Assembly (NCBI RefSeq): GCF_900104695.1
Contig: NZ_FNSW01000001.1
Coordinates: 2,170,001-2,234,000, forward strand
Direction of reading: 5' to 3'
Source: Paenibacillus sp. GP183
GTDB lineage: Bacteria; Bacillota; Bacilli; Paenibacillales; NBRC-103111
DNA: 64,000 nucleotides
Below, one piece after another: positions 1 through 64,000 of the stretch. Made by a program: the position numbers and the translations under genes. The notes below the pieces were generated by a model, which had not been told where the DNA came from, made no database searches, and saw only the letters and a program-made list of their open reading frames with translations. The first letter of the stretch is position 1. The number at the start of each line of letters is the position of its first letter.

Positions 1-102
1 AAGAATAATCATGAGGTGATTACACTCAAGCAGCAATTGAATGAGCTCATCCCGTTTGCCGGGATGAGCCGTGATTTTGCCATACATGGAAAACTTGTTC
101 AT
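1..102 (-). CDS. Antibiotic biosynthesis monooxygenase (ABM) domain protein, N-terminal part
   Basis: The first 34 codons are visible and the rest lies outside the window. The start MNKFSMYGKITAHPGKRDEL resembles putative quinol monooxygenases of the ABM ferredoxin-like-fold family, which open with a short strand, then a P-G-K/Q-R motif and a helix. The ATG at 102 is preceded by a GGAAG ribosome binding site. Its start overlaps the stop of the upstream WYL regulator as ATGA, so the two are probably translationally coupled. The family link is inferred from the N-terminus only; the substrate is unknown. Confidence 0.6.
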   Translation of the reverse strand, partial: MNKFSMYGKITAHPGKRDELIQLLLECNHLMIIL

Positions 103-1103
103 GTGATCTTTCTTCCTTTCGCTTCTTCTGTTTTCATTTTCATCGCTTCATAATGCTTCGCAACTTCCATGCTAACCTCCGCTATTCTCCCGACGAGCAT
201 ACTGGGTTCGAGGATGTCGAGCGACCTGCCGTATGGAAGAAGGAAATACGGTACATACGTCGTCAGCGACGGCTGCCCGAGTCTGAAGAGGGCTTCGCCC
301 GGCCGCCGTTCTGCTAAGGAATGCCCGAATAGCCAATGCCTGCAAAGCTCATTCAGCACGTGTTCGTGACCCCGAATCCTTACGTAGACGAGCGATTTCG
401 CATCCAGCGCGTCTGGGAGAAGCGAGCGCATGAGGAAGTCCTTGGCGGAAAAAGCGGCCGGCCGTTCGAAGCGGTGATCCGTCCTTCCCAACTGGACGAT
501 GCGGTCTACGCGGAAACTTCGCACCTCCTGCCGCAAGCGGCAAAAACCGACGGCGTACCAGACACCTTTCCAATGCACGATGCCGTACGGATCAAGTCCG
601 CGTCTGCTGACTGCCGGCTCAGGGCCTTTTGCATAGTCCATGTCCAGCGACTGCCCCTGAGCCGCGGCTTCCTCCAGCAGCTGAAGCAGCTCCCGCTGCC
701 TTGCATCGGTCGGCGTCTGAATAACGGCAAGTCCACTTTTATGGCGTTCGATTTGTTCGAATTGTTCCTCATTCGTGTACCGTTTCAGCTTGTCCACTGC
801 GCTGGTCAGTGCATTTGTAAAAGGGTACCCTGCTGCCTGGGCGAAGACCGCCGCGTGCACGAGCGCCTTCTGCTCCTCCAAGTCGAACAGCAGCGGGGCA
901 TCGGAAAACTCGCCAAGTATCCGGTAACCCCCATTCGGACCAGAATCCGCAATGATCGGAGCGCCGCTCGCGCACAGCGAATCGATGCAGCGGTACACGG
1001 TGCGGATATGGATCTCCAGCGCGTCCGCGAGCTGCTGCGCCGTCATCCTCCGGCCCGAACGAAGCAACCACAGGATCGACAACATGTTATCCGCCTTGGA
1101 CAT
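99..1103 (-). CDS. YafY-type transcriptional regulator (HTH + WYL domain)
   Basis: A cytoplasmic DNA-binding regulator of about 334 residues. Residues 1-55 form a winged HTH (MSKADNMLSILWLL at the start, then a helix-turn-helix with RTVYRCIDSL). The C-terminal half is a WYL domain with GIVHWKGVWYAVGF near residues 174-187 and SFRVDRI near 196. WYL domains sense small ligands or nucleic acid. I chose the ATG at 1103; an in-frame TTG at 1112 is also possible because AAAGGAG lies 3 bases before the TTG and 12 before the ATG. The stop overlaps the ATG of the ABM monooxygenase, which is the likely co-transcribed target. Confidence 0.85.
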   Translation of the reverse strand: MSKADNMLSILWLLRSGRRMTAQQLADALEIHIRTVYRCIDSLCASGAPIIADSGPNGGYRILGEFSDAPLLFDLEEQKALVHAAVFAQAAGYPFTNALTSAVDKLKRYTNEEQFEQIERHKSGLAVIQTPTDARQRELLQLLEEAAAQGQSLDMDYAKGPEPAVSRRGLDPYGIVHWKGVWYAVGFCRLRQEVRSFRVDRIVQLGRTDHRFERPAAFSAKDFLMRSLLPDALDAKSLVYVRIRGHEHVLNELCRHWLFGHSLAERRPGEALFRLGQPSLTTYVPYFLLPYGRSLDILEPSMLVGRIAEVSMEVAKHYEAMKMKTEEAKGRKIT

Positions 1104-1176
1104 ACCACCCAACGTCTCCTTTCAACTGATCTCGGAAATGGCAGTGGATTGCTCGATACCTTTATTATAAGGCCGT

Positions 1177-1674
1177 TTAGGCCAAGGGTGCCAGCCCTTT
1201 CTCGACCCAAGTATCGTAAGTCGGACCGTATACTTCCGGCACGCGCAGGCCGGCCTGGCGCATTAGGACGGTCATCTGTCCACGATGATGCGCCTGGTGC
1301 ATGATCGTATAGCGCAGGGAGCCGCCGTTCGGCCATACTTCGCCGGCGATCGTTTGCGACTCCAGCAGGGTAGTGTCGTTCCACTGTGTCCGCACCGCTT
1401 TCAGCAGAGCGCGGCTGATCCGCCGGTACTCCGCCACGATGAACGCCGCGGTGACTGGCGTCTCAACGCCGCCGTCGGGCGCATCGAAGGTGAGCCCCAA
1501 CGTTGTCATATAGTGCGTCGAACTTACGAGGTGCCACGCGATCTGCCCAAGCGTCCGGCGCCCGTCGGAAACCTCCTGCCCGAGCGAATCGTCCGTCAGG
1601 GCCTCCATAACCCTGGCCGTCAGCTCCGCCTCACGTGTCCATTCCGCTGCAAAGTCGTCAATTTTTGTAAACAT
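1177..1674 (-). CDS. DinB/YfiT-family protein
   Basis: A protein of 165 residues with the DinB four-helix fold. The three metal-binding histidines are visible at His48 (IAWHLVSS) and in HQAHHRGQM (His126, His130). Members are thiol-dependent or metal-dependent transferases or hydrolases, and no specific substrate can be assigned. The start at 1674 is supported by GGAGG with 7 bases of spacing; the longer reading frame upstream has no such site. It is transcribed in the same direction as the WYL regulator, with 73 bp between them. Confidence 0.85.
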   Translation of the reverse strand: MFTKIDDFAAEWTREAELTARVMEALTDDSLGQEVSDGRRTLGQIAWHLVSSTHYMTTLGLTFDAPDGGVETPVTAAFIVAEYRRISRALLKAVRTQWNDTTLLESQTIAGEVWPNGGSLRYTIMHQAHHRGQMTVLMRQAGLRVPEVYGPTYDTWVEKGLAPLA

Positions 1675-1750
1675 CCCTATTCCTCCGTTTCGTAATCGGC
1701 TGCTGCCTGCCCGGTTTCGTATTGCAAGCACTCCAATGATACTAAATAAT

Positions 1751-1779
1751 CACTGACACATACGGTCAGTGATTTTTTT
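1751..1779 (+). terminator. Intrinsic terminator-like hairpin
   Basis: A 7-bp perfect stem (CACTGAC / GTCAGTG) with a 7-base loop is followed by seven T on the plus strand. Both neighbouring genes run on the minus strand, so the T-run does not face either one. A weaker A/T-rich run on the other side could let it stop the methyltransferase transcript. Confidence 0.5.
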
Positions 1780-1868
1780 CATTCATATAAAGTTTCACAC
1801 GACCTCATTGAACATAATTTCTCCCCGCTCCCTGTGATGCAGCCCCTTCAATAGTTATAAACGCCGAA

Positions 1869-2636
1869 TTACGGTTTAATAGCAAAGATTCTCAATCGTT
1901 TATAATCCAAAAACCAAGCACCGTCATAAAATAAATCTTTTTGGGCTTTCGTAGCAACTTTCTCAAATACACTGCTTCGTTCGCTTTCCGACAACTCCTT
2001 GAAGAAATCATCAGCAAGTCCATCTAACCAGTGATACAGTCCATCCTTACCATCTTTCATTTTTGTTGAGCGGTCGAAATGAACTGCATAAGTTACACGA
2101 AAGCCTTGTTCTTCCAGTAAAGTGCTATATTCAGCGATACTTGGGAAATACCAGGGATTTAAAGTGCTAGCATCAATTCCATAATCTACAAACAATACTT
2201 CGCTAATTGCCTGAATTATCGTTTCAACATTACCTTTACCACCAAACTCAGCGACAAATCTGCCGTTATTATTCAAGCTATTCCATACACATGACAACAC
2301 TTTCTCAGCATTCTTCATCCAATGTAAAGCTGCGTTAGAGAATACAGCATCGAACCGTTCATCAAATGTAAAATCCTCAGCATTGCCAGCGATAAACTTG
2401 ATTTCTGGATAATTTTTTTGTGCTTTTTTTATCATTGTGTTAGACAAATCCAGACCTGTTACGTCCGCTCCAGTTTTTTTAATTTCAAAAGCTAAATCCC
2501 CAGTGCCACAACCTAAATCGAGAATACTTTCCCCTTTTGTAGGGTTTAATAGTTCAACTACACCCTTACCAAATTCGGATACATAACCGAGTTTGTTATC
2601 GTACAATTCGGACTTCCAGACATGAACTGAACTCAT
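1869..2636 (-). CDS. Class I SAM-dependent methyltransferase (Tam-like)
   Basis: A protein of 255 residues with a Rossmann methyltransferase core. Motif I is ILDLGCGTGD (residues 38-47), followed by VTGLDLS for the acidic ribose-binding position. The overall length and the C-terminal FLDYKRLRIFAIKP resemble trans-aconitate-2-methyltransferase-like proteins, but the substrate cannot be told from sequence alone. The start at 2636 is chosen because GGGAG precedes it by 8 bases; upstream in-frame codons lack a ribosome binding site. It stands alone. Confidence 0.8.
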   Translation of the reverse strand: MSSVHVWKSELYDNKLGYVSEFGKGVVELLNPTKGESILDLGCGTGDLAFEIKKTGADVTGLDLSNTMIKKAQKNYPEIKFIAGNAEDFTFDERFDAVFSNAALHWMKNAEKVLSCVWNSLNNNGRFVAEFGGKGNVETIIQAISEVLFVDYGIDASTLNPWYFPSIAEYSTLLEEQGFRVTYAVHFDRSTKMKDGKDGLYHWLDGLADDFFKELSESERSSVFEKVATKAQKDLFYDGAWFLDYKRLRIFAIKP

Positions 2637-2769
2637 GATACCATCTCCCAATTTTTGTCTTAGAAGTATTTTCACATTATTCAAACTATAAGTAAAATAT
2701 ATAATACCTATCTTCTTTATAGTTTCATCCTATATATTGAGCCTTGAATCAAAAGATTCCTACATTAAA

Positions 2770-2815
2770 CTGCCCGTTAACGCAACGAAGCTGCCGATCT
2801 ATTCCGGCAGCCTCG
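2770..2815. repeat. Small palindromic repeat with CTGCCCGTTA motif and GCTGCCG hairpin
   Basis: ACTGCCCGTTAACGCAACGA runs into a 7-bp inverted repeat, GCTGCCG (2790-2796) and CGGCAGC (2805-2811), without a T-run. Related CTGCCCGTTAGC strings occur at 8582 and, inverted, near 8818, with weaker ones near 3176 and 4380. It lies between the Dabb gene and the methyltransferase gene and probably belongs to a short dispersed repeat family. Confidence 0.4.
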
Positions 2816-2825
2816 TACTGATTGC

Positions 2826-3128
2826 TTAAACCTTTGGGTAATCAACTACAATAACATTTTCCAGTATTCCATCCAGCAATTTAACAAATTCCTGATGAAC
2901 AGGATGCGGACCATATGAACGCAGCGAAGCAAGGTCTTCGAATGTAACCCGTAATCCGAGCGTGTAGCCCTTGATATTTTCCGTTTCTTCAGTTACATTG
3001 ATGCCTGCACTTATATCAAATATCCCGGGGATACGATCCCGAAACGTGAGCAATTGATCCAGCAATTCCTGATGCTTGGCTGGCGTGACATTAGTATAAA
3101 ACTTGAATACAACGAGATGTTCATACAT
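2826..3128 (-). CDS. Dabb (stress-responsive alpha/beta barrel) family protein
   Basis: A protein of 100 residues. The N-terminal strand MYEHLVVFKF, a central GYTLGLRVTFEDLASLRSY and the C-terminal HPVHQEFVKLL and VIVVDYP elements match the Dabb ferredoxin-like fold. These proteins form dimeric barrels; plant members are stress-induced and bacterial roles are mostly unknown. The start at 3128 has AAAGGAG 10 bases upstream, and the extra 22 upstream codons are not supported. Confidence 0.8.
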   Translation of the reverse strand: MYEHLVVFKFYTNVTPAKHQELLDQLLTFRDRIPGIFDISAGINVTEETENIKGYTLGLRVTFEDLASLRSYGPHPVHQEFVKLLDGILENVIVVDYPKV

Positions 3129-3294
3129 CGCTAAATTGCTCCTTTTTATGCTTATCGTTGTGGTGCAATAGTTCTCCGTTAGCGTAGCGTTCATATGTAT
3201 AGAATTCAGTCACTTGCTAAAAATAACCATCAAGAAGTTTTATCAATTTCAACTGGAACTTCGTTAACATTCGACTGAAGAGGTGTATTTGTTC

Positions 3295-4374
3295 ATGCGT
3301 GACATTCATTTAGTTCCAGTTTCCTATTTCCCTTCAGAAAATCTTGAATTCCCCATGGTTGCCGACTCTCAAACCATTACACCAAACGAATTGTTTTACG
3401 TAAGGAACCATTTTGAATATCCACAGATTGATATAAACACCTGGAACCTTACGATCGAGGGCTTTGTGGACCGTCCAATTAAATTCACTTATGCAGATTT
3501 GAAAGGCATGAATAAGGTAACGCTTGCCGCTACGCTAGAGTGTGCAGATAACAAGCGTTCGCTATTTGAAAAGAAGGCACAAGGTAACCAATTCGGGCTA
3601 GGTGCGATCAGCCATGCAGTTTGGGGAGGTGTTCGACTTAAGGATGTATTATACCAAGCAGGAGTATCCCCAGATACAACGGAAATTATTTTTGAAGGAT
3701 TAGATTCTGGTCAACGAAATGATATGGATGGATGCGTTTTTTTCGAAAGAAGTCTCCCTATTGACAAGGCTTTTCATCCAGATACTTTATTGGCATACGA
3801 AATGAATGGTGAACAGCTTGCCGATAAACATGGTTTTCCAATAAGATTAATCGTGCCTGGATGGTATGCAGTTGCGTCTGTTAAATGGCTTCATAGGATC
3901 AGAGCTGTAGATGAGCCATTCATGGGACCATTTCAAAGTGTAGATTATGTCATTCTAAAAAAAACAAACGATTATAAACACGCAGAGCCACTACCACCCG
4001 TTTTAATAAATTCTTCTGTTGCATCTCCTACAGAAGAGCAAGAGATACCGTTAGGCAAAAACATCATTAACGGGTATGCGTGGGCTGGTTCACAATCGGT
4101 CACAAAAGTAGAGATTAGCACGGACGGTGGAAAACACTGGAGCGATGCAAATTTTGTTGACCCTGATGTTCAATATTCATGGAGGCGATGGTCGTTTGAA
4201 TGGGATGTGCAAAAACCTGGTGAATACACAATCATGAGTAAAGCAACCAATGGTACTGGGGAGGTTCAACCTCTCAAAGCAATATGGAATGCAAAAGGTT
4301 ATCTAAACAATTCAATACATACCGTACGTGTTCACATAATCGATCCTAAATTGGTAAATAATGTATTGCACTAA
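3295..4374 (+). CDS. Sulfite-oxidase-like molybdopterin enzyme
   Basis: A protein of 359 residues. The first two thirds match the oxidoreductase molybdopterin-binding domain. The Mo-ligating cysteine is Cys83 in LECADNKR, where the family usually has ECAGNxR, so the glycine is replaced by aspartate. GFPIRLIVPGWYAVASVKWL is the conserved cofactor-contact segment. The last 120 residues resemble the Mo-co dimerisation domain (EISTDGGKHWSDA). No signal peptide or heme domain is visible, so it looks cytoplasmic and must use an unknown electron acceptor. The ATG at 3295 has GAGGTG upstream; an in-frame GTG at 3283 lies within that site. Confidence 0.8.
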   Translation: MRDIHLVPVSYFPSENLEFPMVADSQTITPNELFYVRNHFEYPQIDINTWNLTIEGFVDRPIKFTYADLKGMNKVTLAATLECADNKRSLFEKKAQGNQFGLGAISHAVWGGVRLKDVLYQAGVSPDTTEIIFEGLDSGQRNDMDGCVFFERSLPIDKAFHPDTLLAYEMNGEQLADKHGFPIRLIVPGWYAVASVKWLHRIRAVDEPFMGPFQSVDYVILKKTNDYKHAEPLPPVLINSSVASPTEEQEIPLGKNIINGYAWAGSQSVTKVEISTDGGKHWSDANFVDPDVQYSWRRWSFEWDVQKPGEYTIMSKATNGTGEVQPLKAIWNAKGYLNNSIHTVRVHIIDPKLVNNVLH

Positions 4375-4677
4375 CGTTTCCGTTAGCCATACATGCAGCG
4401 CAAGCGCCGCACCACAGATGATGAAAATGTTTAGAATCCGTCAATACTGCTACTATGGCTGGGAGAGGAAGGTCGATGAACTATGGTGCCTTAGAGCCCA
4501 TCCGTTAGTCTGACTCCAACGACCACGGTGCATCACAGTTTGTCGCTCCCTTTTGGGAAGCACTCATGGGAGATTAATCCTACTCTGGTTGCTGCACCAG
4601 CCTCATTATTATTTTCAGCCTTGATAAGTCTTTGGTACTTTAATTTCATACCTCTTCTCAGGCACAGCCTTTTTTAA
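4375..4677. other. Non-coding stretch left of the insertion sequence
   Basis: About 300 bases without a convincing ORF on either strand. It opens with a small dyad (CTAACG-TTTC-CGTTAG at 4375-4390). The rest resembles residual mobile-element sequence, but I cannot name the family. It does not contain the missing 3' half of the HAD gene found on the other side of the insertion sequence. Confidence 0.4.
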
Positions 4678-6416
4678 AACTACGACAGCAAGATTGACTA
4701 GCAGGAATTTCCAATCTTTTATCGAAAGTATAAAGGTTAGAATTTATTGTAGGAGATGACCTTAATGCTTGAGAAAAATAGATTGGGTGCTGCGCCCAGA
4801 GTTTACTTCAGACCTGAGTTTAAAAAATGTCCGCACTGTGAGTCAAAATTGCGGAGAACCCATACAGCATGGGAGAAAAAGATTGTCACAACAAACGGAA
4901 TCATCCATGCATGGAGTATGGCTTATGCTTGCAAAAATCTAGATTGTACACATACAGGAGTTGCGTATAAATCTGCTGAAGCTGAGATGCTTAGCATGAA
5001 GCATTCCTCATATGGATATGATGTGCTTGCTCTCGTTGGAGAACTGCGCTTTAAGCAGCATCGAACAGTTAAAGAAGTTGCTGATGCGTTGAATGAACGA
5101 GGTATTCCAACGAGTGAAAGGCGTGCTCAAAATTTGTACGAACGCTATCAGACGTTGCTTTCGGCGAGTTTGGATGATCATGTAAACAAAGTGCTTGCAG
5201 AGACTACCGAACAAAATGGCGGCGTCATCTTATCGATGGATGGCGTTCAGCCTGAGAAAGGGAATGAAACTCTATATGTCCTACGCGAAGTATTCAGCGG
5301 CACGGTACTCGCTGCACAAAACATGAAGAGCGGAACGGCAGAAGAACTGAAGACACTCATTGAACCCATCCTGAAGCTGGGCTATCCAATTGTAGGTATT
5401 GTAAGTGACGGGCAAAAATCCATTCGGCTGGCATTTGAGACCTTGTTACCGGATGTGCCTTACCAATACTGTCAGTACCACTATCTGAAGGACATAGCCA
5501 AACCCATTGTCGACGCCGATCGCAAGTTAAAAATGGAACTCAAAAAAAGCATGCGCGGGATTCGGGACATCGAACGAAAAATAGAACAGGCTGAGATCCA
5601 AGCATCCGAGACGGAGAAAACGGAACAGCCAGATTCGGAAACTGCTGAAATTACCGAAGCGCAGATTGCCAAGGGATATGTGGCAGCTGTTCGATCCTTG
5701 CTCCTAGAAGACGGAGATCCACCATTGGAGCTTCCTGGATTAATGATTTATGAACGTGCACAAGCGATTCAGGCTTCTTTACAAAGATGCTTGAGTAAAA
5801 AAAGAGCCTAGTTTGCTTCGAAATATTATCAGAATATTCAACAAAATATGAATCCTGTTTATGAAGCCGTATCGCGGCTAATGAAACCGATGGATTATAT
5901 CGCCACTATCCTTAGCCCTGGTGAAGATAAAACTAGCGAGACGGTTGAATGGGAGCTATCAATGTTACTGGATTGGGTGAAACAAACCTACACGCTTGAG
6001 AGTGACGAACTCATGGTTAACAATTTACTCAACTTTTCCAAAGGGTTTTGGAGAGGTCTATTCACTTGTTATGATCATTATTACATTCCAAGAACGAATA
6101 ATGACTTGGAGCAATTCTTTCGACAGACGAAGGCTAGTCACCGCCGAATTACAGGACTTCGTAACTGGAACAGCTACATCGTACGCAATGGTGAAATGAT
6201 CGTATTGGTGAACGATGCGCTTCGTCAAGAGCATGTGATTTCACGACTGCGTTCCGTTTCCTTTAGTCGTTATAAAGCACGGAAAGCACAGTGGGACCAG
6301 CGTTTAACCTGTGTCATATTACGTAAAAAGTTTAATCGCAATACCGAAGGCTACCTCAACGACTTAGAGCATAAATGGAATTTATTGAACGGTTAGTTAA
6401 TTATGCTGTCGTAGTT
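4678..6416 (+). mobile_element. Insertion sequence, 1739 bp, with terminal inverted repeats
   Basis: The left end AACTACGACAGCA (4678-4690) is repeated inverted at the right end (6404-6416): 13 of 13 bases match, and about 18 of 22 when extended inward. Between them lies one transposase reading frame filling almost the whole element. No clear target-site duplication is visible. The right end sits inside a HAD-hydrolase gene on the minus strand. I cannot assign an IS family with confidence. Confidence 0.75.
4765..6396 (+). pseudogene. DDE-type transposase interrupted by an in-frame TAG
   Basis: The frame runs 348 codons to TAG at 5809-5811 and then continues open in the same frame to 6396, giving about 542 residues in all. 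The N-terminus has zinc-binding-like cysteines (KKCPHC and CKNLDC), then a helical region. Candidate catalytic residues are Asp159 (LSMDGVQ), Asp215 (VSDGQK) and, beyond the stop, the Glu in NNDLEQFFRQTK. The stop therefore separates the acidic triad and should inactivate the enzyme unless it is read through. One base change (for example CAG to TAG) explains it. An AAAAAAA run lies just upstream of the stop. Start 4765 has AGGAG 9 bases upstream. Confidence 0.75.
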
Positions 6417-6785
6417 CTATTTTTCTGTTCTGAGAGAAAGGACTACCGTTTGTAATAATTCCAAGTATTATGCCATGTGATTTTAGGTTATCTAACACTT
6501 CGTACATGCCTGTCGTTGCGACACTACAAAGGGGAAATGTTGAAGCCCAATGTTCACTAATTCGGAAAGTTTCAGGAGACTTATGTGCCCAGGGAAGTTC
6601 CTTTGTTAGTTGGGCAAAAACCTCATCCCTTGATCGATATCCATTTCCGTCCGCAATTTTCAATAATTGATAACATCTTCAGGAGATATGACGCTTAAAT
6701 AATTGTGAAAACTCTCCATAAATGCATTACTATACTTCATGAGTGATTGGCTTCTATCGGTCAAAGTTTCATCAAGATCAGCCAT
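6417..6785 (-). pseudogene. HAD-family hydrolase fragment, frameshifted and cut by the insertion sequence
   Basis: From 6785, MADLDETLTDRSQSLMKYSN carries the HAD motif I (DLDET). The frame stops near 6665, and a second frame continues as LKIADGNGYRSRDEVFAQL through the cap region to motif II (GIITNGS). One missing base near 6664 joins the two frames. The 3' part with motifs III and IV is absent, because the insertion sequence begins after FSQNRK. A 9-bp duplication (TTTAATTGC twice) lies just before the ATG, so the true N-terminus may also be altered. Confidence 0.7.
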
Positions 6786-6798
6786 GCAATTAAAGCAA

Positions 6799-8289
6799 TT
6801 AAAGCATCGGCTTTTTTAATATCCCGTTTGCAACTCCTTTCTTTTTGAGCAGATCTAAAGCATTTCTCACTTCTTCATCTTCAAGAATCAGGGGGATCTC
6901 GGAAACATAAATGTCCCCTTGCTCTTTTATTTCCACCTTATTTATACTCTTTGTTCTAGTGATTAGATCTAGTTCTATTTCATTACCGTTAGTGAAGTCA
7001 AAATTCTCGAGTGGAAGTAATTGTTCGAAAAATTCTTGATCTGCTTGACTAAATTCTTGGAAATCCTCCCACAACCCAGCAATATTCGATCCAGCATGGA
7101 AAACAACAACGCCTTGATTATTTAAGCTCTCTGGATCGTTTTGATCAATTGCCCTCATGATCCTTCCTACAAATTGTACAAAGGGAGATAGTTCTTTAAA
7201 GACGCTGAATACAGCAGCTACACTTAAAAAAGGATGGTCAAATCCTTCTCCTAGCTTTCTTACTTGGACAATAACATCTAATAAATGGTTTTTTAACAAA
7301 GTAAGAATTCGCGTGTTTTCTGCCCCTTCTTGTAAACTATGAACATAAGATGCTCTTAAACCCCTTGCCCTATATGCTTCAACAATTTGTATACAATGCT
7401 GAAAGTTTAAAGCAGATGCAATTATTTTATGATTTGTATTTTCTGTTAATTGACGATTCCGATTTAACGCTCTTATTGAAGCATCTACAATTGTATAAAG
7501 TGATTCTTCAGATGTAACAATACTCTTCCTAAAATCAGCATCTGTTTCACCTAATTGCTCAACCTCAGCCAAGTCCACTTCAATTTCTTGACCATCAGTT
7601 TTTCGAACATATTTTAATGTGCTTGGATTTAAAATTACAGCTTTTAATCTTTTCACATAACCTTCTTCGATTGCTCGTACAATCGGAAATGAATAAATCA
7701 CTTCCCCTGACATGATTTGCCCATCCGCCCTTTTTGGCGTAGCACTAAAATTAACGATTTTAGCTTCAGGAAATGATAGTTTCAAAATGTTCCAGCTTTC
7801 TGCAACATTATGATGACCTTCATCAAATAAGAGCAAATCGAAGAAGTCTTGCGGTAATGAATTCAACCATCTATTTTCATCACCTTGAAGCTGCTGTATA
7901 TTAGTAATAACGACATCCGCATCTTCTAAATCTGATCTATTTGTATTTTTACCCCTAATTTCTGCAGGTTCCGGAAAGGGTTGACCAATAAGAACTCTGC
8001 ATTTAATGTAAAACATCCCTTCTTCAGACGGATCAAAATTCTTATATAACTGAGAAGCAATATTAATCCCTGGTGCAATAACTAAGGTTCTTCTGGATTT
8101 CAGTGCAAAAGGTGTTAGTGTAATTAAACCGGACTTTCCACAACCAACCGGTAAAATAATTCCTGTTTCCCTAGCTTCTTTATTCTCATTATAATAATCA
8201 AAAATCCTTTGAAAGGCTTCCCTTTGTGGAATTCTAAGAAAATTATTCCCTGAAACGTGTGGTTCCCTTGTTTGATAAATATTTGCCAT
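6799..8289 (-). CDS. DEAD/DEAH-box (superfamily 2) helicase, type III restriction Res-like
   Basis: A protein of 496 residues. Walker A is PVGCGKSG (47-54), motif II is DEGH (156-159), motif III is SAT (182-184), and the second RecA-like domain has QVRKLGEGFDHP and motif VI VQFVGRIMRA (371-380). Res-like helicases act in restriction and other DNA-processing systems and usually have a partner or a long C-terminal extension. Here the chain ends about 110 residues after motif VI, and no methylase or nuclease gene is adjacent. It may be a stand-alone helicase or the survivor of a degraded defence locus. Start 8289 is set by GGAGG with 8 bases of spacing. Confidence 0.75.
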   Translation of the reverse strand: MANIYQTREPHVSGNNFLRIPQREAFQRIFDYYNENKEARETGIILPVGCGKSGLITLTPFALKSRRTLVIAPGINIASQLYKNFDPSEEGMFYIKCRVLIGQPFPEPAEIRGKNTNRSDLEDADVVITNIQQLQGDENRWLNSLPQDFFDLLLFDEGHHNVAESWNILKLSFPEAKIVNFSATPKRADGQIMSGEVIYSFPIVRAIEEGYVKRLKAVILNPSTLKYVRKTDGQEIEVDLAEVEQLGETDADFRKSIVTSEESLYTIVDASIRALNRNRQLTENTNHKIIASALNFQHCIQIVEAYRARGLRASYVHSLQEGAENTRILTLLKNHLLDVIVQVRKLGEGFDHPFLSVAAVFSVFKELSPFVQFVGRIMRAIDQNDPESLNNQGVVVFHAGSNIAGLWEDFQEFSQADQEFFEQLLPLENFDFTNGNEIELDLITRTKSINKVEIKEQGDIYVSEIPLILEDEEVRNALDLLKKKGVANGILKKPML

Positions 8290-8890
8290 TAATAATGCCT
8301 CCGTTTTATCAATTTCCAAAAAATCACAGAAATTCTAATCTCGACATAGCTCTCACTTAATCCTTTGTCGAAACTTTGTCATTAAAAAATAAAATAAATA
8401 TGGGAATCCAACAATAAAAGTGGGTACTGTTGGCTACAAATAAATTTGGCAATTCAAAATTTAAGATTGGGATAAAGTTATCTCCTGTTCATGTCTTTTA
8501 TTATTCCCATTATCTTTATTCTTATAGTACTAAACCATGTTATCCTGCCCGTTACTTCAATGTGAAAAGAGGAGCTGCTAGACTGCCCGTTAGCGGAGCG
8601 GTTCATATGTATAAAACGCGAAATTTTGTGAAGATGTCCAGCCTTCTTTTTCAGTGACTTGCCTATCTATTTCGAGAAATCCGGAGAAAAACAAAGAACG
8701 GCTCTTTCGCAAACGATGCGAACAGAGCCGTTCTTTTGCCATTGTTCCACGGAATCGTAATCGGCTACCACGGTGGAAAACAGGGGAATATCAGACTTGA
8801 AAATGAGGACTGGATTAAGCTAACGGGGCAGAAATGTACAATAGAACCGGACGAGTTCAATGCTCGTTGACTCTCCGGTTTCTCCTTTGG
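8290..8890. other. Intergenic region with inverted CTGCCCGTTAGC ends
   Basis: About 600 bases without a convincing gene. CTGCCCGTTAGCG at 8582-8594 is mirrored by GCTAACGGGGCAG at 8818-8830, so about 250 bp are bounded by imperfect inverted repeats. This segment holds the long hairpin repeat at 8685-8763. A 75-codon ORF starting at 8430 has no good ribosome binding site and runs across these repeats, so it is not called. Confidence 0.4.
8685..8763. repeat. Dispersed hairpin repeat, copy A
   Basis: The segment from GAGAAAAACAAAGAACGG to ATTGTTCCACGGAA shares about 78 bases at high identity with 14627-14709. Its core is a long stem (AAGAACGGCTCT with AGAGCCGTTCTT, extended by TTCGCA with TGCGAA) around a 5-base loop, with T-rich flanks on both strands. 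Copy A could terminate the minus-strand reductase transcript, although repetition of the flank beyond the stem suggests a mobile origin. Confidence 0.6.
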
Positions 8891-9824
8891 TTACTGCGCA
8901 CCTTTCCATTCTTCGTCTAGCAAATCAAGTTGAATTGCGGCGGCGGTCGTTGCTCCACTCGAAGCGGCGGATATTAACTGATATGATGTACTCGCCGCAT
9001 CCCCTGCTGAGTAAATGCCCGTAACATTCGTCCGCCCCATTGGGTCTGTAACAATCGTTGAGAAGGGACCGTTGTCAGACACTTCGCAACCAAGTGAAGC
9101 TGGAATGGAATTGGCTTGAACCAACTTTGTTATAAAGAAAATCCCTTCACACTCGATTGCTGCATCTGTTTTAAAGGTAATCCTTTTAACCAAGCCCTGA
9201 GTTGATTCAATTTGTTTTATTGTGTCTTGACTAGTCAAGACACTGTGGCGCTCTAAATCAGCGAGTTGATCCGCTGTTAAGAATTGCGAACCATTGGTAA
9301 GAAGCGTAATGCGCTTTGTCCAGCCACTGATGACTTTTACTAAGTGCAAAACCATTTGGTTTGTTCCTATTACACAAATGTGTTTGTCCCTTAACTCCCA
9401 ACCGTCACAAAAGGGGCAAACAAATGCACTTGTGCCATAAACCTCAACGAGTCCCTCGATATTAGGCAATACGTCCTTCATTCCAGTAGCAAACAAGACT
9501 TTTCGACTACGGACAACACTTCCGGATTCCGCAACAACGTGGAAATCCCCGTCACTTCCAGACACAGAACTGACAATGCCTGATTCAAACCGAAGGGTAT
9601 TGTAAAATTTGTTCCTTTGCAATTCGACGAAATTCGTTAGGTGAAATTCCGTCACGCGTCAGAAATCCGTGTGATTCATGGGTCACTCTATTTCTAGGCA
9701 TTTCTTCATCGATAACCACCACGCTTCTCCTTGCACGACCGAGAACCAAAGCGGCATTTAATCCTGCGGGACCGCCGCCCACAATTACAACATCCGTTGG
9801 TAAATTCGAATCCTTTAAACACAT
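8891..9824 (-). pseudogene. Thioredoxin-reductase-like FAD/NAD(P) oxidoreductase, frameshifted
   Basis: The N-terminal part (from 9824) has the FAD-binding DVVIVGGGPAG motif. The C-terminal part in another frame has the redox pair CPFC followed by DGWELRD, the NAD(P)-domain segment, and the FAD motif TNVTGIYSAGDAA. The first frame ends QILQYPSV-stop near 9585 and the second resumes at RFESGIVSSV, so the intact protein would be about 310 residues. Loss of one CGGTT copy from a TCGGTTCGGTTT string would explain the shift near 9590. CPFC replaces the CATC of classical thioredoxin reductases. It lies directly downstream of an Rrf2-family remnant, a common pairing. Confidence 0.75.
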
Positions 9825-9987
9825 AATTATAGATCTCCAATATACATAATTGATTCGCGAAGTCACTCGTATTGGCTATTAGTAATGACTCGTCGAGTAC
9901 TGATTGAATGCTGTGTTGTGATAAGTAATTATTTAGTTTTTCTTCAGCACCACGTAATACCTGTTGGACAAGACATCCGCTACTCAA
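9825..9987 (-). pseudogene. Rrf2-family regulator, C-terminal remnant
   Basis: The minus strand encodes GCLVQQVLRGAEEKLNNYLS followed by HSIQSVLDESLL, which resembles the C-terminal helix of Rrf2-family repressors. The winged-helix N-terminal half is missing, and the sequence runs into the 21-bp minisatellite. The frame stays open into the start of the reductase gene, so the original stop is unclear. It was probably the regulator of the adjacent reductase. Confidence 0.5.
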
Positions 9988-9998
9988 TGGATTCTTTG

Positions 9999-10181
9999 TT
10001 TTATCGTTGTTATACGCAGATTTATCGTTGTTATACGCAGATTTATCGTTGTTATACGCAGATTTATCGTTGTTATACGCAGATTTATCGTTGTTATACG
10101 CAGATTTATCGTTGTTATACGCAGATTTATCGTTGTTATGCGCAGATTTATTATGCGCAGATTTATCGTTGTTATGCGCAT
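9999..10181. repeat. 21-bp minisatellite, about 8.5 copies
   Basis: The unit ATTTATCGTTGTTATACGCAG repeats head to tail. The first six or so units are almost perfect, the seventh has TATGCGCAG, one unit is shortened to 15 bp (10146-10160), and the last is partial. Because 21 is a multiple of 3 and the unit has no stop in several frames, it creates false repetitive ORFs on both strands (for example IYRCYTQ). There are no variable spacers, so it is not a CRISPR array. It abuts the truncated Rrf2 gene. Confidence 0.9.
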
Positions 10182-10304
10182 GAAATAATGCGTGTTGGTT
10201 CTGTTTAAAGTTAGAACTATTTTAGTTGGTTTCACTTTTCAGACAACAGCATTTAAGCTCTAATAACAAATCCTCTCTGTCTTCTGATGCCAAAGATGTT
10301 CTGA

Positions 10305-11792
10305 TTAATGATTCATCATCATGGCGGGATCCGGCATATCTTCATCTTGATTATCATTATGATTGACCTTAGGCTTACGCAGGATAATGCTTAATACTGT
10401 ACCTGCTGCAACGATGCTCGCTATCAGTAAAAAGGTATTACCGAAGGCGTGCGATAGTGTATTCAGCATATTACCTTCAACTCCCACCTCAGTCGAGCCG
10501 TAATTTACTCGGGATGCAAAATACCCTGTTAGGCCAGCAATGGAAAAGGACATAACGACCTGCTGGGTCGCAGAGGTTAACGGAGTCACCCGGCTCACGA
10601 GCCTTTTCGGTGCGGAGTTCAATACATGGGTATTCAGTGTCATCATGCAAAAGCCCATTCCGGCTCCCAACAAGCCAATTGGAACCATGACCAGTGCGAT
10701 TGGTGTATCCAGGCCAATTTGCGAAAGGGAGAATACCGAAATCGAAATTAAAGAAAGCCCTGTTAAAGCTATCGGACGAACACCCCATTTGTCGAATAGC
10801 CGCCCTCCAATTGGCATGAAAAGTACTGCACAAATCTCCATCGGTAAAGTAGTCAGTCCGCTCTCTAGTGGAGTGAAACCCCTGACATTTTGAAGGTATA
10901 ACGGGATCATTAGGATTGATCCGAACAAGGCAGTTTGCGCAATCCACGTTATAATAATGCTACGGGTAAAATCAGAAGAGCGGAACACTCGCAGCTCCAA
11001 CAACGGTTGTTTCTGTAAAAGCTCCACAATGATAAAAAGAAGGAGAGCTAATCCGCCTACGATCAACCCGGTTAATGTTCGAGTGGAGCCCCAGTCTGTT
11101 CCTCCTTCGCTCACTCCGAATGCTAGCATGGCGAACGCGACAGGAGCCAAAATCATCCCAAAGATATCGAGTGCGGGCGTTCTTTGTCGTTCAAGATTAG
11201 GTAAAAATTTAAATCCTACTAAAAGTGCCACAATACCAATTGGAAGATTGATTAAAAATATCCAATGCCACGTTGCAACTTCGATCAACCAACCTGATAA
11301 AACCGGGCCAATAACTGGGGCCAGCAGCATGGGAATGCCTAGCATGCCCATAACGGAGCCTCGTTTGTTTTCTGGCGCCAATTTGTAAACCATAGCTATT
11401 CCAATAGGCGAGACCATACCACCGCCGATACCTTGAATGACACGGAACAAGATAAGCTGCTCGGGCGTTTGAGCTAAAGCACAGAGGACTGAGCCCAATG
11501 TGAACAAGGCAATGGTAATCAAGAAAATGCGCTTCGCTCCAAATTTATCGGTCATCCAGCCCGCAAGCGGGATCACGGCAGATAAAGCCAGCGTGTAGCC
11601 GGTAATTGTCCACTGAATGATTTTGAGTGAACTACTGAAATACTTTTGCAAATTAGGGACGGCTACATTGACGATAGTGCTGTCCAGAATGACCATTATC
11701 ATCCCAAGAATAACGGCAACAAGCGGAGCCAAAATCGATTTGATGGAGAATTCCGATTGTGATGTTGATTGTGAGGAGTTTGGTGTAGACAT
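10305..11792 (-). CDS. MFS multidrug exporter, DHA2 (EmrB/QacA) family
   Basis: A membrane protein of 495 residues with about 14 predicted transmembrane helices. It carries the DHA2 signature ILDSTIVNVAVP in the first helix, GWMTDKFGAKR between helices 2 and 3, and RVIQGIGGGMVSPIG in helix 4. Family members export drugs using the proton gradient, and the substrate here is unknown. The ATG at 11792 has GAGG 10 bases upstream. It is the last gene of a minus-strand run with a methyltransferase and a serine hydrolase, which together may be a small resistance or detoxification cluster. Confidence 0.88.
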   Translation of the reverse strand: MSTPNSSQSTSQSEFSIKSILAPLVAVILGMIMVILDSTIVNVAVPNLQKYFSSSLKIIQWTITGYTLALSAVIPLAGWMTDKFGAKRIFLITIALFTLGSVLCALAQTPEQLILFRVIQGIGGGMVSPIGIAMVYKLAPENKRGSVMGMLGIPMLLAPVIGPVLSGWLIEVATWHWIFLINLPIGIVALLVGFKFLPNLERQRTPALDIFGMILAPVAFAMLAFGVSEGGTDWGSTRTLTGLIVGGLALLLFIIVELLQKQPLLELRVFRSSDFTRSIIITWIAQTALFGSILMIPLYLQNVRGFTPLESGLTTLPMEICAVLFMPIGGRLFDKWGVRPIALTGLSLISISVFSLSQIGLDTPIALVMVPIGLLGAGMGFCMMTLNTHVLNSAPKRLVSRVTPLTSATQQVVMSFSIAGLTGYFASRVNYGSTEVGVEGNMLNTLSHAFGNTFLLIASIVAAGTVLSIILRKPKVNHNDNQDEDMPDPAMMMNH

Positions 11793-11865
11793 GTGTAATT
11801 TTCCTCGCCCTCTTATTTTTTATTTCAATCCGGATGGAATCAAAACGGCTTCAAATCGTTGAATG

Positions 11866-12420
11866 TCATTTTTGGATAACCATAACGTAGTGTGATCCGG
11901 ATTGGCTGACGGAACTTAAAACCTGAAGCCCATTTTCCTCCATTGCCTGCCTCATCTGAAAAGAGTGAATCCGGTGCTGCTCAGTTGTTGTTTTCTCCCA
12001 CTCTACACATAAACATCGACCACCTTCTCTCAAGACTCTCGCAATTTCGCTAATCGCTAGTTTGAGGTTGTCAGTCTCATGAAGAACAAGGGAAGCGATG
12101 ATTCGGTCCACTGCCCCATCCTCAAGCGGAATATGTTCAAGCGCTCCTTGAATTGTGCGAATATTTGTCAGGTTTCCTTTCTCCGCTTTACTTTCAATCA
12201 CCTCAAGCATACTCGGTTCCACATCAAGAGCATAAACCACGCCCTCTGTCTGTGCGGCGGCAGGAATAGCAAAGTATCCAGTACCTGCTCCGATATCCAA
12301 TACCGATACGGTACCGTTCACATCAAGTAGGCTAAGCAAGGTTTCCGCAGGAAACAAAGCTCTTCGTTCCGGGCTTTCAAGCTTGGCTATAAGTTCAGGA
12401 TTAAACTTTCTTTGATTCAT
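11866..12420 (-). CDS. Class I SAM-dependent methyltransferase
   Basis: A protein of 184 residues with motif I VLDIGAGTGYF (40-50), YALDVEPSM for the ribose-binding acidic residue, and the ALEHIPLEDGAVDRIIASLVLHE region of Methyltransf_11/25 enzymes. It is shorter than UbiE and has no assignable substrate. GAGGTG precedes the ATG at 12420. It lies 15 bp after the broken serine hydrolase and 73 bp before the MFS exporter, so the three are likely co-transcribed. Confidence 0.82.
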   Translation of the reverse strand: MNQRKFNPELIAKLESPERRALFPAETLLSLLDVNGTVSVLDIGAGTGYFAIPAAAQTEGVVYALDVEPSMLEVIESKAEKGNLTNIRTIQGALEHIPLEDGAVDRIIASLVLHETDNLKLAISEIARVLREGGRCLCVEWEKTTTEQHRIHSFQMRQAMEENGLQVLSSVSQSGSHYVMVIQK

Positions 12421-12435
12421 AACTACACCTCATTT

Positions 12436-13613
12436 TTACGTGTTTTTTCCCGAAATACTCAGAGATTCGCGCACTGCGCGTATTACTCGTCTATCCGTAG
12501 CTTCATCCCCGGGACCCCAGGTCAACTTATTTTTCGTCAAAGCTAGAGCAAATCGGTTCTCAGGATCAGCGAAACCAATTGAACCTCCGGAGCCCTCATG
12601 TCCGAATACCCCAACGTAATCTCCCATCGGAGAGAGCGGTCCTCCGAGCCAATAACCAAGACCTTTCCGAACAGGACTATCAAACATGACGACATCCGGT
12701 TCTTCCGTTTGGAGTGTAGCAGCAATTCGAGTCCGCTCCGGTGGCAGAAGCCGTAATCCGTCAACACCCTCACCACAAAGTGCAGCATAATGGCGAGCAA
12801 GAGCGCGCGCGCTTACAATAGCCCCTGCACCGGGTATTGAAGCTTGTCGAATATCCGAGCGGTTCCAGAATTCGCTGCCAGGCTCCATTCCCTTTGGAAT
12901 AACCTGATTTATCAAATGCCCTTCCGAAAAGGCATCGCCCATCAGAAATTCGCTACCAATTCGCGCGATGCGCGACTCCATTTCTTTCGGTATACCGAAA
13001 TACAAATCCGTCATTCCTAAAGGCATACAAATTTCCTCCTGGACAATTTGAGCGAGTGATCTACCGTCTACTTGACGAGCAACTTCACCTAAAATCCATC
13101 CCTGCGTTAAGGCATGGTAGCCGGTTTTCGTTTTGGGCGTCCAAAGTGGTTTAAGTTTTTCAATTGCTTTAATCATGAAGTCCCAATCGCATACCATCTC
13201 AGGGGTTACCCCTCTAGGCATCTGAGGTATGCCAGCCTGATGGGTTAAAACGTCGCGGACCGTGATGCTCTCTTTACCATGCGCCGCGAATTCTGGCCAA
13301 TAAAAAGAAACAGGCACATCGTAATCTAGCATTCTTGCTTCAGCTAATTGATGAATGACGGTTGAAACAATCCCTTTACCTGATGAGTAAACGGTAAAAA
13401 GCGTATACCAGTCACGGGCTGCTTAGTTGTGTCATCTGCAATTCCGGCCCATGCGTCAATAACCAGCTTGCCATCCAAGTACACGGCAACTTGCAAGCCC
13501 TTTTCAGTCCCGCTATGAACCAGTTCATCGAGAAGCGTTTGAATACGAGCTTGCGGTTCTGACATCAAGTCATATCTGTATGGCAATTGTTCGTTAAATT
13601 GTTTGGAATCCAT
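12436..13613 (-). pseudogene. Serine hydrolase (beta-lactamase/esterase family), frameshifted
   Basis: The N-terminal part from 13613 (MDSKQFNEQLPYRYDLMSEP, later DGKLVIDAWAGIADD) and the C-terminal part (RMLDYDVPVSFYWPEF, DVLTHQAGIPQMP, YHALTQGWILGEV) are in different frames. One missing base near 13406 joins them as TGDTLFTVYSSGKGIVS. The shift falls just before the catalytic S-x-x-K (SSGK), so the product would lack its nucleophile. An intact protein would be about 392 residues, similar to EstB-type esterases and class C beta-lactamases. GGAGG precedes the ATG at 13613. Confidence 0.78.
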
Positions 13614-13796
13614 TAGTAAAATCCTCCTTGTGTTAAAAGATTGAACGAAACCGGCTATGTGTCTCCGAATAATGAAGCTAAAATACACGTTACGGCCGTC
13701 ATACAAACAGCGAGGATACTCCTCCAATGTACCAGCTGATGAGCGCAAGGCTTGATTAAGCCTACTTATAAACTAATCTGCCCTAAATAAATAAAG

Positions 13797-13930
13797 TGCA
13801 GTTAACCTCAAAAAAATCACTTAATTTTGCATATACAATGAACGGCGCCTGTTCATTTGCAAATGCCATACTGCAATATAACTAAGCACAGTATGAAGTG
13901 AAATAAAATGCAGTTACAATTTAACTGCAA
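13797..13930. promoter_or_regulatory. Dyad-rich promoter region between the Rrf2 gene and the hydrolase operon
   Basis: A near-perfect operator-like dyad, TGCAGTTA-N5-TAACTGCA, lies at 13909-13929, and a further half site TGCAGTTAA at 13797. A second inverted repeat, CATACTG and CAGTATG, spans 13867-13895. The adjacent Rrf2 gene is the obvious candidate to bind here. No binding data exist; this is inferred from symmetry and position. Confidence 0.4.
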
Positions 13931-13992
13931 TCCACTCAGACACAGTATAAGGGTTGTGAAGATACATTGCAAGCGGGAAAAGAAAAAATTGA

Positions 13993-14493
13993 CTAGGTGA
14001 AATCGATATCTTTCATCACTTCTGCTAATGTGTGCTGATTAAGCAGCATAATTGTCTGCTTTTGTATTTCCTCCTTAATGGATAGAAGCCGCATTTCAAG
14101 CTCTTTCGCGTAGGTACCACAACCTGCTTGCGTTTCCGATTCGCAGCATGCTTCCATTCTCGTACCTCGCTTCTTACCCTCGATTCCGCAATCTATATTC
14201 ATTTCCTGCTCAACGCAAGCCGAATCATCTACAGCCAAGAAAATATCCGCAAGGGTAATATGATTCGGATCACGTAGCAAACTATATCCCCCATCACGTC
14301 CTTCTCTTGCTTCAACAATACTTGCTTGAGCAAGCTGTATCAAAACCCTTCGGAGAAAAGTCGCATGGGAATTCACTTTTTTGGCAATGACCACGCTGGA
14401 TAACGCTCCGCCGCTTTGCGCAAGCCAAATAAGGGCGTGAACGGCAATCCCGAATCGAGGTGGTCCAATTTTAATGCTACTGTTTATACCCAC
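13993..14493 (-). CDS. Rrf2-family transcriptional regulator, cysteine-rich
   Basis: A protein of 166 residues. The N-terminal winged helix has RFGIAVHALIWLAQSGG, HATFLRRVLIQLAQA and the wing EAREGRDGGYSLLRDP. After DIFLAVDD it has five cysteines (93, 102, 116, 117, 125), which could bind a metal or iron-sulfur cluster or act as a thiol switch; their spacing differs from the IscR triad. The C-terminal helix forms the dimer. The GTG start at 14493 is strongly supported by AAAGGAGGAGGG just upstream. The gene precedes the hydrolase-methyltransferase-exporter run. Confidence 0.82.
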   Translation of the reverse strand: MGINSSIKIGPPRFGIAVHALIWLAQSGGALSSVVIAKKVNSHATFLRRVLIQLAQASIVEAREGRDGGYSLLRDPNHITLADIFLAVDDSACVEQEMNIDCGIEGKKRGTRMEACCESETQAGCGTYAKELEMRLLSIKEEIQKQTIMLLNQHTLAEVMKDIDFT

Positions 14494-14932
14494 AATGATC
14501 CCTCCTCCTTTGCAGTTTATCTCAATATCGCGCAATAAAGCAAGAAACGATCAATTCCGCGGCAACCTCGACGCCATATATGCGGAAAGTCCTGGAAATT
14601 TAGATGTATGACCCCTATTTACCCAGAGAAAAACGAAGAACGGCCCTTTCGCAAATGATGCGAACAGAGGCCGTTTTTTTTGCATTGTTCCACGGAAGAT
14701 GCTAATCAGCTGCCGCGTGAAAGTGGATCCATCCACTACTCCTGAATAGTGACCCCCGCCCTGTCAAGTTAGGGGCATTCCGTTTACTTTTGCAAACTTC
14801 ATTAAAGAACTCTTACAACCATTAAACAACTTAATCACTAGTTAAAGGACTCTATTTATCATTAAAGATCTCTAATTATCTACATCATTTTTTTTCATTT
14901 CACAACTTTGTAATACACTGTTCAATCCTCTA
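14494..14932. other. Intergenic region upstream of the cyd operon
   Basis: It contains copy B of the hairpin repeat (14627-14709). It also has a short stretch near 14750-14785 (GTGACCCCCGCCCTGTCAAG) that looks like an insertion-sequence end, but I cannot pair it with a partner. The AT-rich tract 14800-14930 has repeated CATTAAA and ATTAAAG strings. No gene is supported here. Confidence 0.35.
14627..14709. repeat. Dispersed hairpin repeat, copy B
   Basis: It matches 8685-8763 from the AGAAAAAC lead-in through the hairpin to CATTGTTCCACGGAA, with a few substitutions and single-base indels. The stem is AACGGCC...GGCCGTT followed by eight T. No gene on either strand ends here, so it does not act as the terminator of an existing gene. 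Confidence 0.6.
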
Positions 14933-14992
14933 TCACAATTGTTGTGAATTTAATCACATACTTTCAATTAAAACGTGTAATATAATAGATAT
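14933..14992 (+). promoter_or_regulatory. cyd promoter with FNR/Rex-like operator
   Basis: TTGTGAATTTAATCACAT (14942-14959) fits both the FNR/CRP form TGTGA-N6-TCACA and the Rex form TTGTGA-N6-TCACAA. A further half site TCACAA at 14933-14938 overlaps it. An extended -10 (TATAAT, 14981-14986) follows without a good -35. With a start near 14992 the dyad centre lies at about -41.5, the usual position for class II activation. cyd genes are known targets of Rex, and FNR uses this spacing; which protein binds here is inferred. Confidence 0.6.
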
Positions 14993-15024
14993 CTCCACTA
15001 TTTCCTTAATGGCAGGTGACCTCG

Positions 15025-15123
15025 ATGGATAAATTCAAAAAACAGGAAAAAGCACTGATCATCGTATGTATGGTCGTGGCTGCCGTCATGCTTCTTTCGT
15101 TTATCCGCCACCTTTTTTCATAA
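15025..15123 (+). CDS. Small membrane peptide upstream of cydA
   Basis: An ORF of 32 codons: a charged N-terminus (MDKFKKQEK) followed by one hydrophobic helix (ALIIVCMVVAAVMLLSFI) and a short RHLFS tail. A GCAGGTGACC site precedes the ATG, and cydA starts 59 bases after the stop, downstream of the same promoter. It could be an extra small subunit of the oxidase, a translated leader or a chance ORF. The clear positive-inside single-helix design supports a real membrane peptide. I know of no named family. Confidence 0.5.
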   Translation: MDKFKKQEKALIIVCMVVAAVMLLSFIRHLFS

Positions 15124-15182
15124 GCGTTTCACGTGTATCCATTACGATTAATAAAGATTAGCATCTAAAGGAGTTGATCTGC

Positions 15183-16532
15183 ATGGCTTACGATCCGGTG
15201 CTTTACAGCCGCATGCTGACGGAGCTGACGCTCGGGTTTCACATCATTTTCGCGACCATCGGGGTCGGCGTTCCGATCATGATCGCACTGGCCGAATGGA
15301 CGGGCATCCGGCGGGGCGATCCTTACTACACGCTGATGGCTCGCCGCTGGGCGCGCGGCTTTGTGATCACCGTCGCCGTCGGCGTTGTCACCGGCACGGC
15401 CATAGGCTTGCAGCTCAGCTTGCTGTGGCCAAGCTTCATGCGGATTGCCGGTCAGGCTATCGCGCTGCCGCTGTTTTTGGAAACCTTCGCCTTCTTCTTT
15501 GAGGCGATCTTTCTTGGGATCTACCTGTACACCTGGGATCGCTTCAAAAAACCGATCACTCACTTCCTGCTCGTGATTCCCGTCATCATCGGTTCGTCGA
15601 TGTCCGCCTTTTTCATCACAACCGTGAACGCGTTCATGAATATGCCGCAAGGCTTCAAGCTCAAAGACGGCGCCATTACAGATATTCAGCCGCTTGTGGC
15701 GATGTTCAATCCGGCTACACCGACGAAGGTCTCTCACGTGCTGGCTTCCTCCTACATGACCTGTGCCTTTATCTTGGCCGCTATTGCTGCTTACTCTCTG
15801 CTCAAAAAACGCAACAATCTCTACCACCGCAAAGCGCTCAAGCTCACTATGACAGCTGCACTCATATTCTCAATTTCAACCGCTTTAATTGGAGACTTGT
15901 CCGGTAAATTCCTGGCCAAATACCAACCGGAGAAGCTGGCTGCGGCGGAATGGCATTTTGAAACAGCAAACAAGGTACCACTCGTCTTGGGCGGCATCCT
16001 TACCAAAGATAATGAAATCAAGTATGGGCTTAAGCTCCCCTATGCGCTTAGCATTTTAGCTGGCGACTCTCCATATGCGAAGGTACAAGGCTTAAATGCA
16101 ACTCCTGTTAACGAACGTCCGCCGCTGTTTGTCCATTACCTATTTGACTCGATGGTCACAATTGGCATTTTCCTTGCGTTTCTTTCGATGCTTTACCTTT
16201 GGATGGTTCGTAAGTTCAAGAACGGCAAGTATCCGCGCTGGTTATTACGGCTCATCGTCTGGTCCGGACCGCTGGCCATGCTCGGAATTGAATTCGGCTG
16301 GGTCTATGCCGAGGTCGGCCGACAGCCCTGGATCCTGAGGGGCTATATGAAAACACACGAAGGAGCGACTACCTCCACCCACGTAGATTTAATGCTGGTA
16401 TTGTTCTGTTTGCTCTACTTCGTACTTGGATTCACAGCCATCAAGGTATTGAGCAAGCTGTTCAAAAACAGTAAAGTACATGAGGAATTAATCGCAGTCG
16501 GAATCGAGAAAGAAGGAGATGAACCGCGATGA
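15183..16532 (+). CDS. cydA: Cytochrome bd ubiquinol oxidase subunit I
   Basis: A protein of 449 residues, the length of the short-Q-loop type seen in Geobacillus and Bacillus. It reduces oxygen to water with quinol electrons in the plasma membrane. Likely heme ligands are His20 (LGFHIIF), His185 (VSHVLASS) and Met324 (FDSMVTIG), close to the Geobacillus positions 21, 186 and 325. GWVYAEVGRQPWILRG is the conserved late motif. The start at 15183 has AAAGGAG 9 bases upstream. Its stop overlaps the cydB start (ATGA), so the two are translationally coupled. Confidence 0.97.
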   Translation: MAYDPVLYSRMLTELTLGFHIIFATIGVGVPIMIALAEWTGIRRGDPYYTLMARRWARGFVITVAVGVVTGTAIGLQLSLLWPSFMRIAGQAIALPLFLETFAFFFEAIFLGIYLYTWDRFKKPITHFLLVIPVIIGSSMSAFFITTVNAFMNMPQGFKLKDGAITDIQPLVAMFNPATPTKVSHVLASSYMTCAFILAAIAAYSLLKKRNNLYHRKALKLTMTAALIFSISTALIGDLSGKFLAKYQPEKLAAAEWHFETANKVPLVLGGILTKDNEIKYGLKLPYALSILAGDSPYAKVQGLNATPVNERPPLFVHYLFDSMVTIGIFLAFLSMLYLWMVRKFKNGKYPRWLLRLIVWSGPLAMLGIEFGWVYAEVGRQPWILRGYMKTHEGATTSTHVDLMLVLFCLLYFVLGFTAIKVLSKLFKNSKVHEELIAVGIEKEGDEPR

Positions 16533-17554
16533 GTTACGAAATCCTGGGAATTACAGTGCTTTGGATTTTCCTGTACGGCTATCTCATCGTGGCTTCGATT
16601 GATTTTGGCGCCGGGTTCTTTAGTTATTTTGCCCATGTGACCGGTAAAAAGCATTTAGTTCAAAAGGTCATTGAGCGGTATCTCAATCCCGTGTGGGAAG
16701 TAACCAATGTGTTCCTTGTTTTCTTCTTCGTGGGGATTATCGGTTTCTTTCCGGAAACGGCCTATTACTATGGAACCTCTCTGCTCGTTCCGGGCAGCGT
16801 AGCGATCATCCTGCTTGCCATTCGGGGTGCCTATTATGCTTTCGGAAACTACGGTCAAAAACAAAACAGCTTGTACATCTTCCTCTATGGAGCAAGCGGT
16901 TTACTGATCCCTGCCTCTCTTTCGACCGTCCTGACTATTTCGGAAGGCGGGTTTATGACGGTAACGGACGGCAAAATTGTCTTCTTGTTCTCCAAGCTTT
17001 TCACAAGTACCTATTCCTGGTCGGTAGTCCTACTTGCACTCGTCAGCGTTCTTTACATTTCAGCCATGTTCCTAACTTATTATGCGGCAAAAGCGAAGGA
17101 TGACGGCGCGCTCATCATTGTTCGCGGTTATGCCCTGGGTTGGGCTCCACCAACGATACTTTGCAGCCTGCTCGTCTTCTTCGCGATCAATCAGCACAAT
17201 CCCGGTCATTATGCGAACATGCTGAGCCTCTCCTGGATGTTCGTGGCTTCCTTCCTTTGTTTCTTAATAGCCATTTACCTGGTATGGAACAAAACGGCAT
17301 ATGGCTGGGCGTTCATCCTGGTGATGCTGCAGTTTGCGTTCGCATTCTTTGGATATGGCGCCTCGCACCTGCCTTATGTACTGTATCCGTACATCACCAT
17401 ACATCGGAATATCACCAGTGACGCCATGGCGATTTCCTTGATTACAGCGTTTATCGCCGGCTTATGTCTGCTTATTCCGTCCATATATCTGCTGATGCGG
17501 CTTTTCCTCTTTAATGCCGGATATGTACAAGGCAACTCAAAGAAAGGAGATTGA
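16529..17554 (+). CDS. cydB: Cytochrome bd ubiquinol oxidase subunit II
   Basis: A protein of 341 residues with about eight or nine transmembrane helices. It starts MSYEILGITVLWIFLYGYLI and contains FGAGFFSYFAHVT and WEVTNVFLVFFFVG, typical of CydB. It stabilises the heme-bearing subunit I and carries no catalytic heme. The start overlaps the end of cydA by four bases, and the next gene cydS begins three bases after its stop. No cydCD transporter genes for oxidase assembly follow, unlike the B. subtilis cydABCD operon. Confidence 0.96.
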   Translation: MSYEILGITVLWIFLYGYLIVASIDFGAGFFSYFAHVTGKKHLVQKVIERYLNPVWEVTNVFLVFFFVGIIGFFPETAYYYGTSLLVPGSVAIILLAIRGAYYAFGNYGQKQNSLYIFLYGASGLLIPASLSTVLTISEGGFMTVTDGKIVFLFSKLFTSTYSWSVVLLALVSVLYISAMFLTYYAAKAKDDGALIIVRGYALGWAPPTILCSLLVFFAINQHNPGHYANMLSLSWMFVASFLCFLIAIYLVWNKTAYGWAFILVMLQFAFAFFGYGASHLPYVLYPYITIHRNITSDAMAISLITAFIAGLCLLIPSIYLLMRLFLFNAGYVQGNSKKGD

Positions 17555-17556
17555 TC

Positions 17557-17661
17557 ATGGAATTTTTTATGCTGATGATTGCCCCTTTTCTGGTGGCTGG
17601 AGCGTCCCTGCTCTTCTTGTTTATCTGGTTCAGCCGAGGTAACGATAAATCGCTTGATTAG
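17557..17661 (+). CDS. cydS: Cytochrome bd oxidase small subunit CydS/CydX-like
   Basis: A peptide of 34 residues: MEFFMLMIAPFLVAG, a continuous hydrophobic helix to FLFIWF, then a short polar tail (SRGNDKSLD). In Geobacillus a single-helix subunit of this size (CydS) binds next to the heme of subunit I. The start at 17557 has GGAG 7 bases upstream and follows the cydB stop by two bases, so it is expressed with the oxidase. Assignment rests on position, size and the I-A-P-F/M hydrophobic pattern. Confidence 0.85.
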   Translation: MEFFMLMIAPFLVAGASLLFLFIWFSRGNDKSLD

Positions 17662-17674
17662 CTGCCTAAATGCA

Positions 17675-17722
17675 AAAAAAGGCAGTCCCTGGTCAGATCA
17701 GACCTGTGGGATTGCCTTTTAC
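17675..17722. terminator. Bidirectional terminator, cyd operon and Gfo/Idh gene
   Basis: GGCAGTCCC (17681-17689) pairs with GGGATTGCC (17708-17716), with seven A before and four T after. It lies between the convergent cydS and oxidoreductase genes and can serve both. Confidence 0.8.
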
Positions 17723-17729
17723 TTATTTT

Positions 17730-18815
17730 TTACTGATTAAAATATACAGCCTTACCGGTCTTCGCCGACTCGTAAATCGCTTCAAGAATTTCCGATACTA
17801 CACATGCTTGTTCCGGTGTGACTATAGGGTCCGTATCATTCTCAATCGCTTGAATCCACATTCTCATTTCGAGATCAGCATCACTATCTTTCTTTCCATC
17901 ATAGAAAGCAACCCCGCCGGCCTTCAGCTCGACTTCAGTTGTATAAAGGCGGCTGTTATTCTCGCCGTTAATGCGAAGCCCGCCCTTCATGTCAGCTCCG
18001 CCTTCTGTACCGGAAAGGGAGCATTTGGCTTCATCCACTTCCAAACTGTTCAGCGCCCAGCTGGATTCCAGGATAATGGTCGCACCATTTTCCATCGTAA
18101 TCATACCGAACGCCGAGTCTTCCACTGTGAACTTCGCTGGATCCCAAGGGCCCCAGGCATTGGCGGCATTTTCGCGTTGGGACAGCTTGTGGTAAGAGGT
18201 ACCCAGTACGACCTTCGGCTTATAGTTGTTCATCATCCATAAGGTCAGATCGAGTGCATGCGTTCCGATATCGATCAGCGGGCCTCCGCCCTGTTTCTCT
18301 TCATCCAGGAAAACGCCCCAGGTGGGAACCGCGCGGCGGCGAATGGCATGAGCCTTGGCAAAATAAATCTCGCCGAGCTCCCCATCCTCACAGAGCTTAT
18401 GTAGATGTTGGCTGTCTGGACGGAACCGATTGTTATAACCGATCGTCAGCTTTTTGCCGGAGCGTTTTGCCGCTGCCACCATAAGACGGGCATCTGCCGC
18501 CGTTTTGGCCATCGGCTTTTCACACATTACATGCTTCCCTGCTTCCAGCGCAGCAATTGCAATTTCGGCATGAGCATCGTTCGGCGTACAAACATGGACG
18601 ATATCAATAGATGAGTCTTTCAAGACCTCTTTGTAGTTCTCATAAACTTTACTCTCACCTTTACCATACTTCTCTGCGGCTTCCTTTGCTTTTTCCACAA
18701 CGATATCGCAGAAGGCTACCATTTCTACATTCTTGAGCTTGCTTAAGCTGGGCATATGCTTGCCATTGGCAATTCCGCCGCAGCCGATAATCGCGATTCG
18801 ATACGTTTTTGACAT
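17730..18815 (-). CDS. Gfo/Idh/MocA-family oxidoreductase
   Basis: A protein of 361 residues. The N-terminal Rossmann fold has IAIIGCGGIANGKHMPS, and the catalytic EKP motif is in HVMCEKPMAKT. The C-terminal alpha/beta domain has GGGPLIDIGTHALDLTLWMM with the conserved D-x-x-x-H pair. Family members oxidise or reduce sugars, inositols or related polyols with NAD(P). The substrate is not determinable. The ATG at 18815 has GGAGG 11 bases upstream. It is divergent from an AraC-type regulator, which likely controls it. Confidence 0.88.
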   Translation of the reverse strand: MSKTYRIAIIGCGGIANGKHMPSLSKLKNVEMVAFCDIVVEKAKEAAEKYGKGESKVYENYKEVLKDSSIDIVHVCTPNDAHAEIAIAALEAGKHVMCEKPMAKTAADARLMVAAAKRSGKKLTIGYNNRFRPDSQHLHKLCEDGELGEIYFAKAHAIRRRAVPTWGVFLDEEKQGGGPLIDIGTHALDLTLWMMNNYKPKVVLGTSYHKLSQRENAANAWGPWDPAKFTVEDSAFGMITMENGATIILESSWALNSLEVDEAKCSLSGTEGGADMKGGLRINGENNSRLYTTEVELKAGGVAFYDGKKDSDADLEMRMWIQAIENDTDPIVTPEQACVVSEILEAIYESAKTGKAVYFNQ

Positions 18816-18998
18816 TATCTTATAATCCTCCTTCAAATTTTTAACCCCGATTAAATGGACTATCTGTAATCCCTGGCATTAAATAAGTCTTTTCATGTCA
18901 GGCTTCTCACACTACAATAAGTATAGACAAGTTTTCTCGAAAAGAATATTTATTATCTGGTGAAAGTTATATGCTATTTAGCCATTTGGAGGATCAAT

Positions 18999-19868
18999 GT
19001 GGAGATTTATAATGAAAAGATCAACTATGAAAATCCTTTTTTGTCCATGCACATCTTTCAATCAACCCGTAAACAGGATTGCATAGGAAGCTGGCATTAT
19101 CATAAGGAGCTGGAAATGCTCGTCGTGCTGGATGGCAAATTGGACGTCTACATCGAAGAAGAGCTGATTCAACTGCAGACCGACGATGTCGTGCTGATTG
19201 GCGCATCCGAGCTGCACAGAGATCGTTCCTGGAAGCTGTCGGGTCTGAATTATATCGTCTTTCAGTTTGACCTGGAGCACTATTTTGATGAGAGCACGAT
19301 TCCCTATTTGCGGTACTTTGCGGAGGCAGGGGTGTCGCTTAGCCAGCTGAATTACATCCTTCAGGATAATCTGTCCGCCAAGCAGGAGATTGTCGCCTTT
19401 GTGAAGGAGATTTACGCGGAATGGGCCGCCAAACAGCAAGGCTATGAAATCGCCGTGAGCATTTTGATCAAGAGAATCCTGTTGACGCTCCTCAGAAATG
19501 ATACCCGAAACGTGCTGGGCCACAAAAATCCTGCCGATTTGATCCGCTTGAAGCCCGTGTTTGCCTACATCGAGCAGAACCTGCATGCCCGAATCGGAGT
19601 TGAGGAAGCTAGCAAAGCGGTGAATATCAGCTACTACTATTTTGTGAAATATTTCAAAAAAGTACTCGGCATTTCCTTCATGGATTATGTCAATTTCAAA
19701 AAGATCAAAAAAGCCGAGAAAATCCTCCTGACCAAAGACATCAGCATCGCTCAGGTTGGAGAAGCCGTCGGGATGCCGAATATGGCGCATTTTTATAAAA
19801 TTTTCAAGAAGTTCAACCAATGCTCCCCCCACGAATTCCGCAAAAAAATGCTCGATTGGAGCCATTGA
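18999..19868 (+). CDS. AraC-family transcriptional regulator with cupin sensor domain
   Basis: A protein of 289 residues. The N-terminal AraC-type cupin has GSWHYHKELEMLVVLDGKLD and DDVVLIGASELHR. The C-terminal pair of HTH motifs has NISYYYFVKYFKKVLGISF and SIAQVGEAVGMPNMAHFYK, ending in the usual F-x-x-x-x-x-x-S-P-H-E-F-R-K. Such regulators usually answer to sugars. The GTG start at 18999 is set by TTGGAGG with 6 bases of spacing. It is divergent from the Gfo/Idh gene across 183 bp. Confidence 0.88.
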   Translation: MEIYNEKINYENPFLSMHIFQSTRKQDCIGSWHYHKELEMLVVLDGKLDVYIEEELIQLQTDDVVLIGASELHRDRSWKLSGLNYIVFQFDLEHYFDESTIPYLRYFAEAGVSLSQLNYILQDNLSAKQEIVAFVKEIYAEWAAKQQGYEIAVSILIKRILLTLLRNDTRNVLGHKNPADLIRLKPVFAYIEQNLHARIGVEEASKAVNISYYYFVKYFKKVLGISFMDYVNFKKIKKAEKILLTKDISIAQVGEAVGMPNMAHFYKIFKKFNQCSPHEFRKKMLDWSH

Positions 19869-19877
19869 ACACACAAA

Positions 19878-19918
19878 AAAGAGCTCGGGTTGCTTTAAAA
19901 AGCCCCCGCAGCTCTATT
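19878..19918. terminator. Bidirectional terminator between the AraC gene and phoP
   Basis: AGAGCTCGGGTTGCTTT and AAAGCCCCCGCAGCTCT form an imperfect stem with A-runs before and T-runs after it. It serves the convergent regulator and phoP genes. Confidence 0.7.
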
Positions 19919-20633
19919 ATTTTTTCACCGTATTCGTTACTAGTTTGTACCCCACACCGCGAATCGAGTCGATTTGCACGGATTGCTGATTCATTTCCAG
20001 CTTCTTGCGAAGAGAGCTTACATGCACATCGACTGTGCGCTGACCACCGATATAATCGAAGCCCCAGACGATATTCATCAGATCATCCCGGGTCACAACA
20101 ACACCCGGACGCTGCACCAGATAGAGCAGCACTTCGAATTCCTTGGGCCTAAGCGGAATCGAATCCCCGTTCAGGTTGACTTCATATTTCTCCGGATAAA
20201 TCTGCAAATCTCCCGCAGTTATCACCTTTTCCGTACCCTTCAGCTTGTCCGCAGCGGCTTCTTCCGACTGTGTCCTTCTGAGCACTGCCGATACGCGAGC
20301 CAGCAGCTCAGCTACACCAAATGGCTTCGTTATATAATCATCGGCGCCATATTTAAGACCTTGCACAACCTCTTCTTCTGCATTGCGGGCTGTAAGGATG
20401 ATGACAGGTGTTGCGTTTCCTTTTTGCCTTAGCTTGCTTAATACCTCAAAGCCGCTCATTCCCGGAAGCATGATATCAAGGATAAGCAAATCATAAGCCT
20501 GCTGCAGCGCTTCCTGTAATCCATCACCCCCATGATCGATCACCTTCGTGTCATAACCATCCTGCGACAGATTGTAAGAAAGCAGCCTTGCGAGTGTGGG
20601 TTCATCTTCAATCACCAAAATTTTTTGTGCCAT
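19917..20633 (-). CDS. phoP: OmpR-family response regulator, PhoP-like
   Basis: A protein of 238 residues. The receiver domain has the acidic pair ED near residues 9-10, the phospho-acceptor Asp53 (LILDIMLPGM) and Lys in YITKPFG. The C-terminal winged helix has PLRPKEFEVLLYLVQRPG and RTVDVHVSSLRKKLE. It is the partner of the kinase encoded just upstream. By family and its proximity to mdh it is the phosphate-limitation regulator PhoP, although WalR-like proteins are close relatives. GGGGGAT precedes the ATG. Confidence 0.88.
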   Translation of the reverse strand: MAQKILVIEDEPTLARLLSYNLSQDGYDTKVIDHGGDGLQEALQQAYDLLILDIMLPGMSGFEVLSKLRQKGNATPVIILTARNAEEEVVQGLKYGADDYITKPFGVAELLARVSAVLRRTQSEEAAADKLKGTEKVITAGDLQIYPEKYEVNLNGDSIPLRPKEFEVLLYLVQRPGVVVTRDDLMNIVWGFDYIGGQRTVDVHVSSLRKKLEMNQQSVQIDSIRGVGYKLVTNTVKK

Positions 20634-20696
20634 GGGATCCCCCGATTAAACAGAATAAAGAAATTAAACAACTTGATCATATCATGAATTTATAAA

Positions 20697-22496
20697 TTAA
20701 TGAATCACTGGCAGATCGATGATAAATTTCGTGCCCATGCCGACTTCACTTTCAACCCGAATCGTCCCCTTGTGCAGCTCGACCAGATGCTTCACGATCG
20801 ACAGGCCCAATCCAGTTCCGCCGGAAATTCGGGATCGCGCCTTATCCACCCGATAGAATCGCTCAAAGATTCGCGGTAAATCCTTCTTCGGTATCCCGAT
20901 CCCGGTATCCGAGACCACGATTCGGAGCCGCTCATACTCCCCGTCCATGTTCATGGAGATCTGCTCGACACGCACCTTAACCTTGCCGCCGTCCTGCGTA
21001 TAGCTGATTCCGTTGGAAAGCAAATTGATGAAAATCTGCCGCAGCCGATCCTCGTCCGCTTCCAAATAAACATCCTCATCGACCTCCGCACTCAGCACAA
21101 TGCCTTTCTTTTTAGCTTCCGTACTCATCATGTTAAGCGACTTCTCAATAAATTCCGCCATATGAACCGGGGAAAAATGCAGCGGGATCCGCTTCGATTC
21201 GATTTTGGAAAGCTCCAGAATGTCGCCAATCAAACGATTAAGCCGCTCGCTCTCGTCAAAAATAATCTGTAGAAACGATTTGGCCGTTTCTTTATCATTC
21301 AGCGCACCCGCCAGCAACGTTTCCGCAAATCCCTTCACCGCGGCTATCGGCGTCTTCAATTCATGCGACACATTCGCCACAAACTCGCTGCGCATCCGCT
21401 CCAGCCGGCGAACGGCCGTAATATCGTGCAGCACAATCAGCACACCTGACCATTCCTCGCCCACCTGCGAGATCGGGTTCAGGTTGATTTCCAAAATCCG
21501 CTCTGTCGGAAAATAAAAAATCATCTCATCGCGGATGTGTTCCCTTCCTTCAATACTCTCTTCGATCAGCTTGGTAAACTCAAATTGCTGCTTGGCTTCC
21601 TTATACTTTTTGCCAAGCAGCTCCTGGGAGGAGAATCCGAGAATTTCTTCTGCAGAGGGATTGAGCAGCACGATACGCTCTTCGCGGTCAATCATCATGA
21701 CCCCGCTCACCATATTTTCCAATACCCCGGTCAACCGGCTCTCGTTTTCCTGAATATGGTTCATTTGCAGCTGCAAGCTGTCGGCCATCACGTTAATCGC
21801 ATGTCCAAGCTGGCCGATTTCATCGTTGCTTTTCGTATTGACCCTGGCCTTATAATTCATGTCGGTGATTTGCTTCGCTACTCTTGTAATTTGTTCCATC
21901 GGTCTCGTAATGCTTTTGGCAATCCGGTAGCTGACATACGCCGCTATCAGGAGCAGCAGAAGCAGCCCGAGGATTAAGAAATACCACAACTGGCGAACAG
22001 CCGCGTCCACTTGCTCCAAACCGATCGCAAGCCTCAGATAACTGGTAATCTCCTTACCGTTCATAATCGGTATTGCTGCATAGAGCATATTTTCATTCAA
22101 CGTGTCGCTGTATCGTGTCTTAAAGCCATACCCCTCTGTGCGAGCTTGCTGAATTTCCGGAGTCTGCAGTTGATTGTCCATCATTGCGGGATCCTGATCC
22201 GAATCGCCAAGTACCTTGCCATCCGCGCGAATAAAAGTCAGAGTTGCCGACGTGAACTCCTTAATCCGCTTGGACTTCGCTGTATAAGTTTCAATTAACG
22301 CACTCTCCGGACCATTCAGACTCCAGTCCCCCGTCACCTCAATGATCTTAAGCTCCCGCGTCATATTATTTTGGAGTGCATTCATATGCGATTGCGCCAA
22401 CAATCTGGCCATAAAAATCCCTGCCGTCAGCATCGAGCAGGCAATCAGCACGGTTAAAATCAAAGTCAGCTTTAAACGGAACTTCATCATCCGCAT
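20697..22496 (-). CDS. phoR: Sensor histidine kinase, PhoR-like
   Basis: A protein of 599 residues: TM1 at about 9-31, an extracytoplasmic sensor domain, TM2 at 170-193, HAMP at 190-245, PAS at 255-360, then HisKA with the phospho-accepting His378 (FVANVSHELKTPIAAVKGF) and an ATPase domain with DTGIGIPKKDLPRIFERFY and GTGLGLSIVKHLVELH. The ATG at 22496 has GGAGG 9 bases upstream. It lies upstream of phoP on the same strand, the reverse of the B. subtilis phoP-phoR order, with 63 bp between them. Confidence 0.88.
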   Translation of the reverse strand: MRMMKFRLKLTLILTVLIACSMLTAGIFMARLLAQSHMNALQNNMTRELKIIEVTGDWSLNGPESALIETYTAKSKRIKEFTSATLTFIRADGKVLGDSDQDPAMMDNQLQTPEIQQARTEGYGFKTRYSDTLNENMLYAAIPIMNGKEITSYLRLAIGLEQVDAAVRQLWYFLILGLLLLLLIAAYVSYRIAKSITRPMEQITRVAKQITDMNYKARVNTKSNDEIGQLGHAINVMADSLQLQMNHIQENESRLTGVLENMVSGVMMIDREERIVLLNPSAEEILGFSSQELLGKKYKEAKQQFEFTKLIEESIEGREHIRDEMIFYFPTERILEINLNPISQVGEEWSGVLIVLHDITAVRRLERMRSEFVANVSHELKTPIAAVKGFAETLLAGALNDKETAKSFLQIIFDESERLNRLIGDILELSKIESKRIPLHFSPVHMAEFIEKSLNMMSTEAKKKGIVLSAEVDEDVYLEADEDRLRQIFINLLSNGISYTQDGGKVKVRVEQISMNMDGEYERLRIVVSDTGIGIPKKDLPRIFERFYRVDKARSRISGGTGLGLSIVKHLVELHKGTIRVESEVGMGTKFIIDLPVIH

Positions 22497-22537
22497 CTTA
22501 TATATCCTCCATCTCCTGCATAGCCAGAGATTACATA

Positions 22538-22573
22538 GAAAAAAGGGCTACTCTTCATAGTAACCCTTTTTTT
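22538..22573. terminator. Terminator downstream of fumarase
   Basis: AAAGGGCTACT and AGTAACCCTTT form a stem with a 6-base loop and long A and T runs on the two sides. It ends the minus-strand fumarase transcript before phoR. Confidence 0.75.
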
Positions 22574-22605
22574 TCAACAGTATCCAGTAAATTTATTGTA
22601 AAAGC

Positions 22606-24165
22606 CTAAACAAAAACGGGCTCTTTCAGAGCAGACAATTTTTGCAGGGAGTCCTTCTCTACCTCGGCATGCAGGCTGTTCCCCTGGGAGTCCATGGTGA
22701 CGATGGCCGCAAAACCTTCGGTTTGCAAATGCCACATCGCTTCAGGGACCCCGAATTCCATATAGTCTACGCCTTCTACCTTAGTGAAACACCTCGCATA
22801 GTACTGTGCAGCACCGCCTATGGCATTCAAATACACAGCGCCATGCTCCTGCAGCGCTTTTAACGTCTTAGGCCCCATTCCGCCTTTGCCGATTACAGCG
22901 CGGATGCCGAACTTCTTGATGATGTCGCCTTGATAAGGCTCCTCGCGGATGCTCGTCGTCGGTCCGGCCGCCATGACGTGCCATTCGCCGCTCTGATCCT
23001 TGCTCATCACCGGGCCGCAGTGGTACAGGGCGGCACCGTTCAAATCCACATCCGTATCATGATCCATCAGATACTTGTGTATCGCATCGCGGCCTGTATG
23101 CATCATGCCGTTGATGACCACCACATCGCCGACACGGAGGCTGCGAACCTGCTCCTCGGAAATTGGCGTCTGCAGCACAATTTCCCGGCGCTCCGGCTGC
23201 CCGGCGCTGTCGGCTCCGGCTGCCGCAGGCTCCGCCTGAGGTGTATGCATCGGCACATCCGTGCCGCTTTCATACACCCAGCTCTGGATAGCGCCCGTAG
23301 TCGCATCCAGAACCACGCCTTGGCGGCGATAGGCCCAGCAGTTGTAGGCCACAGAGACAAAAAAGCTGGCCGGGAGCCGGTTGGCTACGCCAACCTTACA
23401 GCCCAGCAGCGTCACCTGCCCGCCGAAGCCCATCGTACCGATGCCGAGTGTATTGGCGTGCTCAAGCACGTACGCTTCGAGCCTGCGAAGCTCGTCGATC
23501 GGGTTTACGTCTTCGACGTGGCGGAACAGCTGCTGCTTCGCAAGCTCATAGCCGCTCGTCCGGTCGCCGCCGATGCCGACACCGATAAAACCGGCGCTGC
23601 AGCCCTGGCCTTGCGCTTGATAGACCGCATGCATGATGCATTTGCGGATGCCATCCAGGTCGCGTCCCGCTTTGCCCAAGCCTTCAAGCTCAGTGGGGAG
23701 GCTGTACTGGATATTCTTGTTCTCGCAGCCGCCGCCCTTCAAAATCAGCTTCACTTCTACATCGTCCCGTTCCCATTGCTCAAAATGGATTACAGGCGTT
23801 CCAGGTCCCAGATTATCACCCGTATTCGCCCCGGTTAACGAATCTACCGAATTGGAACGCAGCTTACTATTTGCCGTAGCCTCGGCTACCGCTTCAAGGA
23901 TCTGCTTTTTCATAATGATTTGGTTTGCCCCAACGGGACAGTGTATAATAAATGTAGGCATGCCTGTATCCTGGCAAATTGGAGATACATTGCTTTCGGC
24001 CATTTGAATATTATCGGCAATTGTCGATAACGACAGGGCGGAACGCGTGCCTTGGTCCTCCCGCTCTTTCGCTGCTTGAACAGCACGCCTTACATCAGCG
24101 GGCAGATTTGTAGAAGTTTCTACAATGAGATCATACACACTCTTTTTAAAATATTGCATACCCAT
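22606..24165 (-). CDS. fumA: Class I fumarate hydratase, fused alpha and beta domains
   Basis: A protein of 519 residues. It interconverts fumarate and malate using an oxygen-sensitive [4Fe-4S] cluster. Cluster-ligand candidates include Cys64 (SPICQDTGMPTF), the Cys in GQGCSAGFIGVGIGGDR and the Cys in QVTLLGCKVG. The alpha domain is joined to the beta domain (GPTTSIREEPY, GKGGMGPKTL, GVPEAMW) by an alanine-rich linker of about 25 residues (PQAEPAAAGADSAGQPE). The frame extends 140 codons upstream but without family sequence. ATGs at 24165 and 24159 both follow AGGAG. Confidence 0.92.
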   Translation of the reverse strand: MGMQYFKKSVYDLIVETSTNLPADVRRAVQAAKEREDQGTRSALSLSTIADNIQMAESNVSPICQDTGMPTFIIHCPVGANQIIMKKQILEAVAEATANSKLRSNSVDSLTGANTGDNLGPGTPVIHFEQWERDDVEVKLILKGGGCENKNIQYSLPTELEGLGKAGRDLDGIRKCIMHAVYQAQGQGCSAGFIGVGIGGDRTSGYELAKQQLFRHVEDVNPIDELRRLEAYVLEHANTLGIGTMGFGGQVTLLGCKVGVANRLPASFFVSVAYNCWAYRRQGVVLDATTGAIQSWVYESGTDVPMHTPQAEPAAAGADSAGQPERREIVLQTPISEEQVRSLRVGDVVVINGMMHTGRDAIHKYLMDHDTDVDLNGAALYHCGPVMSKDQSGEWHVMAAGPTTSIREEPYQGDIIKKFGIRAVIGKGGMGPKTLKALQEHGAVYLNAIGGAAQYYARCFTKVEGVDYMEFGVPEAMWHLQTEGFAAIVTMDSQGNSLHAEVEKDSLQKLSALKEPVFV

Positions 24166-24249
24166 AAAGCTCCTCTCTCTAAATACCCATGTGAATCTAT
24201 TATAACATATGATCATTTTACTTCGAAGAATAAAAAGGAGCGGCCCTGG

Positions 24250-24834
24250 ATGACAAGTGACTTTTTTGCTTATATGTATCGACTTCGCTATATTGAACGC
24301 TGGAGTCTCATGCGTAATACGGTCAAGGAAAATGTGGCCGAGCATTCTTTCCATGTAGCCATTCTGACTCATGCGCTCTGCACCATTGCCAATGAGGTTT
24401 TCAAGAGAGACATTGCTACGAATGAAGCGGTTTCCATGGCACTCTTTCACGATGTGACCGAAGTGTTCACAGGGGACATCCCCACACCGGTCAAGCATCA
24501 AAATCCCGAAATACTTTCCAATTTTCGCAAAATTGAAGAGATTTCCGCAGATAAGCTGTTCTCGATGCTTCCTCCGGAGCTTCAACCTATGTATAAGCCC
24601 TTGGTCACTGGCAAATCAGATCAAACCGAGCTCCGACGCTTTGTAAAAGCCGCTGATCTCCTGGACGCATACCTCAAATGTGTGACCGAGCTATCAGCCG
24701 GAAATCGCGAATTCGGGACCGCAAAAAAACAAATCGAGCAGACCATTCAAGAGATGGCCATGCCCGAAGTGAATTATTTTCTGACTCATTTGGCACCAAG
24801 CCTGGAAAAAACACTTGATGAATTATCCCATTAA
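24250..24834 (+). CDS. 5'-deoxynucleotidase, YfbR-like HD-domain protein
   Basis: A protein of 194 residues with the HD phosphohydrolase signature: His32 (ENVAEHSFHVAILTH) and His67-Asp68 (ALFHDVTEVFTGDIPTP). RLRYIERWSLMRNT matches the N-terminal helix of YfbR-like dNMP phosphatases, which recycle deoxynucleoside monophosphates. The ATG at 24250 has AAGGAG upstream and is divergent from fumA across 84 bp. No operon partner is seen. Confidence 0.87.
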   Translation: MTSDFFAYMYRLRYIERWSLMRNTVKENVAEHSFHVAILTHALCTIANEVFKRDIATNEAVSMALFHDVTEVFTGDIPTPVKHQNPEILSNFRKIEEISADKLFSMLPPELQPMYKPLVTGKSDQTELRRFVKAADLLDAYLKCVTELSAGNREFGTAKKQIEQTIQEMAMPEVNYFLTHLAPSLEKTLDELSH

Positions 24835-24858
24835 GCTACTTATGTATACCTTCATCGA

Positions 24859-25287
24859 TTAGCCGAATACAGCAGGATGGGTCATTATATATACAATGAA
24901 CAAGATAAGAATAGCGGAAAGCCAACTGAAGGTTTGCACTTTGGATGCAGGTACGGATGTACTGCTGTCTGCTTTACTGGCGTCAAGCATTTTTTTCAGG
25001 CTGGAACCCATGATCCCAGATGTTGCACCAATAGCCAATACCAGGATAATGGCCGTTATCATAAAGGCAACAGATACCCCTGCTGTTGAAATCATGGCTC
25101 CGCCCGTCAGCAATGCGACAACCAAAGCAATCTGCCCAACTCGATTTAATGTAATTAGAAGACTGACATTACTTTGCTGCTCCAGCCCGGAAAGTGCTGC
25201 TGCGCGACCGGAAAGAAACGGAAGTACCAGATAAGAACCCATCAATATGGCAGAAATTACATGCAAAAATAACATAACACTGTTCAT
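24859..25287 (-). CDS. Four-helix integral membrane protein of unknown function
   Basis: A protein of 142 residues with four predicted membrane helices (residues 3-25, 50-70, 72-95 and 120-138). The opening MNSVMLFLHVISAILMGSYL resembles DUF2269-type small membrane proteins. No catalytic motif is present. The start at 25287 has GGAGG 6 bases upstream. It converges with the YfbR-like gene. Confidence 0.7.
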   Translation of the reverse strand: MNSVMLFLHVISAILMGSYLVLPFLSGRAAALSGLEQQSNVSLLITLNRVGQIALVVALLTGGAMISTAGVSVAFMITAIILVLAIGATSGIMGSSLKKMLDASKADSSTSVPASKVQTFSWLSAILILFIVYIMTHPAVFG

Positions 25288-25418
25288 GCGACGCCTCCAA
25301 AGTTTTTATGAATTGGTTTTCTTTAGTATAACCGAAATGAAACATGAAGGACAACAGGCTCCTTCCAACCCAACCCAACACCTATCCAGTCCAGTCCCAT
25401 CTCAGTTCATTTCCAAGT

Positions 25419-25592
25419 TCAAATCTCATCCATTTCATTTATACAACGAGGTCGGGGGTTACCTTCTTTATATATGTTTAATAGCTTTTCTGAGCTATCT
25501 ACAATTAGTCCATGAAGGAAATTATTATCCCAGCTATCACAATGCCTCTTTTCATATTCTAAATATTGATTTGTATGTATCTCAGAATTCAT
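25419..25592 (-). CDS. Possible small protein or gene remnant
   Basis: A frame of 57 codons, MNSEIHTNQYLEYEKRHCDS through to RPRCINEMDEI, with AAGG 9 bases before the ATG. I recognise no family. The rest of 25288-25742 holds a CCAACCCAACCCAAC-like low-complexity patch near 25367 and the mdh terminator. The 20 bases ATTCTGAGATACATACAAAT at its start recur with one change near 44200, so it may be part of a degraded repeat rather than a gene. Confidence 0.25.
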   Translation of the reverse strand: MNSEIHTNQYLEYEKRHCDSWDNNFLHGLIVDSSEKLLNIYKEGNPRPRCINEMDEI

Positions 25593-25684
25593 TAAAAATA
25601 CCTTCACAACCCAAAAAGCTGCCGTTTGACTAAAATCATATAGGAGTTTCCTAACTCTCGATGCAATCGTCCAAGATTACATGT

Positions 25685-25732
25685 AAAAAACCCGGCCCCC
25701 TTTGCGTTTGCAAAGTGGCCGGGTTTTGTTTA
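25685..25732. terminator. Terminator downstream of mdh
   Basis: AACCCGGCC pairs with GGCCGGGTT around a GC-rich loop containing a second small stem (CTTTGC/GCAAAG), with flanking A-runs and T-runs. It ends the citZ-icd-mdh transcript. Confidence 0.8.
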
Positions 25733-25742
25733 ATCGCTGCTA

Positions 25743-26684
25743 TTAACCAGTAACAACCTTAATTACGTTGCGTACGGAGCTTGCTGTCTTGTCCAAGGCT
25801 GTCTTTTCATCGGAAGTCAGCTCGATATCGAGAATTTTCTCGATTCCATTTGCGCCAAGTACAGTCAATACGCCCATGAACAAGTTATCATATCCGTATT
25901 CACCTTCAAGTAATGCGATCGTTGGAATGATGCGCTTCTTGTCTTTGAGGATAGCTTCAGTCATCTGCACCAGTGAAGCCGCCGGAGCATAATACGCGCT
26001 GCCGTTGCCCAGCAGATTGACGATCTCTCCGCCGCCGGTACGAGTGCGCTGTACGATCGCTTCGATGCGATCCGCCGAGATCAGCTTCTCTATCGGCACC
26101 CCGCCTGCGTAGGTGTAACGAACAAGCGGAACCATATCGTCGCCATGTCCGCCGATCACTACGCCGCGAACATCTTCAACGGAAACGTTCAGCTCTTGCG
26201 CGATGAATGTGCAGTAACGGGCTGTATCCAGAACGCCGGATTGACCGATTACGCGGTTTTTAGGGAAGCCCAGCGCTTGGAAAGCTACATAGGTCATCGC
26301 ATCAACCGGGTTGCTGAGAATGATCACGATGGAATCCGGAGCGTACTGTTTTACATTTTCACAAACGGATTTCACGATTCCGGCATTGGTGTTAACCAGA
26401 TCATCGCGGCTCATGCCCGGTTTGCGGGCAATTCCAGCCGTAATGATGACGATATCGGATCCAGCAGCGTCTTCATAACTGGAAGTACCGATGATGTTGC
26501 TGTCAAAGCCTTGAACCGGGCTGGCTTCCAGCATGTCGAGCGCTTTACCTTTTGTCGGGTTCTCCAGCTGCGGGATATCGACCAAAACGACATCTCCGAG
26601 TTCTTTTTGAGCGAGCATAAGTGCCGTAGTGGCACCCGTAAAGCCGGCGCCTACGACAGTAATTTTATTGCGGCGAATAGCCAT
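25743..26684 (-). CDS. mdh: Malate dehydrogenase (NAD)
   Basis: A protein of 313 residues of the LDH-like MDH type. The N-terminal NAD-binding motif is [12 protein letters not shown]. The substrate-binding arginines lie in [12 protein letters not shown], and the catalytic His is in [11 protein letters not shown]. It oxidises malate to oxaloacetate in the TCA cycle. GGAGG lies 9 bases before the ATG. It follows icd by 32 bp and is the last gene of the citZ-icd-mdh operon. Confidence 0.96.
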
Positions 26685-26716
26685 GGAATGGTTCCTCCTG
26701 ATTGGATTGATTGGGA

Positions 26717-28015
26717 TTATCCCATATTTTTGATGATTTCGCTAGCGAACTCCGAGCATTTGATTTCTTTCGCGCCTTCCATCAAACGGGCAAAATCGTA
26801 AGTTACGGTTTTGTTGTTGATCGAAGTTTCCAGGCCTTTATAGATCAGGTCAGCCGCTTCCAGCCAGCCCAGATGCTCAAGCATCATAACGCCAGACAGG
26901 ATAACGGAACCTGGATTTACAACGTCAAGACCCGCATATTTAGGAGCTGTACCGTGTGTGGCTTCGAAAATCGCATGGCCTGTGATGTAATTGATATTGG
27001 CTCCAGGAGCGATTCCAATTCCTCCAACTTGCGCAGCAAGGGCATCAGACAAATAGTCACCATTCAGGTTCAAGGTTGCGATCACATCAAAATCAGTAGG
27101 ACGAGTCAAAACCTGTTGAAGCGCGATGTCGGCAATCGCATCTTTCACGATAACCTTACCAGCTGCTTCAGCTTCTTTTTGTGCTTTGTTGGCAGCATCT
27201 GTGCCGCTGGCTTCTTTAATTTTGTCGTATTGGGCCCAAGTGAAGGTTTTGTCGCCAAACTCTTGCTCAGCTAGCTCATAGCCCCAGTTCTTGAAAGCTC
27301 CCTCGGTGTATTTCATGATGTTTCCTTTGTGAACCAGGGTTAAGGTTTTACGCTTGTGCTTGATGGCATACTCAATGGCAGAACGGATTAAACGCTTGGA
27401 ACCTTCTTCGGAAACAGGCTTAATCCCGATACCGGAGGTTTCAGGGAAGCGAATTTTATTGACTCCCATTTCATTTTGCAAAAATTCAATCACTTTTTTC
27501 ACTTGTGCGGAGCCGGATTCCCACTCGATACCTGCATAAATATCTTCCGTATTTTCACGGAAAATGATCATATCCACAAGCTCGGGGCGTTTAACCGGTG
27601 AAGGTACACCTGAGAAATAGCGAACTGGACGGGAGCACACATAGAGATCAAGCTCTTGGCGCAGCGCTACGTTCAGAGAGCGTATCCCGCCGCCTACCGG
27701 AGTCGTCAGAGGTCCCTTGATCGCCACGATATACTCGCGGATCGCAGTCAATGTATCGGCTGGAAGCCAGCTGTTGTATTTGTTAAAAGCTTTTTCGCCC
27801 GCATATACTTCGTACCATGCAATTTTCTTGTCGCCTTTGTAAGCTTTCTCTACAGCTGCATCGAGAACGCGCTTGGAAGCCGCCCAGATATCGGGGCCTG
27901 TCCCATCTCCTTCGATGAAAGGAATGATCGGATTGCTCGGAACTTGCAGTACACCATTCTCGATGGTGATTTTCTGGCCTTCAGTTGGCAGAGCGAAAGA
28001 TTCGAATTTTGGCAT
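26717..28015 (-). CDS. icd: Isocitrate dehydrogenase (NADP)
   Basis: A protein of 432 residues, decarboxylating isocitrate to 2-oxoglutarate. The substrate loop [20 protein letters not shown] contains the serine and arginines that bind isocitrate. [23 protein letters not shown] and the C-terminal [13 protein letters not shown] are typical of bacterial NADP-IDH. AGGAGG precedes the ATG. It lies 140 bp after citZ with a small hairpin between them. Confidence 0.96.
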
Positions 28016-28057
28016 GTTTGTTGTTCCTCCTATGATTTAAAAACTCGTACACACAAA

Positions 28058-28078
28058 AAGTGACGGGAGTCACGGCCG
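28058..28078 (-). terminator. Small hairpin between citZ and icd
   Basis: On the minus strand GTGAC-TCCC-GTCAC is followed by TTTTT. The 5-bp stem is weak, so it may act as a partial terminator or RNA-processing signal that sets different citZ and icd levels. Confidence 0.4.
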
Positions 28079-28155
28079 TTAATGCAGGGAGAGAAAAGTA
28101 TCCTGCGAAAAGCGGCCGAACAGCCCGTAGTGGAAAGATGGAGCATAAATTAGGG

Positions 28156-29268
28156 TTAGCGTTGGTTAATCGGCGTATATTTCTGACTGACCGGTCCAGT
28201 GTACTCAGCACGTGGACGAATCAAACGGTTATTTTCATATTGTTCCAGCATGTGGGCTGACCAACCCGAAGTTCTGCTGATGGCAAAAATCGGTGTGAAC
28301 AGGTCGCGAGGAATTTCCAGCACCGTATAGACGGAAGCCGAGTAGAAATCTACGTTTGGCTTCAAGCCCTTTTGCTCCGTAACCATGGCTTCAATCTTGA
28401 TCGACATATCGTACCACTTCATATTGCCGGTGATTTTGCCGAGTTCCTTCGACATCACCTGCAGATGCTTGGCGCGCGGGTCTCCATTTTTGTAAACGCG
28501 GTGGCCGAAGCCCATGAGCTTCTCTTTGCGCTCCAGCTTGTCATTCACATAAGATTCAACATTGTCAACGGTTCCGATCTCTTCCAGCATAGCCATAACA
28601 GCTTCATTCGCGCCGCCGTGAAGAGGTCCTCTCAATGCGCCGATAGCGGAGGTAATGCCTGAATACATATCACTCAGTGTAGCAACAGTAACACGAGCGG
28701 CAAAAGTAGATGCGTTAAGCTCATGGTCAGCATGCAGGACAAGCGCTTTATCCAGAGCCTGAACTGCCACTTTATCAGGCTCGCTGCCTGTCATTTGGTA
28801 TAAAAAATTAGCGGCGATCGAAGGATATCCTTTGGGTTTGATCGGTTCTTTCCCTTCACGAATACGTGAAAATGCCGCGATAATCGTCGTAATTTGCGCT
28901 TGCAGCTTAATGGCTTTGCGAATATTGGACTCAGTGCTGATGTCGTTTGCTTCCTTATCATAAAGACCCAGACTCGAAATAGCTGTGCGAAGAGCTGCCA
29001 TCGAATTCGTATCTTTAGGATAAAGCTTTAATTGATCAATGACTCCGGCTGGAACTTCACTGCTGGCATTCAAATCGTTTCGCAGCTTCTCAAGCTCGGA
29101 TAATGTCGGTAATTTGCCATAATAAAGCAAGTAAATGACTTCTTCAAATGTCGAGTACTCGGCAAGGTCATCGATATCAAACCCACGATAAGTCAACACT
29201 CCATCCACAATGGAGCTGATCGACGAAGTCGTGGCAACAATTCCTTCTAAACCTTTGGTTGCTGTCAT
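28156..29268 (-). CDS. citZ: Citrate synthase
   Basis: A protein of 370 residues, condensing acetyl-CoA and oxaloacetate. Catalytic segments are LHADHELNASTFAAR, GPLHGGANEAVM and GFGHRVYKNGDPRA, with the late catalytic aspartate near DFYSASVY. It is the first gene of the citZ-icd-mdh run. No CcpC-type operator could be identified with confidence in the 280 bp upstream. Confidence 0.96.
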   Translation of the reverse strand: MTATKGLEGIVATTSSISSIVDGVLTYRGFDIDDLAEYSTFEEVIYLLYYGKLPTLSELEKLRNDLNASSEVPAGVIDQLKLYPKDTNSMAALRTAISSLGLYDKEANDISTESNIRKAIKLQAQITTIIAAFSRIREGKEPIKPKGYPSIAANFLYQMTGSEPDKVAVQALDKALVLHADHELNASTFAARVTVATLSDMYSGITSAIGALRGPLHGGANEAVMAMLEEIGTVDNVESYVNDKLERKEKLMGFGHRVYKNGDPRAKHLQVMSKELGKITGNMKWYDMSIKIEAMVTEQKGLKPNVDFYSASVYTVLEIPRDLFTPIFAISRTSGWSAHMLEQYENNRLIRPRAEYTGPVSQKYTPINQR

Positions 29269-29550
29269 GGAAACCTCTCCTTAACTACTTAATTGGCAAA
29301 AATAATGGCTTTCTACTTACTCTCATCATAAATGATTTCAAGCGCTAAGTGAAGAAACGGGAACATAAAACTTCATTATCACTACCATAAAGATTCTTTT
29401 TGATAAAATTTGCTGGAATTCAGCAGATTCACCCGTTTTCCCGAATTTCGTCCGAAATGTCATTTCGTTCAGAATAATTTGTATGAACCGTCAGTGATTG
29501 ATACAATGGAAAACAAAGAAATATCGTGGTCAGTCGGAGGAGATAAACAT

Positions 29551-31071
29551 ATGAGCACAAGCACGCGCATCGGGATCATGGATATCGGGTCCAACTCCAT
29601 TCGTCTCGTTATTTACGAGTTAGGGGCGAATGGCGGCTACAGAGTAGTCAGCGAGTATAAGGAATCCGCCCGCCTTAGTGAGCGCATCGGAGACGATGGC
29701 ATTTTGCATCTAGAAGATATTTTGTCCATTGTTCCTATTCTAACCCATTTCTCCTTGCTTTGTACAAATCATGAGGTCACAACGATTCGTTCGGCAGCCA
29801 CCGCGGCTATCCGCAATGCCGTCAATTCAAGGGAAATCGTCGACATATTGCGAAGAGAAACCGGTTTGCCCATTGAAGTGTTAAGCGGGGCGGAAGAGGC
29901 TCGCTACGGCTTTCTCGGCGTGATCAACACCATCGACATTCGAGACGGATTAATCGTCGATATTGGCGGGGGCAGCACTGAGGTGACCTTATTCAGGAAT
30001 CGGAAGATGCTCCACAGCATCTCCTTCCCCTTCGGATCCGTGAACACCACCAGCCAATTTTCCAAGGATGGGTTTGTCGGTGAAGATCGACTGCCGGATA
30101 TTCGGCGAATGGTCTTGGCGGCACTATCCGAGCACCCATGGATACAAAGCTCCCCGGGACTGGCATTAATCGGGCTGGGCGGAACCATACGCAACCTCGG
30201 CAAAATGAATCAAAAGCGTCAAAAGTACTCGCTGCCCATCGCTCATAACTACATGATGCAGGGAGACGAGGTTGAATTTTTTCTCAAACTGCTTTCCGGC
30301 CTGCCGCTCGATAAACGCAGAAGGATTGACGGCATGTCCAAAGAACGGGCCGATATCATCGTCCCCGGCCTTACCATATTGGACACCATCTATAAGGCCG
30401 CTGGGGCTTCAGCTTGCCTGATAAGCGGCTCCGGCTTAAGGGATGGATTGTTTTATGAAGCCATCCGACCGGAGCAGCCAATGGTCGACGATGTGCTTGA
30501 GGCGAGCATTCAAAACCTGCTGCGGCTTCATCCCAATGCAGCGGGCCGTCATGTACAGCAGGTCAACAAACTCGCTATGAAATTGTTTGACGATATCGCA
30601 GACTCTGAACAGCTGTATATCCAGGCAGAAAACAAGCCGCTTCTGCATGCCGCCTCCCTGCTGTATCGAGTAGGGGTCAGCGTGCATTATTATCAATTCA
30701 GCAGGCACACTCAATATGTCATTTCACAAGCGAGAATCGATGGGTTTACCCATAGGGAAATGCTGCTCTGCTCGCTCATCGCCGCATACAAAACAAAAAG
30801 CAGAAATCATCAGATGGTGCTTATGCACAAAGACATTTTGAAGGAGTCCGACGAATTATTAATTATGAAGCTCGCTGCCTTGCTGCAGCTTTCCATTGCC
30901 ATGGATCGAAGCGAAATTCAGGCCATTACCCATGCTACCGCGCGCATTAAGGGTAATGAGCTTCAGCTAAAGCTGACCTGTAATCACGATCCCTTCCTGG
31001 AGCTCAAAGAAATCGCCGATCTCGACAAAGAGTTTCAAAAGATGTGGAAGCTGAAGCTTATTCCTGAATGA
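29551..31071 (+). CDS. ppx: Ppx/GppA phosphatase (exopolyphosphatase)
   Basis: A protein of 506 residues. The ASKHA-fold phosphate loops are IMDIGSNSIRLVIYE at the N-terminus, VDIGGGSTEVTLF in the middle and LIGLGGTIRNLGK. The C-terminal 200 residues form an HD-like helical domain. It hydrolyses polyphosphate ends or pppGpp. The ATG at 29551 has GGAGGAG 8 bases upstream; the longer frame from 29410 is not supported. The last 14 bases overlap the 3' end of the convergent ppk gene. Confidence 0.93.
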   Translation: MSTSTRIGIMDIGSNSIRLVIYELGANGGYRVVSEYKESARLSERIGDDGILHLEDILSIVPILTHFSLLCTNHEVTTIRSAATAAIRNAVNSREIVDILRRETGLPIEVLSGAEEARYGFLGVINTIDIRDGLIVDIGGGSTEVTLFRNRKMLHSISFPFGSVNTTSQFSKDGFVGEDRLPDIRRMVLAALSEHPWIQSSPGLALIGLGGTIRNLGKMNQKRQKYSLPIAHNYMMQGDEVEFFLKLLSGLPLDKRRRIDGMSKERADIIVPGLTILDTIYKAAGASACLISGSGLRDGLFYEAIRPEQPMVDDVLEASIQNLLRLHPNAAGRHVQQVNKLAMKLFDDIADSEQLYIQAENKPLLHAASLLYRVGVSVHYYQFSRHTQYVISQARIDGFTHREMLLCSLIAAYKTKSRNHQMVLMHKDILKESDELLIMKLAALLQLSIAMDRSEIQAITHATARIKGNELQLKLTCNHDPFLELKEIADLDKEFQKMWKLKLIPE

Positions 31072-33148
31072 GAAGCTTTTTCCACGAAATAGACTGCATC
31101 GCTTCGAACTGGCTCCTATATGGAGCCTTTTCATTGCTTATACGCTCATAGGAGCCGTTGGACAGCAATTGCCGTGCCTTGATATTATCCATCATCGAAA
31201 TGTTCAAGATATGCTCCATTCTTTTTTTCAGCTTTGGATCGAGCACCGGACACATCAACTCGATTCGCCGAGTTAAATTCCGCGTCATCCAATCCGCGCT
31301 GGAAATATAATAGTCGGTATCTCCGCCATTTTCAAAATAATAAATTCGCGAATGCTCGAGAAAACGGTCGACAATGCTGCGCACGGTGATGTTCTCGCTT
31401 AAACCGGGGACACCGGGACGCAGGCAGCATACCCCGCGAACAATCAAGTCGATCTTGACACCGGCTTGCGAAGCCTCATACAGCACATCCACCATCTGCT
31501 GGTTGGAGAGCGAATTCATCTTGGCTTTTATATACGCGGGACGTCCGGATTTGGCATGCTCGGTTTCCCTTTCAATCAATTCGAACAGCTTGTCCTTCAA
31601 GTCTGAGGGCGCAACTGAAAATGCTTGCCAATTGTGCGGGGCGGAATAGCCGGTGATTTCATTGAATAAAGCGGATGCATCCTCGCCAATGACGGAATGG
31701 GCCGTGAACAACCCGACATCGGTGTAAAGCCTGGCCGTATTGTCATTATAGTTGCCGGTTCCCACATGCACATACCTTCTAAGGGAATCTTGCTCTTGTC
31801 TTACGACGAGCGTGATTTTCGCATGCGTTTTGAGTCCCACGAGCCCATATACCACATGGCAGCCGGATTTCTCCAGCTTTCTAGCCCAGGCAATATTACG
31901 TTCTTCGTCAAATCGCGCCTTCAGCTCCACAACCACTGTTACCTGCTTGCCCGACTCCGCTGCAATGGCCAATGCCTGAATGATCGGTGAATTCCCGCTT
32001 ACCCGGTATAATGTCATTTTAATAGCTAGAACCTGAGGATCATAGGCGGCATGCACGACAAAATCCGTTACAGCATCAAAAGATTCATAAGGATGATGGA
32101 CCAGTACATCGCTTTCCTTCAGCTGGGTAAAAAAGTCCGCGTTTGCTTCGAATTCCACCGGGTATTTGGGCTCAATCCGCGGATATCGCAAATGCTCAAA
32201 GCCATTCAAGCTTAGCGCCATTTTCATAAAATAGGAAAGATCCAGCGGACCATCAATCATAAATACGGAGTCATCGGAAAACTGAAATTCATCCTGGAGC
32301 TGGGTAAGCGCATAAGGATGCATGCTTTCTTGTACTTCAAGGCGAACCGGAGAGCCCCAGCGCCTGCGGCGAAGCTCTTTTTCTATTTCCTCCAGAAGAT
32401 CCTCGGCACCCTCCTCGTTCAAGGTAAGATCCGCATTGCGCGTAACTCTGAACGCGTGCACCGCGACAGGGATATAACCGCTAAAGAGTGTATGTATATG
32501 CTGTTCAATCAGCTCTTCAATTAAGATGAATTCCCTCTTTTTGCTGTTCGGACGCACCGTCAGCGGGATATATCGGGATAAATTATTGGGAACCTGTATG
32601 ATGGCAAAATAGTGCTCATCTCCCGGGTCCTCCTTCTCCAAAACCACGGATAAATAGACAGATTGATTATGGACAAGCGGAAAAGGACGGCTTTGATCGA
32701 CAGCCATCGGAGTAAGCACAGGGAAAATAATATCATGGTAGTAAGCATCCATTGCCTTCTTCTGATTCGCGCTCAGTTCTTCGTACTCGGCGAACACAAT
32801 GCCTTCCTTGACAAGCTGTCTCTTGATATCCCGATATGTTTTATATTGCTCATTAACCATCTTGGATGTGCGCTTCATGATGCGTTTAAGCAGTCCGGCA
32901 GGAGTGTAGCCTGTGAAATCCTTTTTGTTATACCCTGCCTTGACCTGATCCTTAAGGCCGGCAACACGAACACTCATGAATTCATCCAAATTACTGGACA
33001 CGATGGATAAAAATTTCATGCGTTCCAGCAGCGGTGTGCTCGCATCCTGCGCTTCCTCAAGCACTCGCCAATTAAATTCGATCCAGCTTAAATCACGGTT
33101 CAGGTAATTGGATGGGATCTCTTTCTGAGCTGTTGTAGTTATACTCAT
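31058..33148 (-). CDS. ppk: Polyphosphate kinase 1
   Basis: A protein of 696 residues with the PPK1 order: N-terminal helical domain (NRDLSWIEFNWRVLEEA), head domain, and two PLD-like catalytic domains. The autophosphorylated histidine is in GLKTHAKITLVVR. VHVGTGNYNDNTARLYTD and SADWMTRNLTRRIEL are further catalytic segments. It makes polyphosphate reversibly from ATP. It is convergent with ppx and their ends overlap, giving opposed synthesis and degradation genes at one site. Confidence 0.95.
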   Translation of the reverse strand: MSITTTAQKEIPSNYLNRDLSWIEFNWRVLEEAQDASTPLLERMKFLSIVSSNLDEFMSVRVAGLKDQVKAGYNKKDFTGYTPAGLLKRIMKRTSKMVNEQYKTYRDIKRQLVKEGIVFAEYEELSANQKKAMDAYYHDIIFPVLTPMAVDQSRPFPLVHNQSVYLSVVLEKEDPGDEHYFAIIQVPNNLSRYIPLTVRPNSKKREFILIEELIEQHIHTLFSGYIPVAVHAFRVTRNADLTLNEEGAEDLLEEIEKELRRRRWGSPVRLEVQESMHPYALTQLQDEFQFSDDSVFMIDGPLDLSYFMKMALSLNGFEHLRYPRIEPKYPVEFEANADFFTQLKESDVLVHHPYESFDAVTDFVVHAAYDPQVLAIKMTLYRVSGNSPIIQALAIAAESGKQVTVVVELKARFDEERNIAWARKLEKSGCHVVYGLVGLKTHAKITLVVRQEQDSLRRYVHVGTGNYNDNTARLYTDVGLFTAHSVIGEDASALFNEITGYSAPHNWQAFSVAPSDLKDKLFELIERETEHAKSGRPAYIKAKMNSLSNQQMVDVLYEASQAGVKIDLIVRGVCCLRPGVPGLSENITVRSIVDRFLEHSRIYYFENGGDTDYYISSADWMTRNLTRRIELMCPVLDPKLKKRMEHILNISMMDNIKARQLLSNGSYERISNEKAPYRSQFEAMQSISWKKLLIQE

Positions 33149-33271
33149 ACGGCCTCCGGCTTCATCAATTTTCGCAACCCTTATGATCTTATTGTACTAT
33201 GACAGAACTGGGTCTACAATCACCCGGGAACATGCTACAATATAAGTATTATTATAAAGGAGAAAAATATT

Positions 33272-34408
33272 ATGAATATCCTTAATCCCCAGCTCGTTCA
33301 TCAAATTTTTCGGGGCATCTGGGTGGCTGTTATTTTGTTCTTGATCGGCCTGTTCCTTTACAAGGTGACGCCGCTGGTGTATCCCTTCCTCTTTGGCTGG
33401 GCGATTGCCTATCTGCTCAATCCGCTTGTAAATGTGCTGCAGCGCAGAGCCAAATTTCCCAGATGGCTGGCTGTTACCTTCTCGATGCTGCTTTTTTTTA
33501 GTGCGACGGTTACGTGCATCACACTGTTTGTGGCCAATATCGTTGTGGAAATCGGTACCCTTTCGGAAAAGCTTCAGGTCCAGATTAACCAATGGGCAGG
33601 GATGTACAACAATTTCATCAATTCGCCCGAGTTTCAAAACATGGTCAGCTGGGTGAACGATTTCTATGATAAAAATCCTCAATATCAGGATACCATTAAC
33701 AAAAATTTAACCTCAACTGCAAACACCTTGGCAGGGTTCAGCAAAGACTCCATCAGTTACATATTGAATACAATCGTCAAGCTGCTTACTTCACTCCCCA
33801 ACATAGCTACCTTGGCCATCATTACATTATTGGCTACCTTTTTCATCAGTAAGGACTGGTATAAAATTATTACTCGGTATTCGGGGATTTTCTCTGAAAC
33901 GATCCTGAAAGTCAGCAAGCTGATTCGTTCGGATTTGCAGAAAGCTCTTTTCGGTTATCTTCGTGCACAGCTGATTCTGGTATCACTGACCGCGCTTGTC
34001 GTTATTATCGGGCTGCTGATTCTTCGCGTTGATTATGCGATCACGATCGGACTGTTAACCGGACTTGCGGATTTGATGCCCTACCTCGGTACCGGAGCGG
34101 TCATGGTCCCTTGGATCCTGTATGTTTTCTTCGCGCAGGGAAATATATACCTGGGTATCGGGCTCAGTATCCTTTATGGGGTGATTCTCGTGCTGCGGCA
34201 GATTGTGGAGCCGAAAGTTCTTGCATCCAGCGTCGGTCTCGATCCGCTTGCAACGTTGATCGCCTTATTCGTAGGTCTCAAATTATTTGGGCTCGTGGGA
34301 TTAATCATCGGTCCGGTGACGCTTGTTATTTTATCGGCCTTTTATCGTGCGCGAATCTTTCATGATATCGCACTTTATGTGCATAAAGGATCTATATCCG
34401 AGAAGTAG
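33272..34408 (+). CDS. ytvI: Sporulation integral membrane protein YtvI (AI-2E transporter family)
   Basis: A protein of 378 residues with about eight membrane helices and a large soluble segment (residues 90-170) between the early helices. GLLTGLADLMPYLGTGAVMVPW and QIVEPKVLASSVGLDPLATL are the conserved AI-2E/YtvI motifs. In B. subtilis ytvI lies near pyk, as here, which supports the name over a general permease. AAAGGAG is upstream of the ATG. The transport substrate is unknown. Confidence 0.88.
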   Translation: MNILNPQLVHQIFRGIWVAVILFLIGLFLYKVTPLVYPFLFGWAIAYLLNPLVNVLQRRAKFPRWLAVTFSMLLFFSATVTCITLFVANIVVEIGTLSEKLQVQINQWAGMYNNFINSPEFQNMVSWVNDFYDKNPQYQDTINKNLTSTANTLAGFSKDSISYILNTIVKLLTSLPNIATLAIITLLATFFISKDWYKIITRYSGIFSETILKVSKLIRSDLQKALFGYLRAQLILVSLTALVVIIGLLILRVDYAITIGLLTGLADLMPYLGTGAVMVPWILYVFFAQGNIYLGIGLSILYGVILVLRQIVEPKVLASSVGLDPLATLIALFVGLKLFGLVGLIIGPVTLVILSAFYRARIFHDIALYVHKGSISEK

Positions 34409-34419
34409 CGGATAAAAAC

Positions 34420-34463
34420 AAAAAGAGTGAAGCCGAAATCATTTCCGGTTTCACTCTTTTTTT
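34420..34463. terminator. Bidirectional terminator between ytvI and pyk
   Basis: AAAAAGAGTGAAGCCGAAA pairs with TTTCCGGTTTCACTCTTTTT. This is a long stem with A-runs and T-runs on each side, serving both convergent genes. Confidence 0.88.
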
Positions 34464-34491
34464 GTTGTTTGAATTTGTTTTATAAATCCTT

Positions 34492-36246
34492 TTATAAAAC
34501 TTTGGCGCGTCCTGAGTAGATCACACCAACTTCCGGATAGATGGAAACTTCCATGCCGTCTTCGATCAAATCCAATGCGTGGTTGACACCCACAATGACG
34601 GGGATGCCGAGACTTAATGCGACAACCGCAGCATGGGAGGTAATGCCGCCCACTTCGGTAATTAGGGCGCCAGCCCGTTGAACGGCCGGCATGTATTCTT
34701 TATCTGTTGACACCGTTACAAGAATAGCGCCGTCTGTCATTTTGCTGACCGCTTCTTCCGGTGTGCGAGCCGTTACGACTTTACCGGTCGCATTTTGCAT
34801 GCCAATCCCGGTTCCTTTGGCAATCATCTCGCCGACATGATGCACTTTGATCAAGTTCGTTGTTCCAGAGCGACCAACGGGAACACCCGCTGTGATAATA
34901 ACGATGTCACCGAGACTGACAAGTCCGGATTTGATGCTGCTGTCGACAGCAAGGTCAAACAACTGATCCGTCGTTTTACAGGTTTCACCTTTGACCGGCA
35001 TCACTCCCCAAACGAGACATAATCGGCGAATGACTTGATCATTCGGAGTAACCGCTACGATCGGTGACTTAGGACGGTACTTGGATACCATTCTCGCGGT
35101 ATAGCCGCTTTCGGTAGCCGTCAGGATCGCTTTTGCTCCCAGCTCCAAAGCGGAGTTCGCCACTGCCTGGCTGATCGCTTCGGTAACTGTAGTCTGCTGA
35201 GCTTGAGCGGTCCGTATGAAGATCTCACGATATTCCAAGGCGTCTTCTGCTCGAATTGCAATACGCGCCATTGTAAGTACGGATTCAACGGGATACTTTC
35301 CTGCTGCCGTTTCGCCGGACAGCATGACCGCATCGGTTCCGTCAAACACCGCGTTCGCAACGTCACTAGCTTCCGCACGAGTCGGGCGAGGGTTGCGCTG
35401 CATCGAGTCGAGCATCATGGTTGCGGTAATAACAGGTTTTCCAACCATGTTACATTTTTTGATCATTTGTTTTTGCACGATCGGCACTTCTTCAGCAGGA
35501 ATTTCCACACCAAGATCGCCGCGCGCTACCATCAGACCATCGGAAACCTCCAGAATTTCATCGAGGTTTTCGACGCCTTCCTGGTTTTCGATTTTACTGA
35601 TGATCTGGATATGTGGAGCTCCATAACGCTCCAAAAGCTCTCTAATTTCCATAACATCGCTGGCTTTGCGAACGAATGAAGCTGCGATGAAGTCCACATC
35701 CTGCTGTATGCCGAAAATAATATCATTGGTGTCTTTTTCCGTAATGCCGGGAAGCTTGATTTTGACGCCTGGAACATTTACGCCTTTTTTACTTTTCAGC
35801 TGACCGCCATTCACAATACGGCAATCGATCTCCGTACCGCGAACATTTACAACAAGCAATCCGATCAAGCCGTCATCTACAAGAATCGTAGACCCGACAT
35901 GGACGTCACGCGGCAAATCTTTATAAGTGACCGAAACACGCTCGGCATCACCAAGAATTTCCTCCGTAGTCAGGATAATATGATTATCCTGAATCAGCTC
36001 AATCGGCTCCTCTTTGAGCTTGCCTGTCCGGATTTCAGGGCCTTTGGTATCGAGCAGAATCGCTACCGTCTTGCCCGTTTCCTTGCTGGCCTCTCGAATG
36101 TTATGGATACGGGCTCCATGCTCTTCAAAGTCGCCATGGGAAAAATTCAAACGGGCGACGTTCATCCCCGCTTCCATTAGCCTTTTTAAATTTTCCAGTG
36201 ATTCACTTGCCGGTCCGATCGTGCAGACAATCTTTGTTTTACGCAT
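34492..36246 (-). CDS. pyk: Pyruvate kinase with C-terminal PEP-utiliser-like domain
   Basis: A protein of 584 residues, longer than the roughly 470 of E. coli kinases, as in Bacillus. The catalytic barrel has [33 protein letters not shown] and [12 protein letters not shown]. The extra C-terminal domain has [19 protein letters not shown], like the phosphohistidine domain of PEP synthase. It makes pyruvate and ATP from PEP. Its ATG lies inside the 3' end of accA (8-bp overlap), with AGGAGGG before it, so it is coupled to the acc genes. Confidence 0.97.
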
Positions 36247-37213
36247 GATTTCCCTCCTGAATGAATGTAAACCGACCTATTTCTCTAAATTTTCGATATC
36301 GGTCTTCGACTAACTCCTCTTCCGACAAACTGAGCAAAGGCTCCAAATGCTGCCATATTTCGGCTTTAATCGACTCTGCCTGAACAGCCAAATCCCGATG
36401 AGCTCCGCCTTTCGGCTCGGGAATGACGCTGTCTACAACGCCAAGCTCAAGGATTTGATCTGCGGTTATTCGCATAGCTTCAGCCGCATGTATAGATTTG
36501 GAAGCATCTTTATATAAGATGGAAGCCGCCCCTTCGGGAGTAATCACCGAATAAATGGCGTTTTCCAACATTAATACTTTATTTCCTACTCCGAGTGCAA
36601 GCGCACCTCCACTGCCGCCTTCGCCGATGACAATACAAATAATCGGCACTCGAAATGTAGCCATCTCCAGCAGGTTGCGAGCAATCGCTTCGGCTTGTCC
36701 GCGCTCTTCGGCTGCTTTTCCGGGAAAAGCGCCTTTGGTATCAATGAAGGTGATGATCGGACGGCGAAATTTATCCGCTTGCCTCATCAACCGCAATGCT
36801 TTCCGAAAGCCTTCGGGATGAGGCATACTGAAATTACGGGCAATATTATCTTTGGTGTCCTTGCCCTTTTGATGCCCAACCACAGTAACCGGAATACCGT
36901 TCAACTTGGCAAGACCGCCTACCATAGCGAGGTCATCCCCGTATAGACGGTCGCCGTGAAGCTCTACAAAGTCAGTAAAAATAGTTTGAATATAATCCAT
37001 GGTCGTCGGCCTGTGCGGATGACGGGCAAGCTGCATTTTCTGCGCTGTAGTCATATCGGTATACAGCTCATCTTCAAGCTGCGCATACCTATCTTCCAAA
37101 CGCCGAATTTCCTCTGAAAAATCAATCTGCTTCTCCGCTCCAAATCTGCGAAGCTCCTCAATCTTGCTGCGCATTTCCGCTAGAGGCTGTTCGAACGGCA
37201 TCTCACCCGCCAT
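36239..37213 (-). CDS. accA: Acetyl-CoA carboxylase carboxyltransferase subunit alpha
   Basis: A protein of 324 residues. The crotonase-fold motifs include [38 protein letters not shown] and [15 protein letters not shown]. With AccD it transfers CO2 from biotin to acetyl-CoA for fatty acid synthesis. The start at 37213 has GGAGG 9 bases upstream. It overlaps accD by 11 bp and pyk by 8 bp, so the three are a tightly coupled operon. Confidence 0.97.
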
Positions 37214-38069
37214 GCTTGACTTCCTCCTTCACGACATGCATGTCCAAAAGCTTGATCAAAGTGGGACGCATATCCTTGCGGCTAACGACTTTATCCAGCT
37301 GGCCGTGCTGTAGATTGAACTCTGCTGTCTGAAAATTATCCGGCAGCTTTTGGCCTATCGTCTGTTCAATGACGCGTCGGCCGGTAAAACCGAATGAAGT
37401 GGCAGGTTCGGAAATGATAATATCGCCTAGCATGGCAAAACTCGCGGAAACTCCGCCAAAGGTAGGATCGGTAATGACCGAGATAAAGAGTCCGCCATCC
37501 TTATTCAATTTAGCTACTGCGGCACTCGTCTTGGCCATTTGCATCAAGCTGAGAATACTCTCCTGCATCCTGGCACCGCCGGATGTCGAAAAAATGAGAA
37601 TCGGCAAACGCTTTTGCCTGGCAGCTTCAATGGCTCTTGTGATTTTCTCGCCGACCACTGAACCCAGAGAGCCGCCCATAAAGTCAAAGCTCATCACAGC
37701 CACTACAACCGGGTAGCCGCCGACCGTTCCTTCTCCGGTCATGATCGCATCCTGAAGACCGGTGGAGTCCTTGGCCTTCACAAGTTTATCCGGATAATCC
37801 GGAAAACGTAAGGGATCCTCTGAAATCATATCCTCATCATACTCTTCGATCAAACCTTCATCCAACGTCATTTGGATGCGCTCAACGGCGCTTAATTTAT
37901 AATGATAGCTGCAAGCCGTGCATACCTTAAGGTTTTTTTCCAGTTCCTTGCTAGTCTGAATGGTACCACACTTGGGGCATTTGTTCATCAAGCCTTCAGG
38001 AATTTCCCGTTTGGTTTTCTCGGAAGGGATTGTGGCATACTTCCGTTTTTGAAATAGGTCCTTTAACAC
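37203..38069 (-). CDS. accD: Acetyl-CoA carboxylase carboxyltransferase subunit beta
   Basis: A protein of 288 residues. The N-terminal zinc ribbon has CPKCGTIQ and CTACSYHYK. The carboxyltransferase core has [36 protein letters not shown] and [20 protein letters not shown]. It pairs with AccA. It is first in the accD-accA-pyk group. Unlike B. subtilis, ytsJ (malic enzyme) does not separate dnaE from accD. Confidence 0.97.
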
Positions 38070-38091
38070 AGTTTCACCTCATACCGCTCAT

Positions 38092-38280
38092 TTATCTATG
38101 TAAAATAGAGTTAAGCACTTCCTGAACTTCCTCCAGCTCCCCTTCGGGAACGAGGATTTCAAACTGATTTTTAGACAAGTTGATGCCCCTGATTTGCACC
38201 AGGAAGCCTTCTTCCGAGAGCTTTAATTTGATGCGCTCTGCGATTTTTGCAGTTGGAGCAATGTAAATCACTGTCCACAT
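38092..38280 (-). CDS. Small conserved protein of unknown function (DUF2007-like)
   Basis: A protein of 62 residues, MWTVIYIAPTAKIAERIKLK, with an alternating strand-helix pattern and a C-terminal EVQEVLNSI helix. It resembles small putative signal-transducing proteins (DUF2007-like). GGAGG precedes the ATG. It lies between dnaE and accD, 22 bp upstream of accD, and is probably co-transcribed with it. A function cannot be assigned. Confidence 0.65.
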   Translation of the reverse strand: MWTVIYIAPTAKIAERIKLKLSEEGFLVQIRGINLSKNQFEILVPEGELEEVQEVLNSILHR

Positions 38281-38427
38281 GAAAAAAAAACCTCCTGGAA
38301 GTTTTCACTGCATTTACGTATGCATAATGCAATAATAATAGCATAAGAACTCTTTTTACCGCAACAAAGCAGTTCGGTCAAAAGTGACGGTTCTTGATGA
38401 TTCAGGGTTTATTGGACAGCAAATAAG

Positions 38428-38452
38428 CCAGAATCCTATGGATTCTGACTCT
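38428..38452 (-). terminator. Possible dnaE terminator
   Basis: CAGAATCC-TAT-GGATTCTG is a perfect 8-bp hairpin just after the dnaE stop. Only a weak T-rich stretch follows on the minus strand, so termination strength is doubtful. Confidence 0.35.
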
Positions 38453-38465
38453 ATGAGCTGAGCAT

Positions 38466-41400
38466 TTATTTCACCCGGACGGATTCCTTGCCCATAATCG
38501 TCTCGACCAGCCTGAACAAATCCGGTGAAGGCTTCACGTGGTATTGATCGCTCAGGGCCAGAAGCCGCTGGTCGCGTTCGTAGAACAGCACCACGCCCAA
38601 AGGGCCTGTATGCAGCTTCAGCAGCGTCTTAAGCTGCTGAAGCTTGTGCGGCTGCTCGAAGTCAGCCGCTATCTTGACGTATACCCGCTGCTCCTTGGGA
38701 GCAGCAGCGGCGGTGCCGCTTTGGCCCGCCGCCTGCGGCCGGGCAGGGCTAGTTCGCGCAGGCGGTGCCGCTGCGCGTGAAGGCTCGCGGCCCGGCGCCG
38801 CCGGGGCCGCTGCAGGCCGTACGGCAGCGCTGCGCGTGCCGGCGCCTGTCGCGGTGGCAGCCACGGTGCGTGGCTGCCGGCGAAGCCGCTGGATGCCCAC
38901 AGGGTCGTCCAGCGCGGTTAGCTGCTCCGCGAGCAGCTTCGGCGGTTCCTCGTCCTGCAGCTGCAGCTTTGCGCGAACGAGGAGGAGCCGCCCTTTCTGC
39001 ACGAGCGGAGCGTGCTCTTTCCACGTCTCGGGGAATAACACCACCTCGACCTTTTCAATGCGATCCTCCAGCTCCATAAACGCCATCGGCTGCCCCTTCT
39101 TGGTGACGATGGTCTTGCTGGAGAGGACCATACCGGCCACGATCACCTCACTGTGATCGGGCAGCTCCGCAAGCTCATGGAGCTTCTCGGCATCGAGCTC
39201 CTCCAACAGATCGCCATACGCATCGAGTGGATGGCCGGAGACGTACAGACCAAGCAGCTCCCGCTCCAGCTCGAGCTGCTTGGTCTGCGACATAGGCGCT
39301 ATGTCTGGGATATCCACCTTCCAATTCGGCTCTTCGACGAAGCCGAAGAGATGTAGCTGGAGATCATCCCGTTCTTTGCGCCATTTCGTCGCCGACGCGA
39401 TCGTCTCCTCCAGCATGGCGAGCAGCTGTGCGCGATGCCCGGACAATGTGTCGAAGGCGCCGCCCTGGATTAAAGACTCCATCACGCGCTTGTTGCATAC
39501 GCGAAGATCAACACGCCTGCAGAAATCAAGCAGGCTCACAAAAGGTCCGTTTTTCCGCTCGCTAAGGATCGCCTCAATCGCTTGAGTGCCTACATTCTTG
39601 ATCGCGGCCAGCCCAAAGCGTATCGCTTCGCTTCCGCCGGTTTCCGCCGAAATAACCGGAGTAAAAACAACACCGCTTCCGTTGACATCCGGGGGCAGAG
39701 TCTCAAGCTTCATCCGTCTGCATTCATCGATATATTCAGCCACTTTACGATGGTTCCCCATCACAGCTGTAAGCATCGACGCCATAAAATACTTCGGATA
39801 ATGAGCCTTTAAGTAAGCGGTTTGAAAAGCCAGCACACCATAAGCTGTCGCATGGGCGCGGGGAAATCCATAGTCAGCAAAACGCACAATCATATCATAA
39901 ACAAGATTAGCCTCATCTACCTGGTAACCCTGACCTAAGCTTCCAGAGACAAAATGCTCTCGCTCTTGATCCAGCACCTCACGCTTTTTCTTGGAAACAG
40001 CTCTGCGAAGCAGATCCGCTTCGCCCAAGCTAAAACCAGCCATCAACGAAGCAATTTGCATGATTTGTTCCTGATATACTATAATCCCATAGGTATCTCG
40101 AAGGATCGGCTCCAAATCCGGATGAGGATAATCAATTTGTATTTTCCCATGCTTCCCTTGAATGTATTTGGGAATAAATTCCATTGGTCCTGGCCGATAA
40201 AGCGCAAGTACCGAGATGATATCCTCGAATTCGGAAGGCTTCAGATCCTTCAAAACCCGCTTGACTCCTTTGCCCTCCAACTGAAAAATTCCAGCCGCCT
40301 CGCCTTTTCCGAGCAGTTCATAGGTGAGGGGGTCATCATTCATATCCAGCAAAGAAAAGTCGACAGCTACCCCCTCAAGCTCTTTGATCCAGGCCAATGT
40401 TCGTTCAATAATGGAGAGCGTGCGCAGTCCGAGAAAATCCATCTTGAGGAGGCCTATGGCTTCCAGATGCTCCATCGTATATTGAGTCAAAGCCGTTTGT
40501 TCCGTGCCAGCCTGCAAAGGCACATAATCGGTTAACGGTTCTCTGGAAATAACGACACCTGCAGCATGGGTGGAGGCATGGCGCGGCATACCTTCGACAC
40601 GAGTCGCCATATTTAGCAGTTCTGCAGTTTTTGGCTGTTTTTGGACCAGAGCCTGAAGCTCAGCGCTGCTTTTAAGCGCTTCGGCAAGCGTCATGCCATT
40701 TTGAGCCGGAATCATTTTGGCGGCACGATCCACATCACCGTAAGGTAAGTTCAGTACTCTTCCTACATCACGAACGGCCCCCTTAGCAGCCATCGTACCA
40801 AAAGTAATAATTTGGGCAACATGCTCATGCCCATATTTGTCCACGACATAAGTGATAACCTCTTCACGCCGCTCATCACTGAAATCAATATCAATATCCG
40901 GCATGGAAACCCGCTCCGGATTCAAAAACCGCTCAAACAACAGCTTATATTGAATCGGGTCTACATCCGTAATTTTCAGCACATAAGCGACCAGGCTTCC
41001 CGCAGAGGACCCGCGTCCCGGCCCCGTCATAATTTGATGGTCATGAGCAAAGCGAATAAAGTCCCATACGATCAAAAAGTAATCCGAGAACCCCATTGAC
41101 TCTATGACCCCAAGCTCATAAGACAGCCTGTCTTCTACCATAGCCCGATATTCCAATCGATCCTGCCTATCCGTACCAGAACTAACCCAATCCGGTTTCA
41201 TTTGATAACGCTGCTCCAGTCCCTCTTGGCAAAGCTGCTTCAAATACTCGGCAGCGCTCAATCCATCTGGAATCGGTCTGAATCTGGGTAAAATGGACTG
41301 TCCAAATTCCAACTCCAGCTGGCATCGATCCGCAACAACAATGGTATTTGCGATAGCTTCGGGAACATGCGCAAATAAACGCTTCATCTCCTCATCGCTT

Positions 41401-42134
41401 TTGAGATACAGCTGATTTGAGCTGAATTTCAAGCGATCCGGATCATCGACCGTTTTCCCCGTCCCAATACAAAGCAAAATATCCTGGACAACATGGTCCG
41501 GCTCTCTAACATAGTGGGAATCATTCGTCGCAATCAGAGGAATCCCTGTCTCTCGGCTTAGCTCGATCATGGCATGCATCACTTTCTTTTGCTCTACCAT
41601 GCCATGGTCCTGGATCTCCAAAAAGAAATCCTCCCCAAAAATGTCCCTGTAGCGCAGCGCTGATTTTTTCGCTTCTTCCTTGCGATCATGCAGCAAATGC
41701 TGAGACACCTCGCTGCCCAAGCAAGAACTAAGGCAAATAAGACCCTCGGCATGCAGCGCCAAGTAATGCGGGTCAATTCTTGGTTTATAGTGAAAGCCCT
41801 GCAAATGTCCGATGGAGCAAAGCTTCATTAAATTTTTGTAGCCTTGCTCGTTCTTGGCCAGAAGAATCAGATGATAGATAGGCTGCTCCTGACGAGTGCC
41901 TTTATCAGCAATCGAACCCGCAGTAAAATATACCTCGCAGCCAATAATCGGCTTGATGCCTCTTTGCTTGCAAGCTTTATAAAAAGCTACAGCGCCGTAC
42001 ATAACGCCATGATCCGTCAAAGCCAAAGAGGTCATCCCCAGCTCTGACGCTCGCTCGGCAAGATCCTCGATGCGCGCAGCGCCGTCGAGCAAGCTGTATT
42101 CACTATGCACATGAAGATGCACGAACGAACTCAT
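38466..42134 (-). CDS. dnaE: DNA polymerase III subunit alpha (DnaE)
   Basis: A protein of 1222 residues. The PHP domain is at the N-terminus (VHLHVHSEYSLLDGAARI). The polymerase palm has GPGRGSSAGSLVAY (371-384) and catalytic aspartates in PDIDIDFSDERR (412-423). Tandem HhH and OB-fold regions follow. In low-GC Gram-positives DnaE extends primers for PolC. An Ala/Pro/Arg-rich linker at about 1080-1145 separates the OB fold from the C-terminal domain and is unusually GC-rich. It is divergent from ytrH. Confidence 0.96.
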   Translation of the reverse strand: MSSFVHLHVHSEYSLLDGAARIEDLAERASELGMTSLALTDHGVMYGAVAFYKACKQRGIKPIIGCEVYFTAGSIADKGTRQEQPIYHLILLAKNEQGYKNLMKLCSIGHLQGFHYKPRIDPHYLALHAEGLICLSSCLGSEVSQHLLHDRKEEAKKSALRYRDIFGEDFFLEIQDHGMVEQKKVMHAMIELSRETGIPLIATNDSHYVREPDHVVQDILLCIGTGKTVDDPDRLKFSSNQLYLKSDEEMKRLFAHVPEAIANTIVVADRCQLELEFGQSILPRFRPIPDGLSAAEYLKQLCQEGLEQRYQMKPDWVSSGTDRQDRLEYRAMVEDRLSYELGVIESMGFSDYFLIVWDFIRFAHDHQIMTGPGRGSSAGSLVAYVLKITDVDPIQYKLLFERFLNPERVSMPDIDIDFSDERREEVITYVVDKYGHEHVAQIITFGTMAAKGAVRDVGRVLNLPYGDVDRAAKMIPAQNGMTLAEALKSSAELQALVQKQPKTAELLNMATRVEGMPRHASTHAAGVVISREPLTDYVPLQAGTEQTALTQYTMEHLEAIGLLKMDFLGLRTLSIIERTLAWIKELEGVAVDFSLLDMNDDPLTYELLGKGEAAGIFQLEGKGVKRVLKDLKPSEFEDIISVLALYRPGPMEFIPKYIQGKHGKIQIDYPHPDLEPILRDTYGIIVYQEQIMQIASLMAGFSLGEADLLRRAVSKKKREVLDQEREHFVSGSLGQGYQVDEANLVYDMIVRFADYGFPRAHATAYGVLAFQTAYLKAHYPKYFMASMLTAVMGNHRKVAEYIDECRRMKLETLPPDVNGSGVVFTPVISAETGGSEAIRFGLAAIKNVGTQAIEAILSERKNGPFVSLLDFCRRVDLRVCNKRVMESLIQGGAFDTLSGHRAQLLAMLEETIASATKWRKERDDLQLHLFGFVEEPNWKVDIPDIAPMSQTKQLELERELLGLYVSGHPLDAYGDLLEELDAEKLHELAELPDHSEVIVAGMVLSSKTIVTKKGQPMAFMELEDRIEKVEVVLFPETWKEHAPLVQKGRLLLVRAKLQLQDEEPPKLLAEQLTALDDPVGIQRLRRQPRTVAATATGAGTRSAAVRPAAAPAAPGREPSRAAAPPARTSPARPQAAGQSGTAAAAPKEQRVYVKIAADFEQPHKLQQLKTLLKLHTGPLGVVLFYERDQRLLALSDQYHVKPSPDLFRLVETIMGKESVRVK

Positions 42135-42276
42135 GACGTTCCTCCTCCTGAATAACTACCTATTATTTTATCATAATGTGGACAGGGTATCCCATACAAT
42201 GAAAGAAGAGATCAAAATGAAAATTCATTTCAAGCTGCAGCAACAGCAAAATTCCACCGGTTTGGAGGACGAGAAG

Positions 42277-42609
42277 ATGTACATCTTTCTAGGGGATATC
42301 ATTGTGTACTTTTGCATTTCCTTTGGGGTCGTACTGGGAGGGAGTATGCTCAGCGGCATCGCCGCCGTATTGACACTGCAATCTCCTGTGGATAAAATGC
42401 TCGTCGTTTCCGAAAATATTAAAATTTGGGCCATGGTCGCAGCCGTGGGCGGTACCATCGATCCCATACGATATATTGAAAGTCAGATGGCAGAAGGACA
42501 TTTGAATCCGGCTATCAAACAAATACTTCTGATCGTTATAGCTTTTATCGGGGCCCAGATGGGAACCATGCTGATTCAAATGATTTGCAAAGGAGAAACC
42601 CGGCCTTGA
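42277..42609 (+). CDS. ytrH: Sporulation membrane protein YtrH
   Basis: A protein of 110 residues with three membrane helices: FLGDIIVYFCISFGVVLGGS, IKIWAMVAAVGGTIDPIRYI and ILLIVIAFIGAQMGTMLI. B. subtilis YtrH is produced in the mother cell during sporulation and is encoded beside ytrI near dnaE, as here. I chose the ATG at 42277 because GGAGG lies 8 bases upstream; the frame is open to 42133. Its stop overlaps the TTG start of ytrI. Confidence 0.85.
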   Translation: MYIFLGDIIVYFCISFGVVLGGSMLSGIAAVLTLQSPVDKMLVVSENIKIWAMVAAVGGTIDPIRYIESQMAEGHLNPAIKQILLIVIAFIGAQMGTMLIQMICKGETRP

Positions 42610-43097
42610 GAGTCCCTCCATTCGATCGTTATCGACATCTGCTTTCAGGATTGGGACTAATGCTGGCAGGAGCGATTATCGGGAGTGCCATTTTTATGAG
42701 CATTTACCATCGAAACTATAACCTCATGTATATCAAAATGCATAACTATCAGGAAGAAAATAAAAAATACTTGCAAGATATCGATTCCTTGAAAAAAACA
42801 CGCAACAATCAAACTTTAGTCAGCTTTATAAATGTTTATCTGCAAAATTTGGAAAACGAAGAAATTTTGAGCGAAAATATCCAGGAAGAAATAGAGAGCA
42901 TAGTCAAAAAAGAACTCAAGCTGGCAATCGGACAAAAAGCCGCCTACGTTCGAGATGCACAAATCCTATATGAAAAACTAATCTCACAAAAAATAGTTAC
43001 CATTGATAACAAAAATTACACCGTTCAAGTAAAGTCCATCATTCTGGTGCAATCGGAACTCACTGTATGGATAACCGCTAAAGAAAAACGCACCTAA
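42606..43097 (+). CDS. ytrI: Sporulation membrane protein YtrI
   Basis: A protein of 163 residues with one N-terminal membrane helix (LLSGLGLMLAGAIIGSAIFM), then a coiled-coil-like segment (YQEENKKYLQDIDSLKKT) and a C-terminal extracytoplasmic domain. It starts at TTG 42606 with AAAGGAG 10 bases upstream and overlaps ytrH by 4 bases. The name rests on gene order and architecture shared with B. subtilis ytrI. Confidence 0.82.
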   Translation: MRVPPFDRYRHLLSGLGLMLAGAIIGSAIFMSIYHRNYNLMYIKMHNYQEENKKYLQDIDSLKKTRNNQTLVSFINVYLQNLENEEILSENIQEEIESIVKKELKLAIGQKAAYVRDAQILYEKLISQKIVTIDNKNYTVQVKSIILVQSELTVWITAKEKRT

Positions 43098-43168
43098 CCC
43101 GAGCCGTTGCATGACATGACCAAAAGCAATAAAAATCGAATCGAACCAAACCGAGTCTTTACTCAGAA

Positions 43169-43906
43169 TTAAGAACTCGCCAACTTCCAATACCTAAGAA
43201 AATAAGGATACAAGAAAATGGAGGTAAACGCCCCCATCCATTCCCTATGCAGAAACTCTGCTGAACGCTTTCTCATTCGTTGTGGAATGAAGGCCCAATT
43301 TACTGTTCCAAAGGGCAGGTTAAATAGAAGCCGCTTCCTCAAAGTATATAAAGAGACCCCGCGTTCTTGCATAGCAGATGTGTCCTTTTGAATAATTGTT
43401 GCACCTACTTCGGCACATGTAACAACAACACCATCAGTATCAACAACAGTAACACCATCAGCATCAGCAACATCAGCAACATCAGCAACAACCTCACTTT
43501 CTGGAAGTATCACTGCTTGCTTTGGTATTTTAGGGTCATATTTCTTGTGCAACGCTAATTGTATTTTAAACAGCATTAAACGTGCAGTCCGGTAATTCAC
43601 TCCAAGCTCCTCTGCCAAAGTTAAAGTAGTAAACTCGCGTTCAGCATGAATAAGAAGATCAATCGCTTTAAACCAAATCAGTAAAGGTACTTTAGATTTA
43701 TGCATGACTGTACCCGCTGTAACTGAAACTTGAGTCCTACATTCGCAGCATTCGTATAGTTTACGCGTTTTTACTATATAGCACTTCTCGTAGTCGCATC
43801 GTGGACAAACAAATCCAAGGGACCAGCGAGTATTGAATAAATAAGCTTCACAAGCATCTTCACTAGTAAGGTTTTGCGGAAAGTATTGCAAATTCAGATT
43901 ATCCAT
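43169..43906 (-). CDS. IS1595-type zinc-ribbon protein lacking the DDE domain
   Basis: A protein of 245 residues. Residues 10-120 match the IS1595 N-terminal zinc ribbon and helical domain: Cys34 and Cys37 (FVCPRCDY), Cys54 and Cys56 (YECCECRT), then VTAGTVMHKSKVPLLIWFKA. No E-D-E-T type catalytic core follows. In its place is a valine/aspartate repeat (VVADVADVADADGVTVVDTD) and a basic C-terminus (FIPQRMRKRSAEFLHREWMG). It may be a truncated transposase or a reused DNA-binding module. AAGGAG lies 12 bases before the chosen ATG. Confidence 0.65.
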   Translation of the reverse strand: MDNLNLQYFPQNLTSEDACEAYLFNTRWSLGFVCPRCDYEKCYIVKTRKLYECCECRTQVSVTAGTVMHKSKVPLLIWFKAIDLLIHAEREFTTLTLAEELGVNYRTARLMLFKIQLALHKKYDPKIPKQAVILPESEVVADVADVADADGVTVVDTDGVVVTCAEVGATIIQKDTSAMQERGVSLYTLRKRLLFNLPFGTVNWAFIPQRMRKRSAEFLHREWMGAFTSIFLYPYFLRYWKLASS

Positions 43907-44276
43907 AAAGTTAAGCGTCTCCTTACTAGTGATATATACTAATATTATACCAAACATACGTTCTTATGTGAAGTAAAAACAACAATAAATGTTCTGATTG
44001 CACTATAAAATTTTCTTTGACCTCCCAAGTCCATTCAATGCCAGTTTTATTTAGTAACGTGCGCAGCTCCCAGCCCACGTTGTTATGGCGGCGGTCGAAC
44101 CACATTTTGAAAGTTTCTGAGCTAACTACAAAGATTTTGTAGAATAAAGTATTTAAGTAGAAATAACAGTGACTTTAAACACCATTCTCGTTCTTATTTG
44201 TATATATCTCAGAATTTGCAAAATCTACATGCTTCGTCAGAAACGAGCCGTTCGGGATTAGAATGGTTGAGTATTA
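43907..44276. other. Intergenic region with a small remnant frame
   Basis: No convincing gene is present. A 59-codon frame on the minus strand (44105-43926, MWFDRRHNNVGWELRTLLNK) looks protein-like for its first 35 residues and then degenerates. I do not recognise its family. ATATATCTCAGAATT near 44203 recurs near 25575. The whole stretch looks like debris of an insertion. Confidence 0.35.
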
Positions 44277-44318
44277 GGGGGTTCGGGGTTCGGGGTTCGG
44301 GGTTCGGGGTTCGGGGTT
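44277..44318. repeat. 7-bp tandem repeat GGGGTTC, six copies
   Basis: Six head-to-tail copies of GGGGTTC fill 44277-44318 and touch the stop codon of the prenyl synthase gene. Because 7 is not a multiple of 3, copy-number change would shift any frame crossing it. At present the gene stops just before the repeat. Confidence 0.85.
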
Positions 44319-45256
44319 CATTCGAATGGGTCGAATGCTATTTCTTGAAACTGTTCTTTCCATGGAGAGATGGCGGGTATTTGAGTCATGAGTTCTTTTG
44401 CTCTTGATAGCTGGAGCTGTGCGATCATTCTTGAGTATTCAATACACCCGGAATCGGCAATATAGGCCAAGCATTCGAGTTTTTTTTGTAAAAGTTGCTG
44501 CAAGGTTATTGTGCCATCAAAATATTGCTGCAGTTGGGGGAAAGGGCTGTCCGATTCTTCCAGCAGGTATAGGATTGGCAGGGTTCTTTTTTTCTTGAAC
44601 AGGTCGTTTTTGATATCCATTCGCAGTAAATCCGAGATATCGTTATTGATTTGAGCTATCATTCCTATGTAATCGGCTAAATGATTCAATTGATCCCACA
44701 TGGATGGACTAATTCGGAGACTTGGAATCGCTCCAATTCCTATGTAAAAAGCAATTCGAATGAGTACGCAGGATTTTTGCTGCACCATGTTGACGTATTC
44801 TTCTTCTGTTTCAACGGTAAGCATCAAGTCGGTATGCTGTCCATTAATCGCCACACTGATTAATCGGCTAAGCTCTCCTGCATCCGGCAGGGTCAGTTCC
44901 GGGTTCTGCTTGGATAATGCACCTAGTTCAGCAGAAGCCGCCATAAATAGCGCTACCATCGCATTAAGCACTAATTCCTGGGGTTGCTGCATCCAAGGCT
45001 TCTCAGGATTATCCTGATCCTGTAAATCATCCATAATATCAAGCCCCAGTATAACCAGCTCCGTTATAGCTGCCAGCTTTGGGATGAATGGGTTGTTTCC
45101 ACCTAGCATGCGATGGGTATAAATTGTAAGGTTCGACCAAATTGTTTTTTCTTCGGCTTTTGAATCGATGCAAGTTTGTAAGAGTTCGTTTAATAAGGGC
45201 ATTGGATAATAGTGGTTTACTATTCCTTTCATTTCCTTTTGTAAAAGGTGCTCCAA
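44318..45256 (-). CDS. Polyprenyl-synthetase-family protein, ComQ-like
   Basis: A protein of 312 residues with the all-helical isoprenyl synthase fold. The first aspartate-rich motif is DIMDDLQDQD (DDxxD at 76-80). The second is degenerate, NNDISDLLRMDIKNDLFKKK (NDxxD), followed by TLPILYLLEE. This pattern and length resemble ComQ, which prenylates the ComX tryptophan, more than heptaprenyl or farnesyl synthases. The TTG start at 45256 is set by AGGAG with 8 bases of spacing. No ComX precursor is obvious downstream; a 51-codon ORF lies divergently upstream. Confidence 0.7.
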   Translation of the reverse strand: MEHLLQKEMKGIVNHYYPMPLLNELLQTCIDSKAEEKTIWSNLTIYTHRMLGGNNPFIPKLAAITELVILGLDIMDDLQDQDNPEKPWMQQPQELVLNAMVALFMAASAELGALSKQNPELTLPDAGELSRLISVAINGQHTDLMLTVETEEEYVNMVQQKSCVLIRIAFYIGIGAIPSLRISPSMWDQLNHLADYIGMIAQINNDISDLLRMDIKNDLFKKKRTLPILYLLEESDSPFPQLQQYFDGTITLQQLLQKKLECLAYIADSGCIEYSRMIAQLQLSRAKELMTQIPAISPWKEQFQEIAFDPFE

Positions 45257-45321
45257 TTCATTCACTCCTGATCGTTTTCTCAACCAATACCACACTCATT
45301 TTTCTTAAGCAAGGATGTGCA

Positions 45322-45373
45322 AAAAACTTGCGTCAACACGCAATGAAATTTGCGCTGAAGTTTGCAAGTTTTA
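45322..45373. promoter_or_regulatory. Nested dyads in the divergent region, one resembling a ComA box
   Basis: TTGCGT-CAAC-ACGCAA (45328-45343) is a perfect 6-4-6 inverted repeat, close to the ComA box TTGCGG-N4-CCGCAA of B. subtilis. A wider inverted repeat, AAAACTTGC and GCAAGTTTT, encloses it. The site lies between the ComQ-like gene and the small divergent ORF. No comA homologue is in the window, so the binding protein is inferred. Confidence 0.45.
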
Positions 45374-45427
45374 AAGATAATATAAGAGTATACATTTTTA
45401 TCCAAACTTTATTTGGGAGATATAGCG

Positions 45428-45583
45428 ATGAGCAAAGAGCAATTTGACGTGCTGTTTGAGCATGTATTTGAGAAAGCCGTAAACGAAATTTATCAGGATG
45501 CTCCTCCGATACCCTCTATTACCATTAAACAATCCTGGGCATCCATTCAAAAAAATTTCGATGATCAACCTAAAGCCAACTAA
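45428..45583 (+). CDS. Small protein of 51 residues, divergent from the ComQ-like gene
   Basis: MSKEQFDVLFEHVFEKAVNE forms an amphipathic acidic helix, followed by a proline-rich turn (DAPPIPSI) and TIKQSWASIQKNFDD with a single tryptophan. GGGAG lies 8 bases before the ATG and a terminator follows at once, so it is very likely a real gene. It could be a peptide partner of the prenyl synthase, but the Trp is 16 residues from the end, further than in known ComX. No family is recognised. Confidence 0.65.
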   Translation: MSKEQFDVLFEHVFEKAVNEIYQDAPPIPSITIKQSWASIQKNFDDQPKAN

Positions 45584-45616
45584 AACCTGCACTCCATTCT
45601 CTTGGGGCAGCAGGTT
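45582..45616 (+). terminator. Terminator after the 51-residue ORF
   Basis: AAACCTGC and GCAGGTTT form an 8-bp stem with a loop of about 19 bases, followed by a run of T. Confidence 0.75.
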
Positions 45617-45740
45617 TTTTTGTTGGGACGAAAAGGCAGAATTATATGCTTGGGCCGCAAGTTTTTGGGAATGTGTGGATGAATTGCTTTTGTTTCAAAA
45701 AATGGCTAGAGTTAAGTAAAAACGAACCATAAAGGATGTC

Positions 45741-46046
45741 ATGAATATGCTCTTAGCTTGGATACAAATCATTTTGTTTGTTTCCATTGTCATTTTATTA
45801 GGATTGTCCGTCTATCATAGTGTGAAGTCCAGAACACACAAGGATCCCAAAATGCGTGGCATTTATGCAGCTCGAATGAATATATTTATGGGTGCTATGC
45901 TCATTATGATTGCGGTCACCCAGCTGTTCTTTTTCAGCGAATCCGTATTTAGAAGAATCTTTGGGATTGTCTGCTTTTTGTTGGGCTTTTTTAATGTGTT
46001 TGCCGGGATCCGCAATCACGGGTACTTTCAGCGCATGAAAGGGTAA
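45741..46046 (+). CDS. ytpI: YtpI-family membrane protein
   Basis: A protein of 101 residues with three predicted membrane helices (AWIQIILFVSIVILLGL, IFMGAMLIMIAVTQLFFF and IFGIVCFLLGFFNVFAGI). The pattern and its place beside ytoI match B. subtilis YtpI, whose function is unknown. AAAGGA lies 4 bases before the first ATG and 10 before the next (45747), so either could be used. It converges with ytoI, with 2 bp between the stops. Confidence 0.82.
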   Translation: MNMLLAWIQIILFVSIVILLGLSVYHSVKSRTHKDPKMRGIYAARMNIFMGAMLIMIAVTQLFFFSESVFRRIFGIVCFLLGFFNVFAGIRNHGYFQRMKG

Positions 46047-46048
46047 GC

Positions 46049-47386
46049 TTATGAAGGATCGATGACCTGAACGGTCAGCATTGCTTTGGAAACCATGGCT
46101 CCTGAATGAAAAATTTCCACATCGATTTTACCAAATTTACGGCTTATCTCGATAATGGTAGGCCGTATTTCTATTTGGCTGTCAATTTGGACTGGCCGCA
46201 AGAAGTAATTCGACATGTTGTCCATGACGAAATCGCCTTTTTTGTAATCTTTAACGACTCGGTAAGCTGCTTGGGTCATTAAAGTGGTAAGCACTCCTTC
46301 AGATACTGTGCCGAAATGGTTGGTCATCTGCGGTGTGATGGAGCCGCGGAATGTAAGATTTCCTTGTTCATCCCGGATTTCCCCCATACCGGACCAAATT
46401 AAATCCTCAAAGGTCTCTCCGTTTTGCGGCTGCTTTTGAATGTACTGCATCGCCTTTAGCACTTCTTGACGACTGAGGATACCCAGCAGCTTTCGACTGC
46501 TATCCACTACCGGCAGCAGCTCAATGCCCTCCCACACCATCATATGTGCTGCGGAAGCAACAGACGTTTGCGCCGAAGCCGTTAACGGGTTGCGAGTCAT
46601 CAGCTTCTCCATGCTGTGCTCTGGATTGGCGCCAACCATATCTTTGGAAGTGACTACTCCAACTACGCGATTCCAATCATCCACGACCGGGAAACGACTG
46701 TGGCCCGTCTCTTCCAGCAGGCGCTGCCAATCCTTAAGAGTGCTGCTTAATTTTAGGTAATAAAGTACGGTGCCTGAAGCTAAAATGTCCTCCACCAGCA
46801 AAATTTTCTTTTTGATCAAACGATCGTAAATCGCTCTATTGATCATGGAAGCTACGGTAAAGGTATCATAGCTGCTCGAAATAATCGGAAGCTCCCGCTC
46901 ATCCGCCAGCTTCTTAACCCCTTCGCTCGTATTAAAGCCTCCCGTAATCAAAACACCGGCTCCTTGCTCCAATGCGCCATGATGCGCTTCATTGCGGTTA
47001 CCTACAATAAGCAGGCTTCCTGCTTCAATGTAACGCATCATGGCGTCTTGCTCCATCGCACCGATGACAAATTTGTGCAGGGTTTTGTGAAGTCCTCTGG
47101 CTCCACCCAGAACAATGCCATCGACCATGTTGACGACCTCGGCGAAGGTGAGCTTATCGATGTTTTGCCTAAGCTTTTTCTCGACACGCACAGTGCCGAT
47201 TCTTTCCTTCGTGCTTACCAACCCTTGATTTTCCGCTTCTTTGATCGCCCTATAGGCGGTTCCCTCGCTTACATCCAGATATTTGGAAATTTTCCGCACA
47301 GAAATTCGGCTGCCTACCTGCAGGCTTTCAATATGATGCAAGATTTGTTCATGCTTGGTTAATGTCGCTTGAGCTGTTTCATCCAC
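46049..47386 (-). CDS. ytoI: YtoI: HTH, DRTGG, CBS pair and hotdog domain regulator
   Basis: A protein of 445 residues. It has an N-terminal GntR-like HTH (RISVRKISKYLDVSEGTAYRAIKEAE), a DRTGG domain (VNMVDGIVLGGARGL), two CBS motifs (HSRFPVVDDWNRVVGVVTSKDM and GIELLPVVDSSRKLLGILSR) and a C-terminal 4HBT hotdog domain. This domain order is typical of YtoI. CBS domains suggest adenine nucleotide sensing and the hotdog part may bind acyl-CoA. Targets are unknown. Confidence 0.88.
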   Translation of the reverse strand: MDETAQATLTKHEQILHHIESLQVGSRISVRKISKYLDVSEGTAYRAIKEAENQGLVSTKERIGTVRVEKKLRQNIDKLTFAEVVNMVDGIVLGGARGLHKTLHKFVIGAMEQDAMMRYIEAGSLLIVGNRNEAHHGALEQGAGVLITGGFNTSEGVKKLADERELPIISSSYDTFTVASMINRAIYDRLIKKKILLVEDILASGTVLYYLKLSSTLKDWQRLLEETGHSRFPVVDDWNRVVGVVTSKDMVGANPEHSMEKLMTRNPLTASAQTSVASAAHMMVWEGIELLPVVDSSRKLLGILSRQEVLKAMQYIQKQPQNGETFEDLIWSGMGEIRDEQGNLTFRGSITPQMTNHFGTVSEGVLTTLMTQAAYRVVKDYKKGDFVMDNMSNYFLRPVQIDSQIEIRPTIIEISRKFGKIDVEIFHSGAMVSKAMLTVQVIDPS

Positions 47387-47477
47387 CTGTTACATACACC
47401 CCGACTCTAATCTGTAATAGTCTGTACTATAAGTATAGCGATTGTTAAGAATTAGGACAATCGGGGTAAATGAAAAG

Positions 47478-47522
47478 AAAAAAGGAGTCCTTGCACCCTT
47501 CTGAGGGACAAGAACTCCTTGA
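47478..47522 (-). terminator. Terminator of the small membrane protein gene
   Basis: On the minus strand CAAGGAGT and its partner ACTCCTT form a stem around a GC-containing loop, followed by six T. Confidence 0.7.
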
Positions 47523-47529
47523 ATGCCGT

Positions 47530-47772
47530 TTAATTTTTTTCTCTGACCGGGGAATTTTGTACATGCTCCGTCTTTACCTGCCTTGCCCGATCATCCTCAA
47601 CACCGAGAATTTCGTGTAAATTCGCAGCCACGATAAGCAGAGCCAAACCAATCCAAACCACGGTAAAGGTCGTGGAAAGCGAAAATTCCAAGTTAAATTT
47701 CAGCCGGGGCAGTGAATAAAACAGCATCCCCAGCGCCAAACTCATAAGAATCACATGCTTTAAACCTCTCAT
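47530..47772 (-). CDS. Small two-helix membrane protein
   Basis: A protein of 80 residues with hydrophobic helices at about 6-22 and 34-52 and a charged tail (EDDRARQVKTEHVQN). AAGGAGC precedes the ATG. No family is recognised. It is transcribed alone, upstream of ytoI on the same strand but separated by a terminator. Confidence 0.65.
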   Translation of the reverse strand: MRGLKHVILMSLALGMLFYSLPRLKFNLEFSLSTTFTVVWIGLALLIVAANLHEILGVEDDRARQVKTEHVQNSPVREKN

Positions 47773-47871
47773 TATGTCTAAGCTCCTTTCACCGAATGGA
47801 TGCTCTTAATTGGATGATCCTATAAGCAAGTTTATGAGACAAGTCCGCCAAATATGAATGGAGGATCAATG

Positions 47872-48924
47872 ATGAACAAATTACGGAATATAAGGATCGG
47901 CAGTATGGCAATGGCAACCGCTTTATTCGGCATTGGCTTCGCTCATGTACAAGCAGAATCTGCAGCCCCCCTACTTCGATTTTCGGTGATCAGTGACATT
48001 CATGTTGAGTCTGGAAATCATGAATCGGTAAGAAAGACCAAGCATGCACTTAACGACCTGAATGCGACCATTCCCAAGTTTGATGCACTTGTCATCAACG
48101 GCGACCTGGGCCAAGGCACAATGAATGATTATATCACATTGAAAAATCTGCTCAAGAACGTCCCTCTGCCGCCGAACGTTCTTTATACCATCGGCAATCA
48201 TGAGTATTACAATGCTTTGCATGATCCAAATGGAAAATGGTCTTTGAACACCTTCCCAAATGGTGAGACGGAAAAGGCATCCCAACAAAGATTTCTGAAT
48301 TTTGTCGGGCGGCCCAGCCTTTACGATGATGCCTGGATTTCCGGATACCATTTCATCATGCTCGGTTCCGAGAAGTACCGGCAGTCCGATTTATCCATCA
48401 ATGAGGATGCCTGGCTTTCCAATGAGCAGCTCACATGGCTGCATCAAAAGCTGCTGGCCGATGATCAGTCAGGTAAGCCAGTGTTTGTCTTTTTGCATCA
48501 GCCATTGCCTTACACAGTAGCCGGAAGCAGCGTTAATTATAATAGTCGAGGTGTGGTGCAGCATGAAAAACTGAAGGAAATCCTTTCGGAGCATCCTCAG
48601 GTTATTTTTTTCAGCGGGCATACGCACTGGGAGCTGGCCTCAAAAAATACGCTGGTCAAGGATAAGTTTACGATGGTAAACAGTTCGTCCGTGTATGATC
48701 CTTATGATGAAAACGATAAACCGTATAGTCTAAACCAGCGTCGCAGCGAAGGTCTCGTTGTTGAAGTTTATCCGGATAAAATGCTGATTCAAGGACGGGA
48801 TTTCACGAAGCATTCGTGGATCCCCCAGGCTCGTTTCGAAATAAAAACCGAATCCAACCGGCTTTTTGGCCAATTTCAAGTCCTAACGGAGCTTCAACGC
48901 CCTTATGGTTTTCTTATAGAGTAG
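47872..48924 (+). CDS. Secreted metallophosphoesterase
   Basis: A protein of 350 residues with a signal peptide (basic [10 protein letters not shown], hydrophobic [14 protein letters not shown], cleavage near VQA-ES). The calcineurin-like core has [28 protein letters not shown] and FFSGHTHWE, which ligate two metal ions. The substrate may be phosphoester, nucleotide or cell-wall material. Two ATGs follow GGAGG; 47872 has better spacing. Its 3' end overlaps the convergent acyltransferase gene by 42 bp. Confidence 0.88.
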
Positions 48925-49944
48925 AGTAACTGCCCATGGGATCAGGACCAACAACACGACCAATGCAATATTATACAGATTAAACCATATTATCGGCCCA
49001 AGTGCAGGCCATGCATATTTAAATAAGGATAACAATGCGGGATGCATCAAATAAACTCCGTAAGATGCCGCTCCCAAAGACGTAAAAATTCCTGCGAGCC
49101 TTGGAAGCCCGCGTTCCATCTTCCGTGTCAGCCAAAGCATCGAGATGCCTACACCCATTGTATACAGCGTCCAAACGGCAATAAACCAAGTATTTTCAAT
49201 AAATGTACCCTTTTGCTCCACAATAAATAAGCATCCGTAAACGATTCCGCTAAGGATCGTAAAGGGAACAACCCACCAAGCCGCTTTGCGAATCCATTCA
49301 ATGAAAGCTTGATAATGGATCCCTATGTAACCTCCAAGAAGAAAAAAGCTGAAATAAGTGACACACAGTGAAGCATCATGTGGTCCATAACCGCCGAACC
49401 AATGACTGTTTATATAAAAGACGGCTTGAACAGCCGCTCCCCACCAAGGCAAATAATCACGGAACGCTTTCACTTTTCGGGCAAGGCTGACCAGAAGCGG
49501 AAACAATACATAAAACTGCAGGATAATAATCATGAAATACAAATGATAGCTGGAATCCGCCCATGGCAGCAGTTTGGCAAAATCTATTAAATTCACACGA
49601 ATGGGATGACCAGCCGTTGTCAACCAAGGGTAAAACACATAGTAAAAAAACGACCAGAGGATATACGGAATGACAATCTGACGCACTCTCTTAAGATAAA
49701 ACTCCCAAGTTTTCCTGCCGTTCCAGGAATCAAAATAGACGTAGAACAGAACAAGCCCGCTGATGAAAATAAACAAAGGCACGGCAAAGGTGGAGACTCG
49801 ATTGATAAACAAATATAACAATTGGGTAGTGCTTTCCCCCATAATTTCCTTCAAAGTTCCTTCGGCAGTCACATGAATGATGACTACAGCCATAATGGCC
49901 AGTGCTCTCACGATGTCCATTTCGGTAATTTTGGGCTTTGCCAC
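48883..49944 (-). CDS. Membrane acyltransferase (Acyl_transf_3, OafA/YrhL-like)
   Basis: A protein of 353 residues with about ten membrane helices. The N-terminal motif [20 protein letters not shown] carries the catalytic-type His and [12 protein letters not shown] and [14 protein letters not shown] are further family hallmarks. Members acylate sugars, glycans or peptides at the membrane. The GTG at 49944 with an AAGG site is preferred over an upstream TTG with no ribosome binding site. Confidence 0.85.
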
Positions 49945-49986
49945 TAAGTTGTGCCTTCTTTCATAAGTTATGCTCAATATTATAAT

Positions 49987-51159
49987 CTATATCCAGGATA
50001 TCAGCCAACCGGCCAGAGCAGTAAAAGCAACAATCAACCATGGCGGCAATTTCCAATACATGAGCAAAACAAAGGCAGCCAGAACAATCCCAAAATCCAC
50101 CGGAGTATGAACTGCACTGGTCCAAACCGGGTTATATAATGCTGCTAACAGCATACCGACGACTACGGCATTAATTCCGAATAAAGCGCGTTTGGCTGAG
50201 GCTCTTTGGCGTAAGGAATGCCAGAATGGCAGCACGCCGATCACCAGCAAAAATGCAGGGAGAAAAATCGCCATCAGTGATGCCGCAGCTCCGACCCAGC
50301 CTTTCATGGCCATTCCCAGGTATGCGGCAAATGTAAAAAGCGGCCCCGGCACAGCTTGCGCGGCGCCGTAACCTGCCAAAAATTGCTGCTCCGTCATCCA
50401 GCCGGGTGAGACCACCTCTCGCTCCAGCAGCGGAAGAACGACATGTCCGCCTCCGAAGACAAGCGCACCCGAGTGGTAAAAGCTGTCGATCAGCGCCACC
50501 CAATCGGTCGGATATATGATTCTCAGCAAGGGAAGTAGAATCAATAGTCCAAAAAATAGAATCAATGCGGCTGCGGCAGGCTTTTTGGATATCGTTTTCG
50601 GCAGCTCGGATGCTGCTTCTACTGGAGCTTCCTTGTAAAAAGCAAGCCCAGCAAGCCCTCCTGCCGCAATCAGGAGCACCTGGCTCCATGACGAGCTCCA
50701 AAGCAGAGTCACTATAGCCGTAATAACGGCAATGCTCATTCTTGTGCGGTCCGGGGTCAAGCTTTTGCCCATGCCCCATACGGCTTGAGCGATGATCACA
50801 ACCGCAGCAAGCTGCAGGCCGTGAATCCAGCCTGAACCGCTCGTTCCATAACCTTGGTACAAGTATCCAAAGATGGCTAAAGCCAGCGCAGATGGCATTG
50901 TAAATCCTAGCCAAGCAATAATGGCGCCAGGTAAACCGCCTCGCATGAGCCCAATCCCGATACCGATCTGGCTGCTCGCCGGGCCAGGCAAAAATTGGCA
51001 CAATGCCACCATATCCGCATAGCTTTTTTCATCCAGCCACTTTTTCCTATGCACATATTCTTCGCGGAAGTATCCAATATGAGCAATCGGACCGCCAAAA
51101 GAAGTTAATCCCAGCTTGAGAGATACCTTGAACAATTCCCATAATGACGAATGAACCAT
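49987..51159 (-). CDS. chrA: Chromate transporter ChrA family
   Basis: A protein of about 390 residues with the duplicated CHR domain. The first half has GLTSFGGPIAHIGYFREEYV and FLPGPASSQIGIGIGLMRGG; the second half has HSGALVFGGGHVVLPLLERE and QAVPGPLFTFAAYLGMA. It probably exports chromate or sulfate-like anions. The ATG at 51159 follows GGAG at 13 bases; an in-frame GTG at 51171 lies right beside that site. It lies 42 bp upstream of the acyltransferase gene on the same strand. Confidence 0.9.
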   Translation of the reverse strand: MVHSSLWELFKVSLKLGLTSFGGPIAHIGYFREEYVHRKKWLDEKSYADMVALCQFLPGPASSQIGIGIGLMRGGLPGAIIAWLGFTMPSALALAIFGYLYQGYGTSGSGWIHGLQLAAVVIIAQAVWGMGKSLTPDRTRMSIAVITAIVTLLWSSSWSQVLLIAAGGLAGLAFYKEAPVEAASELPKTISKKPAAAALILFFGLLILLPLLRIIYPTDWVALIDSFYHSGALVFGGGHVVLPLLEREVVSPGWMTEQQFLAGYGAAQAVPGPLFTFAAYLGMAMKGWVGAAASLMAIFLPAFLLVIGVLPFWHSLRQRASAKRALFGINAVVVGMLLAALYNPVWTSAVHTPVDFGIVLAAFVLLMYWKLPPWLIVAFTALAGWLISWI

Positions 51160-51253
51160 AGATCTCGGCACTCTCCTGTTTCACCATTCTCCGTCGCAAA
51201 ATTCGAGATTATTGTATCATTATCATCTCAAGCTTGTCGATTGATGAAGATAC

Positions 51254-52246
51254 TTACTTCCAAATTGATGTGATAGGCTTCACTTTCTGGCTTTCTCCTA
51301 GCACAGGGAGATGATATAGATCTTCAATCGTCCGCAGCAAGTGATAATGGTTTACATTTTCATCATACTTTCCGGGTTTGACCATAGGTCCGACAAAGAT
51401 TAAGGGAATCTGGTTCGCTTTGCCGAAATCATCCTCATCCCAAGTGACGATCAGCAAGCTATTGTTTTTTTCCGCCCACGACGCATAGGCATCCATATTC
51501 TTTTTCAGCCAGTCATCAGCCTCTTTAATGGTTCCGTCGTGCATATCATTCTGGTGATTCGGAATGACAAATGAAACGGTTGGAAGCTTGGAAAAGTCCT
51601 TTGGGAAGTCGGTGAGCGGCCGATTCAATTCCTCAGGCACGTTCGAAAACTGCACCCACGGATTATGCTTGCGTGCATAGCCTTTGGAAGAGCATCCGCT
51701 ATAGCCGACCTTCGGCAAATCCTCTGAATAACCAGTGAAGGTCAATTTGGCTTTTAATAATTCGCTCGCCAGATTGTCTGCAGAGAAGGGCTTCTGGCAG
51801 GAATCGTCTTTGATCCCTTGTGTGGATCCCGAAAAAAGCCCGATGTAATTCCCTTGGCTTGGGTGAGTAATGCCGTGCGCATCAGTAAATAAGGCTCCAC
51901 GCTGAATAAGCGCATGCATATAAGGAGCATCCGGGCTCTCCATGATCTGTTCGTAGGAGTGATTTTCCTCAACAACAATAACAATATGGTCTATATTCAT
52001 GTCTGCAATCCCCTTTGGGGCTGCAGGTGCGCTTTGTTTTGGAGTAGTGGTGCCGGCGGTATTCGGTGAAGCTGCAGGATTTGGGCTGAGGGTGTTTGTT
52101 GTTGGATTTACCGATTGTGCCGGGGATGTTTGGACTGAAGCCGATTGTAAAGGGGTTGTCTGATTGTTTGTGGAATTACAACCTGCTCCTATTAATATAG
52201 TTAGAGAAAGAACGATTCCAATAAGATATTGAGTTCTAGACATCAT
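51254..52246 (-). CDS. Lipoprotein phosphoesterase (acid phosphatase-like)
   Basis: A protein of 330 residues. The signal MMSRTQYLIGIVLSLTILI ends in the lipobox IGAGC, so the protein is probably anchored outside the membrane by a lipidated cysteine. A Thr/Ser/Pro/Asn-rich linker follows. The phosphoesterase domain has IDHIVIVVEENHSYEQIM, SQGNYIGLFSG, FVIPNHQNDMHDG and LLIVTWDEDD, as in AcpA and phospholipase C-like enzymes. The ATG at 52246 has GGAGG 7 bases upstream. It could release phosphate under PhoPR control, but no Pho box was identified. Confidence 0.85.
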   Translation of the reverse strand: MMSRTQYLIGIVLSLTILIGAGCNSTNNQTTPLQSASVQTSPAQSVNPTTNTLSPNPAASPNTAGTTTPKQSAPAAPKGIADMNIDHIVIVVEENHSYEQIMESPDAPYMHALIQRGALFTDAHGITHPSQGNYIGLFSGSTQGIKDDSCQKPFSADNLASELLKAKLTFTGYSEDLPKVGYSGCSSKGYARKHNPWVQFSNVPEELNRPLTDFPKDFSKLPTVSFVIPNHQNDMHDGTIKEADDWLKKNMDAYASWAEKNNSLLIVTWDEDDFGKANQIPLIFVGPMVKPGKYDENVNHYHLLRTIEDLYHLPVLGESQKVKPITSIWK

Positions 52247-52278
52247 TGTTCGGCCTCCTGATTGTTAACTTTCATCCT

Positions 52279-52317
52279 ATTATAGCCCCTTTTGGAAATC
52301 AAATTCCAAAAGGGGCT
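52279..52317. promoter_or_regulatory. 14-bp perfect dyad beside a TATAAT in a divergent promoter
   Basis: AGCCCCTTTTGGAA (52284-52297) and TTCCAAAAGGGGCT (52304-52317) are exact inverted repeats separated by 6 bases. On the minus strand TATAAT (52279-52284) touches the dyad, so a protein bound here would block the phosphoesterase promoter. It could also fold as a leader hairpin for the plus-strand genes. Confidence 0.5.
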
Positions 52318-52464
52318 TCTCATTTTCGTATACTTGGCCATGGACATTCATGAGCTTGCATCTCTGTTTTCCTTCGATTCTTGAAGTCAATTGCTTTGGC
52401 ACCAAGGGATATATGTCCTCATATGATGGAGTAGTTCACTTGCCTGCTGGAAGGAGTGTGCGCT

Positions 52465-53835
52465 TTGCACAGAACAAAAATCGGGATTTCCATTCAAGGC
52501 ACCAGCATCTATTTGGACGAACGGACCCTCATGCTCAGCGAATCAGTGGTGAAAAAATGGAAAATCTCAACCAATCAAAGCCTCATGCTGCAGCATGGAT
52601 CTTTCAAGCAGGAGGTCAAGATTGTGCCTTTCGCTCGTACCCATATCTTGCGGATGAATCCGGCATTGGCTGCAAGGCTCGGTCTTCATCAAGGAGCGAC
52701 ACTCTGCTTGCAGTATAGAGCATCCAGACAAACCTTGCGCCTCGGACCGCTTATTGGTGTGATGGTCAGCCGTGTGTATGCCAGTTCCGTGGATAAGCCT
52801 TTCGGGGCGATGACCGCCTTCTGCAATGAAATGACAGAAGCCTGCAGACAGTTTGGGGCACAGATATTTTTTGTCACTCCCGATGAATTGCAAGCAGATC
52901 CTCAAAGCATCAATGGGCACGTTTACAGTCATGATCAATGGAGCAAAAAATCGTTTCCTGTCCCGAACGTCATATACAATCGCCTGACTTCACGCAAATA
53001 CGAGAGCCTTGCGAATGTGCAGAACTTTATGAAGGACGTTAAAGCGCGCGGCACTCAAATTTTTAATGAAAAATACCTAGATAAAACTGAGGTTTTCGAT
53101 GCTCTCAGCAAGGATCCATCGATTCACATCTATTTGCCTGAATCTTATTTATTTAAAAATTATCAAATGCTAAAATCAATGTCCAGCCGCTATAGCACTC
53201 TGTTTCTCAAACCCATTACAGGCAGTCTCGGAAAAGGAATCATTCGCATCGAAAAGCATCCCGGCGGCTCTTATAATTGTCAATTTACGAATGCAGGCGG
53301 CGTACGAAGGAAAGAATTTGACTCGCTGCCCGCACTGTTTACTGCACTCTCAGGCAAGCTGAAATCACAAAGATACCAACTCCAGCAAGGTGTGGAATTA
53401 ATTACAGCCGAAGGCAGGCCGGTAGATTTTCGAGCATTAGTTCAAAAAGGAGCCCAAGGTGTCTGGACCATTACCTCGGTGGTTGCCAGAATCGCCAGCA
53501 CACAGCAATTCGTCTCGAATATTGCTCGCGGCGGGAGCCTCGGCAACGTAAAAGATACACTAGGTAAATCTTCCTTGAATGCGCTGCAGCGAGTTTCTGT
53601 TTATGGCAAATTACGCAAGGCCTCTCTCGATATCGCAGCAAGCATCGAAGCTCAGATTCCATTCCATTTTGGCGAGCTTGGCATCGATCTTGCTGTGGAT
53701 TCACAAGGAAGAGTTTGGCTGCTGGAGGTTAACTCCAAGCCTTCCAAGGATGACAACACGCCTTTATCCGAGCAAAAAATTCGGCCCTCCGTCAAGCAAA
53801 TTGTCCAATACGCCAGATTTTTAGCCAAATATTGA
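52465..53835 (+). CDS. YheC/YheD-family ATP-grasp protein 1 (with N-terminal barrel domain)
   Basis: A protein of 456 residues. The first 95 residues form a small beta domain (KIGISIQGTSIYLDERTLML to RLGPLIGVMVSR). The rest is the YheC/D ATP-grasp: VIYNRLTSRKYE, LFLKPITGSLGKGIIRIEK (nucleotide loop), QQGVELITAEGRPVDFRALV and the metal-binding LLEVNSKPSKDD. B. subtilis YheC and YheD are spore-associated; the ligation substrate is unknown. The TTG start at 52465 is set by AAGGAG with 8 bases of spacing. It is first of five. Confidence 0.87.
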   Translation: MHRTKIGISIQGTSIYLDERTLMLSESVVKKWKISTNQSLMLQHGSFKQEVKIVPFARTHILRMNPALAARLGLHQGATLCLQYRASRQTLRLGPLIGVMVSRVYASSVDKPFGAMTAFCNEMTEACRQFGAQIFFVTPDELQADPQSINGHVYSHDQWSKKSFPVPNVIYNRLTSRKYESLANVQNFMKDVKARGTQIFNEKYLDKTEVFDALSKDPSIHIYLPESYLFKNYQMLKSMSSRYSTLFLKPITGSLGKGIIRIEKHPGGSYNCQFTNAGGVRRKEFDSLPALFTALSGKLKSQRYQLQQGVELITAEGRPVDFRALVQKGAQGVWTITSVVARIASTQQFVSNIARGGSLGNVKDTLGKSSLNALQRVSVYGKLRKASLDIAASIEAQIPFHFGELGIDLAVDSQGRVWLLEVNSKPSKDDNTPLSEQKIRPSVKQIVQYARFLAKY

Positions 53836-53845
53836 GGTGGAAGTC

Positions 53846-55036
53846 ATGAGACGAGGTGCGAAACGTATGCCGCTGCTAGGAATTATGGTTGCAGAGCTTC
53901 CCGGGAAGGTTCCCTTTGCCAATGCGGCTTCATTGCGGGCATTATGCCTCTTGGGAATTAGCGCCGGAATCGAGGTCTTCGTATTTTCACCAAACCGAAT
54001 CGATTGGAGTCGTGAGCAAGTAACAGGTTATACCTATCAGGCTGGGAAAGAAGCATGGATGAAGATTAACTATGCCTTGCCGAATTTGATCTATGATCGT
54101 TGTTTTTTTGCGTCAAAGGCCTCCTATCAGGACTATAGCCGGCATTTGCGGCAGCTTCGCGGCCGATCCTCGATACGTTTCCTCGGATACGGATTGCCCG
54201 GAAAATGGGAAGTCATGCAAATTCTTCAGAGAGATCCATATTTTCATCCATTTCTTCCTGAGACCCGGCTGCTCACCCAATTACAGGAAGTATTGAATTG
54301 GCTGGAGCTGAGGAGTGAGGTTTTCTTAAAACCAAAAGGGGGCAGTCAAGGTAGAGGTGTACTTTATATCAAGAAACACCAGGAGCTGTTAGATCATTTT
54401 ATCCTCTCCGGACGTGACAGACGGAATCATCTCTTGCAAATGGAGTTTCAGAATGCACAAGATCTTAAGTTTTGGCTTAGGACGTTTATTGGACAGCGTA
54501 TTTATTTGCTTCAGGAATATCTGAGCCTGCATACTGCAAACGGGAATGCTTATGATATACGCTCCTTGGTACAAAAGAATCGCCATGGATACTGGGAGCT
54601 TACAGGTATGGGAGTGCGCTGCGGACAGTCTGGGAGCATAACAGCCAACCTTCATGGCGGAGGAACTGCATGGGAGGCAGCTCCTTTTTTAAAGTCTGAG
54701 TTTAGCCAGGAACAGGTCGAGGAGCAAATGAATACCTTGATTGAGCTTTCAACAAAAATCCCTCTTGCACTGGAATCCGCACACGGCCGGCTAGCCGAAC
54801 TGGGCATAGATCTGGGTATTGATCGAAATGGGCGAGTCTGGCTGCTCGAAGTTAACTCCAAGCCGGGTCGAAGCCTGTTCACAAAGTTGCCGAATAAAGC
54901 CGTTCAAAAAAGCTCGAAGGAGAATCCGATCTTATATGCAGCATTTTTACTTTACGCTCAAAAGACTAACCGGATGATTGCGGAGGCTTCTTCTTTCCGC
55001 GCCAGCGCAGAAATAAAGCAAGGGCAACAAGTTTAG
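53846..55036 (+). CDS. YheC/YheD-family ATP-grasp protein 2
   Basis: A protein of 396 residues without the N-terminal barrel; it opens almost directly with MPLLGIMVAELPGKVPF. It has NLIYDRCFFASKASYQDYS, VFLKPKGGSQGRGVLYIKK, YDIRSLVQKNRHGYWEL and WLLEVNSKPGRS, all ATP-grasp hallmarks. The ATG at 53846 follows GAGGTGG and comes 10 bp after gene 1, so the two are one transcript. Confidence 0.87.
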   Translation: MRRGAKRMPLLGIMVAELPGKVPFANAASLRALCLLGISAGIEVFVFSPNRIDWSREQVTGYTYQAGKEAWMKINYALPNLIYDRCFFASKASYQDYSRHLRQLRGRSSIRFLGYGLPGKWEVMQILQRDPYFHPFLPETRLLTQLQEVLNWLELRSEVFLKPKGGSQGRGVLYIKKHQELLDHFILSGRDRRNHLLQMEFQNAQDLKFWLRTFIGQRIYLLQEYLSLHTANGNAYDIRSLVQKNRHGYWELTGMGVRCGQSGSITANLHGGGTAWEAAPFLKSEFSQEQVEEQMNTLIELSTKIPLALESAHGRLAELGIDLGIDRNGRVWLLEVNSKPGRSLFTKLPNKAVQKSSKENPILYAAFLLYAQKTNRMIAEASSFRASAEIKQGQQV

Positions 55037-55048
55037 GAGGGTAACCTA

Positions 55049-56416
55049 ATGAGTTTGACTACCTGCACCATACATGCCATACCCCGAACGGATCGATCGG
55101 TCTATTTGAGCAATGAACTCGTCAAAGCTTTGAGGTTAACCGGCACCAAAACGATCCAGGTGAGAGCCGGCAGCATGTACGCCAATGTACCCATGCGCAT
55201 AATAAAAAAACCAGGACAGCACCTTTACCTCTCCATGTCATTGATGAGAAGCCTTCGACTTCCGCGTATAGGCACATGTCTGGCAGCCAGCAACAGCTCC
55301 AAAGAACTTCGTTTAGGCCCATTGATTGGAGTGCTCACTCATGTATCGAGAAGTAGTACGACTCCATTTGGTTCCAGGACGGGATTTATTCGTCAAATCA
55401 CTCAAACAGGAGCGGACAAATCGTTTCATTTCGCATTTAGTCCCAGAGATGTCAACTGGCAGCGGGAAACAGTTAATGCCCTTTTCCCGCGTCCGGAAGG
55501 CGGATGGGTGCGTCGTACGGTGCCGCTTCCCGATGTTATTTATAATCGATTATCCAGTCGTTCAGCCGAGAAGTCGTCGGGAATGGAAAGCTTTAAGGAG
55601 CTGTTTGTGCGAAGAGGCATCCCTCTGTTCAATTGGAGCTTTTTTGACAAATGGGATATTTACAATCTGCTCGATGGAGACGACGTCTTCAAGTTCGTGC
55701 CGGAGTCGCACATAAACCCGTCCTCTGAGCAAATTCGTGAAATGCTGGATAAGCATAAATTCATTTATTTAAAACCGACGGCCGGAAGTCTGGGAATCGG
55801 GATATATCGAATTACCTACAATTCCAAGCGTGGCTACTTCGCCCGATATCGCAAAGACAGTAAAAACGTTCTCGTTCGTTATGCCAAATTCGACGGACTG
55901 ATGAAAATGCTTGGAACCGGACGGGGCAGGCTGCAAAATTATGTCGCCCAGCAAGGAATTCGGCTGATCGAAATCGACGGTTGTCCGATAGACTTCCGCT
56001 TCCATATGACCAAGAACGGCAGCAACCAGTGGGTAGTTGCGGCCATTGGCGCCAAAAAAGCAGGCAAAGGAAGCGTGACGACGCATATTCGTTCAGGCGG
56101 CCAACTGATGACACCTGAGCAGGTGCTAAGGCAAATTTACGGCTCTCGCGCCGAGAGTGTGCTGAATAATGCCAAGGAGACATCCGTTAAGCTGGCGGAA
56201 AGCATTGAAAAGCATTACCATCATTTGCTCGGTGAGCTCGGTTTTGATATCGGCATTGATCAAAATGAGAAGGTCTGGATGTTCGAAGCGAACGCTAAAC
56301 CGGGGCGCTCCATCTTCAAGCACCCTTCGCTCAAGGATCAGGATAAAGCGTCCCTTGCCCACATCTATGATCATTGCCTATATCTATGCGGTTTTCGCGC
56401 GAGGAGGGAAGCATAG
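55049..56416 (+). CDS. YheC/YheD-family ATP-grasp protein 3 (with N-terminal barrel domain)
   Basis: A protein of 455 residues. Like protein 1 it has an N-terminal barrel (SVYLSNELVKALRL to LRLGPLIGVLTH), then DVIYNRLSSRSAEKSSGM, FIYLKPTAGSLGIGIYRI and VWMFEANAKPGRS. In the nucleotide loop LGIG replaces the LGKG/QGRG of its neighbours, so the basic residue is missing there. AGGAGG lies before the ATG. Twelve bases separate it from gene 2. Confidence 0.87.
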   Translation: MSLTTCTIHAIPRTDRSVYLSNELVKALRLTGTKTIQVRAGSMYANVPMRIIKKPGQHLYLSMSLMRSLRLPRIGTCLAASNSSKELRLGPLIGVLTHVSRSSTTPFGSRTGFIRQITQTGADKSFHFAFSPRDVNWQRETVNALFPRPEGGWVRRTVPLPDVIYNRLSSRSAEKSSGMESFKELFVRRGIPLFNWSFFDKWDIYNLLDGDDVFKFVPESHINPSSEQIREMLDKHKFIYLKPTAGSLGIGIYRITYNSKRGYFARYRKDSKNVLVRYAKFDGLMKMLGTGRGRLQNYVAQQGIRLIEIDGCPIDFRFHMTKNGSNQWVVAAIGAKKAGKGSVTTHIRSGGQLMTPEQVLRQIYGSRAESVLNNAKETSVKLAESIEKHYHHLLGELGFDIGIDQNEKVWMFEANAKPGRSIFKHPSLKDQDKASLAHIYDHCLYLCGFRARREA

Positions 56417-57544
56417 GTGAATATTCCGCTTCATGATAAAGATCAAAAGCCAACGATTGCCATACTTACTGTAAATGACGGTACCCGCATTTTTCGCGGG
56501 GATAAAAGTAATTTCGCGGATATTGTCAAAGCTGGGCACGAGTTTGGGGCCGAAGTTTATGTGATCACGGCTGACAATGTTAAACTGACGGAAAATCGAA
56601 TGTTTGGTTTTCGCTACAATCCGGATCGACGCTCATGGGTCCGTGATTGGATGCCTGCTCCCCATGTCATTTATAATCGTGTTCCATTTCGTAAAATGGA
56701 AATGCATCCGGAGGTTCAACAGATCATTCAAGCCTGTATCCGCAGCAATCAAGTCAATCTCTATAATCCTTCCTTTTTCAATAAATGGTCGCTCTTTGAA
56801 TGGCTGAATAAATCAGCTCACACTCGTATGTATATTCCTGCAACTGAGCAATTATCCACTTCATTTGGACTGGAACGCCTGCTGCGCAATTATCCAGTCG
56901 TCTATCTGAAACCCGTTAAAGGGAAAGCAGGAAGGGGAATCATGCGATTAGAACGAAAAATCGGCAAGTACAACCAGCCTGAGTACGAGCTCAGTGTGCA
57001 AAGCAATAAAGAAATAGTATATAAAGTTCATTACAGCATAGACAGTTTATGGAAAGATGTGGATGAACTCCGCGGAGCCAAAGAATATATCATGCAGCAA
57101 GGCATAACACTTACCAGCTACAAGGGCAGAGCTTACGATTTACGTGTTCTTGTCCAAAAAAATGCCTTGGGCGTCTGGAGTGTAACCGGAATCGGGGCAA
57201 GAGTTGCCGGCAAGCTTAGCATAACTACCCATGTTCCCCGAGGAGGCTCCATAGAGGACCCGCTAAAGCTGCTCACATATGCCTTTGGTCAGAAAGAGGC
57301 TGCCAGCATCCTGAAGCGGACGAAGCGTGCCGCTGTCGTGTTGGCAAAACAAATTGAAAAATCCTCGGGACAACAGCTCGGCGAAATGTCCATGGATTTG
57401 GGAGTGGATACTTCCGGACGAATCTGGTTTTTTGAGGCTAATTCCAAGCCGATGAAGTTTGACGAGCCCGACATTCGAAAAAAATCGCTGGAACGCATCA
57501 TTCATTATGGCGTGTTTTTAACCAAAAAGGCCAGGAGAAGGTGA
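56417..57544 (+). CDS. YheC/YheD-family ATP-grasp protein 4
   Basis: A protein of 375 residues lacking the barrel domain. It has HVIYNRVPFRKMEMHPEV, VYLKPVKGKAGRGIMRLE, QQGITLTSYKGRAYDLRVLV and IWFFEANSKPMKFD. The GTG start follows the TAG of gene 3 directly, with GGAGG 9 bases upstream. Its last residues KKARRR overlap the ribosome binding site of gene 5. Confidence 0.87.
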   Translation: MNIPLHDKDQKPTIAILTVNDGTRIFRGDKSNFADIVKAGHEFGAEVYVITADNVKLTENRMFGFRYNPDRRSWVRDWMPAPHVIYNRVPFRKMEMHPEVQQIIQACIRSNQVNLYNPSFFNKWSLFEWLNKSAHTRMYIPATEQLSTSFGLERLLRNYPVVYLKPVKGKAGRGIMRLERKIGKYNQPEYELSVQSNKEIVYKVHYSIDSLWKDVDELRGAKEYIMQQGITLTSYKGRAYDLRVLVQKNALGVWSVTGIGARVAGKLSITTHVPRGGSIEDPLKLLTYAFGQKEAASILKRTKRAAVVLAKQIEKSSGQQLGEMSMDLGVDTSGRIWFFEANSKPMKFDEPDIRKKSLERIIHYGVFLTKKARRR

Positions 57545-57550
57545 ATTCGT

Positions 57551-58684
57551 TTGGGTTTAAAACGACTTGGCATTCTTGCTGTTTATATGAATAATGATCG
57601 ATTGGAGGAGCTTTCTTTTTATAAGAAGTTGAGTATGGAAGGAAGAAAGCTCGGCCTTGCAGTTGAGGTATTCACTCCTTTGGATGTTCAGAATCTGGAG
57701 TCGCTGCGCATCCTTAAATATGATATCGATGCTGGAAAATGGGTTCGCAAACGCACCACATTCCCTCCTCTCATTTATGATCGCTGCCGCTACCATGGTA
57801 CAGCTACCTTCCGGATCCTCAAGAAATTTCGTAATAAATACTCAAAGCTGCAATATTTAAGCAAACCTCTTGCCAACAAGTGGATCATGCATGAGCTGCT
57901 CTATGAGAATGAAAGCATCAAAAGCCATATCCCTGAAACTGTACGTTACAATGAAGTGCAGGAACTCATTGATTTCCTAAAGCTGCATAAGCTTATTTAT
58001 CTTAAACCCAAAAATGGAACGGGTGGACGAGGGATTATTCGTATTGATCAAATCGATTCGGATCAATATCTCTTCCAAGGTCGCAATCAAGATCGTACCA
58101 TTCTTAATCCGGTAAAGGTATCAGAAACAAAATTGGCCGATAAGCTGGCCGGCATGTCGCTGGGTTCGGACTATTTGGTGCAGCAAGGCATCCCTTTAAC
58201 GCTGCCGAATGGGCGAGTCCATGATTACCGGCTTCTTATTCAAAAAAATGGTGACGGTGAATGGGTCATTACCGGATGCGCAGGCCGGATCGGGCCGCAT
58301 AAAAGCATTACTTCCAATTTACACGGCGGAGGAACTGCCGTCAGCATGGAGAGGCTTCTCCTTTATCGATTCGCTTCCAAAGATAAAGTGAAGCAAATCA
58401 AGCAGGAAATCTACAGCTTTGCTTATAAGCTGGCTCCATTTCTTGAAACCAAATTCGGTCAGCTCTGTGAGCTTGGCATGGATATCGCCGTAGATCCAAA
58501 AGGAGATATCTGGCTTTTGGAGGTCAATCCCAAGCCTTCCCGTGAAGTTTTCCGCCGTATAGGAGCCAAGGAAATATATCGCAAAGCAATTACACGGCCC
58601 CTCGAATATGCGTTGTGGCTGATGAAAGAACAATTGAACCCAAAACAACCGAACAAGGATAGCAATGAAAAAAACGGAGATTAG
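57551..58684 (+). CDS. YheC/YheD-family ATP-grasp protein 5
   Basis: A protein of 377 residues without the barrel. It has PLIYDRCRYHGTATFRIL, IYLKPKNGTGGRGIIRID, HDYRLLIQKNGDGEWVITG and WLLEVNPKPSRE. The TTG start at 57551 follows AGGAGAAGG and comes 6 bp after gene 4. It is most like protein 2, which shares the YDRC segment and the SNLHGGGTA motif. It ends the array and is followed by a terminator. Confidence 0.86.
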   Translation: MGLKRLGILAVYMNNDRLEELSFYKKLSMEGRKLGLAVEVFTPLDVQNLESLRILKYDIDAGKWVRKRTTFPPLIYDRCRYHGTATFRILKKFRNKYSKLQYLSKPLANKWIMHELLYENESIKSHIPETVRYNEVQELIDFLKLHKLIYLKPKNGTGGRGIIRIDQIDSDQYLFQGRNQDRTILNPVKVSETKLADKLAGMSLGSDYLVQQGIPLTLPNGRVHDYRLLIQKNGDGEWVITGCAGRIGPHKSITSNLHGGGTAVSMERLLLYRFASKDKVKQIKQEIYSFAYKLAPFLETKFGQLCELGMDIAVDPKGDIWLLEVNPKPSREVFRRIGAKEIYRKAITRPLEYALWLMKEQLNPKQPNKDSNEKNGD

Positions 58685-58719
58685 GAGAGTTGCTCTCTTC
58701 CAGGTCCCGTTTTTTTTAA
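58672..58719 (+). terminator. Terminator of the YheC/D operon
   Basis: An imperfect long stem (AACGGAGATTAGGAGAG with CTCTCTTCCAGGTCCCGTT, TTG loop) is followed by eight T. Confidence 0.7.
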
Positions 58720-58757
58720 AATTGATAATGTATAAGTTTTTCTAAACTTATCTTGCT

Positions 58758-58982
58758 TTAAGTACCGGTTGCAACTTTATTACTTCCTGTATCTACAGCA
58801 TCTGAATCAACAACAGCAGTAATACTGAAAAGATTACTGGATATGCTAAAGTCGCCTATGTTGCCGCTGCCAGAGCCCTCATAAATTTTGGCGCTGGTGG
58901 TAGGTGCAACTATCAAGTTATCTCCGTTAATAAAGCTTCCCACATTACTCACAATTTTAACAACTCCGGCAAAAGAGGGCAA
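58758..58982 (-). CDS. GerPF-like spore germination protein
   Basis: A protein of 74 residues, MPSFAGVVKIVSNVGSFING, then APTTSAKIYEGSGSGNIGDF and a C-terminal strand. The S-K-x-Y-x-G-S-G-S core is the GerPA/GerPF signature. These small proteins affect spore-coat permeability to germinants. It starts with TTG and has AAGGAG 11 bases upstream. It converges with the YheC/D operon and lies alone, outside a gerP operon. Confidence 0.75.
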   Translation of the reverse strand: MPSFAGVVKIVSNVGSFINGDNLIVAPTTSAKIYEGSGSGNIGDFSISSNLFSITAVVDSDAVDTGSNKVATGT

Positions 58983-59115
58983 AGCTAATTCAACTCCTTA
59001 TCCTAGTGTGCTTATAGTGTATGCTCTAAGGAGGCAAGAGTGCTGTTTGCGTTTGTTTCAGGGTATCTGTCTTCGGGTAAGAGAGAAGGACAGACACAGC
59101 TGGGAGGTAATGGTC

Positions 59116-59367
59116 ATGAGCAACGATATGAAAACTAATGACAGCCAGAAAGCATATAACAACGAGGACTTAAAAACAACTGTACCCGAGCATGAGGCCA
59201 AGGAAGGCTCCAAACCTTTGAATAAAGTGATGAATGGTTCCATGGCTCCTGATATGGATGAAATAAAGCAGCTCGGCAAAGACATGGAAGATATGAAAAC
59301 AGGCCAAGAATTGAAGGACGAAGGCTTGGTTTCCGATCCGATCCAGGAAGATGACGACCCAAAATAA
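59116..59367 (+). CDS. Small acidic hydrophilic protein of unknown function
   Basis: A protein of 83 residues, MSNDMKTNDSQKAYNNEDLK, rich in Asp, Glu, Lys and Met with no hydrophobic core, so it is probably disordered. GGGAGG lies 8 bases before the ATG. It lies between gerPF-like and the rhamnose relic. A spore-related role is only a guess from position. Confidence 0.6.
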   Translation: MSNDMKTNDSQKAYNNEDLKTTVPEHEAKEGSKPLNKVMNGSMAPDMDEIKQLGKDMEDMKTGQELKDEGLVSDPIQEDDDPK

Positions 59368-59369
59368 AA

Positions 59370-60992
59370 CTAATCATTCAACTGAATCACATCGACGGAG
59401 CGTTCCCGCAATTGGTTGACAGCTTCCGCATCAGCTCTGCCATCCGTAATGAGGTGATGGATTTGATCCCAGCGGCTTACAAGGGCGAAGGACTGCTGGC
59501 CAAACTTGCTGTAATCCGCTAACAGGAACACTTCATCGGCAATAGTGATCATTTTTTGTTTGATCAGGGCCTGTGATTCGCTCGATTCGCTGACTCCCTT
59601 TTGCAAATGCAGACCTTTGCCGGAAATAAATGCTTTTTCAACATGATAGAAATCCAGGGAACGTTCGGCTAAAGGACCTACATAGGAAAGTGAACCCCGG
59701 GTTAGCAGACCGCCTGTGGATATCACTTGAATTTTGTCCTTGGAGCTTAGTTCCAAAGCCACTTTGATCGAGTTTGTGACTACGGTTAACGGAATATCCG
59801 GAAGAATCTGGGCCATATACCAAGCCGTGGAGCTTGCATCCAAAACAATTCGGTCCCCCGGTTCGATATGCCGGATCGCTTCTTCGGCAATTCGGCGTTT
59901 CTGCTCCGCATTCATCGTCTCTCGTTCCCGAAAAGGGGTCTCCGGCTGAGACTCCTTCACACGGATGGCCCCGCCATGGCTGCGAAGCAGTTTCCCTTCA
60001 TCTTCCAGCTTGTCGAGGTCTCTTCTGATTGTTTCCTCCGTCACGGAGTTGACGCGAATGCCGAACTCTCCGCCTTCTGCTGCAATACAGCGGGCAAGAT
60101 GGGTTTCCATCGCTTTGACGGAACTATAGGCGGACGCATTTTTACCGGCGTAAATGGAGTTCTTCGAGCCTACGAATACCATGCTGCCGCCAATGGTTTG
60201 CTGCTTCATTTGCTTGAAGGCTTCTCTGGCCACGAGGAAATATCCTGTGCCCAGCACGTTCATATTCAAATTCCACTCTTTCAGTGAAGTTTCATCAAAA
60301 GGACTTGAAGTGGCTAGGCCCGCATTGTTCACGATGATGTCCACGCCACCGTAGGCTAACGCGGATTCCTTAAAAGCAGCAATGACCGCTTCTTCGTTGG
60401 TTACATCCATTTTCACGCCAATCGCACGGAGTTCTCCGTATTTCTCATTTAATTCGTCAGCCAACTTCTGCGCACCTTCCAGGTTAAGGTCAGCCAGTAT
60501 GACGTGTGCACCGTCCGCTACCAAACGACGAGCTGTCGCGCTTCCAATTCCACCTGCACCTCCCGTAATAAAAGCGACCTTGCGAGAAAACTCAGCTTCA
60601 GCAGGAGCAAGCGAAAGTTTGTAAGGCTCAAGCGGCCAATAATCAACGTTAAAGGATTCGTTTTCATTCAGGGAAACGAATTCACCCAAGGTTGTAGCTC
60701 CGCGGATCACAGCAATGGCTCTATGAAACAAAGCCCCGCTGATACGGGAATTCGGAACATTTTTGCCTGTATTGACCATGCCGATTCCTGGAATCAGGAT
60801 CACGCGGGGTGCCGTTTCATCTATGATATCGCCCGCGTTTTTATTGCGCTCAAAATAAGCTTTATATGCTTCTTTATAAGAAGCAATGCCTGATTTCAAA
60901 GAATCGATAAGTGCTTGAACATCCTGGCTTGGATCCCAATCCACGAACAGCGGTGACATATTTGTATGGACAAGATGGTCCGGACAAGCCGC
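59370..60992 (-). pseudogene. Chimeric relic: rhamnulose-1-P aldolase/lactaldehyde dehydrogenase joined to a DeoR regulator
   Basis: The frame begins inside a RhaEW-type (YuxG) protein: AACPDHLVHTNMSPLFVDWD matches the region after the aldolase domain. A short-chain dehydrogenase domain follows (VAFITGGAGGIGSATARRLV, NNAGLATSSPF, active-site ASAYSSVK). At residue 306 of the ATG-started frame the sequence changes from GIRVNSV to TEETIRRDLDKLEDEGK, the HTH recognition part of a DeoR regulator (RhaR/YulB-like), which continues to its normal end (QLRERSVDVIQLND). Missing are the aldolase N-terminus, the dehydrogenase C-terminus and the first DeoR helices. B. subtilis has these genes adjacent in this order, so two deletions fit. 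Confidence 0.75.
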
Positions 60993-61021
60993 ATATATGA
61001 TTTATATTTGTTTTTGTTTGT

Positions 61022-61055
61022 TTATAAAAAATAAAAACCCGGCACTCGGCCAGGT
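61022..61055 (-). terminator. Terminator after the HAD hydrolase gene
   Basis: On the minus strand ACCTGGC-CGAGT-GCCGGGT forms a stem with one G-T pair and is followed by a T-rich run. Confidence 0.6.
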
Positions 61056-61131
61056 TTATGTGGTGTAAGATCAGTATCTTGTGGATAAACGGAGATCCGG
61101 TGAGCGGAGCCAACTTGGAAGTTGCCAATGA

Positions 61132-61797
61132 TCATGGCTTTGGCAAATAATCCAGCAGCTCCGGAAAAGATTGAATCCGCATATGGCTGCCTTCCAGTTC
61201 ATCATCTTTTCCAAAACCCGCATAATCGCAGCCCACGACAGTGAGTCCGTTTTTCAAGCCGGCCTCGACATCCGACGAGCGATCGCCAACCATCCATGCG
61301 GATTTGATGTTGTATTTGTCCAATAAAAGCCTTACCAAATCAACCTTCGATTTGGTTTGAAATTCACCTGCACTGTACAGTCCTTCAAAAACCGAGCCTA
61401 ACCCTCGCGCTTCAATCACCTTTTTCACATAGTCCTCGAGCCCGTTGCTGGCTACAAACAACCGGATTCCCCGAGCATGGAGTTCTTTTAATGTAGCTTC
61501 GACACCCTCATATAAAATTCCGCTCCCTTGCAGGAGTCCTTCCAATTGATTCTGGAGCAGCAAAACATCCATTCTTTGGTGTGCTTCCAGGCTTGTTTCC
61601 GGCATCACTCTTTCCCAAATATGCTCAAGCAGCATACCGAGCGCGCCAAGAATTCGCTCTTCCGGCGGAGTTTCTCCGCTGTACAGTCCTTCGCGCCGCA
61701 ATTGATCAAAAGAAGCATGATAGGCAGGAAGCAGCAGCGTTTCCGTGCGAAAGAGAGTCCCATCCAAATCAAATAGCATAGCTTCAGGTTTAGTCAT
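61132..61797 (-). CDS. HAD-family hydrolase
   Basis: A protein of 221 residues with all HAD motifs: MLFDLDGTLFRT (motif I nucleophile), FVASNGLEDYVKK (motif II), TKSKVDLV (motif III lysine) and WMVGDRSSDVEAG (motif IV). The helical cap suits phosphoglycolate- or sugar-phosphate-type substrates. AAGGAG precedes the ATG. It is divergent from the rpiR-nagBA operon and may dephosphorylate a sugar phosphate there, which is inference from position. Confidence 0.87.
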   Translation of the reverse strand: MTKPEAMLFDLDGTLFRTETLLLPAYHASFDQLRREGLYSGETPPEERILGALGMLLEHIWERVMPETSLEAHQRMDVLLLQNQLEGLLQGSGILYEGVEATLKELHARGIRLFVASNGLEDYVKKVIEARGLGSVFEGLYSAGEFQTKSKVDLVRLLLDKYNIKSAWMVGDRSSDVEAGLKNGLTVVGCDYAGFGKDDELEGSHMRIQSFPELLDYLPKP

Positions 61798-61915
61798 TAT
61801 GCAAACTCCTTAAATACGTATGATTATTTTTAGCATGGCAAAGTTAATGAAGGTTGTCAATGTTTCGCTCGCATTGGGTATTGCTGTAAAACTGCAAATG
61901 AAGTAAGATGAATAT

Positions 61916-61928
61916 GAAAATAATTTTC
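61916..61928 (+). promoter_or_regulatory. GAAAATAATTTTC dyad upstream of the RpiR gene
   Basis: A perfect 13-bp palindrome (GAAAAT-A-ATTTTC) lies 49 bases before the rpiR start and in the divergent region with the HAD gene. RpiR-family proteins bind short A/T-rich palindromes, so this is a candidate autoregulatory operator. Confidence 0.4.
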
Positions 61929-61976
61929 TCGAATAACCTGAAATATATGATAAAATTTTTCAAATCGGAGGATGCG

Positions 61977-62831
61977 ATGTCCAGTATTTTGGGTGCGATC
62001 TTGGAGCATAAAGAGGGCTTAAACCGGCAGGAGCAAGCACTGGCGAATTTTGTGATCGACCATGCGCAGCAGGTCGTCGGGATGGGTATCACAGAGCTGG
62101 CCGAATGTTCGCAAACAAGTTCAGCCACCATTTCCCGTTTTTGCAAAACCTTTCATTTTCAAGGCTTTACGGATTTTAAAATGAAGCTTTCAGCTGAGCT
62201 GGCCCTGCAAACCAATGAGCAATCGTACCAGGATATCCTTGCAGGCAATCCTCTGGATAAAATCATTGTCGCGATAGAAGCTAATCACACCAGGTCCATC
62301 TCGGATACGACACGTCTGCTTGATCGCAAACAGCTGGGTCTTGCTCTGCAAGCATTGAATAATGCTAGGCAAATTGACCTTTATGGTGTGGCAACCTCGG
62401 GTGTTGTAGCTCAAGACTTCTACCAAAAGCTCATCCGTATCGGTAAACGGACAACTTCATTTTCCGATCCGCATATGCAGATTACATCCGCATCCAACCT
62501 GCAGCCCGGCGATGCGGCATTCGCCATTTCTTACTCCGGGGAGACGGATGAAACCATTCAATCCCTGATCTGCGCCAAAGAACACGGCGCGACAACGATC
62601 AGCCTAACCAAATACGGTTCCAATCGATTGTCCAATCTGTCCGATATCCAACTTTTCACCTCCACGCTCGAGGAGGGCATGCGCCGGGGTGATATGGCGT
62701 CAAGGATTGCTCAGCTGCATGTTATTGATATCCTTTTTACAAGCCTCGTTAGTGAGGATTTTAATAAACTCGTTCCCAGACTTGAGCAATCTTATCAAAT
62801 GATTCACAAATACCGCAGCAAAGGAAAGTGA
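61977..62831 (+). CDS. MurR/RpiR-family transcriptional regulator
   Basis: A protein of 284 residues. The N-terminal HTH_6 domain has EQALANFVIDHAQQVVGMGI and TSSATISRFCKTFHFQGFTDFK. The C-terminal SIS sugar-isomerase domain has QIDLYGVATSGVVAQDFYQK and AFAISYSGETDETIQSLICA. It probably senses GlcNAc-6-P or GlcN-6-P and controls nagBA. The ATG at 61977 has GGAGG 5 bases upstream. nagB starts 7 bp after its stop. Confidence 0.9.
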   Translation: MSSILGAILEHKEGLNRQEQALANFVIDHAQQVVGMGITELAECSQTSSATISRFCKTFHFQGFTDFKMKLSAELALQTNEQSYQDILAGNPLDKIIVAIEANHTRSISDTTRLLDRKQLGLALQALNNARQIDLYGVATSGVVAQDFYQKLIRIGKRTTSFSDPHMQITSASNLQPGDAAFAISYSGETDETIQSLICAKEHGATTISLTKYGSNRLSNLSDIQLFTSTLEEGMRRGDMASRIAQLHVIDILFTSLVSEDFNKLVPRLEQSYQMIHKYRSKGK

Positions 62832-62838
62832 GCCCACC

Positions 62839-63567
62839 GTGAATATTCATACTTTTAAAAATGAAAAAGAATTGAACGAGGCTGGTGCCGGAATTATAAC
62901 CGGATTGGTCCAAATGCAGCCGAGCGCCGTGTTGGGCCTAGCCACCGGCGGAACGCCCGTAGGCATATATGAAGAGCTTGTCAAAGCACATAAAAAAGGC
63001 CATGTCAGCTTTAAAAAAGTGACAACCTTCAATCTCGATGAGTATGTCGGCGTACCTGAAAATCATCCGGAGAGCTATCATACTTATATGAAGCAGCATC
63101 TTTTTGATCATATTGATTTGCCCGCTGATCATGCTAATATACCGGACGGAAACGCTGCGAGTCTGGAGGAAGAATGTCTGAGATACAACCGGGAGTTGGA
63201 AAAAGCGAAACAGATCGATCTCCAGCTTTTGGGCATTGGCCATAACGGCCATATCGGCTTCAATGAACCGGATCACTCTTTGGTCAGCGGCACGCATGTA
63301 GTGAAATTGAAGCCGGAAACGCGATCGGCGAATGCTCGATATTTTGCTTCCATTGATGAGGTTCCTACTCATGCGCTTACGATGGGCGTGGGTACAATTC
63401 TAAAAGCCAAAAGCATCTTACTTGTCGTCCGAGGCGCGGATAAAGCGGATATCATCCACCGCGCTCTTACTGGTCCCATTCAAACTGAGCTGCCAGCCAC
63501 ATTACTTCAGACCCATCCCAATCTGGTCGTGCTGCTTGATGCCGATGCAGGGAGGTTGTTTGTATGA
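62839..63567 (+). CDS. nagB: Glucosamine-6-phosphate deaminase
   Basis: A protein of 242 residues. It converts GlcN-6-P to fructose-6-P and ammonia. LGLATGGTPVGIYEELV binds the phosphate. The active-site segment is VTTFNLDEYVGVPENHPESY (catalytic Asp and Glu), and LLGIGHNGHIGFNEP carries the catalytic His. The GTG start at 62839 follows an AAAGGAAAG site. Its stop overlaps the nagA ATG (ATGA). Confidence 0.95.
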   Translation: MNIHTFKNEKELNEAGAGIITGLVQMQPSAVLGLATGGTPVGIYEELVKAHKKGHVSFKKVTTFNLDEYVGVPENHPESYHTYMKQHLFDHIDLPADHANIPDGNAASLEEECLRYNRELEKAKQIDLQLLGIGHNGHIGFNEPDHSLVSGTHVVKLKPETRSANARYFASIDEVPTHALTMGVGTILKAKSILLVVRGADKADIIHRALTGPIQTELPATLLQTHPNLVVLLDADAGRLFV

Positions 63568-64000
63568 GTGAACATTTAAATCAAGTTCGAGAAGCTTCTT
63601 CGCCGGAGGACTTTGTCCTTGTTAACGCCAAGATTGTAACCGAGCAGAATGTGATCGAGCAAGGTGTCATTCGTGTGAGCCAGGGAAGCATCGCTTCCGT
63701 CGAAGAGCAAAGCCATGTCGATCTTGCCCGGATTAGCTCGAATACTCGTCTTATTGATGCAGATGGCGGCTGGGTGCTGCCCGGATTCATTGACGTTCAT
63801 GTTCACGGCGGCAACGGGGCCGACTTCATGGAAGCGAATCCAGAGACGCTGCGGACGATCACCCGCTTCCATGCAGCGGGGGGAACCACTTCGATGCTCG
63901 CCACCACCATGACGGCTCCCCGTCCAGACCTGGACCACGTCATCGCCGAGGTCAGCGACTTTATGAAGGGGCCCATGCCCTATACCCAACTGCTTGGCGT
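63564..64000 (+). CDS. nagA: N-acetylglucosamine-6-phosphate deacetylase, N-terminal part
   Basis: The first 145 residues are visible and the gene leaves the window. WVLPGFIDVHVHGGNGADFM holds the metal-binding H-x-H of amidohydrolases, and AAGGTTSMLATTMTAP follows as in NagA. It removes the acetyl group from GlcNAc-6-P before NagB acts. GGAGG lies 8 bases before the ATG. The nagB stop overlaps the ATG. Confidence 0.93.
   Translation, partial: MSEHLNQVREASSPEDFVLVNAKIVTEQNVIEQGVIRVSQGSIASVEEQSHVDLARISSNTRLIDADGGWVLPGFIDVHVHGGNGADFMEANPETLRTITRFHAAGGTTSMLATTMTAPRPDLDHVIAEVSDFMKGPMPYTQLLG

Follow-up and report, generated by a model that had tools for sequence, protein, structure and literature searches.

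The window analysed here is a 64,000-nucleotide stretch of the Paenibacillus sp. GP183 genome (C1:2170001-2234000). It carries on the minus strand a predicted orphan tryptophan prenyltransferase of the PalQ/ComQ type (44318–45256), assigned from its PF00348 match (4.8e-11), the family alignment, a tree and an AlphaFold model. A ribosome-binding site accompanies the TTG start codon at 45256, which gives a protein of 312 amino acids; a longer reading frame (44318–45295) with a GTG start at 45295 is also possible. The model (pLDDT 94, pTM 0.91) has the isoprenyl synthase fold, and the protein retains, as the sequence-only reading had noted, the DDxxD motif of isoprenoid synthases in the form DDLQD. 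The second motif, described earlier as degenerate, is NDISD, and NDxxD is the usual form in this family. The family alignment contains 41 invariant columns, DDxQD and NDxxD among them, and the family-invariant residues are retained in the window synthase. In a tree of 28 rows picked by hand, the synthase groups with enzymes encoded beside comX and comP, far from the genome's housekeeping prenyl synthases (99/98; long branches). Grouping with the latter had been named beforehand as the outcome that would speak against a ComQ-like enzyme; this tree distance and the family context instead support the earlier proposal of a ComQ-like peptide prenyltransferase. Comparison with P. eucommiae gives a pN of 0.20 and a pS of 0.89, which points to constraint. 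On these sequence grounds, the enzyme probably adds a fatty (prenyl) tag to a bacterial signalling peptide.

Divergent from the synthase lies a 51-amino-acid ORF on the plus strand (45428–45583), which we predict to encode a two-helix protein (model pLDDT 84.8; helices 3–23 and 30–45) and propose, from its relatives, the operator described below and the model, to be a response-regulator output gene. The ORF has its own ribosome-binding site (GGGAG, 45415–45419), a single Trp at residue 37 and a genuine intrinsic terminator right behind it (45582–45618, plus strand; -18.6 kcal/mol, z -4.4), all as previously described, except that the Trp lies 14 residues from the C-terminus and not 16. Its pN and pS against P. 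eucommiae are 0.28 and 0.53, a sign of constraint here too. A fold search with the model returned no match (best E 8.3), and the protein has no match to any Pfam family up to E 1. Further along the plus strand, ytpI (45741–46046; PF14007, 3.5e-18) serves as a landmark of the locus and is followed by an spxR-like gene, whose NCBIfam match is below the curated cut-off. On the synthase side lies an IS1595-type transposase fragment consisting of the zinc ribbon only (43169–43957, minus strand; PF12760, 4e-12; NCBIfam IS1595 below cut-off), and past it genes that we take to be ytrI, ytrH and dnaE by their B. subtilis names. The zinc-ribbon protein has an Asp/Val-rich repeat stretch and no recognised catalytic domain, and is either a fragment or domesticated. 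A short tandem repeat of GGGGTTC (44278–44326) stands immediately 3' of the synthase stop codon. Neither a precursor peptide nor a kinase was found in the synthase's own gene cluster within the window locus, and tblastn beside the synthase detected no remnant of comX, comP or comA. The lack of an adjacent histidine kinase agrees with the sequence-only reading; kinases of the ComP family are encoded elsewhere in the genome.

Relatives of the synthase (E <= 1e-20) occur at 95 places in 80 of the 104 genomes of the bacterial family, and 80 stretches, covering 81 of these places, were retrieved. Their usual layout is comX<->comP-comA-comQ, that is, comX divergent from a gene for a ComP-like kinase, which is followed by a LuxR-type ComA-like regulator and then the synthase. 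A full comP with sufficient sequence upstream is available for 67 loci, of which 66 have an ORF divergent from comP with a Trp in its last six residues, against 5 of 67 in the opposite-strand control, and in 63 of these 66 the Trp is the last or next-to-last residue. Across the 104 genomes, comQ and comA are both present in 77, comQ only in 3, comA only in 3 and neither in 21 (Fisher p 7e-16). A scan of named genomes, in which 80 of 160 relatives were kept, placed the family in Paenibacillus, Cohnella and Chengkuizengella. The layout varies: comA is also present downstream of comQ in L113 and L114, and in L115 the genes follow the canonical B. subtilis order, a W-ended ORF lying between comQ and comP. 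Some comX-comP-comQ loci contain no comA (L051, L053, L054, L077, L085, L091, L093); of these, L085 and L091 come from genomes in which a comQ-less comP-comA is found at another locus (L319 and L318, respectively), which suggests complementary split loci.

Between the two divergent genes of the window, the perfect TTGCGT-N4-ACGCAA dyad reported from the sequence is exact at 45328–45343, and alignment together with the B. subtilis ComA consensus (PMC4797271) identifies it as the inverted repeat, RE1-N4-RE2, of a predicted ComA-type operator. According to the passages of that source on ComA binding, B. subtilis sites consist of TTGCGG inverted with N4 and a third element downstream (PMC4797271). 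Alignment of relatives reveals such a third element, RE3 (TTTGCG; 45349–45354, plus strand), 5 nt after RE2, so that the window operator reads TTGCGT CAAC ACGCAA TGAAA TTTGCG. A Sigma-A-like promoter into the 51-residue ORF follows directly (45355–45383, plus strand), with a -35 element CTGAAG (45355–45360), a spacer of 17 nt and a -10 element TAATAT (45378–45383); it was assigned by eye, was not found by a consensus scan and hardly varies across nine relatives. The arrangement RE1-N4-RE2-N5/6-RE3, followed by a -35 CTGANN, 17 nt and a -10, precedes each of the nine close small-ORF relatives. The features of a ComA-type operator, i.e., inverted hexamers spaced by N4 and a third element about 5 nt on, upstream of a promoter, are all present, and the earlier likening of the dyad to a ComA site holds in the form of a tripartite operator aligned before relatives.

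The dyad alone is a weak signal only, since this genome has 10 occurrences of TTGCGN6CGCAA compared with 3 for the reversed control; it stands above chance because it makes up two of the three parts of an element aligned before all nine close relatives. We built an operator matrix on six distinct sites and applied it to held-out loci. At p<=0.01 it recovered the operator in 15 of the 59 regions lying behind comX; among 21 promoters of small-ORF relatives it did so in 10 (14 at p<=0.05), and the distance between best site and start codon is similar in most of them. A score of >= 12 was reached by 13 of the 21 held-out small-ORF promoters and by 7 of 293 control upstream regions, while the operator is absent or weak (p above 0.05) before seven of the 21 relatives. 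Related species are not independent, and these counts therefore overstate the number of separate events. A distance of 72 bp separates the dyad from the synthase start, and the synthase could also be under its control. It was also considered as a terminator or attenuator of the synthase, having been flagged as terminator-like on the minus strand; we rejected this reading because no minus-strand gene lies upstream and P. athensensis lacks the T run. Within the comX-comP intergenic regions, the exact form of the dyad was not found and a 6-mer search returned common promoter and coding words only. The RE2-RE3 pattern has matches in 68 of the 104 genomes, three of its sites being in this genome, and is thus too unspecific to define a regulon.

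Given a ComA-type operator and promoter that stand before the 51-residue ORF and are conserved in its relatives, we interpret the ORF as a gene controlled by a ComA-type regulator and not as a signal. The sequence-only reading had proposed a prenylated-peptide signalling module with this ORF as the peptide; the enzyme, the ComA-type site and the comP and comA genes of this genome support this reading in part, but the true comX are other ORFs and the peptide half is not supported. For the ORF to be the prenylated signal of the adjoining synthase, modified at Trp37, is highly improbable in our view, although it adjoins and diverges from the synthase in all three genomes with an orphan enzyme and the Trp is retained in nine of ten aligned rows, window included. 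Fourteen residues follow Trp37, against at most one in 63 of 66 comX, and PalQ is described as losing activity if residues follow the C-terminal Trp (PMC10853753, in part). The Trp, which is absent at this position from the relatives in G087 and L208, sits in an SW motif common to the N-termini of DUF4367 proteins. Moreover, relatives of the ORF occur with comA alone and no comQ, and also as a distinct gene that follows a comX ending in Trp.

This distribution is broad. Close relatives are found in nine genomes, each adjoining ytpI with a comQ-family gene at the site, and in P. chitinolyticus, P. lutrae and G087 the relative is a gene of its own that follows a genuine comX ending in Trp, a position also taken by further relatives in L069, L081, L095, L097 and L116. 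Others adjoin comXPA without comQ (L318, L322, L326, L336) or comA with neither comQ nor comP detected (L317, L320, L321, L323). With L319 included, the small ORF stands beside comA or comP-comA without comQ, and so without the partner expected of a ComX/PalX precursor, in 9 of 20 loci, which were chosen by eye, some since a relative was already known nearby. Occurrence of the small ORF without the synthase had been named in advance as counting against the signal, and relatives beside comA without comQ are such a result for the peptide half. Among 30 ytpI loci sampled from 100 genomes with ytpI, only that of P. athensensis has the small ORF; the ORF consequently tracks com genes and not ytpI. 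The view that the g16 small-ORF relatives are unlinked to com genes proved wrong for several of them, which comA adjoins; those of L170, L171 and L174 stand alone, with no comA in their 3 kb.

A search of the genome for comP and comA, proposed earlier as a check, found both. A complete comX-comP-comA-comQ system lies at C1:4146484-4150621 (4.15 Mb), and a comX-comP-comA locus without comQ, whose comX ends in QVYWN, lies at C1:4211705-4214906 (4.21 Mb). An orphan synthase beside the small ORF occurs in only two other genomes, P. eucommiae and P. athensensis, each of which also has a comQ-less comXPA. These three genomes form clades in the trees of orphan comQ (98/97), comA (100/99) and comP (100/100), the final comA and comP trees being those with L044 left out. 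Such matching clades favour, but do not prove, a partnership between the orphan synthase and the comQ-less comXPA. Speaking against it, a comQ-less comXPA accompanies a complete system in other genomes too, and the split comP and comA are not sister to the ytpI-linked ones. From sequence comparison, we consider it somewhat more probable than not that a split PalQ/ComQ quorum system has one of its halves in the window, with the enzyme and an output gene here and the signal, sensor and regulator encoded at other loci. The comQ-less comXPA loci of this genome and of P. eucommiae (L299:9060-9962 onward; L313) have in common a downstream secreted protein and ABC transporter; at the P. athensensis locus (L314) a shared response regulator is found further downstream, and three ComP-like kinase genes adjoin one another (L314:7487-15922), one of them being the divergent partner of the comQ-less comXPA.

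The orphan synthase might instead be a second, redundant comQ for the complete 4.15-Mb system, or for both comX. That system is on the same chromosome, and comQ-less comXPA loci are also present in genomes for which no orphan comQ is known (L318, L322, L324, L325, L326, L336); if working, they need a comQ from another locus, so that one comQ may serve several comX and the 4.15-Mb comQ could serve both. We regard redundancy as unlikely, since the 4.15-Mb comQ falls in another clade, its own comX is of another sequence type, and we see no reason why that system should need a second enzyme. Somewhat less likely still is that a complete ytpI-linked locus like that of P. chitinolyticus is decaying here, with the synthase as a remnant and only the 51-residue ORF still working. 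The chromosomal site and gene orientation are the same, minus comX-comP-comA, and the gap holds the transposase fragment; however, the synthase ORF is uninterrupted in three species, with pN low and pS saturated, the family-invariant residues are kept, and the predicted fold is confident. The split comP and comA do not group with the ytpI-linked genes of P. chitinolyticus and G087, and a simple cut of one locus is thus not supported; neither the comA nor the comP tree supports a simple transposition of comXPA from the ytpI locus.

Returning to the split-system reading, we infer each functional step from the observed gene content, operator conservation, conserved linkage and tree agreement. The synthase would prenylate the C-terminal Trp of a ComX/PalX-type peptide encoded elsewhere in the genome, the likeliest partner being the comX divergent from comP-comA at 4.21 Mb, as this comX has no comQ of its own. 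The secreted prenyl-peptide would activate ComP, leading to phosphorylation of ComA, and ComA~P would bind the tripartite operator (45328–45354) and activate the promoter into the 51-residue ORF. These steps draw on family knowledge and context. The last step is a guess: the two-helix protein may act on an intracellular regulator, either a sigma factor or a kinase, as suggested by distant similarity and by the presence of Sda in the same position. A profile of the 51-residue family matches the N-termini of four DUF4367 proteins (1.6e-8 to 1.1e-5) over a short helical segment; PF14285 was checked for two of the four, and two are encoded downstream of an apparent ECF sigma gene, as assigned by eye. 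The small protein may resemble the cytosolic, anti-sigma-like N-terminus of those DUF4367 proteins whose genes adjoin ECF sigma genes. It also occupies the position of Sda (sporulation antikinase) genes in sister loci, and itself lacks the PF08970 match that the neighbouring genes of those loci have. In P. senegalensis (L079), the gene behind the ComA-type operator is Sda (PF08970, 2.9e-11), and in L097 Sda (3.8e-15) comes next after a small-ORF relative. More tentatively, and as less probable than not, we suggest a Paenibacillaceae prenyl-peptide quorum system in which a ComA-type regulator switches on a previously undescribed family of two-helix proteins of 45–70 amino acids that act as free anti-sigma-like or antikinase effectors, and Sda likewise in sister loci, with a split into trans-acting loci in three species. 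If true, quorum state would be wired directly to sigma-factor or sporulation control.

DegQ of B. subtilis has 46 amino acids, and degQ adjoins comQ. It offers a parallel, predicted for the 51-residue protein, as a very small ComQXPA-activated protein encoded at the com locus (PMC10581247, in part); this is an analogy and not homology. The remaining components resemble two described systems. The closest described relative of the synthase is PalQ of Paenibacillus alvei, which prenylates a C-terminal Trp (PMC10853753), a likeness by family and description, the PalQ sequence itself not having been compared. Shared with the PalQ-PalX-PalP account, as far as its passages go, are the isoprenoid-synthase-fold Trp prenyltransferase family found across Paenibacillus, a DDxxD motif and both Asp of the second motif, and, at the family loci, a kinase and a C-terminal-Trp precursor in the cluster (PMC10853753). 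The published cluster comprises three genes, and its main text does not contain the term response regulator; most family loci here add a ComA-type regulator, whereas neither a precursor nor a kinase adjoins the window enzyme. With B. subtilis ComQXPA the family shares the enzyme, the Trp-ended pre-peptide, the kinase and the LuxR-type regulator (PMC4008528, in part), as well as a ComA-type operator with N4 and N5 spacing (PMC4797271). It differs in the order comX<->comP-comA-comQ in place of four genes on one strand, and the ComX of the two loci scanned here have no PF05952 match. Passages of the 2014 comQXPA census name one Paenibacillus, P. curdlanolyticus, in canonical order (PMC4008528); the relevant part of another report gives no comQXPA homologues for P. 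polymyxa (PMC4209062), and ComX (PF05952) is described near lanthipeptide clusters of Paenibacillus sp., a different context (PMC12715929, in part).

This kind of enzyme is thus already known from PalQ and ComQ. PalQ is described as an enzyme, and a literature search that had most subscription journals outside its reach found, for PalQ-type loci, no regulator, operator, linked small-protein family or split layout, nor a role in the cell as a quorum system with response regulator and targets. The operator, linked target genes and split loci lead to testable hypotheses about which peptide, regulator, promoters and output belong together. They also correct an easy mistake, in that adjacency to a ComQ-like gene does not by itself make a small ORF the signal.

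We note that other genes share this position. Sda-family sporulation inhibitors (PF08970) lie one or two genes behind comX at L079:10312-10470, where Sda is directly behind a predicted ComA-type operator, at L085:2507-2659 and at L097:10601-10753. In P. athensensis L044, the operator is followed by a 146-residue protein of no assigned family, and Pfam gave no significant match for the related 145-residue protein of L060. This conserved family of 144–146 residues, without a significant Pfam match, stands behind comX at L060:10469-10906 and at the same place in L041, L042, L044, L061, L062, L064, L065, L072, L076, L082, L085 and L094.
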